From NCBI GenBank assembly GCA_030068145.1, contig JAPJBO010000355.1, positions 145,001-209,000 on the forward strand: DNA of 64,000 nt. Reading direction: 5' to 3'. The DNA comes from Diplonema papillatum (lineage: Eukaryota > Euglenozoa > Diplonemea > Diplonemida > Diplonemidae). Positions 1 through 64,000 of this stretch are shown here, one piece after another. A program made the position numbers and the translations under genes. Every line of letters begins with the position of its first letter. The first letter of the stretch is position 1. The notes below the pieces were generated by a model, which saw nothing but the letters and a program-made list of their open reading frames with translations, had not been told where the DNA came from and made no database searches.

Positions 1-879
1 TAGAGTTACAGTTCGATTGAGATTCCAGGATGTTGAAGCATCCGGTGACTTTTGTCAAGCTTTCTCGTATATTTTTCCTCTGTATCGATTCCTTTCGTTT
101 TCGCGACGTGAAACAGGTTATTTCACGAGCTGTGCTTCCCAACTCACACCGTACATATCGGTCATGCGACACTCGAATTTACCACTTTAGAGAGCAAGCT
201 TTTTTTTTTTTTTAGACTCGGGATTGAAAAGGGATCCGGGCAACCTTCGTCAAACGAGTTACTTCAGGAAGAAGCGGAAAAGAAAGTAGATCCGATTCAT
301 TTTCGGACTACGAACTTGTCCAGTATCTTCCGACAACAGTTAGTCACCTAGCGAGAGGCTGGCATAGTGTGGTACCCATTGGCATGAAAATGGTTCCCCA
401 CTAACGTTTTTAAATCGGAAGCGGGTGCAGGCGTGGGTTGTGGTATTTTCTGCGATTTTTTCTTTTTTTTCGGGTAAAGGTCGCGTGTTGACGACTGTCC
501 GCAGAGGCAGCTATGCAGCTGGTCATAGGATTGTGTCGCGGTTCGACCGGCTCAACACCATCTACCTTCTTTAAAAAGCTAGTTTGTCCTGGATTTGAAA
601 GTATCCGGGAGCCGTTGTTGGAGGCTCTCGTACGCAGTGCCTGTGCAGTACTGTGAACCTCTCCCCCAGGTTATTCCCGTCGGGAGCTTAAGTTCCATTT
701 GATCAAATAAGCTCTCTAGCGAGCATCCCCGCTTTTAGAGTTAAAGTTCGCTTGAAATTCCGGGATTTAGGGTCTTATGGGGGAGGTCATAGGGTACCCC
801 TATCCAGCACATTTCTCACCATTTTGTATTACTTTTGATTCCATTCACAGCATTGCCCAAGGGTCTCGCACTCTTTTGG

Positions 880-965
880 GCATGGCACAGATTTTAGTGA
901 ATAACGTTTCAGACCCAGAGGTCCCGGGTTCGGATCCCGCCACGTGGGTTTCTGCTAAAAGGACG
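880..965 (+). other. Possible tRNA-derived (SINE-like) fragment
   Basis: A T-arm-like stretch, CGGG-TTCGGAT-CCCG, lies at about 931-946. Upstream is a weak A-box-like TGGCACAG. No acceptor stem can be closed, so this is not a functional tRNA. It could be the head of a tRNA-derived SINE or chance. Confidence 0.2.
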
Positions 966-1487
966 TTTTTTTCACAGATGGTTCGCACCGTTCAGAAGAT
1001 TTTGGGGGAGAGGGGTCGCATGGGCTGCTGGTCAAGGAAAAGATCGCATCCGAGACGATTATCACGAGTGGGACTTCGTCGGGGGTTTGCGGGTTTGCGG
1101 GTTTGCGTCTCATCCAAATCCCCAATACCCGGCTGACACGGAACCCCCGGATCAGGAACCTTCAGCCCCATAAGGGGAGGGGCTCGCGCAAAAGCCGGAA
1201 CTGAGCAATAAGGTACAGGTTTGTCCCTTGGTCCTCGTGGCGTCTTGGAAGTCCTAGAGGAGGCATGCGTAACAGAAGCGCTCGCTCTCCGCTGCATTTA
1301 CAGGTTGCCGCAAAAGACGTCAAGTTCGTCCGACGTAGCCTCCTTGCTATTTTTTCTGTGGGGTCGCCCCATTGAAACACGTTATGCGGGATGGGGTGGG
1401 GTTCGTTAATTTTGAGAGGGAAGGGTGCACGAGCAAACAAAATCAACAACCCTTCTCGGCACTTGAATAAGAAGTACTCGGAGGGGC

Positions 1488-1700
1488 CGCCCGGTGCTTA
1501 TTTTTACGGCGAAGTAGACGCGCGGAGTACCACACCGCACACCACATACTACAGGTAGAGGAGACGTCTGAGGAAAAGTATAACTAACAACTATAAAATG
1601 GGTCGTTTTTCGTCTAACGCTTCTGCCCGGCACCAAACCCGGAGTTACCTATGGTTCGTGTGGATACAGCACAGTTCCTCCTTTTAGACTTGGGACTCCT
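1488..1700 (+). repeat. Dispersed repeat family, copy 1
   Basis: Similarity is seen to 53240-53380, 54970-55190 and, for the end part, 57700-57800. All share an 'AACGCTTCYGCCC' block, then 'ACCTRTGTTTCGTGTG' and 'TACAGCAC' blocks with small indels. There is no coding capacity. The family type is unknown. Confidence 0.5.
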
Positions 1701-1809
1701 GTTGCATGTGGGGGGTCACCAGCTTTTTTTGATGATGAGTCGGGGTCCCCCTCGCACCACTTGTTGGTTGATGATTGTTGAGGGCCTTCGTACTGTTACC
1801 TGGATAGGT

Positions 1810-3555
1810 TCATTCATCGCACATCTGCGGTGCGATGCAGCTGCATTTCCCGTTGACGATCTTTGCCACAAACGGGTTGGCAGGCAACTGCGATGGGGAC
1901 CCTTTGAGCGGACAAGAGGCAATAGGGCATGGGTCGGATGTCGGAGGTCGACCGTCGCAGCAGAGCCCGCTCCACATGTATCTAACACCGTAAACACTTC
2001 CACCTAAGCTGGACACGTCAGCAGAAATCGAAGAGGCGCTGTTCGAGGTGATGTTGACGGTCTTCCACGTGGTGAGAAGGTTAGTTGGCATCGGGAAAAC
2101 CTCCTCCATGCCTTCGCCGTTGTCTTTGCACAGAGTCGCAGAGTGCACGTGTTCCGTGCTCTGATTCGCTTGGAGGCAGAAGAGAGACGCGTTCGTCAGA
2201 ATGTCGACGTGGCTCTCCCAGTACGGGCCGACGGTGACACTGTCTTTTCCGAGCATTGCCGTGTTGAACTTAATGATGAGCTCCCCGCCGCTAACCTCGC
2301 ACCCGGATAGCACGGGGCCGGTGGTCTGCACATCGGCGCCGAAAACGGTACCGAACGCTGCCATCGCAAGCCGGTCACCCAACGGCTTCTTCGCTCGTGG
2401 GTGGATGGGCCCTAAGTAGAACTGCGTCCCGTCTTGAGCGTCGCAGAAGCCATCGCATCCGTCGCAGGTTTGCCCGGGTTTCGGTGTTGCCTCGCCGGAA
2501 CAGCATGAGTCCTTCCAGCAGGTTTCGTTGCCGAACGGGTCGTCCAGATCGTACGCATGTCCAAGGAACGTGTTCGGCATCATCGCGTTGGGGATCGCCC
2601 CGTAGCTGCCCATCTGCGCGAGATGCATCCCGCCGACATCGGGGTGACCTTCCGTGCCTCCGTTCGCGATCGTCACGAGGCCGAACGGCGCGTTCGGGTC
2701 GGTTGCGCCGCTTGTCGAAAAGAGCGTCCTCCACTCTTCAATCATCGCGGGAACTTCGCACGCGTACCCACGGTGCTGCGCGACGTTCCCGAAGACGTTG
2801 GCCATGTCGTTCTCGCCTTGGTACCAAAGGTAGCCTTTCAGCGTCATGTTCGCAAACGGGACCACCCGCTCGGCGTACCACGTCCCAGCGGTTTCATCGA
2901 GGGTGACGTTTTTGCACCGCGCCGACGTTTCGTTCGACGTCCACTGCGCGGCCGTGGACCCCCCCCAGGCCGTGTGGATCAAACCCATCGGAGGAGCATA
3001 TTCGCCGAACAGGTCTGTCAGACTCTCCGCAAAGTAGTAGCACGTGGACGAAAACATCACGAAGTCGGTGCTGTTCGGTGAATCCACGGCCGCTTTGGCA
3101 GTCGTCCACTGCAAGGCGGGGTTCATGTTCGAACTCATCTGGTGCAGGCGGATGTTGTTGTACTTCCCCTGCTGGATCGCTTCGATCGACTTGTTCCTCG
3201 AAAACGTGTGCAAGAGAGGAAGCGCCATGTTCGACTGGCCAGAGCAGTACCACACGTCGCCGAACGTAACGTCCGCGATCGACGCGTTACCACACGGGCT
3301 GCAGGCTACGGTGATCGTGTAGATTCCCCCAACGGGCGTCGGAGGGAGCTGGGCCCTCCAGTTACCCCCGACTGCTTTGGCCTCGAACTGTCCCGAAACA
3401 CCACTGATGGTCACGTAGACCGCAGTTGCCGTGCCGGTGTACTTCCCGTAAACGGAAGCGACCGCGTCGCGCTGCAGCACCATGTGGTCCTGGAGGTGCG
3501 GGTCGAAAGTGATCGCACCCATCGCGGCCACGATCAGCACGTAGGGCATCGGCAT
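1810..3555 (-). CDS. Secreted sialate O-acetylesterase-like (SASA family) protein, copy 1
   Basis: A 581-residue protein of the SASA/SIAE esterase group, expected to hydrolyse O-acetyl esters on sugars outside the cell or in the secretory path. The start was chosen at 3555 because the N-terminus MPMPYVLIVAAMGA then aligns with the other copies and looks like a signal peptide; the ORF itself is open from 3693. Family blocks are in order: GQSNM with the nucleophile Ser near residue 108, WYQGEND at 244-250, and IHPR with the catalytic His near 385. An N-terminal beta domain carries the family signature FDxHLQDHMVLQR. Many Cys and N-x-S/T sites fit an extracellular protein. No intron is needed. 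Its closest relative in the window is the pseudogene at 23825-25567, with which it also shares upstream sequence. Real substrate specificity cannot be read from the sequence. Confidence 0.88.
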   Translation of the reverse strand: MPMPYVLIVAAMGAITFDPHLQDHMVLQRDAVASVYGKYTGTATAVYVTISGVSGQFEAKAVGGNWRAQLPPTPVGGIYTITVACSPCGNASIADVTFGDVWYCSGQSNMALPLLHTFSRNKSIEAIQQGKYNNIRLHQMSSNMNPALQWTTAKAAVDSPNSTDFVMFSSTCYYFAESLTDLFGEYAPPMGLIHTAWGGSTAAQWTSNETSARCKNVTLDETAGTWYAERVVPFANMTLKGYLWYQGENDMANVFGNVAQHRGYACEVPAMIEEWRTLFSTSGATDPNAPFGLVTIANGGTEGHPDVGGMHLAQMGSYGAIPNAMMPNTFLGHAYDLDDPFGNETCWKDSCCSGEATPKPGQTCDGCDGFCDAQDGTQFYLGPIHPRAKKPLGDRLAMAAFGTVFGADVQTTGPVLSGCEVSGGELIIKFNTAMLGKDSVTVGPYWESHVDILTNASLFCLQANQSTEHVHSATLCKDNGEGMEEVFPMPTNLLTTWKTVNITSNSASSISADVSSLGGSVYGVRYMWSGLCCDGRPPTSDPCPIASCPLKGSPSQLPANPFVAKIVNGKCSCIAPQMCDE

Positions 3556-3716
3556 TTTTTCACTACTTTTCGCGCTTTCGAAACCGCCGCTGTCTAGGGA
3601 CTGGCCCGTACCGATGCTTCCATGGGAAGTCAGTTTTGCGTATGAAAATGACACAGTTGTGTAGTATTTTGGTCCCCTACTGGTGTGATCCACCCTGGAG
3701 TTTTTCCGGGTTTGTG

Positions 3717-3718
<2 letters not shown>

Positions 3719-3767
<49 letters not shown>
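3719..3767 (+). repeat. 49-base G homopolymer
   Basis: An uninterrupted run of G follows 'CGGGTTTGTGCC'. The same lead-in at 18130-18170 continues instead as three GGGTTTGTGCC-type repeats. The run is therefore probably an expansion from this G-rich repeat, or an assembly or sequencing artefact. It can form G-quadruplexes. Confidence 0.9.
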
Positions 3768-3770
<3 letters not shown>

Positions 3771-3875
3771 CGCTCTTGTTAAGGATCAGCCACTTTGGCC
3801 GGATGGCCGGATAAACCAGACCCCCCCCCTCTACAGTGCAGTTGCCTTGGAGGCTGGGTGGTCAAGTTCTGTAAG

Positions 3876-4420
3876 GTGAAATGGTCAAAATTCCCTGCCA
3901 AAAGTGGGCCCACAAAATTTTTCCAAAGTGTGGTATTTGGGGTATTTGGGGCAAAAAAAAAATTTTTTTTTTCTGACCGCCCACCGTGGTGACCACCTTA
4001 GAGTGTGACAGGTAGCGTCTCCCCCCTCCACAGTGAAAATAGCCTGAGGGGGGGGGGCAAGGGTACCTGTAAATCCAGGGTCTCCGGGGCCCGGGCCCCG
4101 GGCCCCGGGCCCCGGGCCCCGGGTTAGCGATAGGGTCCAGGCCCACGGTAATCACGCCATCCAAGGATGGAATCGTCAATATTGCAGCTTCCACAACAAG
4201 CGGAGAGCAAGACGAGAGAAAATCAAGAAATAAACTTGATAAAATTTGATAAAAAAAGCTCACAGTCGTGCATTTACCATAGGGGCTGAGCGGGCGGAGG
4301 CTCTAAGGTGAAATGGTCAAAATGCCCTGGGAAAAATGTGGGACAAAAACTTTCCGAAATGCGGGTTTTTAGGGATTCCGGCCCAAAAAAAAATTTTTTT
4401 TTCAACGCCCACCTTGCCAC
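3876..4420 (+). repeat. Pair of direct repeats of about 115 bp
   Basis: Copies at about 3876-3990 and 4301-4420 share GGTGAAATGGTCAAAAT, then a diverged middle, then an A-run/T-run switch (AAAAAAAATTTTTTTT) and CGCCCACC. They belong to the non-coding mosaic 3.7-5.2 kb. They resemble the low-complexity stretches near 27.1 kb. Confidence 0.6.
4088..4123 (+). repeat. Palindromic GGGCCCC tandem repeat
   Basis: Five to six units of a 7-bp GGGCCCC motif give strongly self-complementary DNA. An inverted, shorter relative with the same flank (GGTACCTGTAA and poly-C/G) lies at about 4670-4720. The two form an inverted repeat pair about 600 bp apart. Confidence 0.8.
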
Positions 4421-4789
4421 CTGTGACCTTGGGTGGCTGAGCCGTGGTACCCTTTAGGCAGCCAGCTAGACCTGCCAGAACCTGAAAACCTCCTACAGGT
4501 TTCGTGGCTGTGTCGAAAAATACATTCCGAGGACGTTTTTGAACGCTTTTGAATCCGTTGAGCTCAAGGACAGTCTGGGGCCCTGGAATGGAATTGTAAA
4601 CGAATTGCATCTCGTACCAGAGAGTTTTTCCTTTGGTAATCGTTCAGGGCCAAAAACCCTGGATAATTTTCCAGGGCCCGGGCCCCGGATTACAGGTACC
4701 CCTGGGGGGGGGGCGGGGGTTAGCCGGCTGATGGATGGATGGATGGTTCTTAACAAGATGCCTGGGGGGGGGGACAGGGTCTTTATTAG

Positions 4790-5010
4790 CGGCCCAGGGT
4801 CTTTATTAGCGGCCCAGGGTCTTTATCCGCGGAAAAAAAGTCTTTATTCGCGCCCAAAAAGTCTTTGTTCGCGCAAAAGTGGCTTTTTACGCAGAAAAAG
4901 CGCTCTTTTCGCGGGAAAAAAGTCTCTATTAGCGCTCGCTAATAGAGACTTTTTCCGAAGTTTCAGAAAAATTTGCACGGCGGTCAAAAATTTCGTCAAA
5001 ATTTTGGGCT
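4790..5010 (+). repeat. AAAAAGTCT minisatellite closed by a palindrome
   Basis: Roughly 20-bp units built on AAAAAGTCTTTATTCGCGC run to about 4925. There the array ends in an inverted repeat (AGTCTCTATTAGCG / CGCTAATAGAGACT). An AT-rich tail with GTCAAAAATTT motifs follows. The same architecture recurs at 16235-16625. Confidence 0.7.
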
Positions 5011-5029
5011 AAATTTTTGGGTCTCAAAT

Positions 5030-5160
5030 ACCCCTCATACGCGTATCCGGATCTGAAAGCCGAAGATTTTGTAACACTTTAGGGGGAGAGGATTTTTACT
5101 ATAGCGGACTTTTTTCCCACGAAAATGGGGGGGGGGGGAGGGACCTACCCACCCCAGGCC
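5030..5160 (+). repeat. Dispersed repeat shared with 14.05-14.12 kb and 15.04-15.08 kb
   Basis: The block with CGTATCCGGATC and GAAAGCCGAAGA recurs directly at 15039-15080. The following GGGGGAGAGGAT...ACTAT block recurs inverted at about 14085-14122. The poly-G plus GACCTACCCACC tail recurs directly at 14040-14065. Confidence 0.6.
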
Positions 5161-5411
5161 CTAAAAACGTCTCTATACGCTGGTTGACAGCTGCACCATC
5201 AACACAGCGTGTCCGACTCGTCGATACCGGCTCCTGATGACTCGCGGCGGCACCTGCCGAGCTGCCACGACTTGATCGACGCACTTTCCAAAAAATTCCA
5301 AATCCTCGAAATTTTGGCTATTTGTACTTATCCATTTCCCAAAGAATTCCTGAGTCCAAAAACTGTTTTCCAGGCAAGTCCCCTGGGAAACCGACTTAGA
5401 GATTTTCGGAC

Positions 5412-5442
5412 AACTTGCACCAAGAGAATCTTGGTGCAAGTT
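5412..5442. repeat. Perfect 14-bp inverted repeat at the satellite edge
   Basis: The arms AACTTGCACCAAGA and TCTTGGTGCAAGTT are exact reverse complements around a GAA loop. The hairpin ends one base before the first 31-bp satellite unit. Confidence 0.9.
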
Positions 5443-8140
5443 CCGAGCTGGCCGACGGTAGTGGACGGAGTTTCCGAGCTAGCGGACGGTGGCGGACGGA
5501 GTATCCGAGCTAGCGGACGGTAGCGGACGGAGTATCCGAGCTAGCGGACGGTAGCGGACGGAGTATCCGAGCTAGCGGACGGTAGCGGACGGAGTATCCG
5601 AGCTAGCGGACGGTAGCGGACGGAGTATCCGAGCTAGCGGACGGTAGCGGACGGAGTATCCGAGCTAGCGGACGGTAGCGGACGGAGTATCCGAGCGAGC
5701 GGACGGTAGCGGACGGAGTATCCGAGCTAGCGGACGGTAGCGGACGGAGTATCCGAGCTAGCGGACGGTAGCGGACGGAGTATCCGAGCTAGCGGACGGT
5801 AGCGGACGGAGTATCCGAGCGAGCGGACGGTAGCGGACGGAGTATCCGAGCTAGCGGACGGTAGCGGACGGAGTATCCGAGCTAGCGGACGGTGGCGGAC
5901 GGAGTATCCGAGCTAGCGGACGGTGGCGGACGGAGTTTCCGAGCGAGCGGACGGTAGCGGACGGAGTATCCGAGCTAGCGGACGGTAGCGGACGGAGTAT
6001 CCGAGCTAGCGGACGGTAGCGGACGGAGTATCCGAGCTAGCGGACGGTAGCGGACGGAGTATCCGAGCGAGCGGACGGTAGCGGACGGAGTATCCGAGCG
6101 AGCGGACGGTAGCGGACGGAGTATCCGAGCTAGCGGACGGTAGCGGACGGAGTATCCGAGCTAGCGGACGGTAGCGGACGGAGTATCCGAGCTAGCGGAC
6201 GGTAGCGGACGGAGTATCCGAGCTAGCGGACGGTAGCGGACGGAGTATCCGAGCGAGCGGACGGTAGCGGACGGAGTATCCGAGCTAGCGGACGGTAGCG
6301 GACGGAGTATCCGAGCTAGCGGACGGTAGCGGACGGAGTTTCCGAGCTAGCGGACGGTAGCGGACGGAGTATCCGAGCGAGCGGACGGTAGCGGACGGAG
6401 TATCCGAGCTAGCGGACGGTAGCGGACGGAGTATCCGAGCGAGCGGACGGTGGCGGACGGAGTATCCGAGCTAGCGGACGGTGGCGGACGGAGTTTCCGA
6501 GCGAGCGGACGGTAGCGGACGGAGTATCCGAGCTAGCGGACGGTAGCGGACGGAGTATCCGAGCTAGCGGACGGTAGCGGACGGAGTATCCGAGCTAGCG
6601 GACGGTGGCGGACGGAGTATCCGAGCTAGCGGACGGTAGCGGACGGAGTATCCGAGCGAGCGGACGGTAGCGGACGGAGTATCCGAGCTAGCGGACGGTA
6701 GCGGACGGAGTATCCGAGCTAGCGGACGGTAGCGGACGGAGTATCCGAGCTAGCGGACGGTAGCGGACGGAGTATCCGAGCTAGCGGACGGTAGCGGACG
6801 GAGTATCCGAGCTAGCGGACGGTAGCGGACGGAGTATCCGAGCTAGCGGACGGTAGCGGACGGAGTATCCGAGCGAGCGGACGGTAGCGGACGGAGTATC
6901 CGAGCTAGCGGACGGTAGCGGACGGAGTATCCGAGCGAGCGGACGGTGGCGGACGGAGTATCCGAGCTAGCGGACGGTAGCGGACGGAGTATCCGAGCGA
7001 GCGGACGGTAGCGGACGGAGTATCCGAGCTAGCGGACGGTAGCGGACGGAGTATCCGAGCTAGCGGACGGTAGCGGACGGAGTTTCCGAGCTAGCGGACG
7101 GTGGCGGACGGAGTATCCGAGCGAGCGGACGGTAGCGGACGGAGTATCCGAGCGAGCGGACGGTAGCGGACGGAGTATCCGAGCTAGCGGACGGTAGCGG
7201 ACGGAGTATCCGAGCTAGCGGACGGTAGCGGACGGAGTATCCGAGCTAGCGGACGGTAGCGGACGGAGTTTCCGAGCTAGCGGACGGTAGCGGACGGAGT
7301 ATCCGAGCTAGCGGACGGTAGCGGACGGAGTATCCGAGCTAGCGGACGGTAGCGGACGGAGTATCCGAGCGAGCGGACGGTAGCGGACGGAGTATCCGAG
7401 CTAGCGGACGGTAGCGGACGGAGTATCCGAGCGAGCGGACGGTGGCGGACGGAGTATCCGAGCTAGCGGACGGTAGCGGACGGAGTATCCGAGCGAGCGG
7501 ACGGTAGCGGACGGAGTATCCGAGCTAGCGGACGGTAGCGGACGGAGTATCCGAGCGAGCGGACGGTGGCGGACGGAGTATCCGAGCTAGCGGACGGTGG
7601 CGGACGGAGTTTCCGAGCGAGCGGACGGTAGCGGACGGAGTATCCGAGCTAGCGGACGGTAGCGGACGGAGTATCCGAGCTAGCGGACGGTAGCGGACGG
7701 AGTATCCGAGCGAGCGGACGGTGGCGGACGGAGTATCCGAGCTAGCGGACGGTAGCGGACGGAGTATCCGAGCTAGCGGACGGTAGCGGACGGAGTATCC
7801 GAGCTAGCGGACGGTAGCGGACGGAGTATCCGAGCGAGCGGACGGTAGCGGACGGAGTATCCGAGCTAGCGGACGGTAGCGGACGGAGTATCCGAGCGAG
7901 CGGACGGTGGCGGACGGAGTATCCGAGCTAGCGGACGGTGGCGGACGGAGTTTCCGAGCGAGCGGACGGTAGCGGACGGAGTATCCGAGCGAGCGGACGG
8001 TAGCGGACGGAGTATCCGAGCTAGCGGACGGTAGCGGACGGAGTATCCGAGCTAGCGGACGGTAGCGGACGGAGTATCCGAGCTAGCGGACGGTAGCGGA
8101 CGGAGTTTCCGAGCTAGCGGACGGTAGCGGACGGAGTTTC
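5443..8140 (+). repeat. 31-bp satellite array, block 1 (about 87 units)
   Basis: The unit reads CCGAGCTAGCGGACGG, then TAGCGGACGGAGTAT; the exact period is 31 bp. There are three main variable positions: AGCTAGC or AGCGAGC, GTAGC or GTGGC, and GTATCC or GTTTCC. Because 31 is not a multiple of 3, stops recur and the array is not coding. A composite of variant units recurs at 5923, 6481, 7597 and 7938, spaced by exactly 18, 36 and 11 units. That suggests higher-order duplication. Confidence 0.97.
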
Positions 8141-8416
8141 TGCACTTCAGTGAGGGAATACTGCCAAGGTTTTCGTAAGTTATAAACCATCATTTCCATT
8201 CTTCTTCTTCACCTTCACAAACAAAAGGAAGGGGGGACGTGGAGAGGGTGGCTGTTGCTTTCCCACCCGCCCAACCCCCTGACCTGGTCACCTGGTCAGG
8301 TCAACTTTCTTCCACTACGCGTCGTCAGTTACCGCTTTACTACGAGATGTTTTCACGTTTTCCCTTTGACAGTATTTTCCCCGAGAGAAACGCAACGAGA
8401 ACGAAGGCCCGAATTC
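8141..8416. other. Unique spacer between satellite blocks
   Basis: About 276 bp of non-satellite sequence interrupts the array. It holds a small inverted repeat (CTGACC...GGTCAG, about 8280-8300). No gene is evident. Confidence 0.6.
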
Positions 8417-9384
8417 CCGAGCTAGCGGACGGTAGCGGACGGAGTATCCGAGCTAGCGGACGGTAGCGGACGGAGTATCCGAGCTAGCGGACGGTAGCGG
8501 ACGGAGTATCCGAGCGAGCGGACGGTAGCGGACGGAGTATCCGAGCTAGCGGACGGTAGCGGACGGAGTATCCGAGCGAGCGGACGGTGGCGGACGGAGT
8601 ATCCGAGCTAGCGGACGGTAGCGGACGGAGTATCCGAGCTAGCGGACGGTAGCGGACGGAGTATCCGAGCGAGCGGACGGTAGCGGACGGAGTATCCGAG
8701 CTAGCGGACGGTAGCGGACGGAGTATCCGAGCTAGCGGACGGTAGCGGACGGAGTTTCCGAGCTAGCGGACGGTAGCGGACGGAGTATCCGAGCGAGCGG
8801 ACGGTAGCGGACGGAGTATCCGAGCGAGCGGACGGTAGCGGACGGAGTATCCGAGCTAGCGGACGGTAGCGGACGGAGTATCCGAGCTAGCGGACGGTAG
8901 CGGACGGAGTTTCCGAGCTAGCGGACGGTAGCGGACGGAGTATCCGAGCTAGCGGACGGTAGCGGACGGAGTATCCGAGCTAGCGGACGGTAGCGGACGG
9001 AGTATCCGAGCGAGCGGACGGTAGCGGACGGAGTATCCGAGCTAGCGGACGGTAGCGGACGGAGTATCCGAGCTAGCGGACGGTAGCGGACGGAGTTTCC
9101 GAGCTAGCGGACGGTAGCGGACGGAGTATCCGAGCGAGCGGACGGTAGCGGACGGAGTATCCGAGCTAGCGGACGGTAGCGGACGGAGTATCCGAGCGAG
9201 CGGACGGTGGCGGACGGAGTATCCGAGCTAGCGGACGGTGGCGGACGGAGTTTCCGAGCGAGCGGACGGTAGCGGACGGAGTATCCGAGCTAGCGGACGG
9301 TAGCGGACTGAGTATCCGAGCTAGCGGACGGTGGCGGACGGAGTATCCGAGCTAGCGGACGGTAGCGGACGGAGTATCCGAGCG
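8417..9384 (+). repeat. 31-bp satellite array, block 2 (about 31 units)
   Basis: Same unit and same variants as block 1, including the composite variant pair at 9238. The last unit ends 25 bp before the ATG of the transposase-like gene, so the array forms its immediate 5' flank. Confidence 0.97.
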
Positions 9385-9408
9385 TTCTGGGATGACGGTG
9401 TGATCGAG

Positions 9409-12400
9409 ATGGTAAGCCTCGAAGGCAACGAGCCCCCTGGGACTACCGGTCCATCAAGCATCCCCAGTCTTGACGATGACGAGCCTCCTGCAATCCACCA
9501 AGCAGGCACCAGGATTCATGACAACGAACCCCTTGTTGCATCCTCAGAGACTACCCATCAAGCAGGCAACTCCAGCCTTGAAGACAACGAGCCCCCTGCT
9601 GCATCCTTAGGGACTACCCATCAAGCAGGCAACTCCAGCCTTGACAACGAGCCCCCTGCTGCATCGTCAGGGACTATCCATCAAGCAGACAACTCCAGTC
9701 CCGGCGACAACGAGCTCCCGGCATCCTCAGGGACTACCCTTCAAGCTGACAGATCCTCCGTAAACGAGCTGTGGAACAGAATCCAGAGTTTTGGTATGGT
9801 TCTGGGGCTCTCGGTACGAGAGAAACTGGCTCGGTTTCGGAGATGGAAGGTCCTGGAGGTAGATGCTATGGAAAGCGAACTTCGCCAGCTCGAGGAAGAG
9901 GCGCACGAAGAAGCGCAGGAGCAGCAGCTGCAGAGAAATGCAGCTAAGACAGAAAGGGCTCGCAGGCGCGACGCCCTCACGGCGGCTTACATTACTCTTG
10001 GCAAGGGGCTCAACGACGCCAGGCGTCTTGCAAAGCTTCTGCCTTCAAGCGACGAGGCCAGAATCCTTGCCCAAGCTGAAGCGAAGCGGCGACAGCAGTC
10101 CTCCCTTCTGCAGTTTGGCTTTAGCCGACCATCGGCAGCACACGCAGACGCACCTGCTCTCGAAGAACCAGAGACGGGCAGCAACTCGAGTGACAGCGGC
10201 GGTGATGTTCTGCGCGAGGCCGTCGACGAGGTTTTTGCCGAGGAACTGTTGGAGTGGTCAGAGGAGGATAGTGGAACCTCTTCCGAAGACTCAGAATCGC
10301 GCTGGAGCTCGCTAGCAGCTGTATGCTTGTGCCTGAGACAGTGCGCTGCGGAAGACAAGGAAACAGCAATCACCGGCATTAATGAGATACAGAAGGCATT
10401 GGGGTCCACTGATGCTGCCTTTACCCAATACAAGCACGGGTACGGCGGCTCGAAGAAGTTAAGCAGCCAAGGAGAGTTGCGCATGAGAGACCTGCAGAAA
10501 AAGGTCGACCAATTTTCTTGTAGCTGTCCGGAGCCTTCGACGGCTCCTCATGAGGAGACCACAAACCGCCGCGACACACGTCTTGCTGAGGATGAGGATC
10601 AGCTCAGGGAGTGGGTTGAAAACGTGGGAGCGGGGATCAGCTTTCTGAAAGCATCCGTTACGTCAACAACCGACTTTCTTAAGAAGTGCACGGAGAAAAG
10701 GGGCAGGCGGCATAGCGACAACAGGAGCAAGGTCATAGGGCGCGCTTCTAGAGAGCTGAGCATGAACGTCGATGAGGGGGAGACCACCATCTGGGCTCAT
10801 TGTAAAAACCGTGGGCTTCTTCCGCGTTGGGGGGTAACTCTTCAGGGTCTGCGAAACGTAACGAAGGCTCGCAAAGCGTGCATCCTGGTTTCAGGGCTAA
10901 GGCTCGACCAGGTTCGCGAGATCATGCTCCTCGTTCATCGGAATGGCAGCTTGGTCCTAAACGAGTTCCTCCCAGGAACGGAACGTCAGGTTCTCGTAAA
11001 GCTGGCTGTCGAGCTCACTGCCTTGGGGCCGATCGTCGCTGCATGCACTCCAGACTATGTCATCTTAAACGATGCAAGCCACCTGGTGCTGCCGGGGGAG
11101 CCTCAAGCCGTGCAGCAACCCAAAACCCGGAATGCAGTGAAGAAGGGTCGCAAGCCTTTAACTGCGAAATACCCCGCCCTGGTGGATGGCATAAGGCTCG
11201 TCCTCTCACGGTATTCCATGAAGAGCCATGCGAGAAGGCGGGAAACCGTGCTAAAGGCTGGGTGCACATTGCGCGAGCTGTTAGACGAGATGCGAGTAAA
11301 TCAGGGTTACAGCATCTCCGAGTCTACGCTGCGTCGGATGTTCAAGGCACCGCATCCTGGTCGGAAGGTTGCAGTGCGCTACAAGGACTTCTTCGACGTT
11401 CGTCTCTCGGGCCATGCAGACGCGCAACGCGAAGACCATGTCGATGACCATTACTGCAGGGCTCAGGTCAGAATGGTTGTCGAGGCCGCAATGCGCGCCA
11501 ATGCCCTTGCCTCGGAGGCCGAATGCCTCGTCCTGAGTGTGGACGCAAAGTGTGTGGTCCCCTTGGGCACTGTTGCGGTCCACAAAGGTTGCAACACCCG
11601 CACGTACTGCCTGGGGCCTACGTTAGTTGACGACCACAGCTTCGTGACGGGTGCTAACGTGAAGCCAGTGTGCATTCTGGAGCTCATAGCAGCCAAGTGT
11701 GAGCTCGCCGCTGCTGTGCAGAACGCCCGTGATGGACTGGGCAGAATGCACTACCCGTTCCCCAGAAATGGCGTTCTGCGGTGCTTCTTGCGCTCACTGA
11801 AGTACAGTGTTTGCAACAGCCAAACGAACGTCGGGGATATGCGGAGAGTTCTGCTGGAAAGGGAGACTGTCCCTCCGGTTGTCGTTTGCATTTCGGACAA
11901 TGCAAGCGACTACTCGCCCGCTGTCCTGTCAACCGACGTATCGCTGTGGAGGCTCTTCCGAGACTTCCAGCTCGACGCCGTGGTGTGCGTGACCTACGCC
12001 GCCGGACACAGCGCATTCAACCCGGTAGAGAGAGCGATGTCGTGGATGTCGAAGGCGATGTCGGGCTGCAAGTTCGGGACGGCGGAGAAAAGGAATCCGG
12101 AAGAGGATCGGAAGATGCATGTGGATGCGATGCAGGCTATGGCGGAGAAACTGACGTTCAACACTGCATCAGGGGCCCTGCGCTTCCACAGCGTGCCCGT
12201 GGATCTGGCGAGTGCACGGATGCTCAGTGCGATCCTTCCCAAACGGCCGAAAAAAAGAAAGCCGGTAAACCCTGCGACGCTTGATGCGTTGGTGTCCGCC
12301 GTCCTTGTCATAGCCTGGACTGCCGCAGTGGACACGCCGCTTCTTCCTCTCACCACGGCTTGCATTTCCGCTGCTCTGACCGTGTGCGTTTGGAGTCTGC

Positions 12401-13383
12401 AGACGTGGCAAAGAAAGGGGATTGTCTACAACGACTACGACGACATCCGCCTGCTTCTTTCCTCGTCGAAGAAACGGATCCGTGGTGATCCCAAACTTCG
12501 GGAGCTGCATACAGAGCTCCTGGAGATGAGCCGACACATGGATCGGCGGAAGAACATGGTTGTCTTCCGACGCTGCTCGAAGCCGTCTTCTTGCGGGCAC
12601 TGCAAGAACCTCCCGGCACTCCGTGCCCGCCATTTCCTCGACCGGGAGATGCAGGAGGCAACTTCCGGCCTCTTCTACACACCCATTCCACATGGGACAC
12701 CTGACGAGCCGTTTCAACAGCAGGTTCCCGCGTCACAAGCAAGTGCCGTCGAAGAAAGCCGTGAAAGCCCGGAAGTAGCAAGTGACAGCGAACACGGGTC
12801 TGTCCTATCTCAGGACTCGCAAGAGGACCTTTCTGCTGACGATGACCCCCAGCCGTTTCAGCAAGAACGGCCTGAAGAAACCGGGCACTTTCTTTGCCTG
12901 GAAGAGCTGCTGTCCAGAAAGCACATCGAAGTTCCCACCGACTTCTACCGTCCTTCTCTGCGAGCTGCCGGGCGCGACATGAGGTGCCCCACTTGTAAGG
13001 TTCTGTGTTTGAACCCCAGCGACAGAGACCGGCACTTTCGCCTGCACCACGAGACCCTCTCCACACACGAAGCCAGTGAAGAGAAAAAGAGAGTCACGTG
13101 GAAAGATCTCGTCAAAGTGGCGAAAAAAGACCCGGATTCGCAAGCAGGAAGGAGTGCACGGGTGCAGCTGCTTACAGTAACCCAGCTGCGGACGCTCGCA
13201 AGCAAGGCAGTCCCACCCGTCCCCCTGCCTTCGGCGACCAGTGCGGCAAAGGGGCTCCTCGTCTCATCTGTGCTTGCCGCATGGGACCGGGTTCATGGAC
13301 TTCTGGAAGAGGTGGAAACCGGAAAGTCTCACCGCTACCATGTGCCTACCAGTAGCCAGCAGGTGGACGAAGAAAGTGAGTAG
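9409..13383 (+). CDS. DDE-type transposase-like protein with C2H2 finger
   Basis: An ORF of 1324 codons from the first in-frame ATG; the frame is open back to 9331 inside the satellite but without ATG. The N-terminus has about five imperfect repeats of some 20 residues built on DNEPPAASSGTTHQAGNSS. A charged coiled-coil-like stretch follows (about residues 145-210). The centre resembles an RNase H-fold DDE transposase: LSVDAK (Asp about 712), CISDNASDYSPA (Asp about 830) and FNPVERAMSWMSKAM (Glu about 874), giving a D-x43-E spacing typical of DDE enzymes. Downstream are a hydrophobic segment (about 940-980), a CGHC cluster and a C2H2 finger, CPTC-x12-H-x3-H (about 1193-1214). I cannot assign the superfamily and found no terminal inverted repeats. 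It may be a domesticated gene or an autonomous element. Confidence 0.7.
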   Translation: MVSLEGNEPPGTTGPSSIPSLDDDEPPAIHQAGTRIHDNEPLVASSETTHQAGNSSLEDNEPPAASLGTTHQAGNSSLDNEPPAASSGTIHQADNSSPGDNELPASSGTTLQADRSSVNELWNRIQSFGMVLGLSVREKLARFRRWKVLEVDAMESELRQLEEEAHEEAQEQQLQRNAAKTERARRRDALTAAYITLGKGLNDARRLAKLLPSSDEARILAQAEAKRRQQSSLLQFGFSRPSAAHADAPALEEPETGSNSSDSGGDVLREAVDEVFAEELLEWSEEDSGTSSEDSESRWSSLAAVCLCLRQCAAEDKETAITGINEIQKALGSTDAAFTQYKHGYGGSKKLSSQGELRMRDLQKKVDQFSCSCPEPSTAPHEETTNRRDTRLAEDEDQLREWVENVGAGISFLKASVTSTTDFLKKCTEKRGRRHSDNRSKVIGRASRELSMNVDEGETTIWAHCKNRGLLPRWGVTLQGLRNVTKARKACILVSGLRLDQVREIMLLVHRNGSLVLNEFLPGTERQVLVKLAVELTALGPIVAACTPDYVILNDASHLVLPGEPQAVQQPKTRNAVKKGRKPLTAKYPALVDGIRLVLSRYSMKSHARRRETVLKAGCTLRELLDEMRVNQGYSISESTLRRMFKAPHPGRKVAVRYKDFFDVRLSGHADAQREDHVDDHYCRAQVRMVVEAAMRANALASEAECLVLSVDAKCVVPLGTVAVHKGCNTRTYCLGPTLVDDHSFVTGANVKPVCILELIAAKCELAAAVQNARDGLGRMHYPFPRNGVLRCFLRSLKYSVCNSQTNVGDMRRVLLERETVPPVVVCISDNASDYSPAVLSTDVSLWRLFRDFQLDAVVCVTYAAGHSAFNPVERAMSWMSKAMSGCKFGTAEKRNPEEDRKMHVDAMQAMAEKLTFNTASGALRFHSVPVDLASARMLSAILPKRPKKRKPVNPATLDALVSAVLVIAWTAAVDTPLLPLTTACISAALTVCVWSLQTWQRKGIVYNDYDDIRLLLSSSKKRIRGDPKLRELHTELLEMSRHMDRRKNMVVFRRCSKPSSCGHCKNLPALRARHFLDREMQEATSGLFYTPIPHGTPDEPFQQQVPASQASAVEESRESPEVASDSEHGSVLSQDSQEDLSADDDPQPFQQERPEETGHFLCLEELLSRKHIEVPTDFYRPSLRAAGRDMRCPTCKVLCLNPSDRDRHFRLHHETLSTHEASEEKKRVTWKDLVKVAKKDPDSQAGRSARVQLLTVTQLRTLASKAVPPVPLPSATSAAKGLLVSSVLAAWDRVHGLLEEVETGKSHRYHVPTSSQQVDEESE

Positions 13384-14115
13384 GCCCTGGCTCCAGTCCC
13401 AATCCTGCAACTTCGTGTTCTGTATGCTCGTCAGTTTTCCGTTCATTCCGCACCGCCAGTCCTTGGCTGAAACAAGTGATTTAAGTACTAGGGTTCTACA
13501 TCAAGACCGTCACCAGAATACCGTGTAACCGCTGGTTCTGTTTTCCTTTGTCGTCGTGGCCTACTCGTAGGGTTGTTTCTCTATTTCTTCTGCTGAAATC
13601 CGGGTGAACACGCACCAGGAGGTCGTTGCGGCGGATTCCGATACCCTAACCAGCTAGTCTTTCTATCGTTCTGCCAGTTGCTAGTTGCAGAGCTTGGATT
13701 TGTGTGTTTCTTCTTACCCTCTTGGTTCAGCACAAGCAATCCGTGTTATTGAACTGAGTCGGAGCTGCGGACCCAGACGGACATAGTCGGACACCTCAGG
13801 GCTATTGCAGTTGGTATACGGACAGTTATAGAAAACAGTGCAGCATTGTAAGGAAGTACACAACACCAGGTACCAGTGGGCGTGAACGTGGGGGAAGTAA
13901 CGAACCATCGATAGCAGCGAGGGGTGCCTTTTACGTGCCGTTTACGAGCTACCGGGCACAATGAGATAAAGCTTTTTGAATCGAAAGCCGGGCCCAGCTA
14001 CTCTCAGTGTGTGAGTGGGTTCACCACCTAAATCGGGGGGGGGGGGGGGGGACCTACCCACCTCTGAGCCAAATTTGCGGGAAGAAATTCCGCGATAGTA
14101 ATAATCCTCTCCCCC
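13384..14115. other. Non-coding region downstream of the transposase-like gene
   Basis: No gene is recognised. From about 14035 it contains a poly-G run, GACCTACCCACC, and an inverted copy of the GGGGGAGAGGAT repeat found at about 5080-5125. Confidence 0.5.
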
Positions 14116-14390
14116 TTACCGCAACCGAAGTCGCGAACCTGGTTCGGCTTGCACTGCAAAAGCAGCATAATTGTGTCTTGCGCACGAGCGCGGAAATCCG
14201 CCACCCGCCATTCGGCTAGATATTGCAAGAACACAATTGCGAAACGTACTGCAAACGGATAGTGTTACGAAGGCGAACGAATCATGCGGGAACCTATGGA
14301 GGGGCCCCTCGACAGCTTTCAGAACACGGCATAGTGAGCCACGATACGGATAAGCGTGTCACATTCTACTTCCGGTTGATCTGCATTTCC
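14116..14390 (+). repeat. Direct repeat A, copy 1 (about 275 bp)
   Basis: Nearly identical to 15077-15350, with a start-to-start spacing of 961 bp. The shared sequence begins TTACCGCAACCGAAGTCGCG and ends near TTGATCTGCATTT. It holds no gene. The intervening 690 bp show no protein similarity. Confidence 0.85.
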
Positions 14391-15076
14391 CGAACGCAAG
14401 CGAAGGACGGTGGGCTAACAACCCAAATGGCCACAGACGGAGTCTGAGGCTCTCCACATTACATCACGCAAGAATGGCTGATTCCTTCCTGAAGTCATCG
14501 GCTGTCTTTGTGCCCACAGGAAGCGCGAACTGAACGCAAGGACCTTCCAGACGTGGAACACTGTACGGAGAGAAGACCACGCAACGGAGCAGGCGCCCAC
14601 AAGTAGTTTCTAACAGGACTAATCCCTCACACCGAAGTGATCATGAGTTGCCTTAACGAAACGAACCTTGTGGAGCTGAACTCAGGCTGATAGGTGGGCC
14701 TTCTAGCCTTCTACAACTTAGCACCGGTCAGCAAGTAAACGTATCCGACCCCTGGCACAGAAGGCACGCGGAGGCTATCGGGAAACTGCATCGCGCACTC
14801 AGACAGAATTGACAGCATGTACTTGGAACCCCTTCTCACGAACAGTAATCTGGACGACAATTACGCCGGAAGAAAGAAAGGACTGACGAATATCCTCGGG
14901 CTGTTTCGAAAATCTTCACACAAAATACATGGGTCAAAAGGGATTCCCCCTCAGAAAAAAAAGACACCAGATACGCAAACTCTTTCGAACGCTGCACACG
15001 GGTATCCTTCAAGTGACCTCTAACTATCTGTTGCATACGCGTATCCGGATCAGAAAGCCGAAGACTTCGTAACACT
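14391..15076. other. Spacer between direct repeats A
   Basis: No recognisable coding sequence. A short block at 15039-15076 belongs to the CGTATCCGGATC repeat family also seen at about 5040. Confidence 0.4.
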
Positions 15077-15350
15077 TTACCGCAACCGAAGTCGCGAACC
15101 GGGTTCGGCTTGCACTGCAAAAGCAGCATAATTGTGTCTTGCGCCCGAGCGCGGAAATCCGCCACCCGCCATTCGGCTAGAGTGCAAGAACACAATTGCG
15201 AAGCGTACTACAAACGGATAGTGTTACAAAGGCGAACGAATCATGCGAGAACCTATGGAGGGGCCCCTCGACAGCTTTCAGAACACGGCATAGTAAGTCA
15301 AGAGTCGGATAAGCGTGTGCACATTCTACTCCCGTTTGATCTGCATTTTC
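15077..15350 (+). repeat. Direct repeat A, copy 2
   Basis: Second copy of the approximately 275-bp repeat at 14116, with a few substitutions and a small indel. It could be a tandem duplication, or the long repeats of a small retroelement. No primer-binding site or TG...CA ends were seen. Confidence 0.85.
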
Positions 15351-15404
15351 CACCTTGCCCCCCTTTCTTTGATCTGCTGTGTGTATTTGCAAAACAGTTC
15401 CGGC

Positions 15405-15783
15405 ACGGCGGGTTTGCGGGTTTGCGGGTTTGCGGGTTTGCGGGGTTTGCGGGTTAGGGGCGGGTTTGCGGGTCTCGGTATGCGGGTTTAGGGTTGGCGG
15501 GTACGGGTATGCGGGTTTGCGGGGTTTGCGGGTTAGGGTATGCGGGTTTGCGGGTTCGGTATGCGGGTATTGCGGGTTTGCGGGTTAGGGTATGCGGGTT
15601 TGCGGGGTTTGCGGGTTAGGGTATGCGGGTTTGCGGGGTTTGCGGGTTAGGGTATGCGGGTTTGCGGGTCTCGGTATGCGGGTATTAGGGTTGGCGGGTT
15701 CGGGTATGCGGGTTTGCGGGGTTTGCGGGTTAGGGTATGCGGGTTTGCGGGTTAGGGTATGCGGGTTTGCGGGTCTGGGTATG
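15405..15783 (+). repeat. G-rich GCGGGTTT/GGGTTAGGG minisatellite
   Basis: An irregular array of TTTGCGGG, GGGTTAGGGTATGC and GGGTCTCGGTATGC modules, all G-rich on the plus strand. A single GGGTTTAGGGTT and many GGGTTAGGG words resemble telomere repeats, but the array is interstitial and mixed. G-quadruplex formation is likely. No protein is implied. Confidence 0.9.
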
Positions 15784-16234
15784 CCAGCCTCCAGTGATAA
15801 GAGGCGCTCTGCTGTGGCGGCCCTAACTCCGCGACTGTGCCGGGGTGTCGTATCGTCATCGGGCACGATGGTCGCTGGAGCTTGGGGGCTTCTGGTGGAA
15901 GTGGCGCAGGGTGTAGGGCTGCAGCCTGACGGTTTGGAGGTTGTTGATCGGGGGGATGGGAAGCTGGTTTGGAAGTGGCGGTGCAGGTGGCATGGTGGCG
16001 AACCCCCTCCCGCAAGATCTCGAGCTTGGGAAGTAGAAACTCGCTATCGGTTAGTCGTGATGAAAGAGTATAGTGTACAAAGCAATTTACGTGTACAGCA
16101 AAGCGATTTACAATAGTTGCGTTAATCAAAGCAGCTTGAGGATCCGAGATTCAAGGGTCGTATCTGGGTCGTATCTGTGGTTATCAGGGTGTGTGTTTAT
16201 CAATGGGGGTTGGTCTGTGTTCTGGGTTTGGGCA

Positions 16235-16390
16235 ATTTTTTGACCAGAAAATTTCGACCAAAAATTTCGACCAAAAATTTTGGCCAAATTTTTTTGACCA
16301 AAAATTTTCGACCATAAAATTTTGGCCAAAATTTGCGACCAAAATTTTCGACCAAAAAATTTCGACCAAAAAATTTCGACCCGACTTTCA
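16235..16390 (+). repeat. AT-rich GACCAAAAATTT tandem repeat
   Basis: Degenerate units of about 13-17 bp with GACCAAAAATTTC and palindromic TTTTGGCCAAAA cores. It directly precedes the AAAAAGTCT array, as in the mirror arrangement at 4.8-5.0 kb. Confidence 0.8.
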
Positions 16391-16394
16391 CAAC

Positions 16395-16625
16395 TTTTTC
16401 CGCGGGAAAAAGTCTCTATCCGCGGGAAAAAAGTCTCTATCCGCGGGAAAAAAGTCTCTATTCGCGCCGAAAAAGTCTTTATTCGCGCCCAAAAAGTCTC
16501 TATTCGCGCCCAAAAAGTCTTTATTCGCGCCCAAAAAGTCTTCATTAGCGGCCGCTAATAGAGACTTTTTGGCGCCAAAAAGTCTCTATTAGCGGCCGCT
16601 AATAAAGACTTTTTTCCGCCAATAA
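16395..16625 (+). repeat. AAAAAGTCT minisatellite ending in two GCGGCCGC palindromes
   Basis: Units AAAAAGTCTCTATCCGCGGG and AAAAAGTCTTTATTCGCGCC run to about 16540. Two back-to-back palindromes follow, each centred on GCGGCCGC with AGTCTNNATTA / TAATARAGACT arms and joined through a GGCGCC. A poly-G tract follows at 16637. Confidence 0.85.
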
Positions 16626-18546
16626 AGACTCCCACGGGGGGGGGGGTCCGACCCGCGAGCACCCTTGGTCGTGGAGATTTCAGGCTTCGCGGTGGATTTT
16701 GCCACGTTTCATGATCGTCTGGTGCTCGTGGGGGTTTGTCCCGCTCTTTGCGGTCCCTCGCCCTTCTGTTATGTTCAGCCTACGGGCTTCGGTATCGTGA
16801 ATATTTTGTCGGTTTGAGGCCCCTTCTGTAGCTTGGAAAACGGAAAGAGAAGCAGCATCTACATCGGATCAGAACGAGGGACAGAAGTTCCCACGCTCAA
16901 CCCGCTCGGCCGTGCCATCGGAACAGAAGTCGGCAACAAGCGGTTCGGACGGGCGGGTTCCCAGCCCATCAAGTACAACCGGTTTTCCCTCGCCTAGAAG
17001 GTGCTGTCGGATGGCTTAAGGTGGCCTGAGCAGACTGCTACCTTTGGTTCCGCATCCTTTCAAACTGTGGCTGACCAAGCCGCTGTTTGAGCTCTGCAGG
17101 GGTTTTGATGCACTCCAAAATGCGGGTACCAACAACCCCGGCAGCTGGGAGGAATGGCTACCGAGCATGGGTGCGTGGCGTTCGTGGACGCGCAACTGCG
17201 TGCAAACAAGCGTCACGCAATTAGCAGAGACAGGTCACCACTCGTTCTGCAGTGGAGTTAGCATTAGCTCAATGTGTCGGGAGCAGTAGTTGTCGACTGA
17301 AAAGTAAGCACGTACCGCGGATGCAGAACATCGATGCAGACGATGAGTGCCGCAAATGCAGGCCGTTCTACGAGCAGGCAAGATGGCAAGCGAGAGAGCG
17401 TGCCGTACCTCAGGCAGGTCGCTCGAAAACGGGGACCCGAAATGGAAGATTCACCCCCAGGAACAATACCCAGCGGACTGGAAGCGCAGGCAGGCCCGGA
17501 TGGAAGCATGGGGTGAAGCAGAAGAGACAGAGGAGCGGAGAAACGGGGCCGCACCAGTGGCAGACCCGGACGTTGGGGTTAAACAATTGAAGAAGAAGTG
17601 TAAAGACGAGGAAACACCGACTCGGGCATACCGGCCGAGAACAGCCAATCATGGAACCCAGGGCACAAGGGAGGCTACGGCGCGGTGGTGAAGTAACGCT
17701 CGCTCGCTAGCATCCGGCAAGAGCCAGCATGACACACGAATTTGGAAATGATGCTTCATTTGGAAACAGCGAGGGCAGAGGGTTAATCTGCTTGTACTAG
17801 GCTCCTCGGTTCCCGTAGTATCGGGGGAGTTTGAGGCAATTGCTGGCTGGTGGTCGGTTGTAGTCCGTTGCGTCAAGCACAACCGGGCTTGCCCTCTGGA
17901 GGCTTTGGAAAATAGTGGTTCCTGTCTGTCAGAGATGTGCATTCAGCGCTGCAATGGCAAAGCATTCCGGGTACCTTCTGCGGTGGACCTACACTTTCGG
18001 TGCCGCCTTACATATTAATTGGTGTTGGTTTTTACTCGACAGGACCTTGGTGCAGTCTGTTTAGCTTGATTGCAGCGATCACCTGCCATAACCTGAAGGG
18101 GTGGTGCAAAATAGACAATCGGACCCCCCTTGAGTTTTTCCGGGTTTGTGCCGGGTTTGTGCCGGGTTTGCACCGGCATATGGATCACACCACCTACGCA
18201 ACCCCAATTATTTCTGGATGCGCTGCACGGGGAAGGTACAGACCCAAACGACAGACAACCCCGAACCTGGCCGCCGTTTGTCGACGTTGCTGCTTTGCTG
18301 GGCTTGCTTTCTTAAAACGCACAAGATGCAGGGTCGCTGGGTGACGAAACGGATTTATTTCTCATTCGCAGCACTTGTACCGGTGTTTCTGACTGACCTG
18401 TCACCGGCATGCGGGCAGCACTGCAGCGTTCCCTTTTTCTGTCCCTGTGTCGTGAAGAGAGCCGTCGTCCTGTGTCCGTCTTCGGTGGTCATCAAGGAGG
18501 TAACCCGAGAGGAGGTTCGGGTGTTCCATGGTCACGTTTCATTTTT
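16626..18546. other. Intergenic region, no gene recognised
   Basis: About 1.9 kb upstream-to-downstream between minisatellites and the second esterase copy. ORFs up to 194 codons exist, but none resembles a known protein and base composition does not favour one. At about 18130-18240 it holds the 'GGGTTTGTGCC' triplet repeat and an ACGCAACCCCAATTATT block that recurs at about 25685. Confidence 0.45.
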
Positions 18547-20307
18547 TTATGCGTTGCAGACCTGCGGCGCGACGCAGCTGCACTTCCCGTTCACGATCTT
18601 CGCCACAAACGGGTTGGCAGGCAACTGCGATGGAGACCCTTTGAGCGGACAAGAAGCAATAGGGCACGGGTCGGACGTCGGAGGTCGACCATCGCAACAG
18701 AACCCGCCCCACATGTATCTGACACCGTAGACGTCTCCACCTAGGCTCGACACGTCGGCGGAGATCGAAGAAGTGCCAGCCGAGGTGATGTTGACGGTCT
18801 TCCAGGCAGTCACCAAACTGATCGGCTTTGGAAACACAACCTCCTGGCCTTCGCCGTTGTCCTCGCACAGTGTAGGGGTGTGGGGGTTGGTCTGTGACTG
18901 GTTCGCTTGGAGGCAGAAGAGAGACGCGTTCGTCAGAATGTCGACGTGGCTCTCCCAGTACGGGCCGACGGTGACACTGTCTTTTCCGAGCAGCGTTGTG
19001 TTGAACTTGATGACGAGCTCCCCGCCGTTAACCTCGCACCCGGAGATCACGGGGCCGGTGGTCTGCACATCGGCGCCGAAAACGGCGCCGTACGCCGCCT
19101 GCGCAAGCCGCACGGCGAGCGGCTTCTTCGCCCTCGGGTGGATGGGCCCCAACCGGAAAGGCGTCCCTTCGTAGGCAGCGCAGAATCCGTCGCACCCGTC
19201 GCAGTTCTGCCCGGGCTTTTTGGTTTGCTCGGGGCAACACAGGTCGTTCCAGCAAGTTTGGTTGTAGTACGGGTCGTCCAGGTCGTAGGCGTGTCCGAGG
19301 AACGTGTTCGGCATCACAGGGTTTGGAACCACCCCGTAGCTGCCCATCTGCGCGAAGTGCATCCCGCCGAGATCAGGGTGTGCTCCTGCACCGCTGTTTG
19401 CAAGTGTCACGAGACCGAAGGGCGCCTTGGGGTTCGTTCTGCCGCTTTGGGCAAAAAGCGTCCGCCACTCTTCAATCATCGCGGGCACTTCGCAGGCGTA
19501 CCCACGGTTCTGCGCGGCATTCCCGAAGACGTGGCCCATGTCGTTCTCGCCTTGGTACCAAAGGTAGCCTTTCAGTGTCATCTTCGCAAACGGGACCACC
19601 CGCTCCTTGTAATACACTCCAGAAGTAGCGCCCAACGTGATGTTCGAACACTTCGCTGACGTTTGGTTCGACGTCCACTGCTCGACCTGCGTTCCACCCC
19701 AGGCGGTGTTAATCATGCCCATCGGCGGCGCATCGGCCCCTAGCAGGTCGGTGAGACTCTCTGCGAAGTAGTAGCACGTGGACGAAAAGTTGACGAACGC
19801 GGCGCTGTTCGGCGTTTGCGTGGCTGCCTTTATGTTCACCCAGCTGAGGTCCGGGTTTATATTCGACTGCAGCTGATGCAGGCGGATGTTGTTGTACTTC
19901 CCCTGCTGGATCGCTTCGATCGACTTGTTCCTCGAAAACGTGTACATGAGAGGTAGCGCCATGTTCGACTGGCCGGAGCAATACCACACATCGCCGAACG
20001 TGACGTCTGCAATTGCGGCTGTCGACGAGTTGCCACACCCGCTGCACGTGGCAGTGATCGTGTAGTTTCCCCCCGCGGGTGTTGGACGGAGCTGAGCCGT
20101 CCAGGTACCCTCGGCTGCTGTGGCCGGAATGTCGTAGCTTGCGAACCCATCGTGGACAGTCACGTGGATCGTGGCTGCGGTGCCGGAGTATTTTCCGTAA
20201 ACGGAGGCCGTCTCGGGCTCACGTTGGAGCACCATGTGATCCTGAACGTGCCGATCAAAACTGACGGAGGCCCACGCGGCAACGGATAACACGTATAGCA
20301 CCGGCAT
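18547..20307 (-). CDS. Secreted sialate O-acetylesterase-like (SASA family) protein, copy 2
   Basis: A complete 586-codon paralogue of the gene at 1810, with the start ATG giving the signal-peptide-like MPVLYVLSVAAWASVSF. Catalytic blocks are intact: GQSNM (Ser about 114), WYQGENDM and IHPRAKK. It shares the cysteine-rich insert (CCPEQTKKPGQNCDGCDGFC) and the C-terminal CSCVAPQVC motif with the other copies. Upstream sequence from the ATG to about 21000 is duplicated at 25800-26600, so gene and promoter were copied together. A plausible role is extracellular deacetylation of sialic acids or other acetylated sugars. No intron or frameshift is evident. Confidence 0.88.
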   Translation of the reverse strand: MPVLYVLSVAAWASVSFDRHVQDHMVLQREPETASVYGKYSGTAATIHVTVHDGFASYDIPATAAEGTWTAQLRPTPAGGNYTITATCSGCGNSSTAAIADVTFGDVWYCSGQSNMALPLMYTFSRNKSIEAIQQGKYNNIRLHQLQSNINPDLSWVNIKAATQTPNSAAFVNFSSTCYYFAESLTDLLGADAPPMGMINTAWGGTQVEQWTSNQTSAKCSNITLGATSGVYYKERVVPFAKMTLKGYLWYQGENDMGHVFGNAAQNRGYACEVPAMIEEWRTLFAQSGRTNPKAPFGLVTLANSGAGAHPDLGGMHFAQMGSYGVVPNPVMPNTFLGHAYDLDDPYYNQTCWNDLCCPEQTKKPGQNCDGCDGFCAAYEGTPFRLGPIHPRAKKPLAVRLAQAAYGAVFGADVQTTGPVISGCEVNGGELVIKFNTTLLGKDSVTVGPYWESHVDILTNASLFCLQANQSQTNPHTPTLCEDNGEGQEVVFPKPISLVTAWKTVNITSAGTSSISADVSSLGGDVYGVRYMWGGFCCDGRPPTSDPCPIASCPLKGSPSQLPANPFVAKIVNGKCSCVAPQVCNA

Positions 20308-21000
20308 AGTAAAGGTCTAACGGTGCTGACCCCCCTGTAAATTAACGTTCGAACTCTTGCAAGCTTCGACAACGGCGGGTCCCCATGGTGCTGGATTGGA
20401 AGCCCCCCCGGGTGCGAGTTGTGCTGAACCTGTTTTCCTGCGTCGTTCCGACCTCAGGCCGCGATGTTCGCCGTTTTCCCGTGGGTTACAAGGCTTCAAA
20501 ATTGGCTCCGTTGCGGACCCGGGTAGGTCGATGCTTGCGATGTCTGCATTGCACAACAATAGAATGCCCTGGTACGAAGCCTAAGCATTGAGTAGCGACT
20601 CGTCAGTCAGCGCCAGCAAAAAGAGAAGGAAACGCGAACAGAAACACCGAACCTTTAAACCACAATAAACGCTAGAAAGAGCGCAACACACGGAGGACGC
20701 TCCATTGCGCCACAGCAATAGAGATCAAGATCAACACGAAGAGGAGATAGAAACCGGAGGAGGGAAACAGACGTTGGTTCAGTGGGTCCTGGGGACCCGT
20801 GATGCCTGATGCACCACGGCGAGAACCACTTGTGTAAGCCCTCCCACCTCACCTGGAATCAGTGCTGCGCCCAGACTACGCTGTCATTCGCTGGTGAGGC
20901 TGTGCATGTGATGGCGATGTGAATTTCATCAAGACACTCCATCTGAGTACGGACGCATACCCAAAAGGTAAGGGTCGAATAACCAGTTGGAAAAAGCTTG
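20308..21000. repeat. Segmental duplication, copy 1 (upstream of esterase copy 2)
   Basis: The sequence matches about 25915-26590, with indels. Shared landmarks are AAGGTCTAACGGTG, GTGCTGGATTGGAAG, TTTTCCCGTGGGTTACAAGG and CACTCCATCTGAGTACGGAC. The ORFs in it are frame-broken between copies, so the similarity is at DNA level, not a conserved protein. Confidence 0.85.
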
Positions 21001-21097
21001 CGCTTTTCTTTTTCTTGCTGGTTGTCGACAACTTGATTGTGATGAGGTGGCATTCAGATGTAAATCTAAAAGCCGCTCACGTTCAACTTTGTAAGCA

Positions 21098-21144
21098 TTG
21101 AATTCTTTTAAATACATGAACCACATGGATTAGCATGCACTGTT
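21098..21144 (-). mobile_element. 47-bp 3'-end stub of the site-specific LINE
   Basis: These bases match the 3' terminus of the retrotransposon at 40406 (TTGARTTCTTTTAARTACATG, CATGGATTAGCATGCACTG). They are flanked by GTAAGCA (21091-21097) and GTTAAGCA (21145-21152), followed by GCGGCTGCC as in the intact target. This is an extreme 5'-truncated insertion with its target duplication. Confidence 0.8.
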
Positions 21145-21251
21145 GTTAAGCAGCGGCTGCCAAAACTGGCCGCGACACCTATGAGCTACGTAAAAAGGAA
21201 AAGAGAATGAACCTGTCTTAAAGAGAAAGGAGGGTCGAGGAGACGATACAT

Positions 21252-21475
21252 CAAGGGCTCGAAGGGGCTTCCACTGGTGTGTGAAAGAAGAATGTTTAAC
21301 TTGGGCAATACATTAAAGGGTAACGCGCCAGATTGTTGGTGTTAAAGAAGGCTGGTCATTCCCAAAGGGTTCGAAGGGGCTTCCACTGGTGTGTGAAAGA
21401 AGAATGTTTAGCCTGCACAATACATTGAAGGGTGACCCGCTAGATTGTTGGTGCTAAAGACGGCTGGCCATTCAA
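21252..21475 (+). repeat. Tandem direct repeat of about 115 bp (family also at 27850 and 28625)
   Basis: Two copies share TCGAAGGGGCTTCCACTGG, then AGAATGTTTA, then ACATTRAAGGGTRACSCGC and AGATTGTTGGTG. A third copy lies at 28625-28745 with the following GCTTCAACGATGCGTGGACT block (also at 21507), and a fragment lies at 27850-27895. Function unknown. Confidence 0.75.
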
Positions 21476-21777
21476 AAAGAGCTCACAGGGGCTTCCGCTG
21501 GCGCTTCAACGATGCGTGGACTGTCTTTCTTCCTAGAGTAAGAGTTCGTTTCTCTCTGTTCTTCTTCATTAGGGCACTCAGATTTTCCTTTTTTGTTTGT
21601 GTGTACAGATTTCTGAGAGCTGCAGTAGTAGTCATAGATATACGCCTATATGTATTCAGCCTATATTCGACGAGGAGAACGGATTCATCTGGAGGAAACG
21701 GAGTACCCGGGGGGTCTGGGAAACACCCCAAAAACAGCCCCCAAAACGACCACCCCCCCCACCCCCCCCCCCTAGGG

Positions 21778-22596
21778 CAGTGTTCCAGGTAAACGGTAAA
21801 CGTTTACCGTTTATAAACGTTTACGTTTACTCATTTTGGAGTAAACGTTGAGTAAACGTTGAGTAAACGTTGTGTAAGCGTTTACTGTATCAAGGTCGGC
21901 ATCCACTGGAAACGCAATCAATCAAGGTACATCCAGACGGACCTTTCGTCACAAAAGGCGAACAAGCGCAAAGGAGACGCCTGGGAGGGGGTGACAATCA
22001 CGGAAGTACCCGGAGAAGATGCTGAAGGTAACCTGCAAGTTCTGCGATAAGGCCTTCTCCACCGCCTCTGCTGAGCACCTGCTCGGCCAAGGCAGCGGCA
22101 TTGGCGGCTGCGCTCCAAAAGATCCCATGGTGGTAGCACACACCCGCCTTCGTCGTCAAGCTGAAGGCAGCAGAAGAAAAACGAGAAAGCCAAGACGAAG
22201 CAGCTGAATATGGTGCAATTCCTCACTCGAGCGACCACTTCAGTGGCAGCCCACGAAGCCATCAGGGACTTCTTCTATGAAGAAGCCATCGGGTTTAACA
22301 AGGCTACTGGTCGTTCGTTCCTGACCATGGTTTCAGTCCTGTGCGGGCTATCAGCACATGATGAGTACACCCCCCCAACGCCCGAAGAACTCGGTGGGGT
22401 GATGCTTGACACCGCCATACAAGAGATGGCCAGCCTGATGGAACGTGGGTTGCCAGGAGGCCAAGTATGGTCTAACCGTGCTCTGTAGACGAGTAAACGT
22501 TTACCGCGAGTAAACGTAAACGTTTACCGTTTATAAACGTTTACGTTTACTCATTTTGGAGTAAACGCGTTTACTCAACGTTTACCAGCTTCACTG
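21778..22596 (+). mobile_element. Non-autonomous hAT transposon
   Basis: The 819-bp element begins CAGTG and ends CACTG. It is flanked on both sides by the 8-bp target duplication CCCTAGGG (21770-21777 and 22597-22604). Both subterminal regions carry GTAAACGTTTAC repeats, including one long shared block with TAAACGTTTACGTTTACTC. Inside is the decayed N-terminal part of a hAT transposase. The catalytic part is absent, so it must have depended on a helper. Confidence 0.88.
21950..22488 (+). pseudogene. hAT transposase N-terminal fragment (BED finger)
   Basis: In successive frames: a lead GDAWEGVTITEVPG; a BED-type finger CKFCDKAFS...HLLG (about 22028-22080); and a hAT N-terminal segment with AIRDFFYEEAIGFNKATGRSF and YTPPTPEELGGVMLD (22210-22488). 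At least one frameshift separates the first two parts and another the last. The catalytic RNase H-like and dimerisation domains are missing. This is typical of an internally deleted hAT copy. Confidence 0.7.
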
Positions 22597-22626
22597 CCCT
22601 AGGGCTATGTGGGATGGAAACGTTGG

Positions 22627-23764
22627 AAACGTTTCCGTTTCCGTTTCCTTCTTTTTGGCGGTGGATGGAAACGCCGTTTCTTTTCAAAAGAAACGGCTGG
22701 TATGCCACCAGTATACTTGCTGAAGGTCCGACCGGAAATGTGTTCCGAACGGCGGACCCCGCAATCCAGTGGGAAACCATGGACAAGGAGGCTCCGCAAA
22801 AGAGGGAGGAATGAAGCATAAGAGTTGCGACCGTGTGGAGCAGTCGCAACCACACGCATCCGGTTGTGATGACTTTGAGGTCTGCAGCTCTTTATACCAA
22901 TGGCTGTTGTGGCGACGATGCTCTGTTATGCGAGGCCGTTGGCCAACGCGCTGAAGACGATCGAGAAAGCACATCCGCTTCCAATAATAGGCTATACAGA
23001 TACGATCGTTCAGGACAGCGGGAGCACCGCCGCGCCACAGGCTACAAGACCGGGGTTTTTCGGCGGCGAAAGACAAAGAGGGAGTGCAATCAGCATCAGG
23101 AGGTGAGAAGGGCACACGTATGCCGGGGCAATGTTAAACCCGCCAGAAAAGCGATGGCCACGCAGTAACGTGTGCGTCATCGCTTGCCACAGTGCACCTT
23201 GCATACGACGACGGGTGGCAACCGTCACCGGAAGGGGCACCATCGGGCGGTGTTGTCGGAGCATAGACAGCGACGGCAGGAAGAACCCCACCGACAATGC
23301 AGAAGAGGACGGCAGATTCAAAAACCCCCACTCGGCACGGCCGCCGATACAAGTAAACATGAGAACGCGGGTTGGAAGCAGCAGAGGACGAAGTGGTAGG
23401 CACAGACGAGAGGAATCTGGTGTCAGAAAACCTCAGCATCCGCATGTGACGACATTCTGCATCATTAGCTTGTGGTTACCTATTTGCTCGTGTCAGATCG
23501 CCGACGAAAGAAAGCGGTGAGCATCAGCGACTGCTCTGCACAAACGAAACCGCGACGACACACAAGAAGGGGCCGAGACGGAGGAAGAGAAGTGCCTGCT
23601 GGAAAGAAGAAGGTGATACCGCCCTCTGAAAGGAAAGCCAAAATCTGGCTGGAAACGGACACCCGACAGACACACAGAAGGACCCGCGAAGTGGTTATCC
23701 TATAGGACCCCTCAGCATGAGGAGCCTTCCGGCGTTTCTTTTAAAAGAAACGGAAACGTTTCAA
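22627..23764. mobile_element. Candidate second DNA element with GAAACGTTTCC ends
   Basis: The left part has GTTGGAAACGTTTCCGTTTC and then the palindrome CCGTTTCTTTTCAAAAGAAACGG (22671-22693). The right part, reverse-complemented, reads GTTGAAACGTTTCCGTTTC and has a matching CGTTTCTTTTAAAAGAAACG palindrome near 23733. Host sequence homologous to the 3' flank of the 29-kb esterase copy resumes at about 23765. No target duplication or transposase was found. Confidence 0.4.
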
Positions 23765-23824
23765 CAGGGGGGTCGGTTCTCTTCAGGGGTACTGCCGTCC
23801 GGAAAATAGGGGGGGTCTTCGTTG

Positions 23825-25567
23825 TTACTCGTCACAGACCTGCGGCGCGACGCAGCTGCACTACCCGTTCACGATCTTCGCCACAAACGGGTTGGCAGGA
23901 TACGCCGATGGGGCCCCTTTGAGTGGGCAAGAGGCAACAGGGCACGGGTCGGACGTCGGAGGTCGACCGTCGCAACAGGACCCGCCCCACATGTATCTAA
24001 CACCGTATACACTTCCAGCTAGGCTGGACACATCAGCCGAGATCGAAGTGGCGTTTTTCGAGGCGATGTGGACGGTCTTCCACGTGGTGAGAAGGTTAGC
24101 TGGCATCGGGAAAACCTCCTCCATGCCTTCGCCGTTGTCTTTGCACAAAGTCGCAGTGTCCACGTGTTCCGTGCTCTGATTCGCTTGGAGGCAGAAGAGA
24201 GACGCGTTCGTCAGAATGTCGACGTGGCTGTCCCAGTACGGGTTGACGATGACTCTGTCGTTTTCCCACGACGACTTCATCGTCTTGAACGTCATGATGA
24301 GCTCCCCGCCGCTAACCTCGCACCCGGATGGGATAGCACGGGGCCAAACTGCACAAAATACCCCCTGCAGACGTTGCCCAACGCTGCCATCGCAAGCCGG
24401 GAACCGAACAACTCTTTTGCTCGTGGGTGGATGGGCCCTATGTAGAACTGCGTCCCGGCTTGGGCATCGCAGAAGCCATCGCATCCGTCGCAGGTTTTCC
24501 CGGGTTTTGGAGTACCCTGGTCGGGACAGCACGAGTTCTCCCAGCAAGTTTGGTTGCTGAACGGGTCGTCCAGATCGTACGCATGTCCAAGGAACGTGTT
24601 CGGCATCGCCGGGTTGGGGATCGCCCCGTAGCTGCCCATCTGCGCGAGATGCATCCCGCCGACATCGGGGTGGCCTTCCGTGCCTCCGTTCGCGATCGTC
24701 ACGAGACCGAACGGCACGTTCGGGTCGGTTGCGCCGCTTGTCGAAAAGAGCGTCCTCCACTCTGCAATCATCGCGGGCACTTCGCACGCGTACCCACGGT
24801 TCTGCGCGACGTTCCCGAAGACGTGGCCCATGTCGTTCTCGCCTTGGTACCAAACGAAGCCTTTCAGCGGGACCACCCGCTCGGCGTACCACGTCCCGGC
24901 GGTTTCATCGAGGGTGACGTTTTTGCACCGCGCCGACGTTTCGTTCGACGTCCACTGCGCGGCCGTGGACCCCCCCAGGCCGTGTGGATCAAACCCACCG
25001 GAGGCGCCTCATGGCTGAGGAAGTCTGTCAGAAACTGAGCAAAGTAGTAGCACGTGGACGAAAACATCACGAAGTCGGTGCTGTTCGGTGAATCCACGGC
25101 CGCTTTGGCAGTCGTCCACTGCAAGGCGGGGTTCATGTTCGACTTCATCTGGTGCAGGCGGATGTTGTTGTACTTCCCCTGCTGGATCGCTTCGATCGAC
25201 TTGTTCCTCGAAAACGTGTGCAAGAGAGGAAGCGCCATGTTCGACTGGCCAGAGCAGTACCACACGTCGCCGAACGTAACGTCCGCGATCGACGCGCTGC
25301 CACACGGGCTGCAGGCTACGGTGATCGTGTAGCTTCCCCAAGCGGGCGTCGGAGAGAGCTGGGCGCTCCAGTTACCCCCGACTGCTTTGGCCTCGAACTG
25401 TCCCGAAACACCGCTGATGGTCACGTAGACCGCAGTTGCCGTGCGGTGTACTTCCCGTAAACGGAAGCGACCGCGGGTTCGCGCTGCAGCACCATGTGGT
25501 CCTGGAGGTGCGGGTCGAAAGTGATCGCACCCATCGCGGCCACGATCAGCACGTAGGGCATCGGCAT
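23825..25567 (-). pseudogene. Decayed SASA esterase copy 3
   Basis: Reads from the MPMPYVLIV start to the family stop, but is broken. There is a 1-bp deletion near 25442 (after VYGKYT) and a 1-bp deletion in a C run near 24972 (after HTAWGG). There is also a 15-bp in-frame loss near 24867 and a 5-bp insertion near 24330. A Lys codon is changed to TAG at about 23861, which removes the last 12 residues. The catalytic GQSNM, WYQGEND and IHPRAK words survive, so inactivation is recent. It is closest to the copy at 1810, while its 3' flank resembles that of the 29-kb copy. Confidence 0.88.
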
Positions 25568-25807
25568 GCTTTCGCTACTTTTCGCGCTTTCGGAACCGCC
25601 GCTGTCTGCCCTGTGCTGATGCTTCAATGGGAAGTCAGTTTTGCGTACGAAAATGACACAGTTTTGTAGTATTTTGGTCCCCTACGCAACCCCAATTATT
25701 CCTGGATGCGACGCAGCGAGAAACGCAGCTACACGGGGAAGATACAGGTGAGCGCCGCCTCCTCTGGCGCCACTCCTTGTGAATTGTGGAGTCGCTTCTA
25801 CACAGTA

Positions 25808-25917
25808 CGGCGTCTCGGGCTCACGTTGGAGCACCATGTATCCTGAACGTGCCGATCAAAACTGACGGAGGTCAGGACGGCAATTCACAACACGTGGAAC
25901 TGGCACCCTCTCCCAAG
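25808..25917 (-). pseudogene. 5' relic of a fifth SASA esterase copy
   Basis: About 110 bp match the first roughly 35 codons and ATG-proximal part of the copy at 18547 (GTCTCGGGCTCACGTTGGAG, CACCATG, CTGAACGTGCCGATCAAAAC). It then runs into the duplicated upstream segment. The rest of the gene is missing and replaced by the upstream end of copy 3. Confidence 0.75.
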
Positions 25918-26600
25918 GTCTAACGGTGTTGACCCCTGTTAACGTTCAAACTCTTGCGAACCGCTGGGCTTAGAGGTGATCGCCCTACACAACAGTGGGT
26001 CCATGGTGCTGGATTGGAAGTACCCCCGGGTCCGATGCGTGCTGAACCTGTTTTGCTGCGTCGTTCCGACCTCATGCCTCGATGTTCGCCGTTTTCCCGT
26101 GGGTTACAAGGCTTCGAATTTGGTCCCATCGCGGACCCGGCAGGTCAATGTTTGCAATAGCTGCATTGCATAACAATAAAATGCCTTGGTACGGAGTCTA
26201 AGCATCGAGTAGCGACTCGTCGTCAGCGCCAGCAAAAGAAAAGAAAACGCGAACAGAAAGAGCGTAACACACACAGGACGCTCCATTGCGTCACAGCAAT
26301 AGAGGTCAAGATCGACACGAAGAGGAGACAGAAACAGACGTTGGTTCAGTGAGTCCTGGGGGCCCGTGATGCCCGACGCACCGCGGCGAGAAGCACTTGT
26401 GTAGGTCAAGTGTGTCGTCTTTTGATAGAGAGAAGTAATGCCCTCCCACCCACCTGGATTCACTGCTGCGCCCAGACTACGCTATATTCGCTGGTGAGGC
26501 TGTGCGTGTGGTGGCGAGTGAATTTCATCAGACACTCCATCTGAGTACGGACGCTTACCCAGAAGGTAAGGGTCGAATACCCAGTTGGAAGCAAAGCTTG
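25915..26600. repeat. Segmental duplication, copy 2
   Basis: Counterpart of 20308-21000. The two copies differ by small indels that break every ORF. It shows that the region upstream of the esterase genes moved together with them. Confidence 0.85.
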
Positions 26601-27904
26601 CGTGCGTCTTCTTGGCGGTGCTTCACAGGAATGGCTTCCTGCGCACACACAGAGGGGCGGAGGTACTGGTTGAAACATGAAAAAATTCGAGCTAAGAGTG
26701 TCAGGACGGCAGCACGATTCAGGGAATGGGGAGCGGCACCGATTCAAGACGCAAACGGAACCGTGAAACTCCCTCTGCCCCCCATCCCTACCTGGCGGAA
26801 CATTTGTTGAAGCTGTCAGCAATTGGCACGCAGAGTGACTCAATTTGGGCCACTCCCTACTACTTCGTGGGTTGTCAAGTAGCTGGCGGGCGATAGCAGA
26901 TGGCATCCCGAGGGCACCGGGATGGCCTTCCAAGGTTTGTAGTGGGCATCGCCCTCTCCCCCTCCCACCCACCCTTTTCTTTACGACACGTTGATTGGTC
27001 CAGCACGGCTTGTTACCATGTATCACTCCTTCCACGAGAAAGTGTCACAGATTACGGCTTTTTTCGGACTTCTGCCAAAATATTCCCTCTGCAGATATTG
27101 GCCGGTTTCGAGATTTTGAGGACACGATTGAATCCATTGAGGACCGGGCTTTCCGAATATCTGGTCGGATAAAAATTTTGACCGACCCCCCCCCCCCTCC
27201 CCCCTAGCTGGCAGCTTGCCCATAATCGCGCATCCCAGAATTACTCTCGAAAACCAAAAGATTTCCCAAAAAAGACCTCAAAAACAATTTCCAGACGGCT
27301 GCTTTTCACACCAAAAACTTGCATAATATTCTCCTCCTTGGTGTGCGTCTCGTGCTGCAATTAGCTCGCAAGAGCGTAAGCAAGAGCGTGAGCGGTTGTG
27401 TGAGGAGCGAGAGGCCCTGTTTCACAGTATATCATTTGTCGGTTAATATTAATCTTCTAAGACTAGCATCTTATCTCTGTACGACAAAAAAAAAAGTTCG
27501 GACCAAAGGAACCGAACCGGCCTACGGGGTTCCAGGCGGGTTCGGTAACTGTTGGGCTGTGTTGCCAAACCTCGGGCCAAATTTTGCTTTTAGCGCCTGA
27601 TCAGTTGGGATTCTTATCGGAAAGTGCGAGGTCTCGTTTTCAGTGTCCCGGGACGGTATTTCTGTCCTCTGGGAGCTTCTTTCGCCCGGTTTGCGAAGAA
27701 CTCAAAATGAGTTCAAAATTTGCACTCGGTAGTGTTCAGGTTTTGTTTGTTTGTGCGTGCCGGTTGATCGTTTTCCCACTTGTATTTACCCCGTGTGTAT
27801 TCAGGTAAGGAATTCTGATCAACCACCAAAACACGCTGCCTACGTCTTTTTAGCCTGCAATACATTGAAGGGCAACCCACAAGATTGTTAGTTCTAAAAA
27901 TTTC

Positions 27905-27985
27905 TCCGCCGTTTTTTTAGCCCATGGTCCAGAGGTTACCACACACACACACAGGGGTTTGAGGGTCGGTGGTTCGATTCCCGCC
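27905..27985 (+). other. tRNA-like segment with A- and B-box motifs
   Basis: ATGGTCCAGAGGTTA resembles a tRNA A box, and 50 bp later GGTTCGATTCC is a perfect B box. The T stem has two mismatches and no acceptor stem closes, and a CA repeat occupies the anticodon region. This fits a tRNA-derived SINE head or tRNA relic better than a tRNA gene. Confidence 0.35.
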
Positions 27986-28624
27986 GGAAATTGTTTTTGG
28001 GTTTGAAACAGCCCCAAAACCGACCTTTTGTCCATCTGCACGCCAGATTTTGGTCGCCACGCGAGCTGATTGCTTGCCCATAATTGCCAGGGATAGCTCT
28101 TTTTCCTTCCCAAAAAAAGATTCCCAAAACATGACCCAAAACGGGCTGCTTTTCAGACGGAAAATCTGTGACACTTTTTCGTGGAATGAGCGGTATGGTA
28201 TTTGTTTGATGTGAGCAACTTTCGTTATTTTCATTTTTGTCTCGTTTCCGGCAATCGCATGATGCCGATTCGTCTTGTGGTACCAACTCGTTTTCTTGTT
28301 GCCCCCTCACACACTCCTGAAACCCCCTTGAAACCCCTCTGAAGTGGCAAATGCTTCGGCGGTACCAGACCTATTTGCACATTGAAGTCGAGTGCTGCGT
28401 TTTGTAGCAAGGGCACAGGGCCAGAAGGTTGAGATTGGAGAAGCGGCATTTCTGATCAAAAGGGTATCGCCCCTTGATAATGCTGCCTCGCGCCTCACCA
28501 TTTAGTCACGGCCGGCCTTGACCCAGACGGTTTTCACACTTGTATCTACTCTGGCGCATTTACAAGGAATTCGTAAAACCCCCAAAACACGCTGTCTACG
28601 TCTTTTTAGAGTGAAAAACAAAAG

Positions 28625-28770
28625 GTTAGCCTGCACAACGCATTGAAGGGTAACCCGCCAGATTGTTGGTGTTAAAGAAGGCTGGCCATTCCAAAAAGGC
28701 TCGAAGGGTAGGACACTGGTGGTGGCGCTTCAACGATGCGTGGACTGTCTTTCTTTCTAGAGTAGAAGTT
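28625..28770 (+). repeat. Third copy of the 21252 repeat family
   Basis: Shares TAGCCTGCACAAYRCATTGAAGG, GCCAGATTGTTGGTGTTAAAG and, further on, CGCTTCAACGATGCGTGGAC with 21380-21530. Confidence 0.75.
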
Positions 28771-29063
28771 CGTTATTTTTAAACTGTTTCGAGTTTTAAG
28801 GATTCGTATTTTGTGTCTGCGGTTGACAGTGAAGGCGGGTTAATAGTTCTTTCCTTGGGTGTGGGTATAGATGGTACCTGTTAATTCGTCTGTCGGGTGG
28901 GTCTTTGCAGCTGTGTTCTGTCTCTACTCACACTTTTCTACGTACATTCTCGTTCTTTTTCCCCCATTAACTCATCGACAGCCCCGCCCGGGGAGGTCGG
29001 ATCCTTTCGGGGACACTGCCGTCCGGAAACTAGGGGTGGGGTCGCTAGGGGCGGGGGGTCTTT

Positions 29064-30833
29064 TTACTCGTCGCAGACCTGCGGCGCGACGCAGCTGCAC
29101 TTCCCGTTCACGATCTTCGCCACAAACGGGTTGGCAGGCAACTGCGATGGGGACCCTTTGAGCGGGCAAGAAGCAACAGGGCACGGGTCGGACGTCGGAG
29201 GTCGACCGTCGCAACAGAACCCGCCCCACATGTATCTAACACCGTAAACACTTCCAGCTAAGCTGGACACGTCAGCGGAGATCGAAGAAGTGCCTGCCGA
29301 GGTGATGTTGACGGTGGACCAAGCGGCGACTAAGTTGATTGCTGTTGGGAAAACAACTTCCTGGCCCGCACCGTTGTCTTTGCAGAGCGTCGCGGCCAAG
29401 GGGTTGTTCGCTTGGAGGCAGAAGAGAGACGCATTCGTCAGAATGTCTACGTGGCTCTCCCAGTACGGGCCGACGGTGACGCTGTCTTTTCCGAGCAGCG
29501 TCGTGTTGAACTTGATGACGAGCTCCCCGCCGTTAACCTCGCACCCGGAGATCACGGGGCCGGTGGTCTGCACATCCGCGCTGTAGACGGTACCGTACGC
29601 CGCCTGCGCAAGGCGGACACCTAACGGCTTCTTCGGTCGCGGGTGGAGGTTCCCCATGAAGGCATTCGTCGCAGCGAAGGTTGCGCAGAACGCGTCGCAC
29701 CCGTCGCAGTTTTGCCCCGGCTTCGGCGACTGTTCGGGCGTGCAGCAATTGTCGCCCCAGCAGGTCTGGTTGTAGTACGGGTCGTCCAGGTCGTAGGCGT
29801 GCCCGAGGAACGTGTTCGGCATCGCCGGGTTGGGAATCAACCCGTAGCTTCCCATCTGAGCGAGGTGCATGCCTCCCATATCAGGGTGTCCCTCTGACCC
29901 GCTGTTTGCAATCGTCACGAGGCCGAACGGCGCGCTCGGGCTGGTCTGCCCGCTTTGGGAAAAAAGTGTCCTCCACTCTTCAATCATGGCGGGCACCTCG
30001 CACGCGTACCCGCGGTTCTGCGCGGCGTTCCCGAAGACGTTGCCCATGTCGTTCTCGCCTTGGTACCAAACGAAGCCTTTCAGCGTCATCTTTGCAAACG
30101 GGACCACGCGCTCGGCGAAGAGTGTTCCGGACGTGGCGTCCAACGTGATGTTCGAACACTTTGCTGACGTTTGGTTGGATGTCCACTGCTCAGCCATCGA
30201 CCCACCCCAGGCGGTGTTAATCATGCCTAGTGGCGGCGCATCGGCGCCCAGCAGGTCGGTGAGGCTCTCTGCGAAGTAGTAGCACGTGGCTGAAAACTGC
30301 GTGAACATGTCCAGGGTGTTGGGGGCGGTGGGTGGCTCGATGGCCGTGCCGGCGGGAATCCAGTCGATCGCGTTGCCCATGTTCGAGATCAGCTGGTGCA
30401 TGCGGATGTTGCGGTACTTTCCCTGACCGATCGCAGCGGCCGACTTGTTCCTCGAAAAGGTATAGGTCAGCGGCAGCGCCATGTTCGACTGGCCGGAGCA
30501 GTACCACACGTCCCCGAACGTGACGTCGACAATCGTATCTGTCGCGTTGCCGGTACACCCGCTGCAGTTAACCACAATTTTGTAGCTCCCCCCCGCAGCT
30601 TCCGGTTGTAGCAGGGCAGTCCAGTTGCTTCCGGCCGTCTTCGCCGGGACGGTGTAAGACTGGGCTCCGTCGTCGACGGTCACGCGGACGTCGACCGCCG
30701 CGCCGGGTGCCGAAAAATAGCCGTAGACGGAAGCCGCCGCGGGGGCGCGCTGCAGAACCATGTGGTCCTGCAGGTGCGTGTCGAAATTGATCGAGGCCGC
30801 GGCAGCCACGAGCAGCACGTAGGGAATCGGCAT
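29064..30833 (-). CDS. Secreted sialate O-acetylesterase-like (SASA family) protein, copy 4
   Basis: An intact 589-codon paralogue. The signal-peptide-like MPIPYVLLVAAAASINF is followed by FDTHLQDHMVLQR, a beta domain, GQSNM (Ser about 116), WYQGENDM, a Cys-rich insert ending in CDGCDAFC, and LHPRPKKPLG with the catalytic His. It is the most diverged of the intact copies in the N-terminal domain (about residues 35-105). The C-terminal 150 residues are nearly identical to copy 2, which suggests gene conversion or recent exchange. The last residues CSCVAPQVCDE match copies 1 and 3. Substrate is inferred only from the family. Confidence 0.88.
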   Translation of the reverse strand: MPIPYVLLVAAAASINFDTHLQDHMVLQRAPAAASVYGYFSAPGAAVDVRVTVDDGAQSYTVPAKTAGSNWTALLQPEAAGGSYKIVVNCSGCTGNATDTIVDVTFGDVWYCSGQSNMALPLTYTFSRNKSAAAIGQGKYRNIRMHQLISNMGNAIDWIPAGTAIEPPTAPNTLDMFTQFSATCYYFAESLTDLLGADAPPLGMINTAWGGSMAEQWTSNQTSAKCSNITLDATSGTLFAERVVPFAKMTLKGFVWYQGENDMGNVFGNAAQNRGYACEVPAMIEEWRTLFSQSGQTSPSAPFGLVTIANSGSEGHPDMGGMHLAQMGSYGLIPNPAMPNTFLGHAYDLDDPYYNQTCWGDNCCTPEQSPKPGQNCDGCDAFCATFAATNAFMGNLHPRPKKPLGVRLAQAAYGTVYSADVQTTGPVISGCEVNGGELVIKFNTTLLGKDSVTVGPYWESHVDILTNASLFCLQANNPLAATLCKDNGAGQEVVFPTAINLVAAWSTVNITSAGTSSISADVSSLAGSVYGVRYMWGGFCCDGRPPTSDPCPVASCPLKGSPSQLPANPFVAKIVNGKCSCVAPQVCDE

Positions 30834-33800
30834 TGGTTACGATTGGTTCCGCGTGTTGTTTTTTTTTCTCTCGCGGAATTTCCTGCGAATAAGGGCGGGT
30901 GAAATGATCGGTTCGTCGACTTTCGGAAACCGGCGGGTTTTTTTTTTTTTTGTTTTAGCGTTACTTGGGGATTGGAAGGTCGGTATTTTAAAGTCTCCGG
31001 TTGACCGTGGAGGCTTGGGTAAGGGAGGGGGGCTGAGAAAAGTGAGACGGTGCTGCTCGTTTCGGGTGATGTGTCACTCCGTTGTGAAACCTTGTGAGCA
31101 GTCCCCTAACGCGTTTAGGGGGTGTTTGGGATTGGGTAGGGTGTCGTCGTTCTGCTACGACGTGAAAAGCCAAGGAGTTTCGACGCCAATCTCCGACTGT
31201 TGTCGATGTTCACCGGTTCTTGTGCGAGGGAAGAAAATGAGAGAGCAGGCCTGGTTGTTTGGACAAGAAGACCCCCGGAATTCTGTGTGTGTGTGTGTGT
31301 GTGCCTATCTATGCGCGTACATGTGCGCCGGACGTGTATAGAACTTCGTATTTTTGAGTGTGTCCCGCACGCCTGGCTTTGTGACACCAGTACACGGCCA
31401 ACTATGGGTGGATCACTTGAGCATCATCAATTTTCGGGACCGGTGCATTCGGCAGGTGAGTTGCTACACACTCATTATCGGCTTCCATCACTACGTGGCC
31501 TTGGGGCACAACCCCGTAGAAGCGGTCAGCCATACGGCAGAGTGGACGAGGTTGTGGCACTGTGCTAACTCCGAAGCAAGATTTGCATGCTGCTGCTGAT
31601 CACGTTCTTGCTCCGGTGCGAGCTTCTTCAGTCGGTTCTGAGTGTGAGAACGGGCGTTCGCATACACGAAAGGGGAAAGCACGAATCGAAGAACCACGTC
31701 CGACAAAGGGTTTTTCGTGCGGTCGACTTTTTTTTCCTTTGCCGCGTTTCAAGTCGGAAAAGCAAGACGCGTGCTGCGACACAAGCCGGTTGCTACGAAG
31801 GGGGAAATGTTTGTGGCAGGATGGGGAAATGGGTGGGCTGCGGAAACCTTTTCTTTCGTTTTGCTGCATCGCTGTGCAGTCGCTATTTTGATGCGCTTCC
31901 TCTTGATCAGATGGGCCAATTCCTTTTTATATTTTTGCGATTAATCGCTCAGCTTTGGGTACGACGACTAGCAACAAGAGAGCCCGTGTACTTGCATACT
32001 GCGGTTGGCCGCTTCTTGCAACTGAACGGGGGGTCCTGGCACCGCCTGAGGAGGCTGGCATGCTAGACGAGCTGACAGAAACCGGCACTTTCTGCAACCT
32101 CGCCGGGATGTCGATTGGGATGGCAAAGACAGGCCCATCCGGGTACCCGCGAAGAAGAGTATCAGGCAGAAAGCTAGACAGCTGTAGGTAAAGATGTTGG
32201 TTGCCAGATTGGCACGAAATGGGCCCGCGGAGCGAGCATCCAAACAAGGACCTTAGTTTGCGGAGGTGTCACGCGAGGTGATACCCACAACCAGCAGGAG
32301 CACGTGCACATGAAGTAACTACATAGTAGAGTACATCGTAGACTAGCCCAAAGTGAAAGCGTGGGCCATGACCCTCTTGCTGCTTCTGGACGCGAGGCAG
32401 TTGGATACTCTTGGTTCTTCGTCTTCCTCGATCTTTGGGACGTCGGGTGACGGGCGAGCTTGCATTGGGTTGCATTCGTTTCATTTTATACTTTTTCTCG
32501 ACCGTTGCTTTGAGGCCGGTATTTGTTTGGAGTACTTTTTTCTGATCAAGGGTGATGGTTTTCCACACTTTCTGCCGGGTTTATTTTTTCCCCGTCCGCG
32601 CGACGATCCCGTAGAGACTGAAGCGCCGCCAAATGGGGGAGTGCAGAGCGCAACTGGCAGCCCGGGGATGGCAAGGGACACGAAAAGCAACTCTCACACG
32701 CAGTTTTGCAGCAAACGAATGTACTGAAGTCGAGATCGGGCAGTGCACGAAGGCCTCAGCGCGGGCAGGGTCACGCCCGGTAATCACCAGGTCCGGGTTT
32801 CGCTGCTTCGCTGTATTGCACGTGATAACGTGCACAAGCTTCAAGCAACTTCGCCGTTCAATTTGACAGGAGCCACGCGGAGGCGTGCACATACCTTTCT
32901 CGCAGGAATAGGCAGGGCATACATATTGTGCGAAGTGTATGTAGGTTTGCAACACTGTACGTATTGCTACGCGAATACATGTACAATGAGCCATCACGGC
33001 GTCAGCAATCTTGCCACGTGGGCCGAGGACGGTTTGTCGCTGGAATAGGCTGGAGGGACACAGTTCCGTACCACCAGGCTAGCAGCAGCAACCATGTGCA
33101 AACATGGGTGCATGCGCCGCCGTGAGTGGTCGAAAGTGCTCCTGCTGCGACCGCGTCAAAGGAAGCGTCGTAGGTTCGTCTTCTTTAAAACGGTAGCTCG
33201 CACGAACGGCGGGATGCACACGGCATCGGTGTGTGCATGTAGCCTCCTGGGGGGGCTGATAGGGATAGGACGCGGATTCAGATAACGGATAACAGAGAAC
33301 GGTGTGAAAGGACCCTTCGTTTGCCGTCCTTGGGGACGTAGGAAGGGGACTCACTGGCGAGGAAAGACCGGCGTTGAAAGGCTCTTATTGTTCCCTTTCT
33401 ACTCGTGAGCGATCAAAGACCGGTGTGGCGGGCATTTTCTTTCTTTCGCTGATGAAGTCGGACGGAAACGCTTGCACCCGCACTGGGAGCTGGTGCACGG
33501 TGTGAATGCTGCGGAAAGGAACCCTTCTGCAGGACGGAAATGCCCCCACACTCTTGCATAAGCCGAACTTTGAGTGCGTGGTGCCCCTCAAGAAAGGCTC
33601 ATCACACTCCCCGACACTCCTCCTGCCTGATAGGTACCTTCACGACAGCCATGCCAGGTCAACCCATACCACGTAGTTGTCATATAAACGTTCTACTTCC
33701 AAAAACGGTAATGAACGACGGCGGAGTGCGGGTTCGGCTGATGCAAGATGGGAGACTGGTGAGAATTATTTGCAGGTATTTCACTGGTGAAGTCGGACAC

Positions 33801-35770
33801 TCGATTTCACGCGCACTTGCATCACCGAACGGAGGCTCGGACCGGTTCAGAGTGCGGTGCCTCTTTTATGGTAGTTGTCAGTATCCTAACGAAAACAATA
33901 GCTTGGGGCAAAGGAACGTGAGGCGCGCCAAAAGCCACACCCGTCTTCGTATGCGGACAGGGATACCTTCTGCTTCCTGCAAAGGTAGGGCCCTAGCCAC
34001 CTGAACCCGGCACCTGAGGAACGAGCGACCCCGTCGGCAGATTACGCTGCCTCGAGTTGTCGGGGGATTGCTGGCCATCCACCGCGCAAACACATTTTTC
34101 TACGGGAGAAAAAAACGTCTTCCGTTTTTTGGGAGCCTCCTGCTCCGTGGTCGGCTGCATTCCTCGTCCTCCTTTCCTGCAGGAGGTCTGCCTCCGTCGT
34201 GCTCATAGCAACTACTACGCAAACCGATACAATGTCATCTGGCCTGCAGGCGGGGCACGGGAAAGGTGCTCTGTGCGCCCGGGGGAGGAATTACTACTGT
34301 TTCTGCGTTGAAGAAGACCGGTGCCTGTTAAGCCTCCGGTTGATAGTTGGGGCGGGGCGGAGGTCTTTATAAACTCGTTCTGGAGTTTGAGAGAGCGGGG
34401 CGGCACGGTTGGCCGACCGCTGTTTCTGATCTGGGCATCCAGCAACCGAGTTCAGGAGTAGCGATCCGATAGTTGGAGAGAGAGAGCGGTCTTTCAGATT
34501 TCTCGCGTTCTCGTTCGGCTTTTGGGTGGTGTAGGCCAGCTACCTTCTGCTGGGTGCAGGCATTGACAGGTCGCTGTCTCAAACTGGCCGGTCAAACGTG
34601 GGGTCATGTCGATGACCAGTTCACGTGGGTGGACCTCCGGGGAAACGGGGGGCGGGTGCTAAAGTAGCTGTTCACGTGTTAACTCGTGAGCGCAACATAA
34701 TCCAATTCATAGCGTTTCTGAGGCTCAGAGGTCCTGAGGTTCAATAGGTCCGATGTTCTCAGAGTCTCCGGTGAACCGTTGAGGCTGGGAGTCGGGTTGT
34801 GAAGCTAATTCTGTGTCGATGTCAGAACGAAGCTGGTGTCTCCGGGGCGAAGACACTAAGCCGGTTCATCCCCCTCTGAATAACCGTGAAAGACTGAAGA
34901 ATGCAGCTCCAGACAATTCGATGAGGGACGGACCGGCCAAAGGCACGTCAAAAACGGATCAAATAGACGTGTTACGCATCCTTCCAATTTTCCCCAGCCT
35001 CGTTTTGGAGTCATGAAAACTCTTGAGTTTGATCGGTGGTTTCCCTTCTGCGCCCTAGAGGACCTCCCGCTCTGTACGGATTTAAACTGTGGCCGAGAGG
35101 CGTGGGACTGTGGGTGGGGGGGAGGTATGGGAAGGGTCCTATGTGGACCGCTACGGAAGTATTGTGGGCCTGCACTCGCTGTGCCGCAAAGATGGAAAGG
35201 AGCTGCTGGCTGCGCTGGCACCAGCGTGATTGCTGGCAAATCAAGGCCAGGAGGGCAAGGAGAATGATGCTGCGACTAAACAACAATCGGAGGCGCCGCC
35301 CTAGAGAGGGGGGAACAAATACGACAATACAAGGTGGAGTCCAGCCTCAGAAGCTGGTGGGATTTGCTTTGCGACTGGCGGCCTCTTCGAGTATTTATGC
35401 TGTTTCAACAAAGGCCAACAATTTTTCTTACACGGAAGCCCGTCTGACGGCACGGGGCGGGAAAGGTATGCGTAGGTTTGGTTTTCACTGAAAATCGTTG
35501 TGTCGTCTGGTCCAGGAACGTGACGGTCAACCACAGCTTGCAAAGCTTGAGTCGGAGGCAGCACACTGCACAACCCCGTCCGCTCTGCCCTGCGGCTGAC
35601 CGTCTCGACGAGCTTGTGTTCAGCGCGAGCGCCAAGCCCCAAGGCGCGCCAAGCCTTGATGCTTTAGTTTGGGAAGTCGGTAGCCACTTGACCCGTAGGC
35701 CCGTGGCTCTGCAGTACCGCCGAACACGTGAAGCTTGGCTCCCGTGTAGCAGGCTTTCCCTGGTACCCGT
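30834..35770. other. Five-kilobase region without a recognised gene
   Basis: ORFs of 60-160 codons occur on both strands but none resembles a known family or shows a convincing spliced continuation. A GT microsatellite lies at about 31283-31301. If genes are present they are short-exon genes that cannot be called by eye. Confidence 0.4.
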
Positions 35771-36163
35771 GGTGCGACGTTTCCGATGCGAAAAGAAAAT
35801 CATCATCTCCTCGTCGCAAGGCACAAGGACGCGAAAAGAGTATACTTTGTCGACAAGAAAGTTGAAGGGGGTAATCTCAGGGCCGCCCACGTGATAAGCC
35901 GTTAAGCAGCGGCTGCCGGCTTATCCCGTGACACCTTTTATATGTACGTTATTGAAAGAGTAGCGTTGGCACTCTTACAGGTTCGTTCCCTCGTAGCTCG
36001 CCGGGAACGGGCACTCACAGTGAGAAAGAACACCCGTCCGAAAAAAAGACACCCTCCTAAACTCTGTGTCTTTTACCCTCTAGGCCTCAGGTCTCGATAC
36101 ACACAGGAAAACGCTAGGAGCGGCCTTTTAATTTTCTTCTTCTTTCATCGGAAACGTCGCACC
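35771..36163. mobile_element. MITE-like element carrying the LINE target hairpin
   Basis: Perfect 17-bp terminal inverted repeats, GGTGCGACGTTTCCGAT (35771-35787) and its complement (36147-36163), extend imperfectly into A/G-rich arms. They enclose 393 bp that include the hairpin repeat at 35868-36017. No target duplication is visible and no protein is encoded. Confidence 0.5.
35868..36017. repeat. Intact hairpin repeat R with an unoccupied LINE target
   Basis: About 150 bp also found split at 40346-40405 and 50042-50158. GATAAGCCG (35893-35901) pairs with CGGCTTATC (35917-35925), extended by CACG/CGTG with one mismatch. The 15-base loop can itself fold (GCAG/CTGC). GTTAAGCA (35901-35908) sits at the tip and is uninterrupted here. 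A GGTTCGTTCCC word resembling a B box lies near 35981. The nature of R (RNA gene or element end) is unknown. Confidence 0.75.
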
Positions 36164-36879
36164 TGATCCAGGGGGAGTGAAGCGCAGGATGACCCGAGTC
36201 CGCGAACAATCGAACCCAACCGGAAGTGGGCACGGGAGAAGGAGTGGCAGTTGTACGAGAGAGGTCGCCAAACGGCGGTGCCACGAACGTTCCCGACGAT
36301 GCTGGAAAAGAAGGCGGCGAAGTATGTTGTCACACCTGCGGCGGCATGCGCACTTCCAACCGCGCAATCGAATGTGACTGGCAGCGCCCGCACACGGGGG
36401 GGCGTGGCACAAAACCGTATAGCAGCACTAGTTTGTGTAAGCGGCTTCCGACATTTTCGGATCAGCCCGTAAAAACCCCGGTTCACGGCTTGGGTGCTAC
36501 CACTTGCATGCCCACAGGGAGCATTGCTGCTGCTCGTTTTCCCTGCGCTGCTGGATCGATCAGTAGCTGCAGGTAGGGAGCCTGAGGAGGTCTGTCCCCG
36601 GACGACGCAAGCTGCCTATCCCAGGACGCATGGCCAGGGGCCGGTGGATATGGATCAGGCGATGCCACCCACAGTACAGGTCGGATGGCGGCTTCGGAGA
36701 TGTGAAGCAGTGGCACATCGGCGGCGGGCCCTCGGCGCACGAACACAATTCTGGCCTGACGGGATCAACCACCGGCACACCTTTAGCACCAGTCCCCACC
36801 ACTCGTTAGTAGTTGACACGAGCAGGCTACTTTCGGAACTGCAGCGATGTGCAGGAAGCAGCCGCCTTCGCTGGTAAGC
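36164..36879. other. Intergenic, no gene recognised
   Basis: ORFs on both strands overlap each other and show no family resemblance. The region lies just 3' of the PEX11-like gene and may contain its 3' UTR. Confidence 0.4.
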
Positions 36880-38608
36880 TTATAGACTGAGGATCTGCCC
36901 GCGCAACCCGATAATGGCCGAAAGAAGCCCACAGAGGTAGCACAGAGTCTTGTTCGGCTTGTACGCATTGACCCACGTGTAGTAGATGATCTGTGTGTGT
37001 GTGCGCGTAGGAGTTTGTGGCCGAACGCGCCTAACGCCAGATTGGGCTTCCGGCCGACCTGTCGCTTTGAATCTTGCGACCCTGGAGCGGGGTTCCTTGC
37101 AGAAATCTGCGGCTGCAGAGCCGACTGCTCGGGAAATGTTTTCACCCCTGCGACGTATGGAGAACGCAAATTTGGAGATGATCTGTACTGCGCAGATACA
37201 GCAGCACACAAACCGAAGCTCAAGTTCGTTAATCGAACGTGTGGTACCTAATGGCCTGCCGCTGACTCTAATGGCAATATCCTGAGTGATCTTCTTGCAC
37301 CTTGTGGCTGATAAGACCAGAGCAGATGGGATGGTGCCATGCCAAAAAGGAGTTTGAAAACATACGCAATCGCAGACACAGCGCGCGATGGCGAATAGCG
37401 ATTCCTTCACGGAGCTGCGTTGCACCACCGTAAGCCGGCGATGCTCCTGCTTTGCTTTGTCTAACATTGCGTTGACGCGCCACGATTCGACCGCAATGAG
37501 GATGGTGAGAGAGATGCTCTTGCCCATCTTATATCCCTTGCCGATGCGATTCGCGTCCCATTCCGGTTTCAGCTGTTTCGCGACGTAGGACAGGTCGGAG
37601 CATACCACCTCGACAGTCCAAAACGCTGTTTGGATCAGGAGTGCCAACCGTTCCCCTCGCGGCATGTCGGTGTCCGACAAGTTGGTGAAGAAGGCTTTGA
37701 TGGTACCTGTGCGGGTGCGGGGCAAGCTTTTATCCAGAGTGAGAGTTCACTTGAAACTCCGGGGGTTTAGAGTCACCGGGTGACCTTTGGAAACATGGGA
37801 AGATGTCCTTTGCTCTGCGTGTGTCGAAGGGTAAGAGTATCGGTGTACCGTTGCCGTTGTTCGTTGGTGGTTTCGGCCAGTAATGCACAGGCGGTAGGCT
37901 CTCTCAGAAAATAGGGGGTTATTTCTCCAAGATGTCTTCTGATTCTCGCTCTCCCCCTTCCAGAAACACTAACTAGCTGAGGTTCGGGTCTCTACTCTGG
38001 GAAGTTGATCTTTCTATGCAATATGTGTAAGTAACACTAGCCCGTGAACAGAGCCTGTTCGCCTTCATGTGCTACCTCCCATTGCGGCAATAGGATATTC
38101 GTGCGCACCGCGTCGGAACACCTCCATAAATTCGCTCAGCAATCATTCGCAGGCGTCGAAAAAAGTAGGAGTGTTCCAATAAAGCATACTGATCCACTTC
38201 AGGCAGTTCAGCACCTGTCGGCAGTCAATGATGGCGGTGTCGAGTCGCTTCAATCTGTCCTGCACGGTAACCGGCCAGCCCAGCTTGACGAACAACTCGC
38301 GGTGAAACGCAAGCCGGATGGAGTACGCTGCGAGACGTGTATGGAGTGTTTTTTGTGTTTCCGACGATCCCGTGGGACGTACAGATTGGTGTCTTTCGAC
38401 CTTTTGTTTGTTTTGTGAGGTTCAGCTTGGTGTGTGTGGTCGGTGGGCGGGGGGGGTTGGATAGGAAGCTCTACTGTATCGGGCTAGACTTTAATTCATG
38501 CTTGAGCCAGGATGCCCACTCCGCAGCCTTTCCGCTGGGCTCTTGGTAGCTGATCCGCTCGCATACACTTTTCATTACAGTGGCGTTGCGCGCTGCGAAG
38601 TCGTCCAT
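36880..38608 (-). CDS. PEX11-like peroxisomal membrane protein, spliced
   Basis: Assembled by eye from exons 38190-38327, 37366-37706 and 36880-36990. Introns are 37707-38189 (GTATGC...CAG) and 36991-37365 (GTATGT...CAG), and all phases fit. A likely first exon starts at ATG 38608 (MDDFAARNATVMKS); its donor near 38490-38570 is unresolved. The product contains RLKRLDTAIIDCRQVLNCLKWIS, as in the PEX11 region before its first helix pair. It then has TIKAFFTNLSD, a helix with FWTVEVVCSDLSYV, a second region QRSSVKESLFAIARCVCDC, and the terminal membrane-like CYLCGLLSAIIGLRG. Order and spacing parallel fungal and plant PEX11, which shapes and divides peroxisomes. Similarity is weak at residue level, so the family call is tentative, but splicing plus continuous frames support a real gene. 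Confidence 0.55.
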
Positions 38609-38622
38609 GATTTGCTAGTACG

Positions 38623-39450
38623 TCACGTTGCATCGTAAATTCTCGCCAGGTCTGCTTCGGGTCCGTAACTCCGCACGTGAAGCTCGTCGTTGGCCGTGAG
38701 CACGTGCTTACGTTCAGCGCATCCTACAACGGCGCACGCCTCGCTCGTTCTAAACGGCATGATCGTCCTTCGGACCAGGGCCTGGAGCAAGTCCGTCGCG
38801 CCGTGTAGCTTCCGCAGTGCCCGGAGGGTTTGCGTGCTGAGGCACCGTGGCGGCACTTCATTCGTCAGTCGGTCGCGGACCGCCATGTCACGGCTGCAGT
38901 TGCGGCTCCTCCGCAGGAAACGGCCACTCTCTTCCAGCTGCACCAGGTCATTCGCCTCGTCGTTGTCGTCGGGTTGCTGCTGCCGGCGTCGACACAGTCT
39001 TGTGACTTTGGCTGCGCTGTAGCACCACTCGATGTCGAATGAGCGGTTACTTTGGTGCGCATTGGTCGCTGCTTCGTCGGCCGCGTTGATATCCGCGTTG
39101 TCGCGGTGCCCCTTGCCCACTGCACCACCGGGATGTTGCGCAGAACAGCGGCGAGGGGTCTCCTTTCCGGGGGTTCCGCGTGCGGGCTATCGCACTCTGA
39201 CCGTCACTGCGCGGAGTGACTGTGGCCTGGGGCTGCACTGCGTCAAGGGCTGTGGCGAGCACCATCAACGCGCACAGTTCTGCGTCTGTGCTGGAGCTGA
39301 TCCTGCCTTGGATGTTTGCCCCGTAGGCCGTCCCGTTGACGTAGACGCCTACGGACCCCCTACCTTCTCGTTCGTGGAAGCTGCCGTCGGTAGCCACCTT
39401 GATCTCCCCGCCTTCGGCTTCGGCTTTCCGGAGGGCCTTTTCCGTCCACG
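38623..39450 (-). pseudogene. Retrotransposon RNase H fragment
   Basis: Read on the minus strand across at least one frameshift near 39120. It contains the RNase H active-site words ATDGS, DAELCAL, RSDGQSA and GHRDNADINAADEAA, followed by about 140 codons of unknown C-terminal sequence. There is no reverse transcriptase upstream. This is the 3' part of an RNase H-bearing non-LTR element, distinct from the two LINEs at 40-50 kb, which show no RNase H. It abuts the first exon of the PEX11-like gene. Confidence 0.7.
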
Positions 39451-39629
39451 TAATAATGTACGGTTTACAGCTTTTTTTTTTTTTGTTTAGCCGTCCAAAA
39501 TCCGTCAGCTGACGGAATTTGGAACAGGAAACGAATGCCCTGATGTTTTAACCACGCAGGATAATCCTATGAATTCTGTGCAACCCCCGAGACACGTTGT
39601 CTACGTCTTCTGAGCAATTGGACACGGTG

Positions 39630-39764
39630 CAGCCTCGGAAGCTGGAGTTAAAAAGCAGGCGCACCCGCTTTTCGGGTGTGGATTTACACGCGTTTTGGTT
39701 GCAGCACCCGCTTTTAGGGTGTGAACCCCGGCACACTATCTTTAACTCTAGCTTCTGAGGCTGG
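39630..39764. repeat. 135-bp inverted-repeat (MITE-like) element
   Basis: Arms of about 23 bp, CAGCCTCGGAAGCTGGAGTT and its near-complement at 39741-39764, enclose two CACCCGCTTT-type hairpins. A single arm-like CAGCCTCAGAAGCTGG also occurs at 35341. No target duplication is clear. Confidence 0.5.
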
Positions 39765-40345
39765 TCTTCACCGTATAGGGAACCCCCCACGTGAAAAGGT
39801 ACGTGACTGGCCAGCGCAGAGTGAGAGGCACACACCTGACAGCTTCAGCAGCTTGTCGCGCGCATCGGCTGAGTTCAGGAACTCGATCGTCTTCGGGATG
39901 ACGAGGCTGTCGCTCTTCGGGATGCGGGGCGGCGCGTCCGGCTTCGACGGCCGCCGTTGCTTCGGCTCATCGACGACAGTCGTCGGACTGGGATTCGAGG
40001 GTTCCACCATCGCAGGTACTTTTCCGCCTCCGTGCTCCTTTTTGGTGTATCCCCTGCGCCCGCCCCACCCCCCCTTTATGATTGATCCAAAATCGGTGCA
40101 AACGACGGCTGGTTTCTTTTCCGAGCAAAAAAAAAAGCAGCGAACAGGCGCTGGACGGTTGAGAGACCAGCCAAAAAGCCCGTTGTGGCGCAAAATCGGG
40201 AGGGCATTAAGTGACGCGACCCGTGATGAAGGACCCATGTGTTGGGCGGATATCGCTGCATTTTCTGCTCTGCGGGGCTTGCATTGAATGAAATCCAGCG
40301 GTCCGGCTCGGGGCCGAGCGCAAGAAGGTTGAAGTTAGGCTAAAG
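39765..40345. other. Intergenic, no gene recognised
   Basis: Overlapping ORFs of 156-188 codons on opposite strands at 39721-40287 show no family resemblance. The longest contains low-complexity segments. Confidence 0.35.
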
Positions 40346-40405
40346 ATAAAGTGGTGTCACCTGAGGGGGTAATCTCAGGCCGCCCACGTGATAAGCCGTT
40401 AAGCA
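40346..40405. repeat. Left half of hairpin repeat R, ending in GTTAAGCA
   Basis: Matches 35868-35908 (GGGGTAATCTCAG, GCCGCCCACGTGATAAGCC) and stops exactly at GTTAAGCA (40398-40405), where the LINE 3' end begins. Its continuation is at 50042. Confidence 0.85.
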
Positions 40406-40465
40406 TTGAGTTCTTTTAAGTACATGAACCACATGGATTAGCATGCACTGTGTCGCCGCTTAAGG

Positions 40466-43400
40466 TTACTTTATGACGTCGTCACCTGTCATTGCGTCGT
40501 CAAGGTCGAGTACTTGTGGCACCAGGGGCGCTGGGCTTTCTTGCGGTTCTGGAGATTGCGTGGGGGGGCACAGGTGCGGACAGGCTTGCACGTTTTTCAC
40601 TCTCGAGGGCACCGGAGTGCTTGGGGACGTCGGACGTTTCTGGTAGCTGCTTGCTTTAAGGGCCTTCTTCTTTTTTCGTTGCACCCCTGACTCGGGTGTG
40701 GTCGCCTTCGCCTTCTTCCGCTTGCGGCCGGCGATCGGGCTCTCCTTCGGGGTGCCGAGCACCCTCTTCTTCAACGCTGGTCGTTCGCCGGTCCCTGGCG
40801 TTGGTGGCGGCCTCTTGGCCGCCCGTCCGGTCGTCGCCGTCTTCTGCTTCACCACGGCGGGCGGTGCCTGCGCCGCGCGCTTTCCCGCCGGTGTTTCTCG
40901 TTGTACGCCCACCTGGGTGGGTGAGAGGGGTCTCTTCTTCTTTTTGCTGTGTCCGGGGGTTGCCGGGGCGTTCGGTTCGTTGGGTTGGTGGTGGCCGCGG
41001 CGGCAGCACGCTGCCGGTCTCCTCTGCGCCAACGTAGGGAGCCTCCTGCATTCCTGGCAGGTTCCTCTGCCATGCGTGCGGCAGGCATGATGCCCGCTGC
41101 GGCAGCACGCCGCCGCCGTCTTGCACTCGCCGCATTTCGTCGTGCTGTGCTCCACGCACACCGCGATCGGCTGCCCATCGTCAGCGTGGTGATGGTGCCG
41201 ACAGCACATCTCTACCGTGGGCACGTCCCTTCGGACGAGTGCTCGACACGCCTCACACTTCCCCTTGTGGTGGGTCGCGCAGGTGACGAGCGCTTTCTCT
41301 ACTCCGACACCCGGCATATGCACGGGGTCGGGGTGCAGCTGTGGTGGGACAGGCAGGGCCCACCTCGCCGCTCTCTCGGCCGTCCAGTCCGGGTACGTCG
41401 GGAACTGCGTCCCTACATCGCTTCCCTTCACCTGCTCTTCGAGGATCGTCCCCGTGTGTGCCTCGCGAAAGCGGGGCCTGGGCCGCACCCCCGATATCCC
41501 CGTGATGCCCATGAACGACAGCGACGTCGTCGGGCATACTCTCTCGCCTCGCTCGCAACTCCCCAGCCCTTGCTGTGTCGCCAGCTTGTCCAACGCGCTG
41601 ATCATGCAGCGCAGGACGTTTCCTCGCTCCCTCACCCCCTTCGGTGCATTCTCGTGCAGCGGTATGCTGAGGCCTGAAAAGAGTTCAAAGTCGATGGCAA
41701 GCTCTAGCATTGACGCCTGCCCGTTCTCGGTCCACTCCATGTCTGACAGCCACGCTACCAACGCATAAAACGTCGGTAGCCCCCAGGCCTTGTTCCGCTC
41801 CCACGCCCATGCCGGGGCAATCCGCGCAAAGGGGTGGTCGAGCTTCTCGGCAGGCATCGCATCCGCTCTCGACCAGGGGGTCGTGGGGTTCCTGGCTACC
41901 CAGCCTCGTGCTTCGAGCCCTGCCCGCTCCGCAAGGATTTCAGCCATCATCTCCTGGAGCCGCCTCGAGAAGTGGGCATTCTCGGGTACTACCACTCCGT
42001 GTTCCAGCGTGCATCTGGGCCAGTCGGCGCGGTTGGCCGCCATCAGCTCGGCATGTGCCTCTCGTCGCCGTATGTGCGAGTACGCTCCGCAGTCCCAGAA
42101 TACGTGTTTCTCGTCCTCGGTGTCGCCGCTTCCACAGTGCTTGCAGCTGGGCGCCTGCGGCTCAGCTCCGGCCTGTCTCATCCGCGACGTGAACTCAGCC
42201 GTGTTCACTCCTCCCGCCAACGCTACACGTATAAGCCTCGCGGTGTGCGCGGGACATTCACGCATCCTCCAGAAGGAGTTCGTCCGCTCCAAGTCGGCTC
42301 TCTGTACACCCTCAAATCCCGGCCGCCTCGCTACCAGACGGGACCACGTCTTCGCCCTCAAATCCGCCCTCACTTCATGCCCCCTCTTCGAGGGTGTCGA
42401 GGCTATCGGGTCAAATATTGCACCATTCCTCAGCGTGCGAGACAGGGGCCCTGGTCCCCATACGTGTCCACACTCCTCCATGCTCTTCATCGCCAGTCCA
42501 ACTGGCCCCAGGGGTAGGTCCTCCTCGGCGTACCTTCCCCGGATGCTCTCCATCAGAGGCAGAAGTCGTGGCAACCTCTCGCACGCCGCGTAGAACGCCG
42601 TCGTCACCCTATATGCTAGGCATGTACTGGGGTCCGTCAGGTGGCCCTTCTCCTGAAAATTTAGGACCATCTCCCTCGCGCGCTTTGGGTTGGACCCACC
42701 CCAGATCAGTCCCATCACCGACGTCGTCAGCCGTTTCATTGCCACCTTCGACACCGGCGCGAAAGAGCAGCCTGACAGCGCCGCCGGCAGCACATTCGAC
42801 TGTACAATCCGGACCCGCTTCTCGTACCGGAACGGCGCATGGCGGAGGCCTTCCGCCAGGGCAGCCGCCTTCTCCACCCTCTCCGAGTCGGACCTTTCTG
42901 TCCTATTCTTCGCCGTCGAGACTAGGGCCCCCAGGCACGTGACAGATTTGCCAAACCGCAGCAGCGCATCCACGCTGCGGAGTCTGAGCGTCGACTGATG
43001 CCTACGTCTCGTCGAGAAGGCGACCGTTTTCTGGAGGTTCAGCTCCATTCCGGTGAGCGTGCAGAACTCGTCTACCACGTCCACCCCCTTTTGCAGGGCG
43101 GCCTCCGACAGCCGCGATAGCAGCGTGGCATCGTCCGCGTACGACTTTGGGCTCACCCCCTCCGCTTCTTTCTTGACCGCCTTCATCACTACCGACAGCA
43201 GGGCATTGATGAGGATGACGGATACAGGGCACCCTTGAAGGATACCATTGGTCACACTAAACTCCCTGCCCACCCCTAGAGGCAGCTTGAAGCGTCTCGC
43301 GAGCAGTCTGTAGATCGCCCTCAGCGGCTTGAGAACCCGATTGTGCAACCCTAAGTCCCCGGCCAGGCGCAGCACTATCTCTCGCGGGACCATGTCGAAA

Positions 43401-46381
43401 CATTTCCGGAAGTCCAGCGCCACTCCGTAGAGCGGCTCTCCATCTAGCAAGGCGTCCTCCATCTCGAGCCCTATCTCCATCAGGACGTCCTCGATACGGT
43501 GACCCGGTCGAAAGCCCTTCTGTCCTTCTTCGATCCACTTCTCCTGCCACAGGACTATGTCCGCAAGCCTGCGGCACGCCCATAGGCGGTACACAGCGGA
43601 CGTGACGGTTATTGGCCTCGTGTGCAGCGGGTCTTGGCTCTCATCCTTCGGCACCATCGACACCAGGGCAGTTGTCATGCTCGCCGGCCAAACCCCAGTC
43701 ACTTCGACCAGGTTCATGACATCCGCTAGCGCATTCAGCAGGGGAAGCGGCAACTCCCGCAGTTCAGCCATGCGCCAGCCATCCACGCCTGACGCGCTTT
43801 TCTTCGGCTTCTTCCTTAGCAGAGTCCGCAGCTCCTCCCCCGTGATCGTCCCGGGTTCCATCAAGTGTGTGTCGATGTGCTCCTGGAACCGATCCCGAAA
43901 CGGTCCGTACTCCGGCTCTGGCCGGTCCTTGTATTTACGCAGGATAGCGTCCCACGCAGTGTGCAACACCTCGTCCATCTCGTCCACATTTGCAGTCATC
44001 TTCGCTCCGGTGCGCAACACACCCGACGGCTCAGCGCGACCGGCGCAGACGGTCGCTAGACATCGTCTGCTCGCGTCCGCCCTCTCGTTAAGCTTGTCTC
44101 GGTACTTCGTAAACCTGGCCGCAGATCCTTCCCTTCCGAGCCTACTCGTCTCTTCCCGCAACGCTGTGAGCAGCTGCTTCGCCTTCTCATGATCCGGAAA
44201 CCCCCCTGCGCCTTGGTCGCCCACCATGCACGCTTGTGCCAGCCGCTTGCAGTTCTGCCAGCAGAGGGACACCTCATGTGGAACAGCTTCCGGCCCGCGA
44301 CGTTGCGCGAGGTAGCTGCAGATGCGTTCCATCCGGTGGATGGCCTTTCTAAGCCGTAGCTGCCTGCTGTTCGCTGCCCCCGACCCGTCGGTCGCAGTGC
44401 CCGCCGTGACACAGACCCTCCTCGGCAATGTCTTCATCCCCCGGCCGGTACCCCTTCCTCTCTCTTCCACAGGGACGGCGAATGCATCCTGCAAGTACCG
44501 CTCACTGACCCGTGACCACTCGAGCCAGGCCTCTTCCACCCGCTGCGCCGCCAATCGTTCCGCGAATTCGGAGTTGGCCAGTCTCTGTACGGCTTCCCTG
44601 TCGGCTTCTGCTTCCGAGAGGTCCCACTTGGACCCCCCCTCTGTCGGGATCTCCCGCGGCACCTTAAATCGCCACACGCTTTGGCGCAGCGCTGCAATAT
44701 CCAGGGTCACTGTCACGAGCCGGTGTCCCGGTACGTTCACCGCGGTGGTGACGCATTGACGGAATGCACACGCCGCTATGCGGTTGAGGAGTATGCGGTC
44801 GATCCTCGTGCCTGACGTCCGGGCGCTGGTAAAGGTCGGTGGCGGAGGCGTGTTCCCGGTGCGCGCATGGTGCAGTTCCGCTGCGTCGGACCATCCGTTC
44901 CTAAGTGCCTTCCGCAGAACAGGGGACCGATCTTCTTCCGTGTTGAGGTCTCCCATCACCAGTATGGGGACGTCGCCGAGGCTGTCTGCCGCCGCAAAGA
45001 GGACCTTCTCCAGCATGTCCTCACGTTCCTCGTTCTCCGCCCTCCCGTTTCCTGATGGGCAGTAGACATTGAACACGTGCACGAAGGTGCTGCCGGTCCC
45101 TGTTGCGACTACAGTATGGCTTACCCGGTCCGGGGACCGTAACGCCACGTGCGAGAGCGCTGCCAACGTGTCGTACGCCGGTATCGGCCTCTGTACTAGA
45201 GTGCAGAGTCCCCCGTTCGCAGCGTTCGTCGTCGAGCGACTACCGGAGCTTCTACAGAGTCTCCCGGGAGGTGGCGGACCCCAGTGGCAGCACCAATTCC
45301 GTAGGTATTCCTCCGCCTGTGCCCGTTTGCATCGAAGGAGTGTGACCTCCTGGCAGCAAAGAAGGTCGGCTTCCACCGCGTTAACCGCTACTATGTACTG
45401 CAGCATGCTGGTCACGTTGAGCGTCGCGAACTTCATCTCCGTGCGGCCGGGACCAGGGTTCTGTTCGACGTCCCCAGCTGTTAACAGCCGCTCTCGTGCA
45501 GATCCTCTGACTGATTCTTCTGTTCTTTTACTGTTACATAAATGCGTAGGGTTGGACTGTTGATGGGGGGGATGGGTGAGTGACTGTGGGGGGGGTGGGG
45601 GGGGCATTGTGGGTGGATCCAGCGTACCTTGTTCTCCTCTGGTGGGGGAGGAGCAGCGGGCCCTTCCCTCGTGCACAGCTCTGTAGGTGAGCGAGACCCT
45701 GTCGTGTGTGACATCACCGGGACGGATCCCGTGTGTCCACAGGTTCCTGGCCTCGCCCTCCATGTGGCACAGAGTGCCGGCTGGCAGCGGGGTTCTCACT
45801 CTTTGGGTCCCCCTCTCCCACTCCATGACCGTGTCACTCAGTAGCGAAACAGTCGCAACCCTCGGTCCAAGTTCTTGCTGGTCTTTATGGGGGTTTATCC
45901 CCACTCCCTTCCGGTACCAGTTGGCCAGCAACTGGTCCGGTTCCCACCCCAGACGGTCACGTATGACATCCGCAGCTTCTCTCAGGGGCCCCTCGGGGAT
46001 CCCCCGCTCCAGTTTGACCGGGGGTCCGCCCTGTCGATAGGCGTGCCCCCACTGCTGGGTTTCCCTGCCATGCCCTCCCCCCAGCCTTCCCCAGGGGGCT
46101 TCCGGTCTGAGCTCGGGGACCCGGCTCAGCCTCTCCAGGAGGTCCCGAGGGATCGTCTGGAAGCTGAGCCCGGGAATGGGTCCATCCTCCCTGCTTCGGG
46201 GGGGCTTGCTCCCGGGTCTTTGCCCCTCGCCGTAAGTCGGCCGCGGATGTTGGTCATTGTGGGGGGTTTGTTTGTGCGCAATGTCGGGCCCTCGGGGTAA
46301 AACTCCCGGACGACTGAGGCCTGGCGCGTCGAGAGAGGGGGAGAAAGAAGAAGAAGAGGGTCTGCCGCCCCCTTCGCGCAT
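40466..46381 (-). CDS. LINE polyprotein: AlkB dioxygenase - 2A - AP endonuclease - reverse transcriptase - Zn array
   Basis: About 1971 residues. An earlier ATG at 46405 borrows its A from the neighbouring element, so 46381 was chosen. Residues 65-240: AlkB fold, with NWYRKGVGINPHKD (His165, Asp167), WTHGI (His217) and RVSLTYR (Arg228/234), the iron and 2-oxoglutarate ligands of AlkB. Residues 303-311: GDVEQNPGP, a canonical 2A motif expected to release the AlkB part during translation. Residues 315-565: exonuclease-endonuclease-phosphatase domain (CCQE, MGDLNTEED, RIDRIL, PGHRLV). Residues 850-1150: reverse transcriptase with ALDFRKCFD, GILQGCP and YADD (1081-1084). A CCHC knuckle, CKHC...HVFWDC, is at 1413-1431. 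A Cys/His-rich array of CxxHxxxxCxxC units spans 1701-1797, then a Lys/Arg-rich tail. No RNase H. No frameshift or stop is seen, so it could be active. Confidence 0.88.
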   Translation of the reverse strand: MREGGGRPSSSSFSPSLDAPGLSRPGVLPRGPDIAHKQTPHNDQHPRPTYGEGQRPGSKPPRSREDGPIPGLSFQTIPRDLLERLSRVPELRPEAPWGRLGGGHGRETQQWGHAYRQGGPPVKLERGIPEGPLREAADVIRDRLGWEPDQLLANWYRKGVGINPHKDQQELGPRVATVSLLSDTVMEWERGTQRVRTPLPAGTLCHMEGEARNLWTHGIRPGDVTHDRVSLTYRAVHEGRARCSSPTRGEQGTLDPPTMPPPPPPQSLTHPPHQQSNPTHLCNSKRTEESVRGSARERLLTAGDVEQNPGPGRTEMKFATLNVTSMLQYIVAVNAVEADLLCCQEVTLLRCKRAQAEEYLRNWCCHWGPPPPGRLCRSSGSRSTTNAANGGLCTLVQRPIPAYDTLAALSHVALRSPDRVSHTVVATGTGSTFVHVFNVYCPSGNGRAENEEREDMLEKVLFAAADSLGDVPILVMGDLNTEEDRSPVLRKALRNGWSDAAELHHARTGNTPPPPTFTSARTSGTRIDRILLNRIAACAFRQCVTTAVNVPGHRLVTVTLDIAALRQSVWRFKVPREIPTEGGSKWDLSEAEADREAVQRLANSEFAERLAAQRVEEAWLEWSRVSERYLQDAFAVPVEERGRGTGRGMKTLPRRVCVTAGTATDGSGAANSRQLRLRKAIHRMERICSYLAQRRGPEAVPHEVSLCWQNCKRLAQACMVGDQGAGGFPDHEKAKQLLTALREETSRLGREGSAARFTKYRDKLNERADASRRCLATVCAGRAEPSGVLRTGAKMTANVDEMDEVLHTAWDAILRKYKDRPEPEYGPFRDRFQEHIDTHLMEPGTITGEELRTLLRKKPKKSASGVDGWRMAELRELPLPLLNALADVMNLVEVTGVWPASMTTALVSMVPKDESQDPLHTRPITVTSAVYRLWACRRLADIVLWQEKWIEEGQKGFRPGHRIEDVLMEIGLEMEDALLDGEPLYGVALDFRKCFDMVPREIVLRLAGDLGLHNRVLKPLRAIYRLLARRFKLPLGVGREFSVTNGILQGCPVSVILINALLSVVMKAVKKEAEGVSPKSYADDATLLSRLSEAALQKGVDVVDEFCTLTGMELNLQKTVAFSTRRRHQSTLRLRSVDALLRFGKSVTCLGALVSTAKNRTERSDSERVEKAAALAEGLRHAPFRYEKRVRIVQSNVLPAALSGCSFAPVSKVAMKRLTTSVMGLIWGGSNPKRAREMVLNFQEKGHLTDPSTCLAYRVTTAFYAACERLPRLLPLMESIRGRYAEEDLPLGPVGLAMKSMEECGHVWGPGPLSRTLRNGAIFDPIASTPSKRGHEVRADLRAKTWSRLVARRPGFEGVQRADLERTNSFWRMRECPAHTARLIRVALAGGVNTAEFTSRMRQAGAEPQAPSCKHCGSGDTEDEKHVFWDCGAYSHIRRREAHAELMAANRADWPRCTLEHGVVVPENAHFSRRLQEMMAEILAERAGLEARGWVARNPTTPWSRADAMPAEKLDHPFARIAPAWAWERNKAWGLPTFYALVAWLSDMEWTENGQASMLELAIDFELFSGLSIPLHENAPKGVRERGNVLRCMISALDKLATQQGLGSCERGERVCPTTSLSFMGITGISGVRPRPRFREAHTGTILEEQVKGSDVGTQFPTYPDWTAERAARWALPVPPQLHPDPVHMPGVGVEKALVTCATHHKGKCEACRALVRRDVPTVEMCCRHHHHADDGQPIAVCVEHSTTKCGECKTAAACCRSGHHACRTHGRGTCQECRRLPTLAQRRPAACCRRGHHQPNEPNAPATPGHSKKKKRPLSPTQVGVQRETPAGKRAAQAPPAVVKQKTATTGRAAKRPPPTPGTGERPALKKRVLGTPKESPIAGRKRKKAKATTPESGVQRKKKKALKASSYQKRPTSPSTPVPSRVKNVQACPHLCPPTQSPEPQESPAPLVPQVLDLDDAMTGDDVIK
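45449..45475 (-). other. 2A ribosome-skipping motif
   Basis: Encodes GDVEQNPGP, matching the D-V/I-E-x-N-P-G-P consensus. It sits between the AlkB-like domain and the endonuclease, preceded by RERLLTA. 2A motifs are known in some trypanosome and invertebrate LINEs. The predicted outcome is separate AlkB and endonuclease/RT proteins. Confidence 0.85.
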
Positions 46382-46396
46382 TGCTGCGTGATCGCA

Positions 46397-46436
46397 GTTA
46401 AGCATTGAGTTCTTTTAAGTACATGACCGTTAAGCA
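46397..46436. repeat. Junction of two target octamers with a 24-bp LINE stub
   Basis: GTTAAGCA (46397-46404) is followed by 24 bp equal to the first bases of the element 1 3' end (TTGAGTTCTTTTAAGTACATG plus ACC) and a second GTTAAGCA (46429-46436). This reads as an extremely truncated element 1-family insertion trapped between the two long elements. Confidence 0.75.
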
Positions 46437-46494
46437 GTGTGAACTTGAAATGCAGGTACCACAGGGGTAAGCTTGCATTTGTCATAGGCTAGGG

Positions 46495-49300
46495 TTATTT
46501 GAATACGTCGTCCGAGGACGATCTCAAAGCGGACGAGGACGGTGATAATAGGCTGGTGATATCCAGCTCCATTCTTCGTTTGTTGCGCTTTCGCGCCGGC
46601 TGTCCTGCCGAAGCAGTCGCTCGAGGGGGCGATCCTGACATGGATGAGGATGAAGTCGAGGTGGCAGGGCTGGTGATATCCAACTCCATTCTCGAAATGT
46701 TGCGCTTTCGCGCCGCGTGCTTTTTTCCGGGTTTTCCCGCCGGGTCATTCGGTGGTGTCGGGAGTCGGGCTCTTTTCTGCCCCTTTCTTGGTGGTGTCGC
46801 TCGGGCCGGCTCGGTCGGAGCGTGCTTTTTCGCCATCTTGGCCGCCTTTGGGGACGCTTGACGCGTCCTCTTCATGCGCGGTGGTGTCGTCGGCTTCTGT
46901 CGGCCCTTCTTCCGCGGCGTTGTTGGCTTCGGCTTAGCGGGGGCTGGCTTCGGGGGCGCTGGCACGTGGTGGCCCTTTTTGCAGCAGGCTGACGGCCGCC
47001 GTTCCGCTAGCGTCGGTAAGCCGCGGCAGTCGTCACACGGACCGCGGGCGTGTTCGCGGCAGTCATGGTGGCCGGCCTTGCAGCACGCTGTTGGCGTGTT
47101 GCACTCCACGCATCTCGTCATGCGGTGCCGGTCGCAGACGGCCGGAGGTAAGCCGTCGTTGTCGGCGTGGTGGTGTCGGCAACATGCCTCCACCGTAGGG
47201 CCGTGGTGGTGTCCGAGTGCGCGACAGACTGCGCACTTCCCTTTGTGATGGGTAGCGCACTTGGGGGCATTCTTCGTCGCCTCCGGCACTGCGTGTGGGA
47301 GGTGCAGGGGATCCGGGTTGGCCAGTGGCGCTCTGGGGATTACCCATCGCCGCGCTCTGTCCGTCCGCTCGGGCGGGTACGCCGGCGCTGTGCCGTAGCC
47401 GGTTTTCACCTGCTGCATGATGGTCGGCCCGGTTTCGGGCATGCGGTGGCGGGGCCGGGGCTGGAAGCCGGGTACGCTGCTCAGGCCTATGAACGACAAG
47501 GCTGTCGTTTTCGACTTGAAGTCGCCAGGGAGGCACTTGCCGAGTTGTTGTTGCACGGCCAGCTTGTTGATTGCGCTCAACATGCAGCGCATCCCGTTGG
47601 CCTTCTCCCGATGCGTCTTGGCCGCCTTGCTAGGTGCCTTGATGTCGAGGCCCGAGAACAGCTCGAAGTCGATAGCTGCCTCTACCGCTGCCATGTCGCC
47701 ATCCGATGACCATTCGAGGCCCGAGAGCCAGTCGATCGCTGCCAGGAATGTCCTTTCGTCCCAGTAGCGTAGCCACGCCCAGGCCGGGGCGATGCGCCGG
47801 AACGGGAACTCGCGTTTCGCCGTTGGCATCTGCGCGCAGCGCTCCCAGGGGGTCGCCGCCTTACGTTCTAGCCATCTAACGCTGATCCGGCGCGCCCGCT
47901 CCGCCAGGATCTCTGCCATCAGCGCTTGTACCGGCCCGGCAAATTCCCGTGTCGCCGGCGTCACGATTCCGTGCTCCCGCAGGCAGCTCGGCCAGAGCCT
48001 CCTGTCGGACTGTGCGATCCCCGCGTACTCGGGCTTCGTGCGTATGTTCTCGAAGGCCGTGCAATCCCAGTAGACGTGGTGCTCGTCTTCCAATGCTCCC
48101 GAGTCACACAACGTACAGGCGGGGCTTCCGCCTTGGCGAAATCTCGACGTGTATTCGGCGGTGTTCACGCCACCTGCGAGGGCAACCCTGATCAGCAGCG
48201 CGTTCTGGGGCGGACAGTGGCGCGTTGTCCATAGAGCGTTGGTGGACTCGATCGCGATGTTGGTGATGCCGGAGAAGCTTGGCCGTCGTGTTTCCAACCG
48301 CTTCCACAGTCGGTTCCGCAGGTTGTCGCGGATGATGTGATTTCGCGAGGAGGCGGACATTGCCAGGGGTCGGAGTGCAGCTCCGTCCAGGTTGACGGAC
48401 GACGGCGGGCCGCCGTTCCACGTGTGGCCGCAGGGTTGCAGGCCGTGCCTTACCGCGGTTCCCACCGGGCCAAGGGCTGCGGTCACTCGTTCGCCGTATA
48501 GGCGCCGGACTTCCGTCATCAGCGGCATCAGGTGCGGCAGTCTCCCACAGGCGCTGTAGAAATCCGCGGTTATTCGGTACGCCGTCGCCGTCGCAGGGTG
48601 CGTCAAGTGGGCTTTTTCGAGGACTCCCAAGACTACTTCCGAGGAGCGCTTCGGATTCTTCGGCCCCCAGATCGCTAACGTTAACGCTGTCGCCAGCTTC
48701 TCCACGGCTTCAGTCGTAGGGGGCGCGAACGATATTCTCGCGAGAGCGGCGGGCAGGATGGCTGATTGAACGATGAGGGTTTTCTGCTGCCTCGGAATTG
48801 GGACGTGCCGTAGGTTCCGAGCTGTGGTTGCTGCTGCTTCAAACCGGGAAGAGTCAAAGTGGTCGCGGCCGCTGCGTGAGGTGCTCACCTTAGCCCCCAG
48901 GCACTTCAGCGATTCCTTCTGTGCGAACTGCTCGCCCGTGCTGCTGCGGAAGATCTTCGTCCTACGGCCCAGCCCCGTCGCGAACGTTACCGTCTTCTCC
49001 ATGTTCAGCGACATGCCGGTCAGCGCGCAGAACTCATCGACTAAGTCCGCGCCCCGTTGCAGATCTGCCTCGGAGTGCTTCGCCAACAAATTCGCATCGT
49101 CTGCGTACGACTGCGTCGACACGCCTGGTGCCTCGACTTTTACCGCCTTCATCAACACTGACAGGAGCGCGTTGATCAGGATGACCGAGATAGGGCACCC
49201 TTGCAGAATCACCTGAAACTCCTTTCCGACCCCGAGGGGGAGCTTGAACCGCCTGACGAGGGTGTCGTAGATGGACTTCAGCGGTTTCAGAATCCGGGCT
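46495..49300 (-). pseudogene. Element 2 RT-to-C-terminus remnant
   Basis: Homology to element 1 starts at ILKPLKSIYDTLVRRFKL near 49293 and runs to the stop. The open frame upstream to 49578 has no ATG start and no similarity, as expected at a deletion junction. The palm contains ILQGCP and YADD (about 49098-49109), but three residues before ILQGCP found in element 1 are missing. The CCHC knuckle, the CATHHKGKC-type array and a Lys/Arg/Pro-rich tail with two ARKRNKRRMELDIT-like repeats follow. Probably dead because endonuclease and RT fingers are gone, although the remaining 900 codons are open. Confidence 0.8.
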
Positions 49301-49594
49301 AGCAGCAGGTGCTTTCGGCGTGCCTCCGCAACTGATAACTTCGTCCGTCTGACCTGCTCCGGCGGGCTTCGACAGAAGAGCATGGGTCGGCGGTGGCATC
49401 GTCCTCCGGATCGTCTGTGTCGGCTCGTCGTGCGCGTTGTCGGTCGGGAGAACTGGCGGACCTGCCGAGTACGGCAATAGGCCCAGGGCATCGATTGTCG
49501 TGGTCGTACGAGGCTCGCCGACAGGACGCGTTTGGGTTGATGGGAGGAGCTCTGCCGGTGCTGCCTTCGTCGTCTCACCGTAGTGGCGTCGTAG

Positions 49595-50023
49595 TCAGAC
49601 CGCCTCGTCCTGCGTCGCCTTCTTCCTCGCCGCGAAGCAAGGGGCGCAGATCTTCGACTCGCATGCGCACGCCCTCATCATCGTTCCCTTCTGGCGGGTG
49701 GTGTCGCATACCGAGCATACAGTTTCGCTCTTGTTGCGCGCTGCTTCCTGCCATTCGTGGCAGTGCTCTTCTTTTACCGCTTCGTCGGCCTGTGGTTCTC
49801 CAGGTACGGTTACTCTGGGGACCTTCCCGTGCCAGATTTTGACTTCCGCCCTTCTCTCGTCACCGTGGGCGAGCTCGCGGATGTGCAGTGGGTCCCGTCC
49901 GGCGCGCCTGAGCACCTCCGCTGGGGGCGGGCTTTGCGCCGTCACGACCATCCGCGTCCTCCCTTTCTTCGAGAACGTCTTCCGCGTCCTGCCGACCCAG
50001 CCCGCGCGCACGAGCGCCTGCAC
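49595..50023 (-). CDS. Element 2 5' ORF with a RING/PHD-like Cys cluster
   Basis: About 142 codons at the 5' end of element 2. No ATG is available at the ORF head (a GTG is at 50023) and the frame is open to the element boundary, so it may be the truncated end of a longer ORF or start at an internal Met. It contains CHEW and then CSVC-x12-CAC-x4-CAPC, a zinc-binding pattern reminiscent of RING or PHD fingers. No counterpart is present in element 1. It could be an ORF1-type nucleic-acid-binding protein. Confidence 0.45.
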   Translation of the reverse strand: MQALVRAGWVGRTRKTFSKKGRTRMVVTAQSPPPAEVLRRAGRDPLHIRELAHGDERRAEVKIWHGKVPRVTVPGEPQADEAVKEEHCHEWQEAARNKSETVCSVCDTTRQKGTMMRACACESKICAPCFAARKKATQDEAV

Positions 50024-50041
50024 GATGCCTTCGGCGTGTCC

Positions 50042-50158
50042 GTTAAGCAGCGGCTGCCGGCTTATCCCGTGACACCTTTTATATGTACGTTATAGAAAGA
50101 GTAGCGTTGGCACTGTTACAGGTTCGTTCCCTCGTAGCTCGCCGGGAACGGGCACTCC
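50042..50158. repeat. Right half of hairpin repeat R, starting with GTTAAGCA
   Basis: Matches 35901-36017 almost base for base (GTTAAGCAGCGGCTGCCGGC, then TTTTATATGTACGTTAT). It resumes the R copy interrupted at 40405, so all 9.6 kb between are insertions at one site. Confidence 0.88.
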
Positions 50159-52470
50159 AGTGAACGGTTGCAGAGATGCTCCTCCTGCCCAAGAACCGGT
50201 GGTTGGCGGATACCAATAAACACGGGACCGCGTGACGCTGTGACATTTTTCTGAGCCATACCTATGCAGCACGCACAAGACGCCCCGTGAGGGTTGGAAC
50301 GGGGTTGGCGGAGGACAGGTCTGCGCGAATGATGGGTTCGTTCGAGTCGTTCAGTTCACGCAACGGAAAACGAGCTCTGCTGCTCGACTGAAGCTGTGCC
50401 TCCGATCCGACTCAGCTGCCGAAGATCTGCCCCCGAAACACGTGTTTTCCCCCTCAGCGCTGAAAACCAAAGCAGCAGCCATGCTTCACAATGAGAACGA
50501 CCGGGTCACCATCTACGGATATCCAGCGATGGAGACACAACATTGACCCAAGCAACTCATCTGGAGTCTGGGTGAGCCCATTCGGCGGTAGCCGAATGAG
50601 AGAGAAAGCTGTGCGAACGGTGAACGGTAGAGGAAGAAGGCAGCAATGTGTAGCTTCGCATTCCATATCGGGTGTGTTCTACAGAGAGTGTAGCTGACCG
50701 CATTACTGTGCGCCTCGGCGGGACTGAAGGGCAGGACGGTTTTCGATGCTACAGAAAAGCAACGGGCACGTTGATTTGATTATCGGAGTTTGCAGAGCCC
50801 ACCGATTAATGTGTGACTGGCCGCCCTTGATCTGAACGCACTTGAGATGGGAGAGGTGACGGCGGCTGCACGTCAGGGGGAGGATCACGTACCCGCCACC
50901 GGCAGGGTTACACATACACACGCTGTCGCCTGCCACTTTTAACGGTGACAAGAGCGCTTGCCACCCACAAGAAATCACCGACGGGGTATTTCCCGGCAGC
51001 CGCGGCGGGATTTGAGGCTACAAAGTTAGCGTAAGCGCAAAACGGGGCAAAGGCAGTCGGCTCTTGCGATACCGTACTGCTGAACCTGCCCTGCGTATGT
51101 GTGGAAACGTGCCGGCGGCTACGGCACCGCAACCCCATGATGTTAGCAACCGACGTGGTGACAACAAACATTCAGTCGACATGATAAGTTTTACGTGTAA
51201 AGTGCCAGGATATCACTTGCGCGCAACACGCTCCAGCAGCAGGAGAGCCCGCCGGATGCTGACGGCGGTCCCCCTTCTGCCCCAATATCACTGGATCGAT
51301 TTTCCTGATGACGCCTTTTGGGCGCAGCGAAACAAACCCACTGCATCACTTGCAGCCGAGGAGCCTCCTTATGCCGTGGTACGCGCTTTCTGCAGCCAAC
51401 AGGGCGCACACGCCGTAAATGCACTGCCTGCGGAGGAGGGTGGTTGGTGGAGAGACTGACGAGAGGGCACGCTTTGCCCTCAGGCTGCAAAATGTGACGC
51501 AAATAGAGGTTGATGCATGAGTCGTGCCGCGAGCGTGAGGGACAGCTCACCCGGTTGCAGTAAGAGCAAGGCCATCAGCGTTGGCCAAAGCTCGGTTCTC
51601 TAAGTCGCTATACACACGACAAGAAGGGAGGGCAGAAGAAGTGAACTGCTTTAGTGCCGTCAGAATAAGAGAAGTGAAGAAGCTTCGCATACTTTGTCCG
51701 CTTCGAGCCACCCTGCACGAGCATCCAGGCGAGGCACATCACCATTACCTGCGTGTCGGGGGGTGGGGGGTGGTGGGTTAACTCTTCCTCTTCTCCCCGT
51801 CACCCCCTCCCCCAACTCCGCACAGGTGACGACCGGTGCTTTACTCAAGCAACCCGCACACGAACGCCAGCCAGAACACGGCTCGTATCCACACAACGTA
51901 GTGTGCACACGACTACCGCTGCTGTGTCAGCAATACGCCGACCCACTGCACTCCGTGTCTTCCTTTTTTCAGGAAGGTGGGCTCGGAATGCTTTGTTGTT
52001 GGCGAGTCCTATCTTGCTCGGGAGGAGCGCATACGGGCATTCGAACTCGACCTACCAGCAGCAGAACCAATCTTCCTTCCAGCTAGTCTGTAGAGCAAGA
52101 GTTGGAAATGGGGCCAAAGCTCGGACAGCAAACAGGTGGATGTGGCCAACCCGGACAAATCGGTAGGTTCATTTGTTCTGGGGTAGGCACAGCCAACATA
52201 TATTTTATTCGTGTGTACGTGTGTAAACCCTGTTTTGAGTGATTTAGCACAGCACGCTGCCATCCGACACGTTTTGATATAGAAAAGCAAGCAAGCTTGT
52301 TACCATAAAAAAAAGCAGGCACGCGCCAAACCTGGTCAAAACAGGATAGCACAGGCCGCAAACGGACTGGTACCGGGCAAAACTGGTGAGTACCGCAGGT
52401 CAAAACAGACTGGTACTGGCCGAAAACTGGCGTTGTGCACACATTGCCAGTCCGAATGAGCGTGTGTACG
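50159..52470. other. Intergenic, no gene recognised
   Basis: ORFs up to about 137 codons on both strands lack recognisable domains. The far end (about 52300-52475) may contain downstream intron or exon sequence of the coiled-coil gene on the minus strand. Confidence 0.4.
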
Positions 52471-52476
52471 ACAAAC

Positions 52477-53498
52477 CTTAATGGCGGGATCGCTGTACGA
52501 CGGCGGGCCGTGGACGGAATCCTCTTCGAAGGGGCCCGCGGCGGCGGGTTGCCCCGGGGCGGCGGCGTCGGCCTGCGCGAGGCGAGCTTCGCGTTCTTTC
52601 TGCTCCCTGCCTTCGTTCTCGCGCAGCTTCTGCTCCGCCTCGAGTGTGAGCGCCGCGTGCTGCAGCCCCAGACGCTTCTGCTTGTCTTCGTCGCGCCGCC
52701 GCTCTTCCGCCTGCCGGCGCGGTTCTGCCTCGGCTTCGCGGGCTTTTCTCGCCGCCTCTTCTTCTTCTGCTTCTTGCCGCTCTTTCTCCTCTTTTATCCT
52801 CCGTTCGCCGGCCTCTTCTTCTTCTTGCCGCTCTTTTTCCTCTCTTTTCCTCCGTTCGCCGGCCTCTTCTTCTTCCCGCGCGGCTTGCCTCGCCCGCGCA
52901 TCCTCCGCCTCGTGTCCGGCGCGTGACAGCACGCGCTGCCACGCTGACTCTTGCTCTCCTTCAAGCCCTGCCCTCGGGCTCTCTTCCTCCTGTTCCAATG
53001 CAGCGCGCTCACGCTCTTCCTGCTCCATCCGCTGCTTCTGCCGCTTCCACGACTCGTGTCTGATTGAAGTTGTTTTACATGTCAGGGGGTTATTTGTTGT
53101 GTTGGTGGCGAACAGGACACGAGCCTATTGTTACCATTTTCCAATACAGCACCATCCAATCCTAGGTAGTGGACATCACATCAGCCAAACCTCCCACCGA
53201 TTTTCGATTGCACTCGGGGGAGAAACCAATGGCGACAACGTGGGTCTTTTTTGTTGACCGCTTACGCCCGCACTAACCCAGCTTTACCTGTGTTTTGTGT
53301 GGGCTACAGCACATCCTTGAGATTTCGCACTGGCAGTTACTCAAGTATTTTCTGCAAAGCAGGCGAACGTACGAAAAACAAGAAATGTGCACACGTGTTG
53401 TCGAGCTTCCGCGACTGCACCTCCATACTGTTAACCTTTTGCGCCATGTCTCGGACGGAGAGCTTCAGGCTCCCGGAGGACTCGTCATCGCTCTCCAT
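52477..53498 (-). CDS. Coiled-coil Glu/Arg-rich protein, partial spliced gene
   Basis: The main exon 52477-53059 encodes HESWKRQKQRMEQEERER followed by about 130 residues of nearly pure E/R/K/A heptads, including two copies of a block with GERRxxEEKERQE. It then encodes a GPPSYSDPAIK end with a PPxY-type motif. It ends at a consensus donor (AAG|GTTTGT, 52477/52476) and begins after TTCAATCAG (53060). A candidate upstream exon, 53395-53498 (MESDDESSGSLKLSVRD...), fits in phase but its donor GTGTGC is weak. The 3' exons were not found. The long single helix or coiled coil is compatible with a cytoskeletal or trafficking role, but no family can be named. Low complexity may exaggerate similarity to anything. 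Confidence 0.5.
53240..53380 (+). repeat. Dispersed repeat family, copy 2
   Basis: Contains TACCTGTGTTTTGTGTGGGC, TACAGCACA and GAGATTTCGCA...TGGCAG...CTCAAGTATTT blocks. It lies in the intron between the candidate exons of the coiled-coil gene. Confidence 0.55.
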
Positions 53499-53499
53499 C

Positions 53500-55599
53500 G
53501 TGCCCAACACGCGAGGAAACTGCCACGGTAACTGCGCCCGTCCCCTTACTCCGGCCGTTCCTGCGGACATGTGGTGAGACAAAAACACACTTTTTAGTAC
53601 TAGTTCTGTTGAACGCCCAGGAGTTCCCTCGTGTGGGGCCAGAGCAAATTTCCCTCCGAGATTTTGCGATCCAGTGCCCGTTCAAAAAGAAAGAAAGAAC
53701 AGACAACCCCCTGCGACTGAACTCGTGTGCCGTTGTCAGCCCGCCTCAGAATGGGGACACGAAAACGGATGTGCCAGGGTCTTCTTGTACGTGTACCGCA
53801 GTAGCAGCAGCCCTACATGTGGCGGGCAGTGCAGGCGCGCTGATGCCCCACCTCTTCTGGGGGCCTTTCGGCCCTGTTTTGCACATGAAAGAAACGGATA
53901 GGAACGGAGGATGGCAGTTGGTAAACCGGTGCAATGCGACTGGATGCCTGCCGCCGCGAAGAAGCGCAGCTTAATGTTGGGCATGTGTGCGTGCAAGCAT
54001 CGAGTCTTCTTCGAAGCAGAAGAGAGGGGAAGGGGGGTGGGGTTGAGTGAATTATCGTTGAAGGTTGCTATCAATTTCGTTCTCGAAGAAGAAGAAACTA
54101 ACGACCCACGAGCCGCGATTCACATGGTATGCCGTGCAAGTGCGCGGGAGAGCTCAGTGGGCTGCCACGATGGTTCGATTCGGACCTCGGAGCATGGGAA
54201 CGCAGCGCCGAAGCGCGTCAGGAAATGGTACACACGGAAGAAGTGTGAAAACGGGTGTTTGCCGAGAAGCTTTTTTTATTCTGCAAATGCTAGAAGAAAT
54301 AAGGGTGGGGTGCGCGCGTTCCAGAAACGGAACGAGCGACCTTTTTTTTATTCGCCGCAGCAAGAAATGAGAGAGAGAGAGAACCGAACGAGCGCCCTTC
54401 TTGTTTTCGCTCAATGGGCTGCCCCGTGTGCTTCGGAGCATGAGACGCGTGGACTGAGCTTGTCCACCGTGGAACTTCGCTCCACGCGCGGCTGCCAAAT
54501 ACGATGACAGCTCACAAGTGAGTACGCTGGCAGGGCTACCCGGATGTAGTCTATGTACATACCACTATCCTGAGGTGCACTGACGCGGGTGAAACCCCAG
54601 TAGGATCCCGAAGTTCGTTCGTCAAGAGATCAGTGCGTGGCACACCCATCGTAGTTGGCACTCGTCAGAGTCCTGTGGACACAACCGCAAAGGGAACCCA
54701 AAAACAATCGGAAACCCCAGGAAAGTTTGATCCACACCGGTGTAGGTTCATAAAACGCCCGCAAAATGTGTCGCCAAACTGCCGGGACCCTAAAAGGACC
54801 CTAAAAAGACCCCTACTTTTCCAAAAAAAGGGGGGGGGCCAGCAGCCTGCAGCAGCGCGCGAGCGCGTGAAAGCGCCGAACGCGCGGGGGAACGGTGCGT
54901 GCGGTACTGTGCACTCAACAGGAGTGAGTGACCTTCTGCGATCAGTAAGCATAAGAAAAGAGCTACTCGGGGGGGGGGCTGCCGTGTGCGTATTTCGACG
55001 GAAGCTAGAGGGGGAGACAACACCACAACCACGAAGTGGGTCCTTTTTGTTTGAACGCTTCCGCCCGCCACTGAACCCCAGATCTACCTGTGTTTCGTGT
55101 GAGCTACAGCACGTAACCACATTTGAGATTTCGCATCTGGCAGCCTCCCTCAACATAGCAGGTGCTTGTACAAAAAGCGAAATTTCACTTTGAAAAAAGA
55201 AAGAAAGAGTGCCCACAGGTGCTTGTTCGCGCACTGGGCTGCCCGGTGCGCCCCCGCTGGAATCGATGCAGGGCTGCCTAATGAGATAGCAGGTTCCATT
55301 ACCGGTGTCCCTTTTGTAGGCCACGGACAAAGAAAAACAGGCCCGCGAGAGCATATTTCGCGTCGTTGTTGGGCCAACGCGAGCGCTTTCTGGGCTGCCC
55401 CAAGCGGGGCATGAGTGCAGCGCTTGTCCCGACAGAATGCGAGCCATCGGGGCAAGCAGTGATGAGCTGTAGAGCCGAGCCTATCAATCTACCACCATTT
55501 CTGGGAAGTACAACCGAACTGCCTGTACCGAATGATAGTCTATCGGCAGAGGGCTAGGAGGATGACAGGATCGGGATGGCAGAGGATTGGTAGTGTTTG
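53500..55599. other. Intergenic with repeats
   Basis: No gene is recognised. ORFs of 186-260 codons near 54633-55447 overlap on opposite strands and lie partly in the dispersed repeat. A short GGGCTGCCCYGTG motif recurs at 54416 and 55236. Confidence 0.4.
54970..55190 (+). repeat. Dispersed repeat family, copy 3
   Basis: The longest copy, sharing GAACGCTTCCGCCC, ACCTGTGTTTCGTGTGAGC, GAGATTTCGCATCTGGCAGC and GCAGGTGCTTGTAC blocks with the copies at 1488, 53240 and 57700. Confidence 0.6.
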
Positions 55600-56230
55600 T
55601 CGAAGAAACCCATTTATGCAGCAGGCTGCATAAATGCAAAAGAAACTGCGTTGAGGCGTCGTTGGCTCGCCGATCCATCTTGTCGCCGTAGCCTTACTAT
55701 CTGCATGCGTGTTTCGTTGCCCAAGGTGGTATGTATGTCCAGAGAACGAGTACAGCACATGGCGCTGATCTACTTCTGGTGCCCTGGTTATTTTCAATTC
55801 AGCGCATTTTGCAGGGAAGATGCTGCCGAACGCATAAACGGCAGCGCGGGTTGGAACTTGACTTTGCGCGGTCAAGGGACACGTAAGCAAAGACACAGTC
55901 ACTTCGCCCGAGATGGAACGCAGATTCCGTAGATGTGGCGGCGCTTGTTCGAACTGTTCATCGACGCGCAGTGCTGCAGCAAGCTGTTGACGATCGCGTC
56001 GCCGGGCCGGAGGGTGGCCGAGGCGCGGCTGCCCGTCGATCCATCTTGTCGCCGAAGCCTTACTACCTGCATGTGTGTTCCGTTGCCCAAGGTGGTATGT
56101 ATGTCCTCCAGAGAACGAGTACAGCACCTGGCACTGTTCTACTTCTGGTGCGCCCTGGTTATTTTCAATTCGGCGCATTCTGCAGGGAAGATGCTGCCGA
56201 AGGCATGAACGGCAGCGCGGGTCGGAACTT
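55600..56230 (-). pseudogene. Two tandem decayed 3' copies of the PhyH gene
   Basis: Two segments with a period of about 371 bp match the part of the neighbouring PhyH gene around RWIDGQPRLG and LQHCASMNSSNKRR, in shifting frames and with internal deletions. The upstream part of each (AGGGAAGATGCTGCCGAAGGC) corresponds to the FGNIFP region. The HxD segment is lost in both. They arose by tandem duplication of the gene end and decayed. Confidence 0.75.
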
Positions 56231-56318
56231 GACTTTGTGCGGTCAAGGACACGTATGCAAAGACACAGTCGCTTCGCCCGAGATAGAACGCGGATTCAGT
56301 TGCCGTACCACATGACAA

Positions 56319-57197
56319 CTACAATTCCGGGCTGTTGGACGACGCTCCTGCAAACGGCACCGACGACCATTGCTTGTAGTCCTTCAGACGCAGCTTTGCC
56401 GCCTTGTAGGCCGGATTGAGGGTGTGCGTGCTGCCGGGCGGGATGCGCCCGGGCGAGGACAGCGAGAAATAAAAGATGCGGCGGCGCTTGTTCGAGCTGT
56501 TCATTGACGCGCAGTGCTGCAGCAAGCTGTTGAACACGATCGCGTCGCCGGGCCGTAGGGTGGCACCGAGGCGCGGCTGCCCGTCGATCCATTTGTCGCA
56601 GTAGCCCTGCTTCGACTTGCGGAGTTCCTGCAAGCATTGGTTCCTTTGCTCTTCCCGGTGCGAAGACGGCACGAGCACAGTCGGTCCCATGTCCGAGGTG
56701 ATGTTGTCGATGGCGACGAAGAATGAGTACAACACGGCGCTGCCCTCCTGGTGTATAGTGTCGGCATGCCACTTCTGATAGTCCGCCCCAGGGTCATTGA
56801 CCATCACCGCCAGCTCCACCAGCAGAGCGTCGAGGGATACCAACTCGGAGAGCATAGGAAAGATGTTGCCGAAGGCTTCAAACAGCGCTGGTTCGACGCC
56901 GCTGTCCTCCTCAACAGGCACCGGCACATTTAAGTGCCTCCGTGCGTAGGGCTTCTCATCACGCGGCGCGACCCGGTCCGCAAGCTTTGTCAAGTACGAG
57001 GCCGTAGACGCGTCGATGAGGTTGTCGATCCTGAGGGCGCCATGCTCTCGCAGGAGGTCTGCCCCTTGCTCGTTTGCCTCGTCGACGGTCACGCCGCCGG
57101 TCGACGGGAAGAAGCCGTCGCTGCGGATTGTCACTTGGGTGAGCCATTGCGCCACGTTCCCGGTCGCGACACTCACCAGCAAAAGACCGAGCATCAT
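56319..57197 (-). CDS. PhyH-family Fe(II)/2-oxoglutarate dioxygenase, secretory signal
   Basis: A 292-codon single-exon gene. The N-terminus MMLGLLLVSVATGNVA looks like a signal peptide or anchor. The core fits phytanoyl-CoA dioxygenase-like enzymes: QKWHADTIHQ supplies His144 and Asp146, LRPGDAIVFNSLLQHCASMN supplies the distal His228, and the following NKRRRIFYF supplies the 2-oxoglutarate-binding basic residue. GPTVLVPSSHR is also typical of the family (contact loop before the distal motif). Length matches the family. The substrate is unknown; family members hydroxylate lipids, amino acids or small metabolites. Two decayed partial copies lie directly downstream. Confidence 0.85.
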   Translation of the reverse strand: MMLGLLLVSVATGNVAQWLTQVTIRSDGFFPSTGGVTVDEANEQGADLLREHGALRIDNLIDASTASYLTKLADRVAPRDEKPYARRHLNVPVPVEEDSGVEPALFEAFGNIFPMLSELVSLDALLVELAVMVNDPGADYQKWHADTIHQEGSAVLYSFFVAIDNITSDMGPTVLVPSSHREEQRNQCLQELRKSKQGYCDKWIDGQPRLGATLRPGDAIVFNSLLQHCASMNSSNKRRRIFYFSLSSPGRIPPGSTHTLNPAYKAAKLRLKDYKQWSSVPFAGASSNSPEL

Positions 57198-58832
57198 CCC
57201 CCTTTCGGAATCTTGCTAAGCCGTGTGTCCGCCCTTACCTCAATTCGTAAGCCAGCATAGGTGTAGGTGCCCCCCGCCTATGTTGATATCTTCTGTCTCT
57301 GAAGAGTGTGCGTTCAGCTCATATAGGCGCAATGTTGTTCCCTGGGTCTTGAGCCTGAACGTATTTAGGTGAAGCGCAGGTGACGCGCTGTAATCTATCC
57401 AAAAAAGAAAAGTCACAATGTGAGCAGCTGCAGAACTTCTTGATGTGCAGCTTCTTTCACACCAAAGGAAAAGTCTCGGCTGAAGCAGCCAGGTGAAGCC
57501 TGCGTCACCTGAACTTCCACGGCAAAAATGACTAGGGCGGGCAGCGGATTCACCAGCTGCATGTCGCAAGACAACGTCGTGTCCCCACCGGTGCTTTTAA
57601 TTTCGACCTAAGAGCGGAGTGCGATGCTCCGGTTCATTCGCTCGGTTGCGAACGGTGCACTTTGAGTAACTATTGCCTTCTGTTTTAGTCTTGCTCACTT
57701 GCCGTCTTTCAGTTATCTCCTTCGGGATTTCGCAACGGCAGCCTCCTCAAGTATTTCCTACGAAGCAGGTGCTTATACAAAAATACTGGCGACACGCTTC
57801 CTTAGCGCAGCCCACGTTCTCACGATGCCGCGGAAAAAAAAGTGCAGAAGAAGTCATGCCACTCGATCATAGGTCAGGATGCCTTGCCTTCAATCGAAGC
57901 CGGCGTGAAAACGGAGCAAGCAAGTTGCTGGGGCTAGTATGCAGCATCGCGAGCGGCACTCTACCAGACACCACAAACTGATTGATAGGCGGCAGAGGAA
58001 TGAAGAGAAGGTGAACTCCAATTCTTGCCGAACGGAGCCCAACTACGCCGCCCGCCTGGTTTAAGGCGTGCAGGGTCATGCCCGACAAGACGCTATCTTC
58101 CACCACCAAGGAGTCCAACGCGCGCGAGAAACGCCGGGTGTGACCCAAGCCGCATTGAAAAGACAGGTGCGCCAATTTGAGGACGCAGCCCAGCCCAGGG
58201 ACGTGTTTCCGGAGCGCACTGGCAGTATTGCCAACCCTTCCTGTGGTGCGGACTGTGTTCTCGAACACTGCAGAAGCAGAAAACGGGGGATATCGCTTGC
58301 ACTTCTGCGTATGGAACGAAGAGCGTATTGTCGGCAGTGTGCGTACTCGGCACTGCCCTGTTCACTCGCCGTTACTAGGAGCCTCGCTGTTTCTTCCTTT
58401 TCCTGCGCTGATTGATATGCTTAAGTTAGCGCGCGGATCGTCAACAGCCGAGGTTGGTGAGAGTTTAATTCGAACGACCTGTTTTTTTTCCAAGAATCTA
58501 TACATGCTTTTGAAATGTGAACCTGACGGCAACGACATGCGGAAGACGTTCTGCTCCGCTTCCGCGGAAGACGTTCTGCTCCGCTTCCAGTCAGAGGCCG
58601 AGCCCAGTCGCCAGCCGGCAAAGGTTGGAGGATGCGTCGCGGTTGGTGGCAGTCAACGGTCGAAACCCCACAAATAGGCGAAAGCTCTCGAGTTTCGCTC
58701 TGGTCGTCGCGTTGAAGGACGAGCGGCTCTGTAGTGCTCGTGGTGCCTGCTTGCGGGCGTACCGAGCAAACAGCTACAGCACGGTGGCACGGGCGATGCA
58801 AGATGGCTGGCAGCGTGCCGCCTATTCGCCAC
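57198..58832. other. Intergenic between PhyH and SNF2 genes
   Basis: No independent gene is recognised. It contains the fourth, partial copy of the dispersed repeat (about 57700-57800: GGGATTTCGCAACGGCAGCC, AAGCAGGTGCTTATACAAAAA) and the SNF2 3'-end fragment at 58541. Confidence 0.45.
58541..58660 (-). pseudogene. Duplicated 3'-end fragment of the SNF2 gene
   Basis: About 120 bp match 58870-58980 of the adjacent SNF2 gene (GCGGAAGACGTTCTGCTCCG, GGTTGGAGG, TGCGTCGCGGTTGGTGGC). The first block is itself repeated twice in tandem at 58540-58585. A small partial tandem duplication, non-functional. Confidence 0.8.
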
Positions 58833-61800
58833 TCAGGCGGGCTCGTCGATCGGGAAAAGCTGGCCCAAGATGGCCAACGACAAGCGGAAGACGTTCTGCT
58901 CCGCTTCCAGTCCCGAGAGACCGAGCCCGGTTGCCAGCCGGCGAAGGTTGGAGGCTGCGTCGCGGTTGGTGGCGGCCAAACGCTCGAGAATGGCGCCGAA
59001 CCCCCAAATGAGCAGCTGCGTGAAGAAGTCGTGGTTCATGTCGAGCACGTACCCGAGCAAGAAGGTGAGCCACTGCGGCAGCGCGTCCCACAACGCGGGG
59101 TTCTCCCGGACCAGCTCACGAAGAGACGGCGGGTTTACGGAGTTGCTGTCGTACCCGGGAAGGTGGGTCATCACTTGGTTGAGGAGGCTGAGCGTCGTGT
59201 TGAAAGTGCCGCTCTGCCACTCGCAGACCTGCAGCCACGACTGCACGGCGGCCGGGGCGTTCGCGGCGACGTCGGACTTCCAGAAGGCGAAGTTGTCCGC
59301 GGCTTCGATCTGCAGCTTCGCGAGGGCGTCCCGTCCGACGGGAGTCGACAGCGAGGTTTCGAACTTGAAGGCGCCCGCCCACACCGCGTGGGCCAGCAGC
59401 AGCTCCGTGACCATCCGGTGGTCGGTCAGCCCGCGCTCGTCTTCGGACGGCAGCAGGTACCGCAGCACCGTCCACCGCGCGATCATCATCAGCTTCGCCC
59501 GGACGCCGTCCACGGCCCTTGCCATGAACGGGTGCGAGCCCGCCGCCCGGCGCAGCGACGCCAGCTTCTCGTCGACGCCCCGCGCCGCCTGCGCCTTCGG
59601 CCGCACGCCCAGCCGCGTCCCCCGGTCCCCCGCCGCCTGCGCCTCCTCCTTGCTCTTCCTCTCCCGCGCCGCGACGACGTGCGGCGGCGGCTGATACGCG
59701 CGCGGCGCCGGCTCCGGGCGGGCCGGGCCCGGGCCGGGCTGCGTGCCGTCCCGCGGCGGGTTGCGCCACGCGTTTTTTTTGGCCTGCGCGTCGTGCTGCA
59801 GCAGCGCCGCCGGCGCCGGGGTGGCGTAGCCCCTGGCCGCGTACCGCGGCTTCTTCACCTTCTTCGCCGGCGCGGCGGCGCCCTGGTGCAGGATGACCGA
59901 CGCCGCGCCGGGCAGGAGCCCGTGCAGGCCTTTGCCAGTGCCGACTTCGCGGTCGAACGCGTCGCCGACGACGCGGAGCGCGCGGTCCCTCGCCTTCTCG
60001 TCCATCTGCGCAGCGGCGTGGGGGTCGTCTGCAAGCAGGACTGAGTACCGGATGCAGTCCACCAGCAGCGGGTTGAACTCTGTCTCGGATTCGCCGGTTC
60101 CGAACTCCATCGTCGCGAGGGAGTCGATCACGGTGTCTTCTTCGAGCACCGCATCGTCAACCTCGAGAGCCTTGGTCGGTGCATACGCGTAATACGCATC
60201 CGAGGCTTGGCTCTGCAGGTAGTCACGGGTGGGTTTGTCGTCGTCCACCAGCCTGCGGTGCATCCACTCCTTCTGGAGCATGAGCATGAGCAGCTTGTCC
60301 TCGATGGTCCCGTCGGTCACGAACTGGTACGTGTGGACGGGCTTCGTCTGTCCGTAGCGGTACGTCCGGAAGATGGCTTGCTGCACGTCGGCCCAGGACC
60401 AGCAGGTTTCGAGGAGGACGACCTTCGTCGCCGCGGTGATGGTGAGGCCGGCGCCGCCGACGCCGAAGGTGATGAGGAGGACGTCGAGCGATTTGTTCGC
60501 CATGTCGGACAGCAGCTCCTCCCGCCGGGCGAGGGTGCACGAGCCCGTGTACTCTTCGGCGCGGCACCCGGGCAGGGCTTGGCGGAGGAACCGCTTGGCG
60601 AGGCGGAGGACTTCGGTGTAGGTGGAGAACACGAGGACGCTTTCTTTGGTGAGCATCGCGTTCCGCACGACTTCGGCCAACGCCTGCAGCTTCGACGAGC
60701 ACGAGGCCCACTGCACCGTGTAACCCGCCGCGGGGTTGTCCTTCACGTACGCGTGCTCCTCCGTCTCGAGAAACCCGTCGATCGCCCACCCGTAGCGATC
60801 CTTGACCGCGGCATCCACCGATTCACGGGAGTGGAACACTTCGTCGTTTCGAGCCGGTTTCCGGCCCTTTGCGATCCGGCCACGCGCCCGCACCACAGTG
60901 GTACCCGCGTCGCTGGCAGACGCGTCGGGATCCGACGTCTCGCCATCGGAATCGCTGCCCCGGGGCTGCCGCCCGGCGGCCCGGCCCCGCCCGCCGTTGG
61001 AAGGGATGGTTGCGAGCCACTGCGCCCGCTTCCGCTCGATGAACGCGAGGACCAGGCACGGGTGGAACAGGATGATGCACGACATGAAGCGGAACTCGAG
61101 GATGTTCCTGCCCTCGGCGGCGTCCCGGCGGCTCAGGAAGTAGGCCACGTAGCGGGTGTACAGCGTCGCTTGCAAGTCGGAGGCGCGGAGGCTGACGACG
61201 TACTGCTTGATTGGGGGCAGCTCTTCGTGCAGGATGGAGACCTCTCGCCTGTGGAGAATCGGCTCGAGCTTTTTGACGAAGATCTCGGCGCGGTGGTTCG
61301 CCGCCTGCCGGTGGTACAACGTCGACGTTTTGTGGGCGGCTTCCGCGACGGGTTTGAGGAACGACTCGAAGCTCGTTTTGCTCCACCGGTTCGGCCGCAC
61401 GAAGTCGATCAGCGCGAACAGCTCCTGCGGCCGGTTGGGCAGCACTGTGCCTGTCGCCAGCACGCGGAGCTCGGTGGCGAACGCGAGGCACGCTTCCCTC
61501 GTTCTGTTGTCGCCTTTTATCTTGTGCGCCTCGTCGATGACCAGCAGCGACGTGTCCGTCAGCAAGAACTTCATGACAGCCCGCTCCTCGGCGACTGCCA
61601 GCTTCTTCTCTTGGATTTTCGACACGTACGACGCCAATTTGTTGTAAGACGTGATTAGCAAGCCGCCGGTCTCGTGCCACGTCTGCAGCGTGGAAAGGTT
61701 GGTCTGGGGAGTTTCGGACGTGACTGTGTAGCAAGGCATGGAAGGGAACCATTTGCGGGCTTCGGCTCGCCACGTGCTGGTCAGGGAAACAGGGGCGACG

Positions 61801-63401
61801 ACTGTGCACCGGGGGCCGGCCTTCGACAAGCGGAAGCAGTGCGCGATCGTGAGAAGCTGCAGCGTTTTGCCCAGGCCCATCGAGTGCGCCAGGATGCACC
61901 CCTTCCGTTCCTCCGTGAGCGAGCGCCACATGAACGCGATGCCTTCGCGCTGGTGCTGCTTCAACCGGACCTGCTCTTCTGCCGTCAGGTAATCGGTCCA
62001 CGACGCAACTTCCTCCTCTTTGCCGCCGCCCGCCGCTTCGGCCGACGTCAAGTCGATCTCCATGCCCTTCGACAACCCCACGACGGCTCCCCCTGCACCG
62101 GCCCCCGCTGCTTTCGTCATCGCCACCACCTCTTCAACGACACCAACGACGGCGCTTTGCTGCAGAATCTCCGCGTCGACCACCACCGCGGGGCTGCCCG
62201 CGATAGGCCCCGGCGGCGCAGCCGGCGGGGCGGCTGCGGGATCGGCGGCCGCCGCGAGGGAGAAGGTCGCCCGGGTTGGGGGGTGCCGCGGGGCGGGCGT
62301 CGGGCCCGCCGCAGCCTCGCTGCTGGTGCCGCCGCCGCGCAGGGGGGCCTCGCTTGGGTCGCTTCCGGCGCCGGCTCGCGCGGCGGCGCCGGGGGGCGGC
62401 CGGGGGGCGGTGGGTTCGGGCCGCGCGTTCCCGACGCGGCCCGCCGCCGCCGCCCGGGCGAACGCCGCGGTGTTGCTGTTGGTGCTGCCTCCGCCGCGCG
62501 AGGCCTCGTTTCGGTCAGTTCCGGCGCCGGCGGTGCCTTCGGGCCGCGCGTTCCCGACGCGGCCCGCCGCCGCCTTCGGCCTCGCAAAGCCCGTGAGCCC
62601 GCCCGCCGGCGCGGCGCCGGAGCCGGGCGCGGGTTCTCGCGCGCTCGCAGGCCCCCCATCAGCGGGGCCCGCGCCCTGAAGGTTCGGCGCAGCATCCGGG
62701 GCGGCCAGGGGGGCCGTTTTCCGGCGCTTCGCCGCGCCGTGCGCGGGGGCCCCCGGCAACGGCGGGCTCGCTGCGCCGGCGCCCCGGCCCGGGTTGACGG
62801 AGAAGGTCGCCCGGTTAGGTGGGGGTAGCAAAGCGGGCGGCGGACCCAGCGCAGCGCGGGCCTCGGTTCGGTCCCTTCCAGCGCCGGTGCGCCCAGCGTC
62901 GCCCCGCTGGCTGGCCGGCGGCGCCGGGCTGCCAGGCGGCCGGAGGGCGGTGCTTTCAAGCCGGATCCCCGTGTTCGCGGCGCGGCCCCCCGCCGCCTTC
63001 CCCCGGGCTTGGGTAAACCCGGTGAGCCCGCCTGGCGGCGGCGCCGCAATCGCGCCCCCGCTTTGCCGTGCCGCCAGTCCCCCTCCCGGCGCGGCGCGCA
63101 GGCTTTCAAGCACCGCGAAGCACGACGGCGGCAGCCCGTCCGCCGATGCCGCAGCAGACCTCCTCGAGCCCGCCAAACTCGCGGAAACCCCCGCCGCCGC
63201 CCTGCCCGCTTGCCGGGCCTGTGTCGAGGGCCCCCGAGAGCAGGCGTCAGGGGAGTCTCCCGCCGGCCGCGGGTCCGGCTGGTCTGCGGGGTCCCGCTTC
63301 CGCTTCGCTTCGTCGGAGGTCCGGCGCTTCCTGTGGGCGAGCTGCCGCTTCAGCGCCTCGTTCTCCGCGCGGAGGCGGGAGAGCTCGTCTTCGGACGCCA
63401 T
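58833..63401 (-). CDS. SNF2-family ATPase (ATRX/RAD54-like group)
   Basis: A 1522-residue intronless ORF. The ATG at 63401 (MASEDELSRLRAENEALKRQ) was chosen over the open frame to 63641, since the latter runs through a GT-rich repeat. It starts with a short leucine-zipper-like coiled coil, then about 380 residues of Ala/Pro/Gly-rich repeats. The ATPase has LKQHQREGIAFMW, Walker A HSMGLGKT (Lys about 512), DEAH (623-626), motif III-like ATGTVLPN, and a C-terminal RecA lobe with QQAIFRTYRYGQTKP (about 1008-1022). The long insert between lobes and the HSMGLGKT form are as in ATRX/ARIP4-type remodellers. A C-terminal extension of about 400 residues has no recognised domain. Expected role: ATP-driven DNA translocation on chromatin. 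The 3' end is duplicated at 58541. Confidence 0.88.
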   Translation of the reverse strand: MASEDELSRLRAENEALKRQLAHRKRRTSDEAKRKRDPADQPDPRPAGDSPDACSRGPSTQARQAGRAAAGVSASLAGSRRSAAASADGLPPSCFAVLESLRAAPGGGLAARQSGGAIAAPPPGGLTGFTQARGKAAGGRAANTGIRLESTALRPPGSPAPPASQRGDAGRTGAGRDRTEARAALGPPPALLPPPNRATFSVNPGRGAGAASPPLPGAPAHGAAKRRKTAPLAAPDAAPNLQGAGPADGGPASAREPAPGSGAAPAGGLTGFARPKAAAGRVGNARPEGTAGAGTDRNEASRGGGSTNSNTAAFARAAAAGRVGNARPEPTAPRPPPGAAARAGAGSDPSEAPLRGGGTSSEAAAGPTPAPRHPPTRATFSLAAAADPAAAPPAAPPGPIAGSPAVVVDAEILQQSAVVGVVEEVVAMTKAAGAGAGGAVVGLSKGMEIDLTSAEAAGGGKEEEVASWTDYLTAEEQVRLKQHQREGIAFMWRSLTEERKGCILAHSMGLGKTLQLLTIAHCFRLSKAGPRCTVVAPVSLTSTWRAEARKWFPSMPCYTVTSETPQTNLSTLQTWHETGGLLITSYNKLASYVSKIQEKKLAVAEERAVMKFLLTDTSLLVIDEAHKIKGDNRTREACLAFATELRVLATGTVLPNRPQELFALIDFVRPNRWSKTSFESFLKPVAEAAHKTSTLYHRQAANHRAEIFVKKLEPILHRREVSILHEELPPIKQYVVSLRASDLQATLYTRYVAYFLSRRDAAEGRNILEFRFMSCIILFHPCLVLAFIERKRAQWLATIPSNGGRGRAAGRQPRGSDSDGETSDPDASASDAGTTVVRARGRIAKGRKPARNDEVFHSRESVDAAVKDRYGWAIDGFLETEEHAYVKDNPAAGYTVQWASCSSKLQALAEVVRNAMLTKESVLVFSTYTEVLRLAKRFLRQALPGCRAEEYTGSCTLARREELLSDMANKSLDVLLITFGVGGAGLTITAATKVVLLETCWSWADVQQAIFRTYRYGQTKPVHTYQFVTDGTIEDKLLMLMLQKEWMHRRLVDDDKPTRDYLQSQASDAYYAYAPTKALEVDDAVLEEDTVIDSLATMEFGTGESETEFNPLLVDCIRYSVLLADDPHAAAQMDEKARDRALRVVGDAFDREVGTGKGLHGLLPGAASVILHQGAAAPAKKVKKPRYAARGYATPAPAALLQHDAQAKKNAWRNPPRDGTQPGPGPARPEPAPRAYQPPPHVVAARERKSKEEAQAAGDRGTRLGVRPKAQAARGVDEKLASLRRAAGSHPFMARAVDGVRAKLMMIARWTVLRYLLPSEDERGLTDHRMVTELLLAHAVWAGAFKFETSLSTPVGRDALAKLQIEAADNFAFWKSDVAANAPAAVQSWLQVCEWQSGTFNTTLSLLNQVMTHLPGYDSNSVNPPSLRELVRENPALWDALPQWLTFLLGYVLDMNHDFFTQLLIWGFGAILERLAATNRDAASNLRRLATGLGLSGLEAEQNVFRLSLAILGQLFPIDEPA

Positions 63402-64000
63402 CCTCCTCCGTGCAGCTGGTGCCGCGCCGCGCCGGCGGGCCGCAAGCTCAGCGCGGGCAGGCCAAAGCCGCTCGAACTTGGGTCGGTTCTTATTGTCGGG
63501 CGGCGGCTCCAATTCCTGGGGTGTGTGTGTGTGTGGCGAGTTCGGTGGTCTGTCTGAGCCCGCGCTACTACGACCGAGTCGGAGTGTGTGTGTCTGTTGG
63601 AATTCAATTTCGGGTATCCCCTGAAGCGGAGTATAGCCCACAAGGAGTATGTGTGCGTGTGTGCTACGAACCTATTCTAACGTGGCACCCCTAGGTTGCT
63701 GCTGAAGCCCCGCCCCACCGGGCTGCTGATGTGGGCCTGTAGTATCTCGGAGTGTCGGTGTGCATCTCGAGCCGGATCGATCGTGGTCTGTCTGAGACTC
63801 GCAGGCTTCAAGATCAGGTGCCGCTGCTGTCTTCTGCGCGGTGTGCTGCCCAAGTCGCATCGGGGGCAGTGCGGTTAAAATGGTTGGAGTCTCCTCCCTG
63901 CCCCACGAGCTTCACGATCATCATCAGTATCGCCGCAGATTCTTTGCTTCTAACCCAAACGATCAGACGTGAATGCCGCCGTTACGACCGGCTGCCACGT
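63402..64000. other. 5' flank of the SNF2 gene
   Basis: Contains GT/CA microsatellite stretches (about 63520-63535, 63580-63595) and no recognisable gene. It probably includes the promoter and 5' UTR. No TATA or initiator could be assigned. Confidence 0.4.

Follow-up and report, generated by a model that had tools for sequence, protein, structure and literature searches.

We found that the second open reading frame (ORF2) of an APE-type LINE in the marine flagellate Diplonema papillatum carries a complete AlkB domain with its catalytic residues kept, and comparison of diverged copies shows this domain to be under purifying selection in the element. The copy studied lies on the minus strand of the window, the 64,000-nucleotide stretch of DNA that was analysed. 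Its open frame spans 40466-46405 (1,979 codons), or 40466-46381 when read from the ATG at 46381; residues are numbered from the ATG at 46405. The features of this copy are as follows.

40398..40405, minus strand: 3' copy of the target-site duplication (TSD) TGCTTAAC
About 40406..46396, minus strand: 5'-truncated APE-type LINE copy with ORF2 complete and ORF1 missing (boundaries from comparison with other copies)
40406..40465, minus strand: short 3' UTR with the end TCATGTACTTAAAAGAACTCAA, without poly(A)
40466..46381, minus strand: ORF2, consisting of AlkB, 2A, endonuclease, reverse transcriptase (RT) and Cys/His tail, from the ATG at 46381, which is not conserved between subfamilies
40466..41305, minus strand: ORF2 C terminus, bearing Cys/His clusters and a basic tail (from the sequence; no Pfam assignment)
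43013..43627, minus strand: reverse transcriptase (RVT_1, Pfam), residues 927-1131, with YADD at 1089
44771..45406, minus strand: AP endonuclease (Exo_endo_phos, Pfam), residues 334-545
45449..45472, minus strand: 2A motif DVEQNPGP, residues 312-319
45506..45667, minus strand: proline-rich linker from AlkB to 2A, weakly constrained by dN/dS
45668..46183, minus strand: AlkB core (2OG-FeII_Oxy_2), residues 75-246, with HKD at 173-175, H225, R236 and R242
46184..46381, minus strand: linker before AlkB, nearly unconstrained by dN/dS
46397..46404, minus strand: 5' copy of the TSD TGCTTAAC
46405..46426, minus strand: tail of an earlier insertion in the same kind of site, which lengthens the direct repeat to 30 bases; the ATG at 46405 begins at the last base of this tail

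An earlier note on this DNA had read an AlkB domain with all iron and 2-oxoglutarate ligands here, and both profile and structure searches bear that reading out. The Pfam model PF13532 (2OG-FeII_Oxy_2) matched residues 142-242 with an E-value of 5.8e-13 and 49.9 bits, against a curated cut-off of 31.2. N162, Y164, H173, D175, H225, R236 and R242, which we take to be the AlkB iron and 2-oxoglutarate ligands (HxD...H, NxY, Rx5R), are invariant in all five aligned sequences. The best profile match of the domain, nearest by sequence among solved structures, was ALKBH8 (2.4e-8), and Ofd2 (P8A3.02c) matched at 4.2e-7. Two structure models of middling confidence (pLDDT 57 and 64) were compared by Foldseek, and all 50 rows shown in each list were AlkB-family proteins (best E 3e-6 and 3e-7); for the second model, NMAD-1 and ALKBH2 are among the top rows. 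By VIA-align, other 2OG oxygenases score nearly level with the AlkB family. Among 2,565 word-sharing proteins of suitable length, none was related to the AlkB core at E 0.001, and the 16 pattern matches in IMG/VR viral contigs included no confirmed relative.

The proposed order of AlkB, a canonical 2A motif, AP endonuclease and RT in one frame also holds. Exo_endo_phos, RVT_1 and AlkB all score above their curated Pfam cut-offs within a single ORF, and the motif fits D(V/I)ExNPGP, with DVEQNPGP in the window and DIEQNPGP in the copy L033. No RNase H was present in ORF2 among Pfam matches to E 0.1.

Absence of AlkB from other copies would have marked it as foreign to the element, and this was not seen within the family. 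Searched with the AlkB part, the genome yielded 652 candidates, and at least 120 places were scored; 66 of these 120 lie in open frames no shorter than 1,980 residues, and 3 have a stop inside the matched part. Conspicuous among the copies are groups with about 93, 74, 72 and 70% identity to the window copy's sequence. We compared the window copy with the diverged copies L033, L024 and L014 by the Nei-Gojobori method. The dN/dS of the AlkB core was 0.145, 0.154 and 0.184, respectively, close to 0.169 (110 codons), 0.157 and 0.141 for the endonuclease, and the RT gave 0.01 and 0.015 against L024 and L014. The linker before AlkB reached 0.87, 0.98 and 1.3 against the same three copies (0.59 against the close copy L032), and the proline linker 0.36, 0.73 and 0.73 (0.79 against L032). 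For the window copy and L024, the contrast of AlkB with the linkers is significant (Fisher p 2e-6), whereas that with the endonuclease is not (p 1.0, rounded counts). The pair L033-L024 gave 0.24 for AlkB and 0.18 for the endonuclease. With a slightly longer AlkB cut of 179 codons, the three main pairs fell at 0.19-0.23 and the window copy with L032 at 0.89. The AlkB dN/dS of L024-L010 was 0.34, on 4 changes. Among close pairs it was 0.55 for the window copy and L032 and 1.0 for L024-L014, on 8 changes each. By these values, AlkB has been kept like the endonuclease over subfamily divergence, while the close copies either hold too few data or are relaxed. A host sequence accidentally in frame was rejected on the 120 scored places, a lower bound, together with the purifying selection.

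Five copies (L012, L013, L023, L026 and L027) extend upstream of the window copy's 5' end and are identical over the 600 bases compared. Their extension is an ORF1 with a CxxC cluster at its end; L024, L014 and others have different ORF1s, and Pfam found no match above cut-off in four ORF1 pieces. About 175 bases separate the apparent 5' end of the C4 copy from the first in-frame ATG of its ORF1. Full-length copies hold ORF1 and ORF2 in one frame with a single TGA between them. At this junction, TGA is followed by CTG, CTA or CTC in 13 of the 18 copies examined (L010, L012, L013, L014, L015, L017, L021, L023, L024, L026, L027, L032 and L033). Of the remaining five, L025 carries a frameshift before AlkB, and truncation or disruption upstream affects L009, L016, L019 and the window copy. 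No junction row was obtained for L011, and L018, L020, L022 and L028 belong to another RT family, with two nearby NPGP motifs (DVERNPGP and DIHPNPGP). The ORF1 frame of L010 is broken 42 codons upstream of the junction, and L032 and L033 cover only 42 and 18 ORF1 codons. Since several of the 13 copies are near-identical, the independent evidence amounts to about four lineages. Over 66 bases around the stop in the four types, TGACT is the only conserved block, with five scattered shared bases besides. A conserved stem behind the UGA was unsupported, with folding z-scores of -2.4 to +1.8 in six copies and no consistent excess. A leader, GCCCTCGTTCGGGCTGCCGAGTCCTAGCA...GGCAGTTCGATCACGCAG, with a hairpin lies about 35-205 bases behind the ORF1 stop and is conserved in L013, L024 and L014; it is common to the copies compared upstream of the window copy's 5' end and was not seen in L033.

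The earlier note had described a single ORF beginning at the ATG at 46381. The frame is present, but this start is not conserved and full-length copies have ORF1 upstream. In the subfamily of the window, the ATG stands at residue 32 after the stop, before AlkB. We rejected it as the start of the family, because it is ACG in the 93% identical sibling L032 and because L010, L014, L015, L024 and L033 have no ATG before the HxD. The stretch from TGA to HxD is free of Met in these five copies and in L032. Since the window copy has no upstream ORF1, 'N-terminal' AlkB means N-terminal within ORF2.

An ATG before the AlkB iron site is absent in four of the five subfamilies sampled, which makes UGA readthrough the probable route to AlkB. 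Behind the stop lies an in-frame extension under coding selection, as seen from TGA CT in the 13 of 18 copies and from the AlkB dN/dS. PMC4359377 gives UGA CUA as the human high-readthrough consensus; the exact UGA CUA occurs only in L010, L015 and L024, which form one subfamily, and the others have CUG or CUC. AlkB would thus probably be an extension of the ORF1 protein, parted from the endonuclease-RT by 2A. The note had AlkB set free through the 2A; it would indeed be released from the endonuclease-RT, but by readthrough it would still be joined to the ORF1 protein.

There is also some chance, clearly smaller than that of readthrough, that ORF2 is translated from a start of its own (a spliced-leader acceptor or a non-AUG codon) and that the in-frame UGA-CU is incidental. 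In the window subfamily, translation could begin internally at the ATG 32 codons past the stop or follow spliced-leader trans-splicing; spliced leaders are added in Diplonema (PMC10161547), and the leader ahead of AlkB is conserved in the copies compared upstream. This reading has to face the change of that ATG to ACG in the sibling and its lack before the HxD in the five copies named above. Moreover, the shared frame and TGACT have been kept though three ORF1s compared have diverged to 31-39% identity.

The in-frame UGA-CU is not confined to elements with AlkB. L017 and L021 represent a related Diplonema LINE that is 52% identical from residue 286 on, the endonuclease-RT part. They share the in-frame TGA-CT behind ORF1 and the 2A, but have 154 AlkB-less residues between the stop and the 2A. 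Thus, the UGA did not arise for AlkB. In L014 an ORF1 end of the L017/L021 family is joined to an AlkB-carrying ORF2, which indicates that parts of the element recombine. P0031 (ENA), a related LINE polyprotein, begins with an OTU protease and shows no AlkB match; different front domains are thus taken up within this LINE group. AlkB profile matches were found in P0001, P0002 and P0003 and in none of the other 36 of 39 homologous proteins, where gene models beginning behind the 2A would hide the domain. One such model is the 99% identical NCBI protein P0004, which begins with the first Met past the 2A; P0004 and P0005, both from D. papillatum, show 99-100% identity over their aligned part. In the long gene model P0002 (DIPPA_14024), the LINE AlkB forms the C-terminal part (89% identity over 45% of the query), which reflects either an artefact of the model or a LINE inserted in the gene or close to it.

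P0001 and P0003 led to a second AlkB-carrying element in the D. papillatum genome. Of 150 scored rows, 25 contain its AlkB with 75% or more identity to the query, and in 8 of these the frame exceeds 3,700 residues. One such frame is the following.

C6:2091-14357, minus strand: second element, frame of 4,088 residues (L035/L036; Pfam)

This frame matches AlkB (E 2.1e-11), RVT_1 (2.7e-21) and UCH, a ubiquitin hydrolase (6.9e-8), with a sub-threshold OTU match (E 5e-4, 20.9 bits against a cut-off of 23.3) and no Pfam match to Exo_endo_phos. Among solved structures, R2 comes closest to its RT. PHROGs gave no match for P0001 and P0003. Many copies of this element sit no more than about 15 kb from the start of a contig (C6 itself measures 836 kb) and are perhaps subtelomeric. 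Its AlkB is 75% identical to that of the window and gave dS of 0.47-0.60 and dN/dS of 0.25-0.32 against five LINE copies. The presence of such close AlkBs in two kinds of retroelement points to inter-element transfer or to capture of close host genes, and suggests a shared benefit. The D. papillatum genome paper mentions a dozen AlkB-type genes as host regulators, in passages that draw no connection to retrotransposons (PMC10161547).

The window copy is flanked on both sides by a direct repeat of 30 bases. We rejected the exact repeat as TSD, since 22 of its bases (TCATGTACTTAAAAGAACTCAA) are the element's own 3' tail from an earlier insertion and the TSD proper is TGCTTAAC. This split was made by comparing the window copy with other copies and with six short insertions, and it sets the element at about 40406-46396. 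The ATG at 46405 therefore lies outside the element, at the edge of the older insertion's tail. The family shows both TSDs (TGCTTAAC in the window, 16 bases at C25) and variable 5' truncation, with truncated and longer copies, and the tail with its target occurs exactly 2,210 times in the genome. Beside the element, a second LINE frame (46495-49578, minus strand) has an RT and no endonuclease match. Its 3' side abuts the earlier tail-insertion site, indicating that insertions stack at one kind of target.

All six tail matches picked (L037-L042) were insertions of only about 26-45 bases of the LINE 3' tail, with duplications that begin TGCT[TA]AAC and reach 16 bases (L041); such micro-insertions may be common. 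The target repeats (L037, L040, L042 and the 3' flanks of L009-L027) form hairpins whose stems differ but remain paired, and some have GGTGTCAC/GTGACACC inverted ends. They are possibly a DNA-transposon or small-RNA repeat family serving as landing site. L037-L042 had no Rfam match, and no tRNA was found at the six tail sites. Rfam gave no support for a known RNA at the target or an HDV-like ribozyme at the 5' end, all its matches being below gathering scores; with regard to Pr77, Rfam listed no HDV-like match in L029 and L031, which include 5' ends of longer copies. The sub-gathering matches (CrcZ, E 0.012; HOXA11-AS1_6, E 0.53; MIR8643, E 1e-9, 55 of 135 bits) were taken as chance or hairpin matches, with MIR8643, MIR831 and MIR1858 all falling on one long hairpin. 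This hairpin, of about 150 bases at L029:3769-3919, is weakly like miRNA precursors (MIR8643).

From these data we infer readthrough, skipping and an action of AlkB on element RNA. A site-preferring APE-type LINE would have taken in an AlkB-type Fe(II)/2-oxoglutarate dioxygenase. Its full-length RNA would yield mostly ORF1 protein, and a minority of ribosomes would pass the conserved UGA-CU to make ORF1-AlkB, a chain ending at the 2A skip, after which the endonuclease-RT would follow as a separate protein in about equal amount. The ORF1 protein would tether AlkB to the element's ribonucleoprotein, where AlkB could strip methyl or other oxidisable groups from element RNA, either host marks or lesions; the lesions proposed are m1A and m3C, which stop reverse transcriptase. 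That selection has kept AlkB intact points to a possible benefit for the element from the removal of marks or damage. For this explanation as a whole, from the site-preferring family to demethylation of its RNA, we see the balance as slightly favourable. A bolder version, which we put forward tentatively, makes AlkB a counter-defence module passed between the APE-type LINE and the element with the R2-like RT. Dosed by the UGA onto the ORF1 protein and parted by the 2A from the endonuclease-RT, it would let each replication complex strip host methyl marks from element RNA. m6A favours the retrotransposition of human L1, and ALKBH5 reduces it (PMC7873242). A benefit from demethylation would run the other way, so the sign of the effect is not to be taken for granted.

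AlkB could instead act on DNA: during target-primed reverse transcription it might repair alkylation in the cDNA or the target DNA, or it might remove a host DNA base mark. NMAD-1, named a DNA N6-methyladenine demethylase, and ALKBH2 among the first Foldseek rows of the second model are consistent with this, as are the genes for 5mC and base J described in the Diplonema genome (PMC10161547); we regard such a role as unlikely. Still less probable is that AlkB modifies host tRNA or mRNA in the manner of ALKBH8, favouring translation or recoding of the element (e.g. UGA readthrough). ALKBH8 is the best profile match, and the element appears to depend on UGA readthrough. However, the methyltransferase and RRM that ALKBH8 possesses were not found by Pfam, readthrough would keep AlkB joined to the ORF1 protein, and the AlkB-less relatives L017 and L021 use the same UGA-CU. 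It is very improbable that AlkB is a hitch-hiking host fragment useless to the element: its lack in L017/L021 and in most homologous proteins, the host gene model P0002 and the absence of low dN/dS in close pairs would fit, but the endonuclease-like dN/dS against three diverged copies speaks strongly against it, as do the invariant catalytic residues and the 75% identical module in a different retroelement.

The preferred action on element RNA has its best analogy in the AlkB of a Phalaenopsis orchid Ty3/Gypsy element, which demethylates m6A RNA in vitro (PMC9289625). As here, a retrotransposon has gained and kept a 2-oxoglutarate AlkB. The orchid element is an LTR element with the enzyme, named ALKBH5-like, in a separate ORF (PMC9289625), whereas the APE-type LINE holds AlkB within the ORF2 polyprotein between UGA and 2A. 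Plant RNA viruses with AlkB (Alpha- and Betaflexiviridae, Closteroviridae; PMC9289625) are likewise selfish RNA-based replicators, but they are viruses and not retroelements. Another close system is the ingi/L1Tc clade of trypanosomatids. We know of no AlkB in ingi. Like the present element, ingi/L1Tc are APE-type LINEs of Euglenozoa with AP endonuclease and RT (PMC12278014), and a title cited in PMC4981915 attributes a functional 2A to L1Tc of Trypanosoma cruzi. The Diplonema element differs in having no Pfam RNase H and no poly(A), and in having AlkB and an in-frame upstream ORF1. The earlier note knew of no described LINE with AlkB, and our search of the open-access literature in PMC, diplonemid retrotransposons included, found no report of one. 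AlkB in retrotransposons is known from plants; its presence in a LINE, between UGA and 2A and shared with a second retroelement, appears to be new.

An AlkB in this position is easily missed in annotation, as in P0004. The order ORF1-UGA-AlkB-2A-endonuclease-RT would unite two recoding devices in one LINE. Gene replacement works in D. papillatum (PMC10161547), so epitranscriptomic restraint of retroelements can be tested in this organism. If the proposed reading is true, a selected AlkB would be present in retrotransposons of a second kind, in a lineage distant from plants, and the orchid case would become a pattern in which retroelements gain from an eraser.
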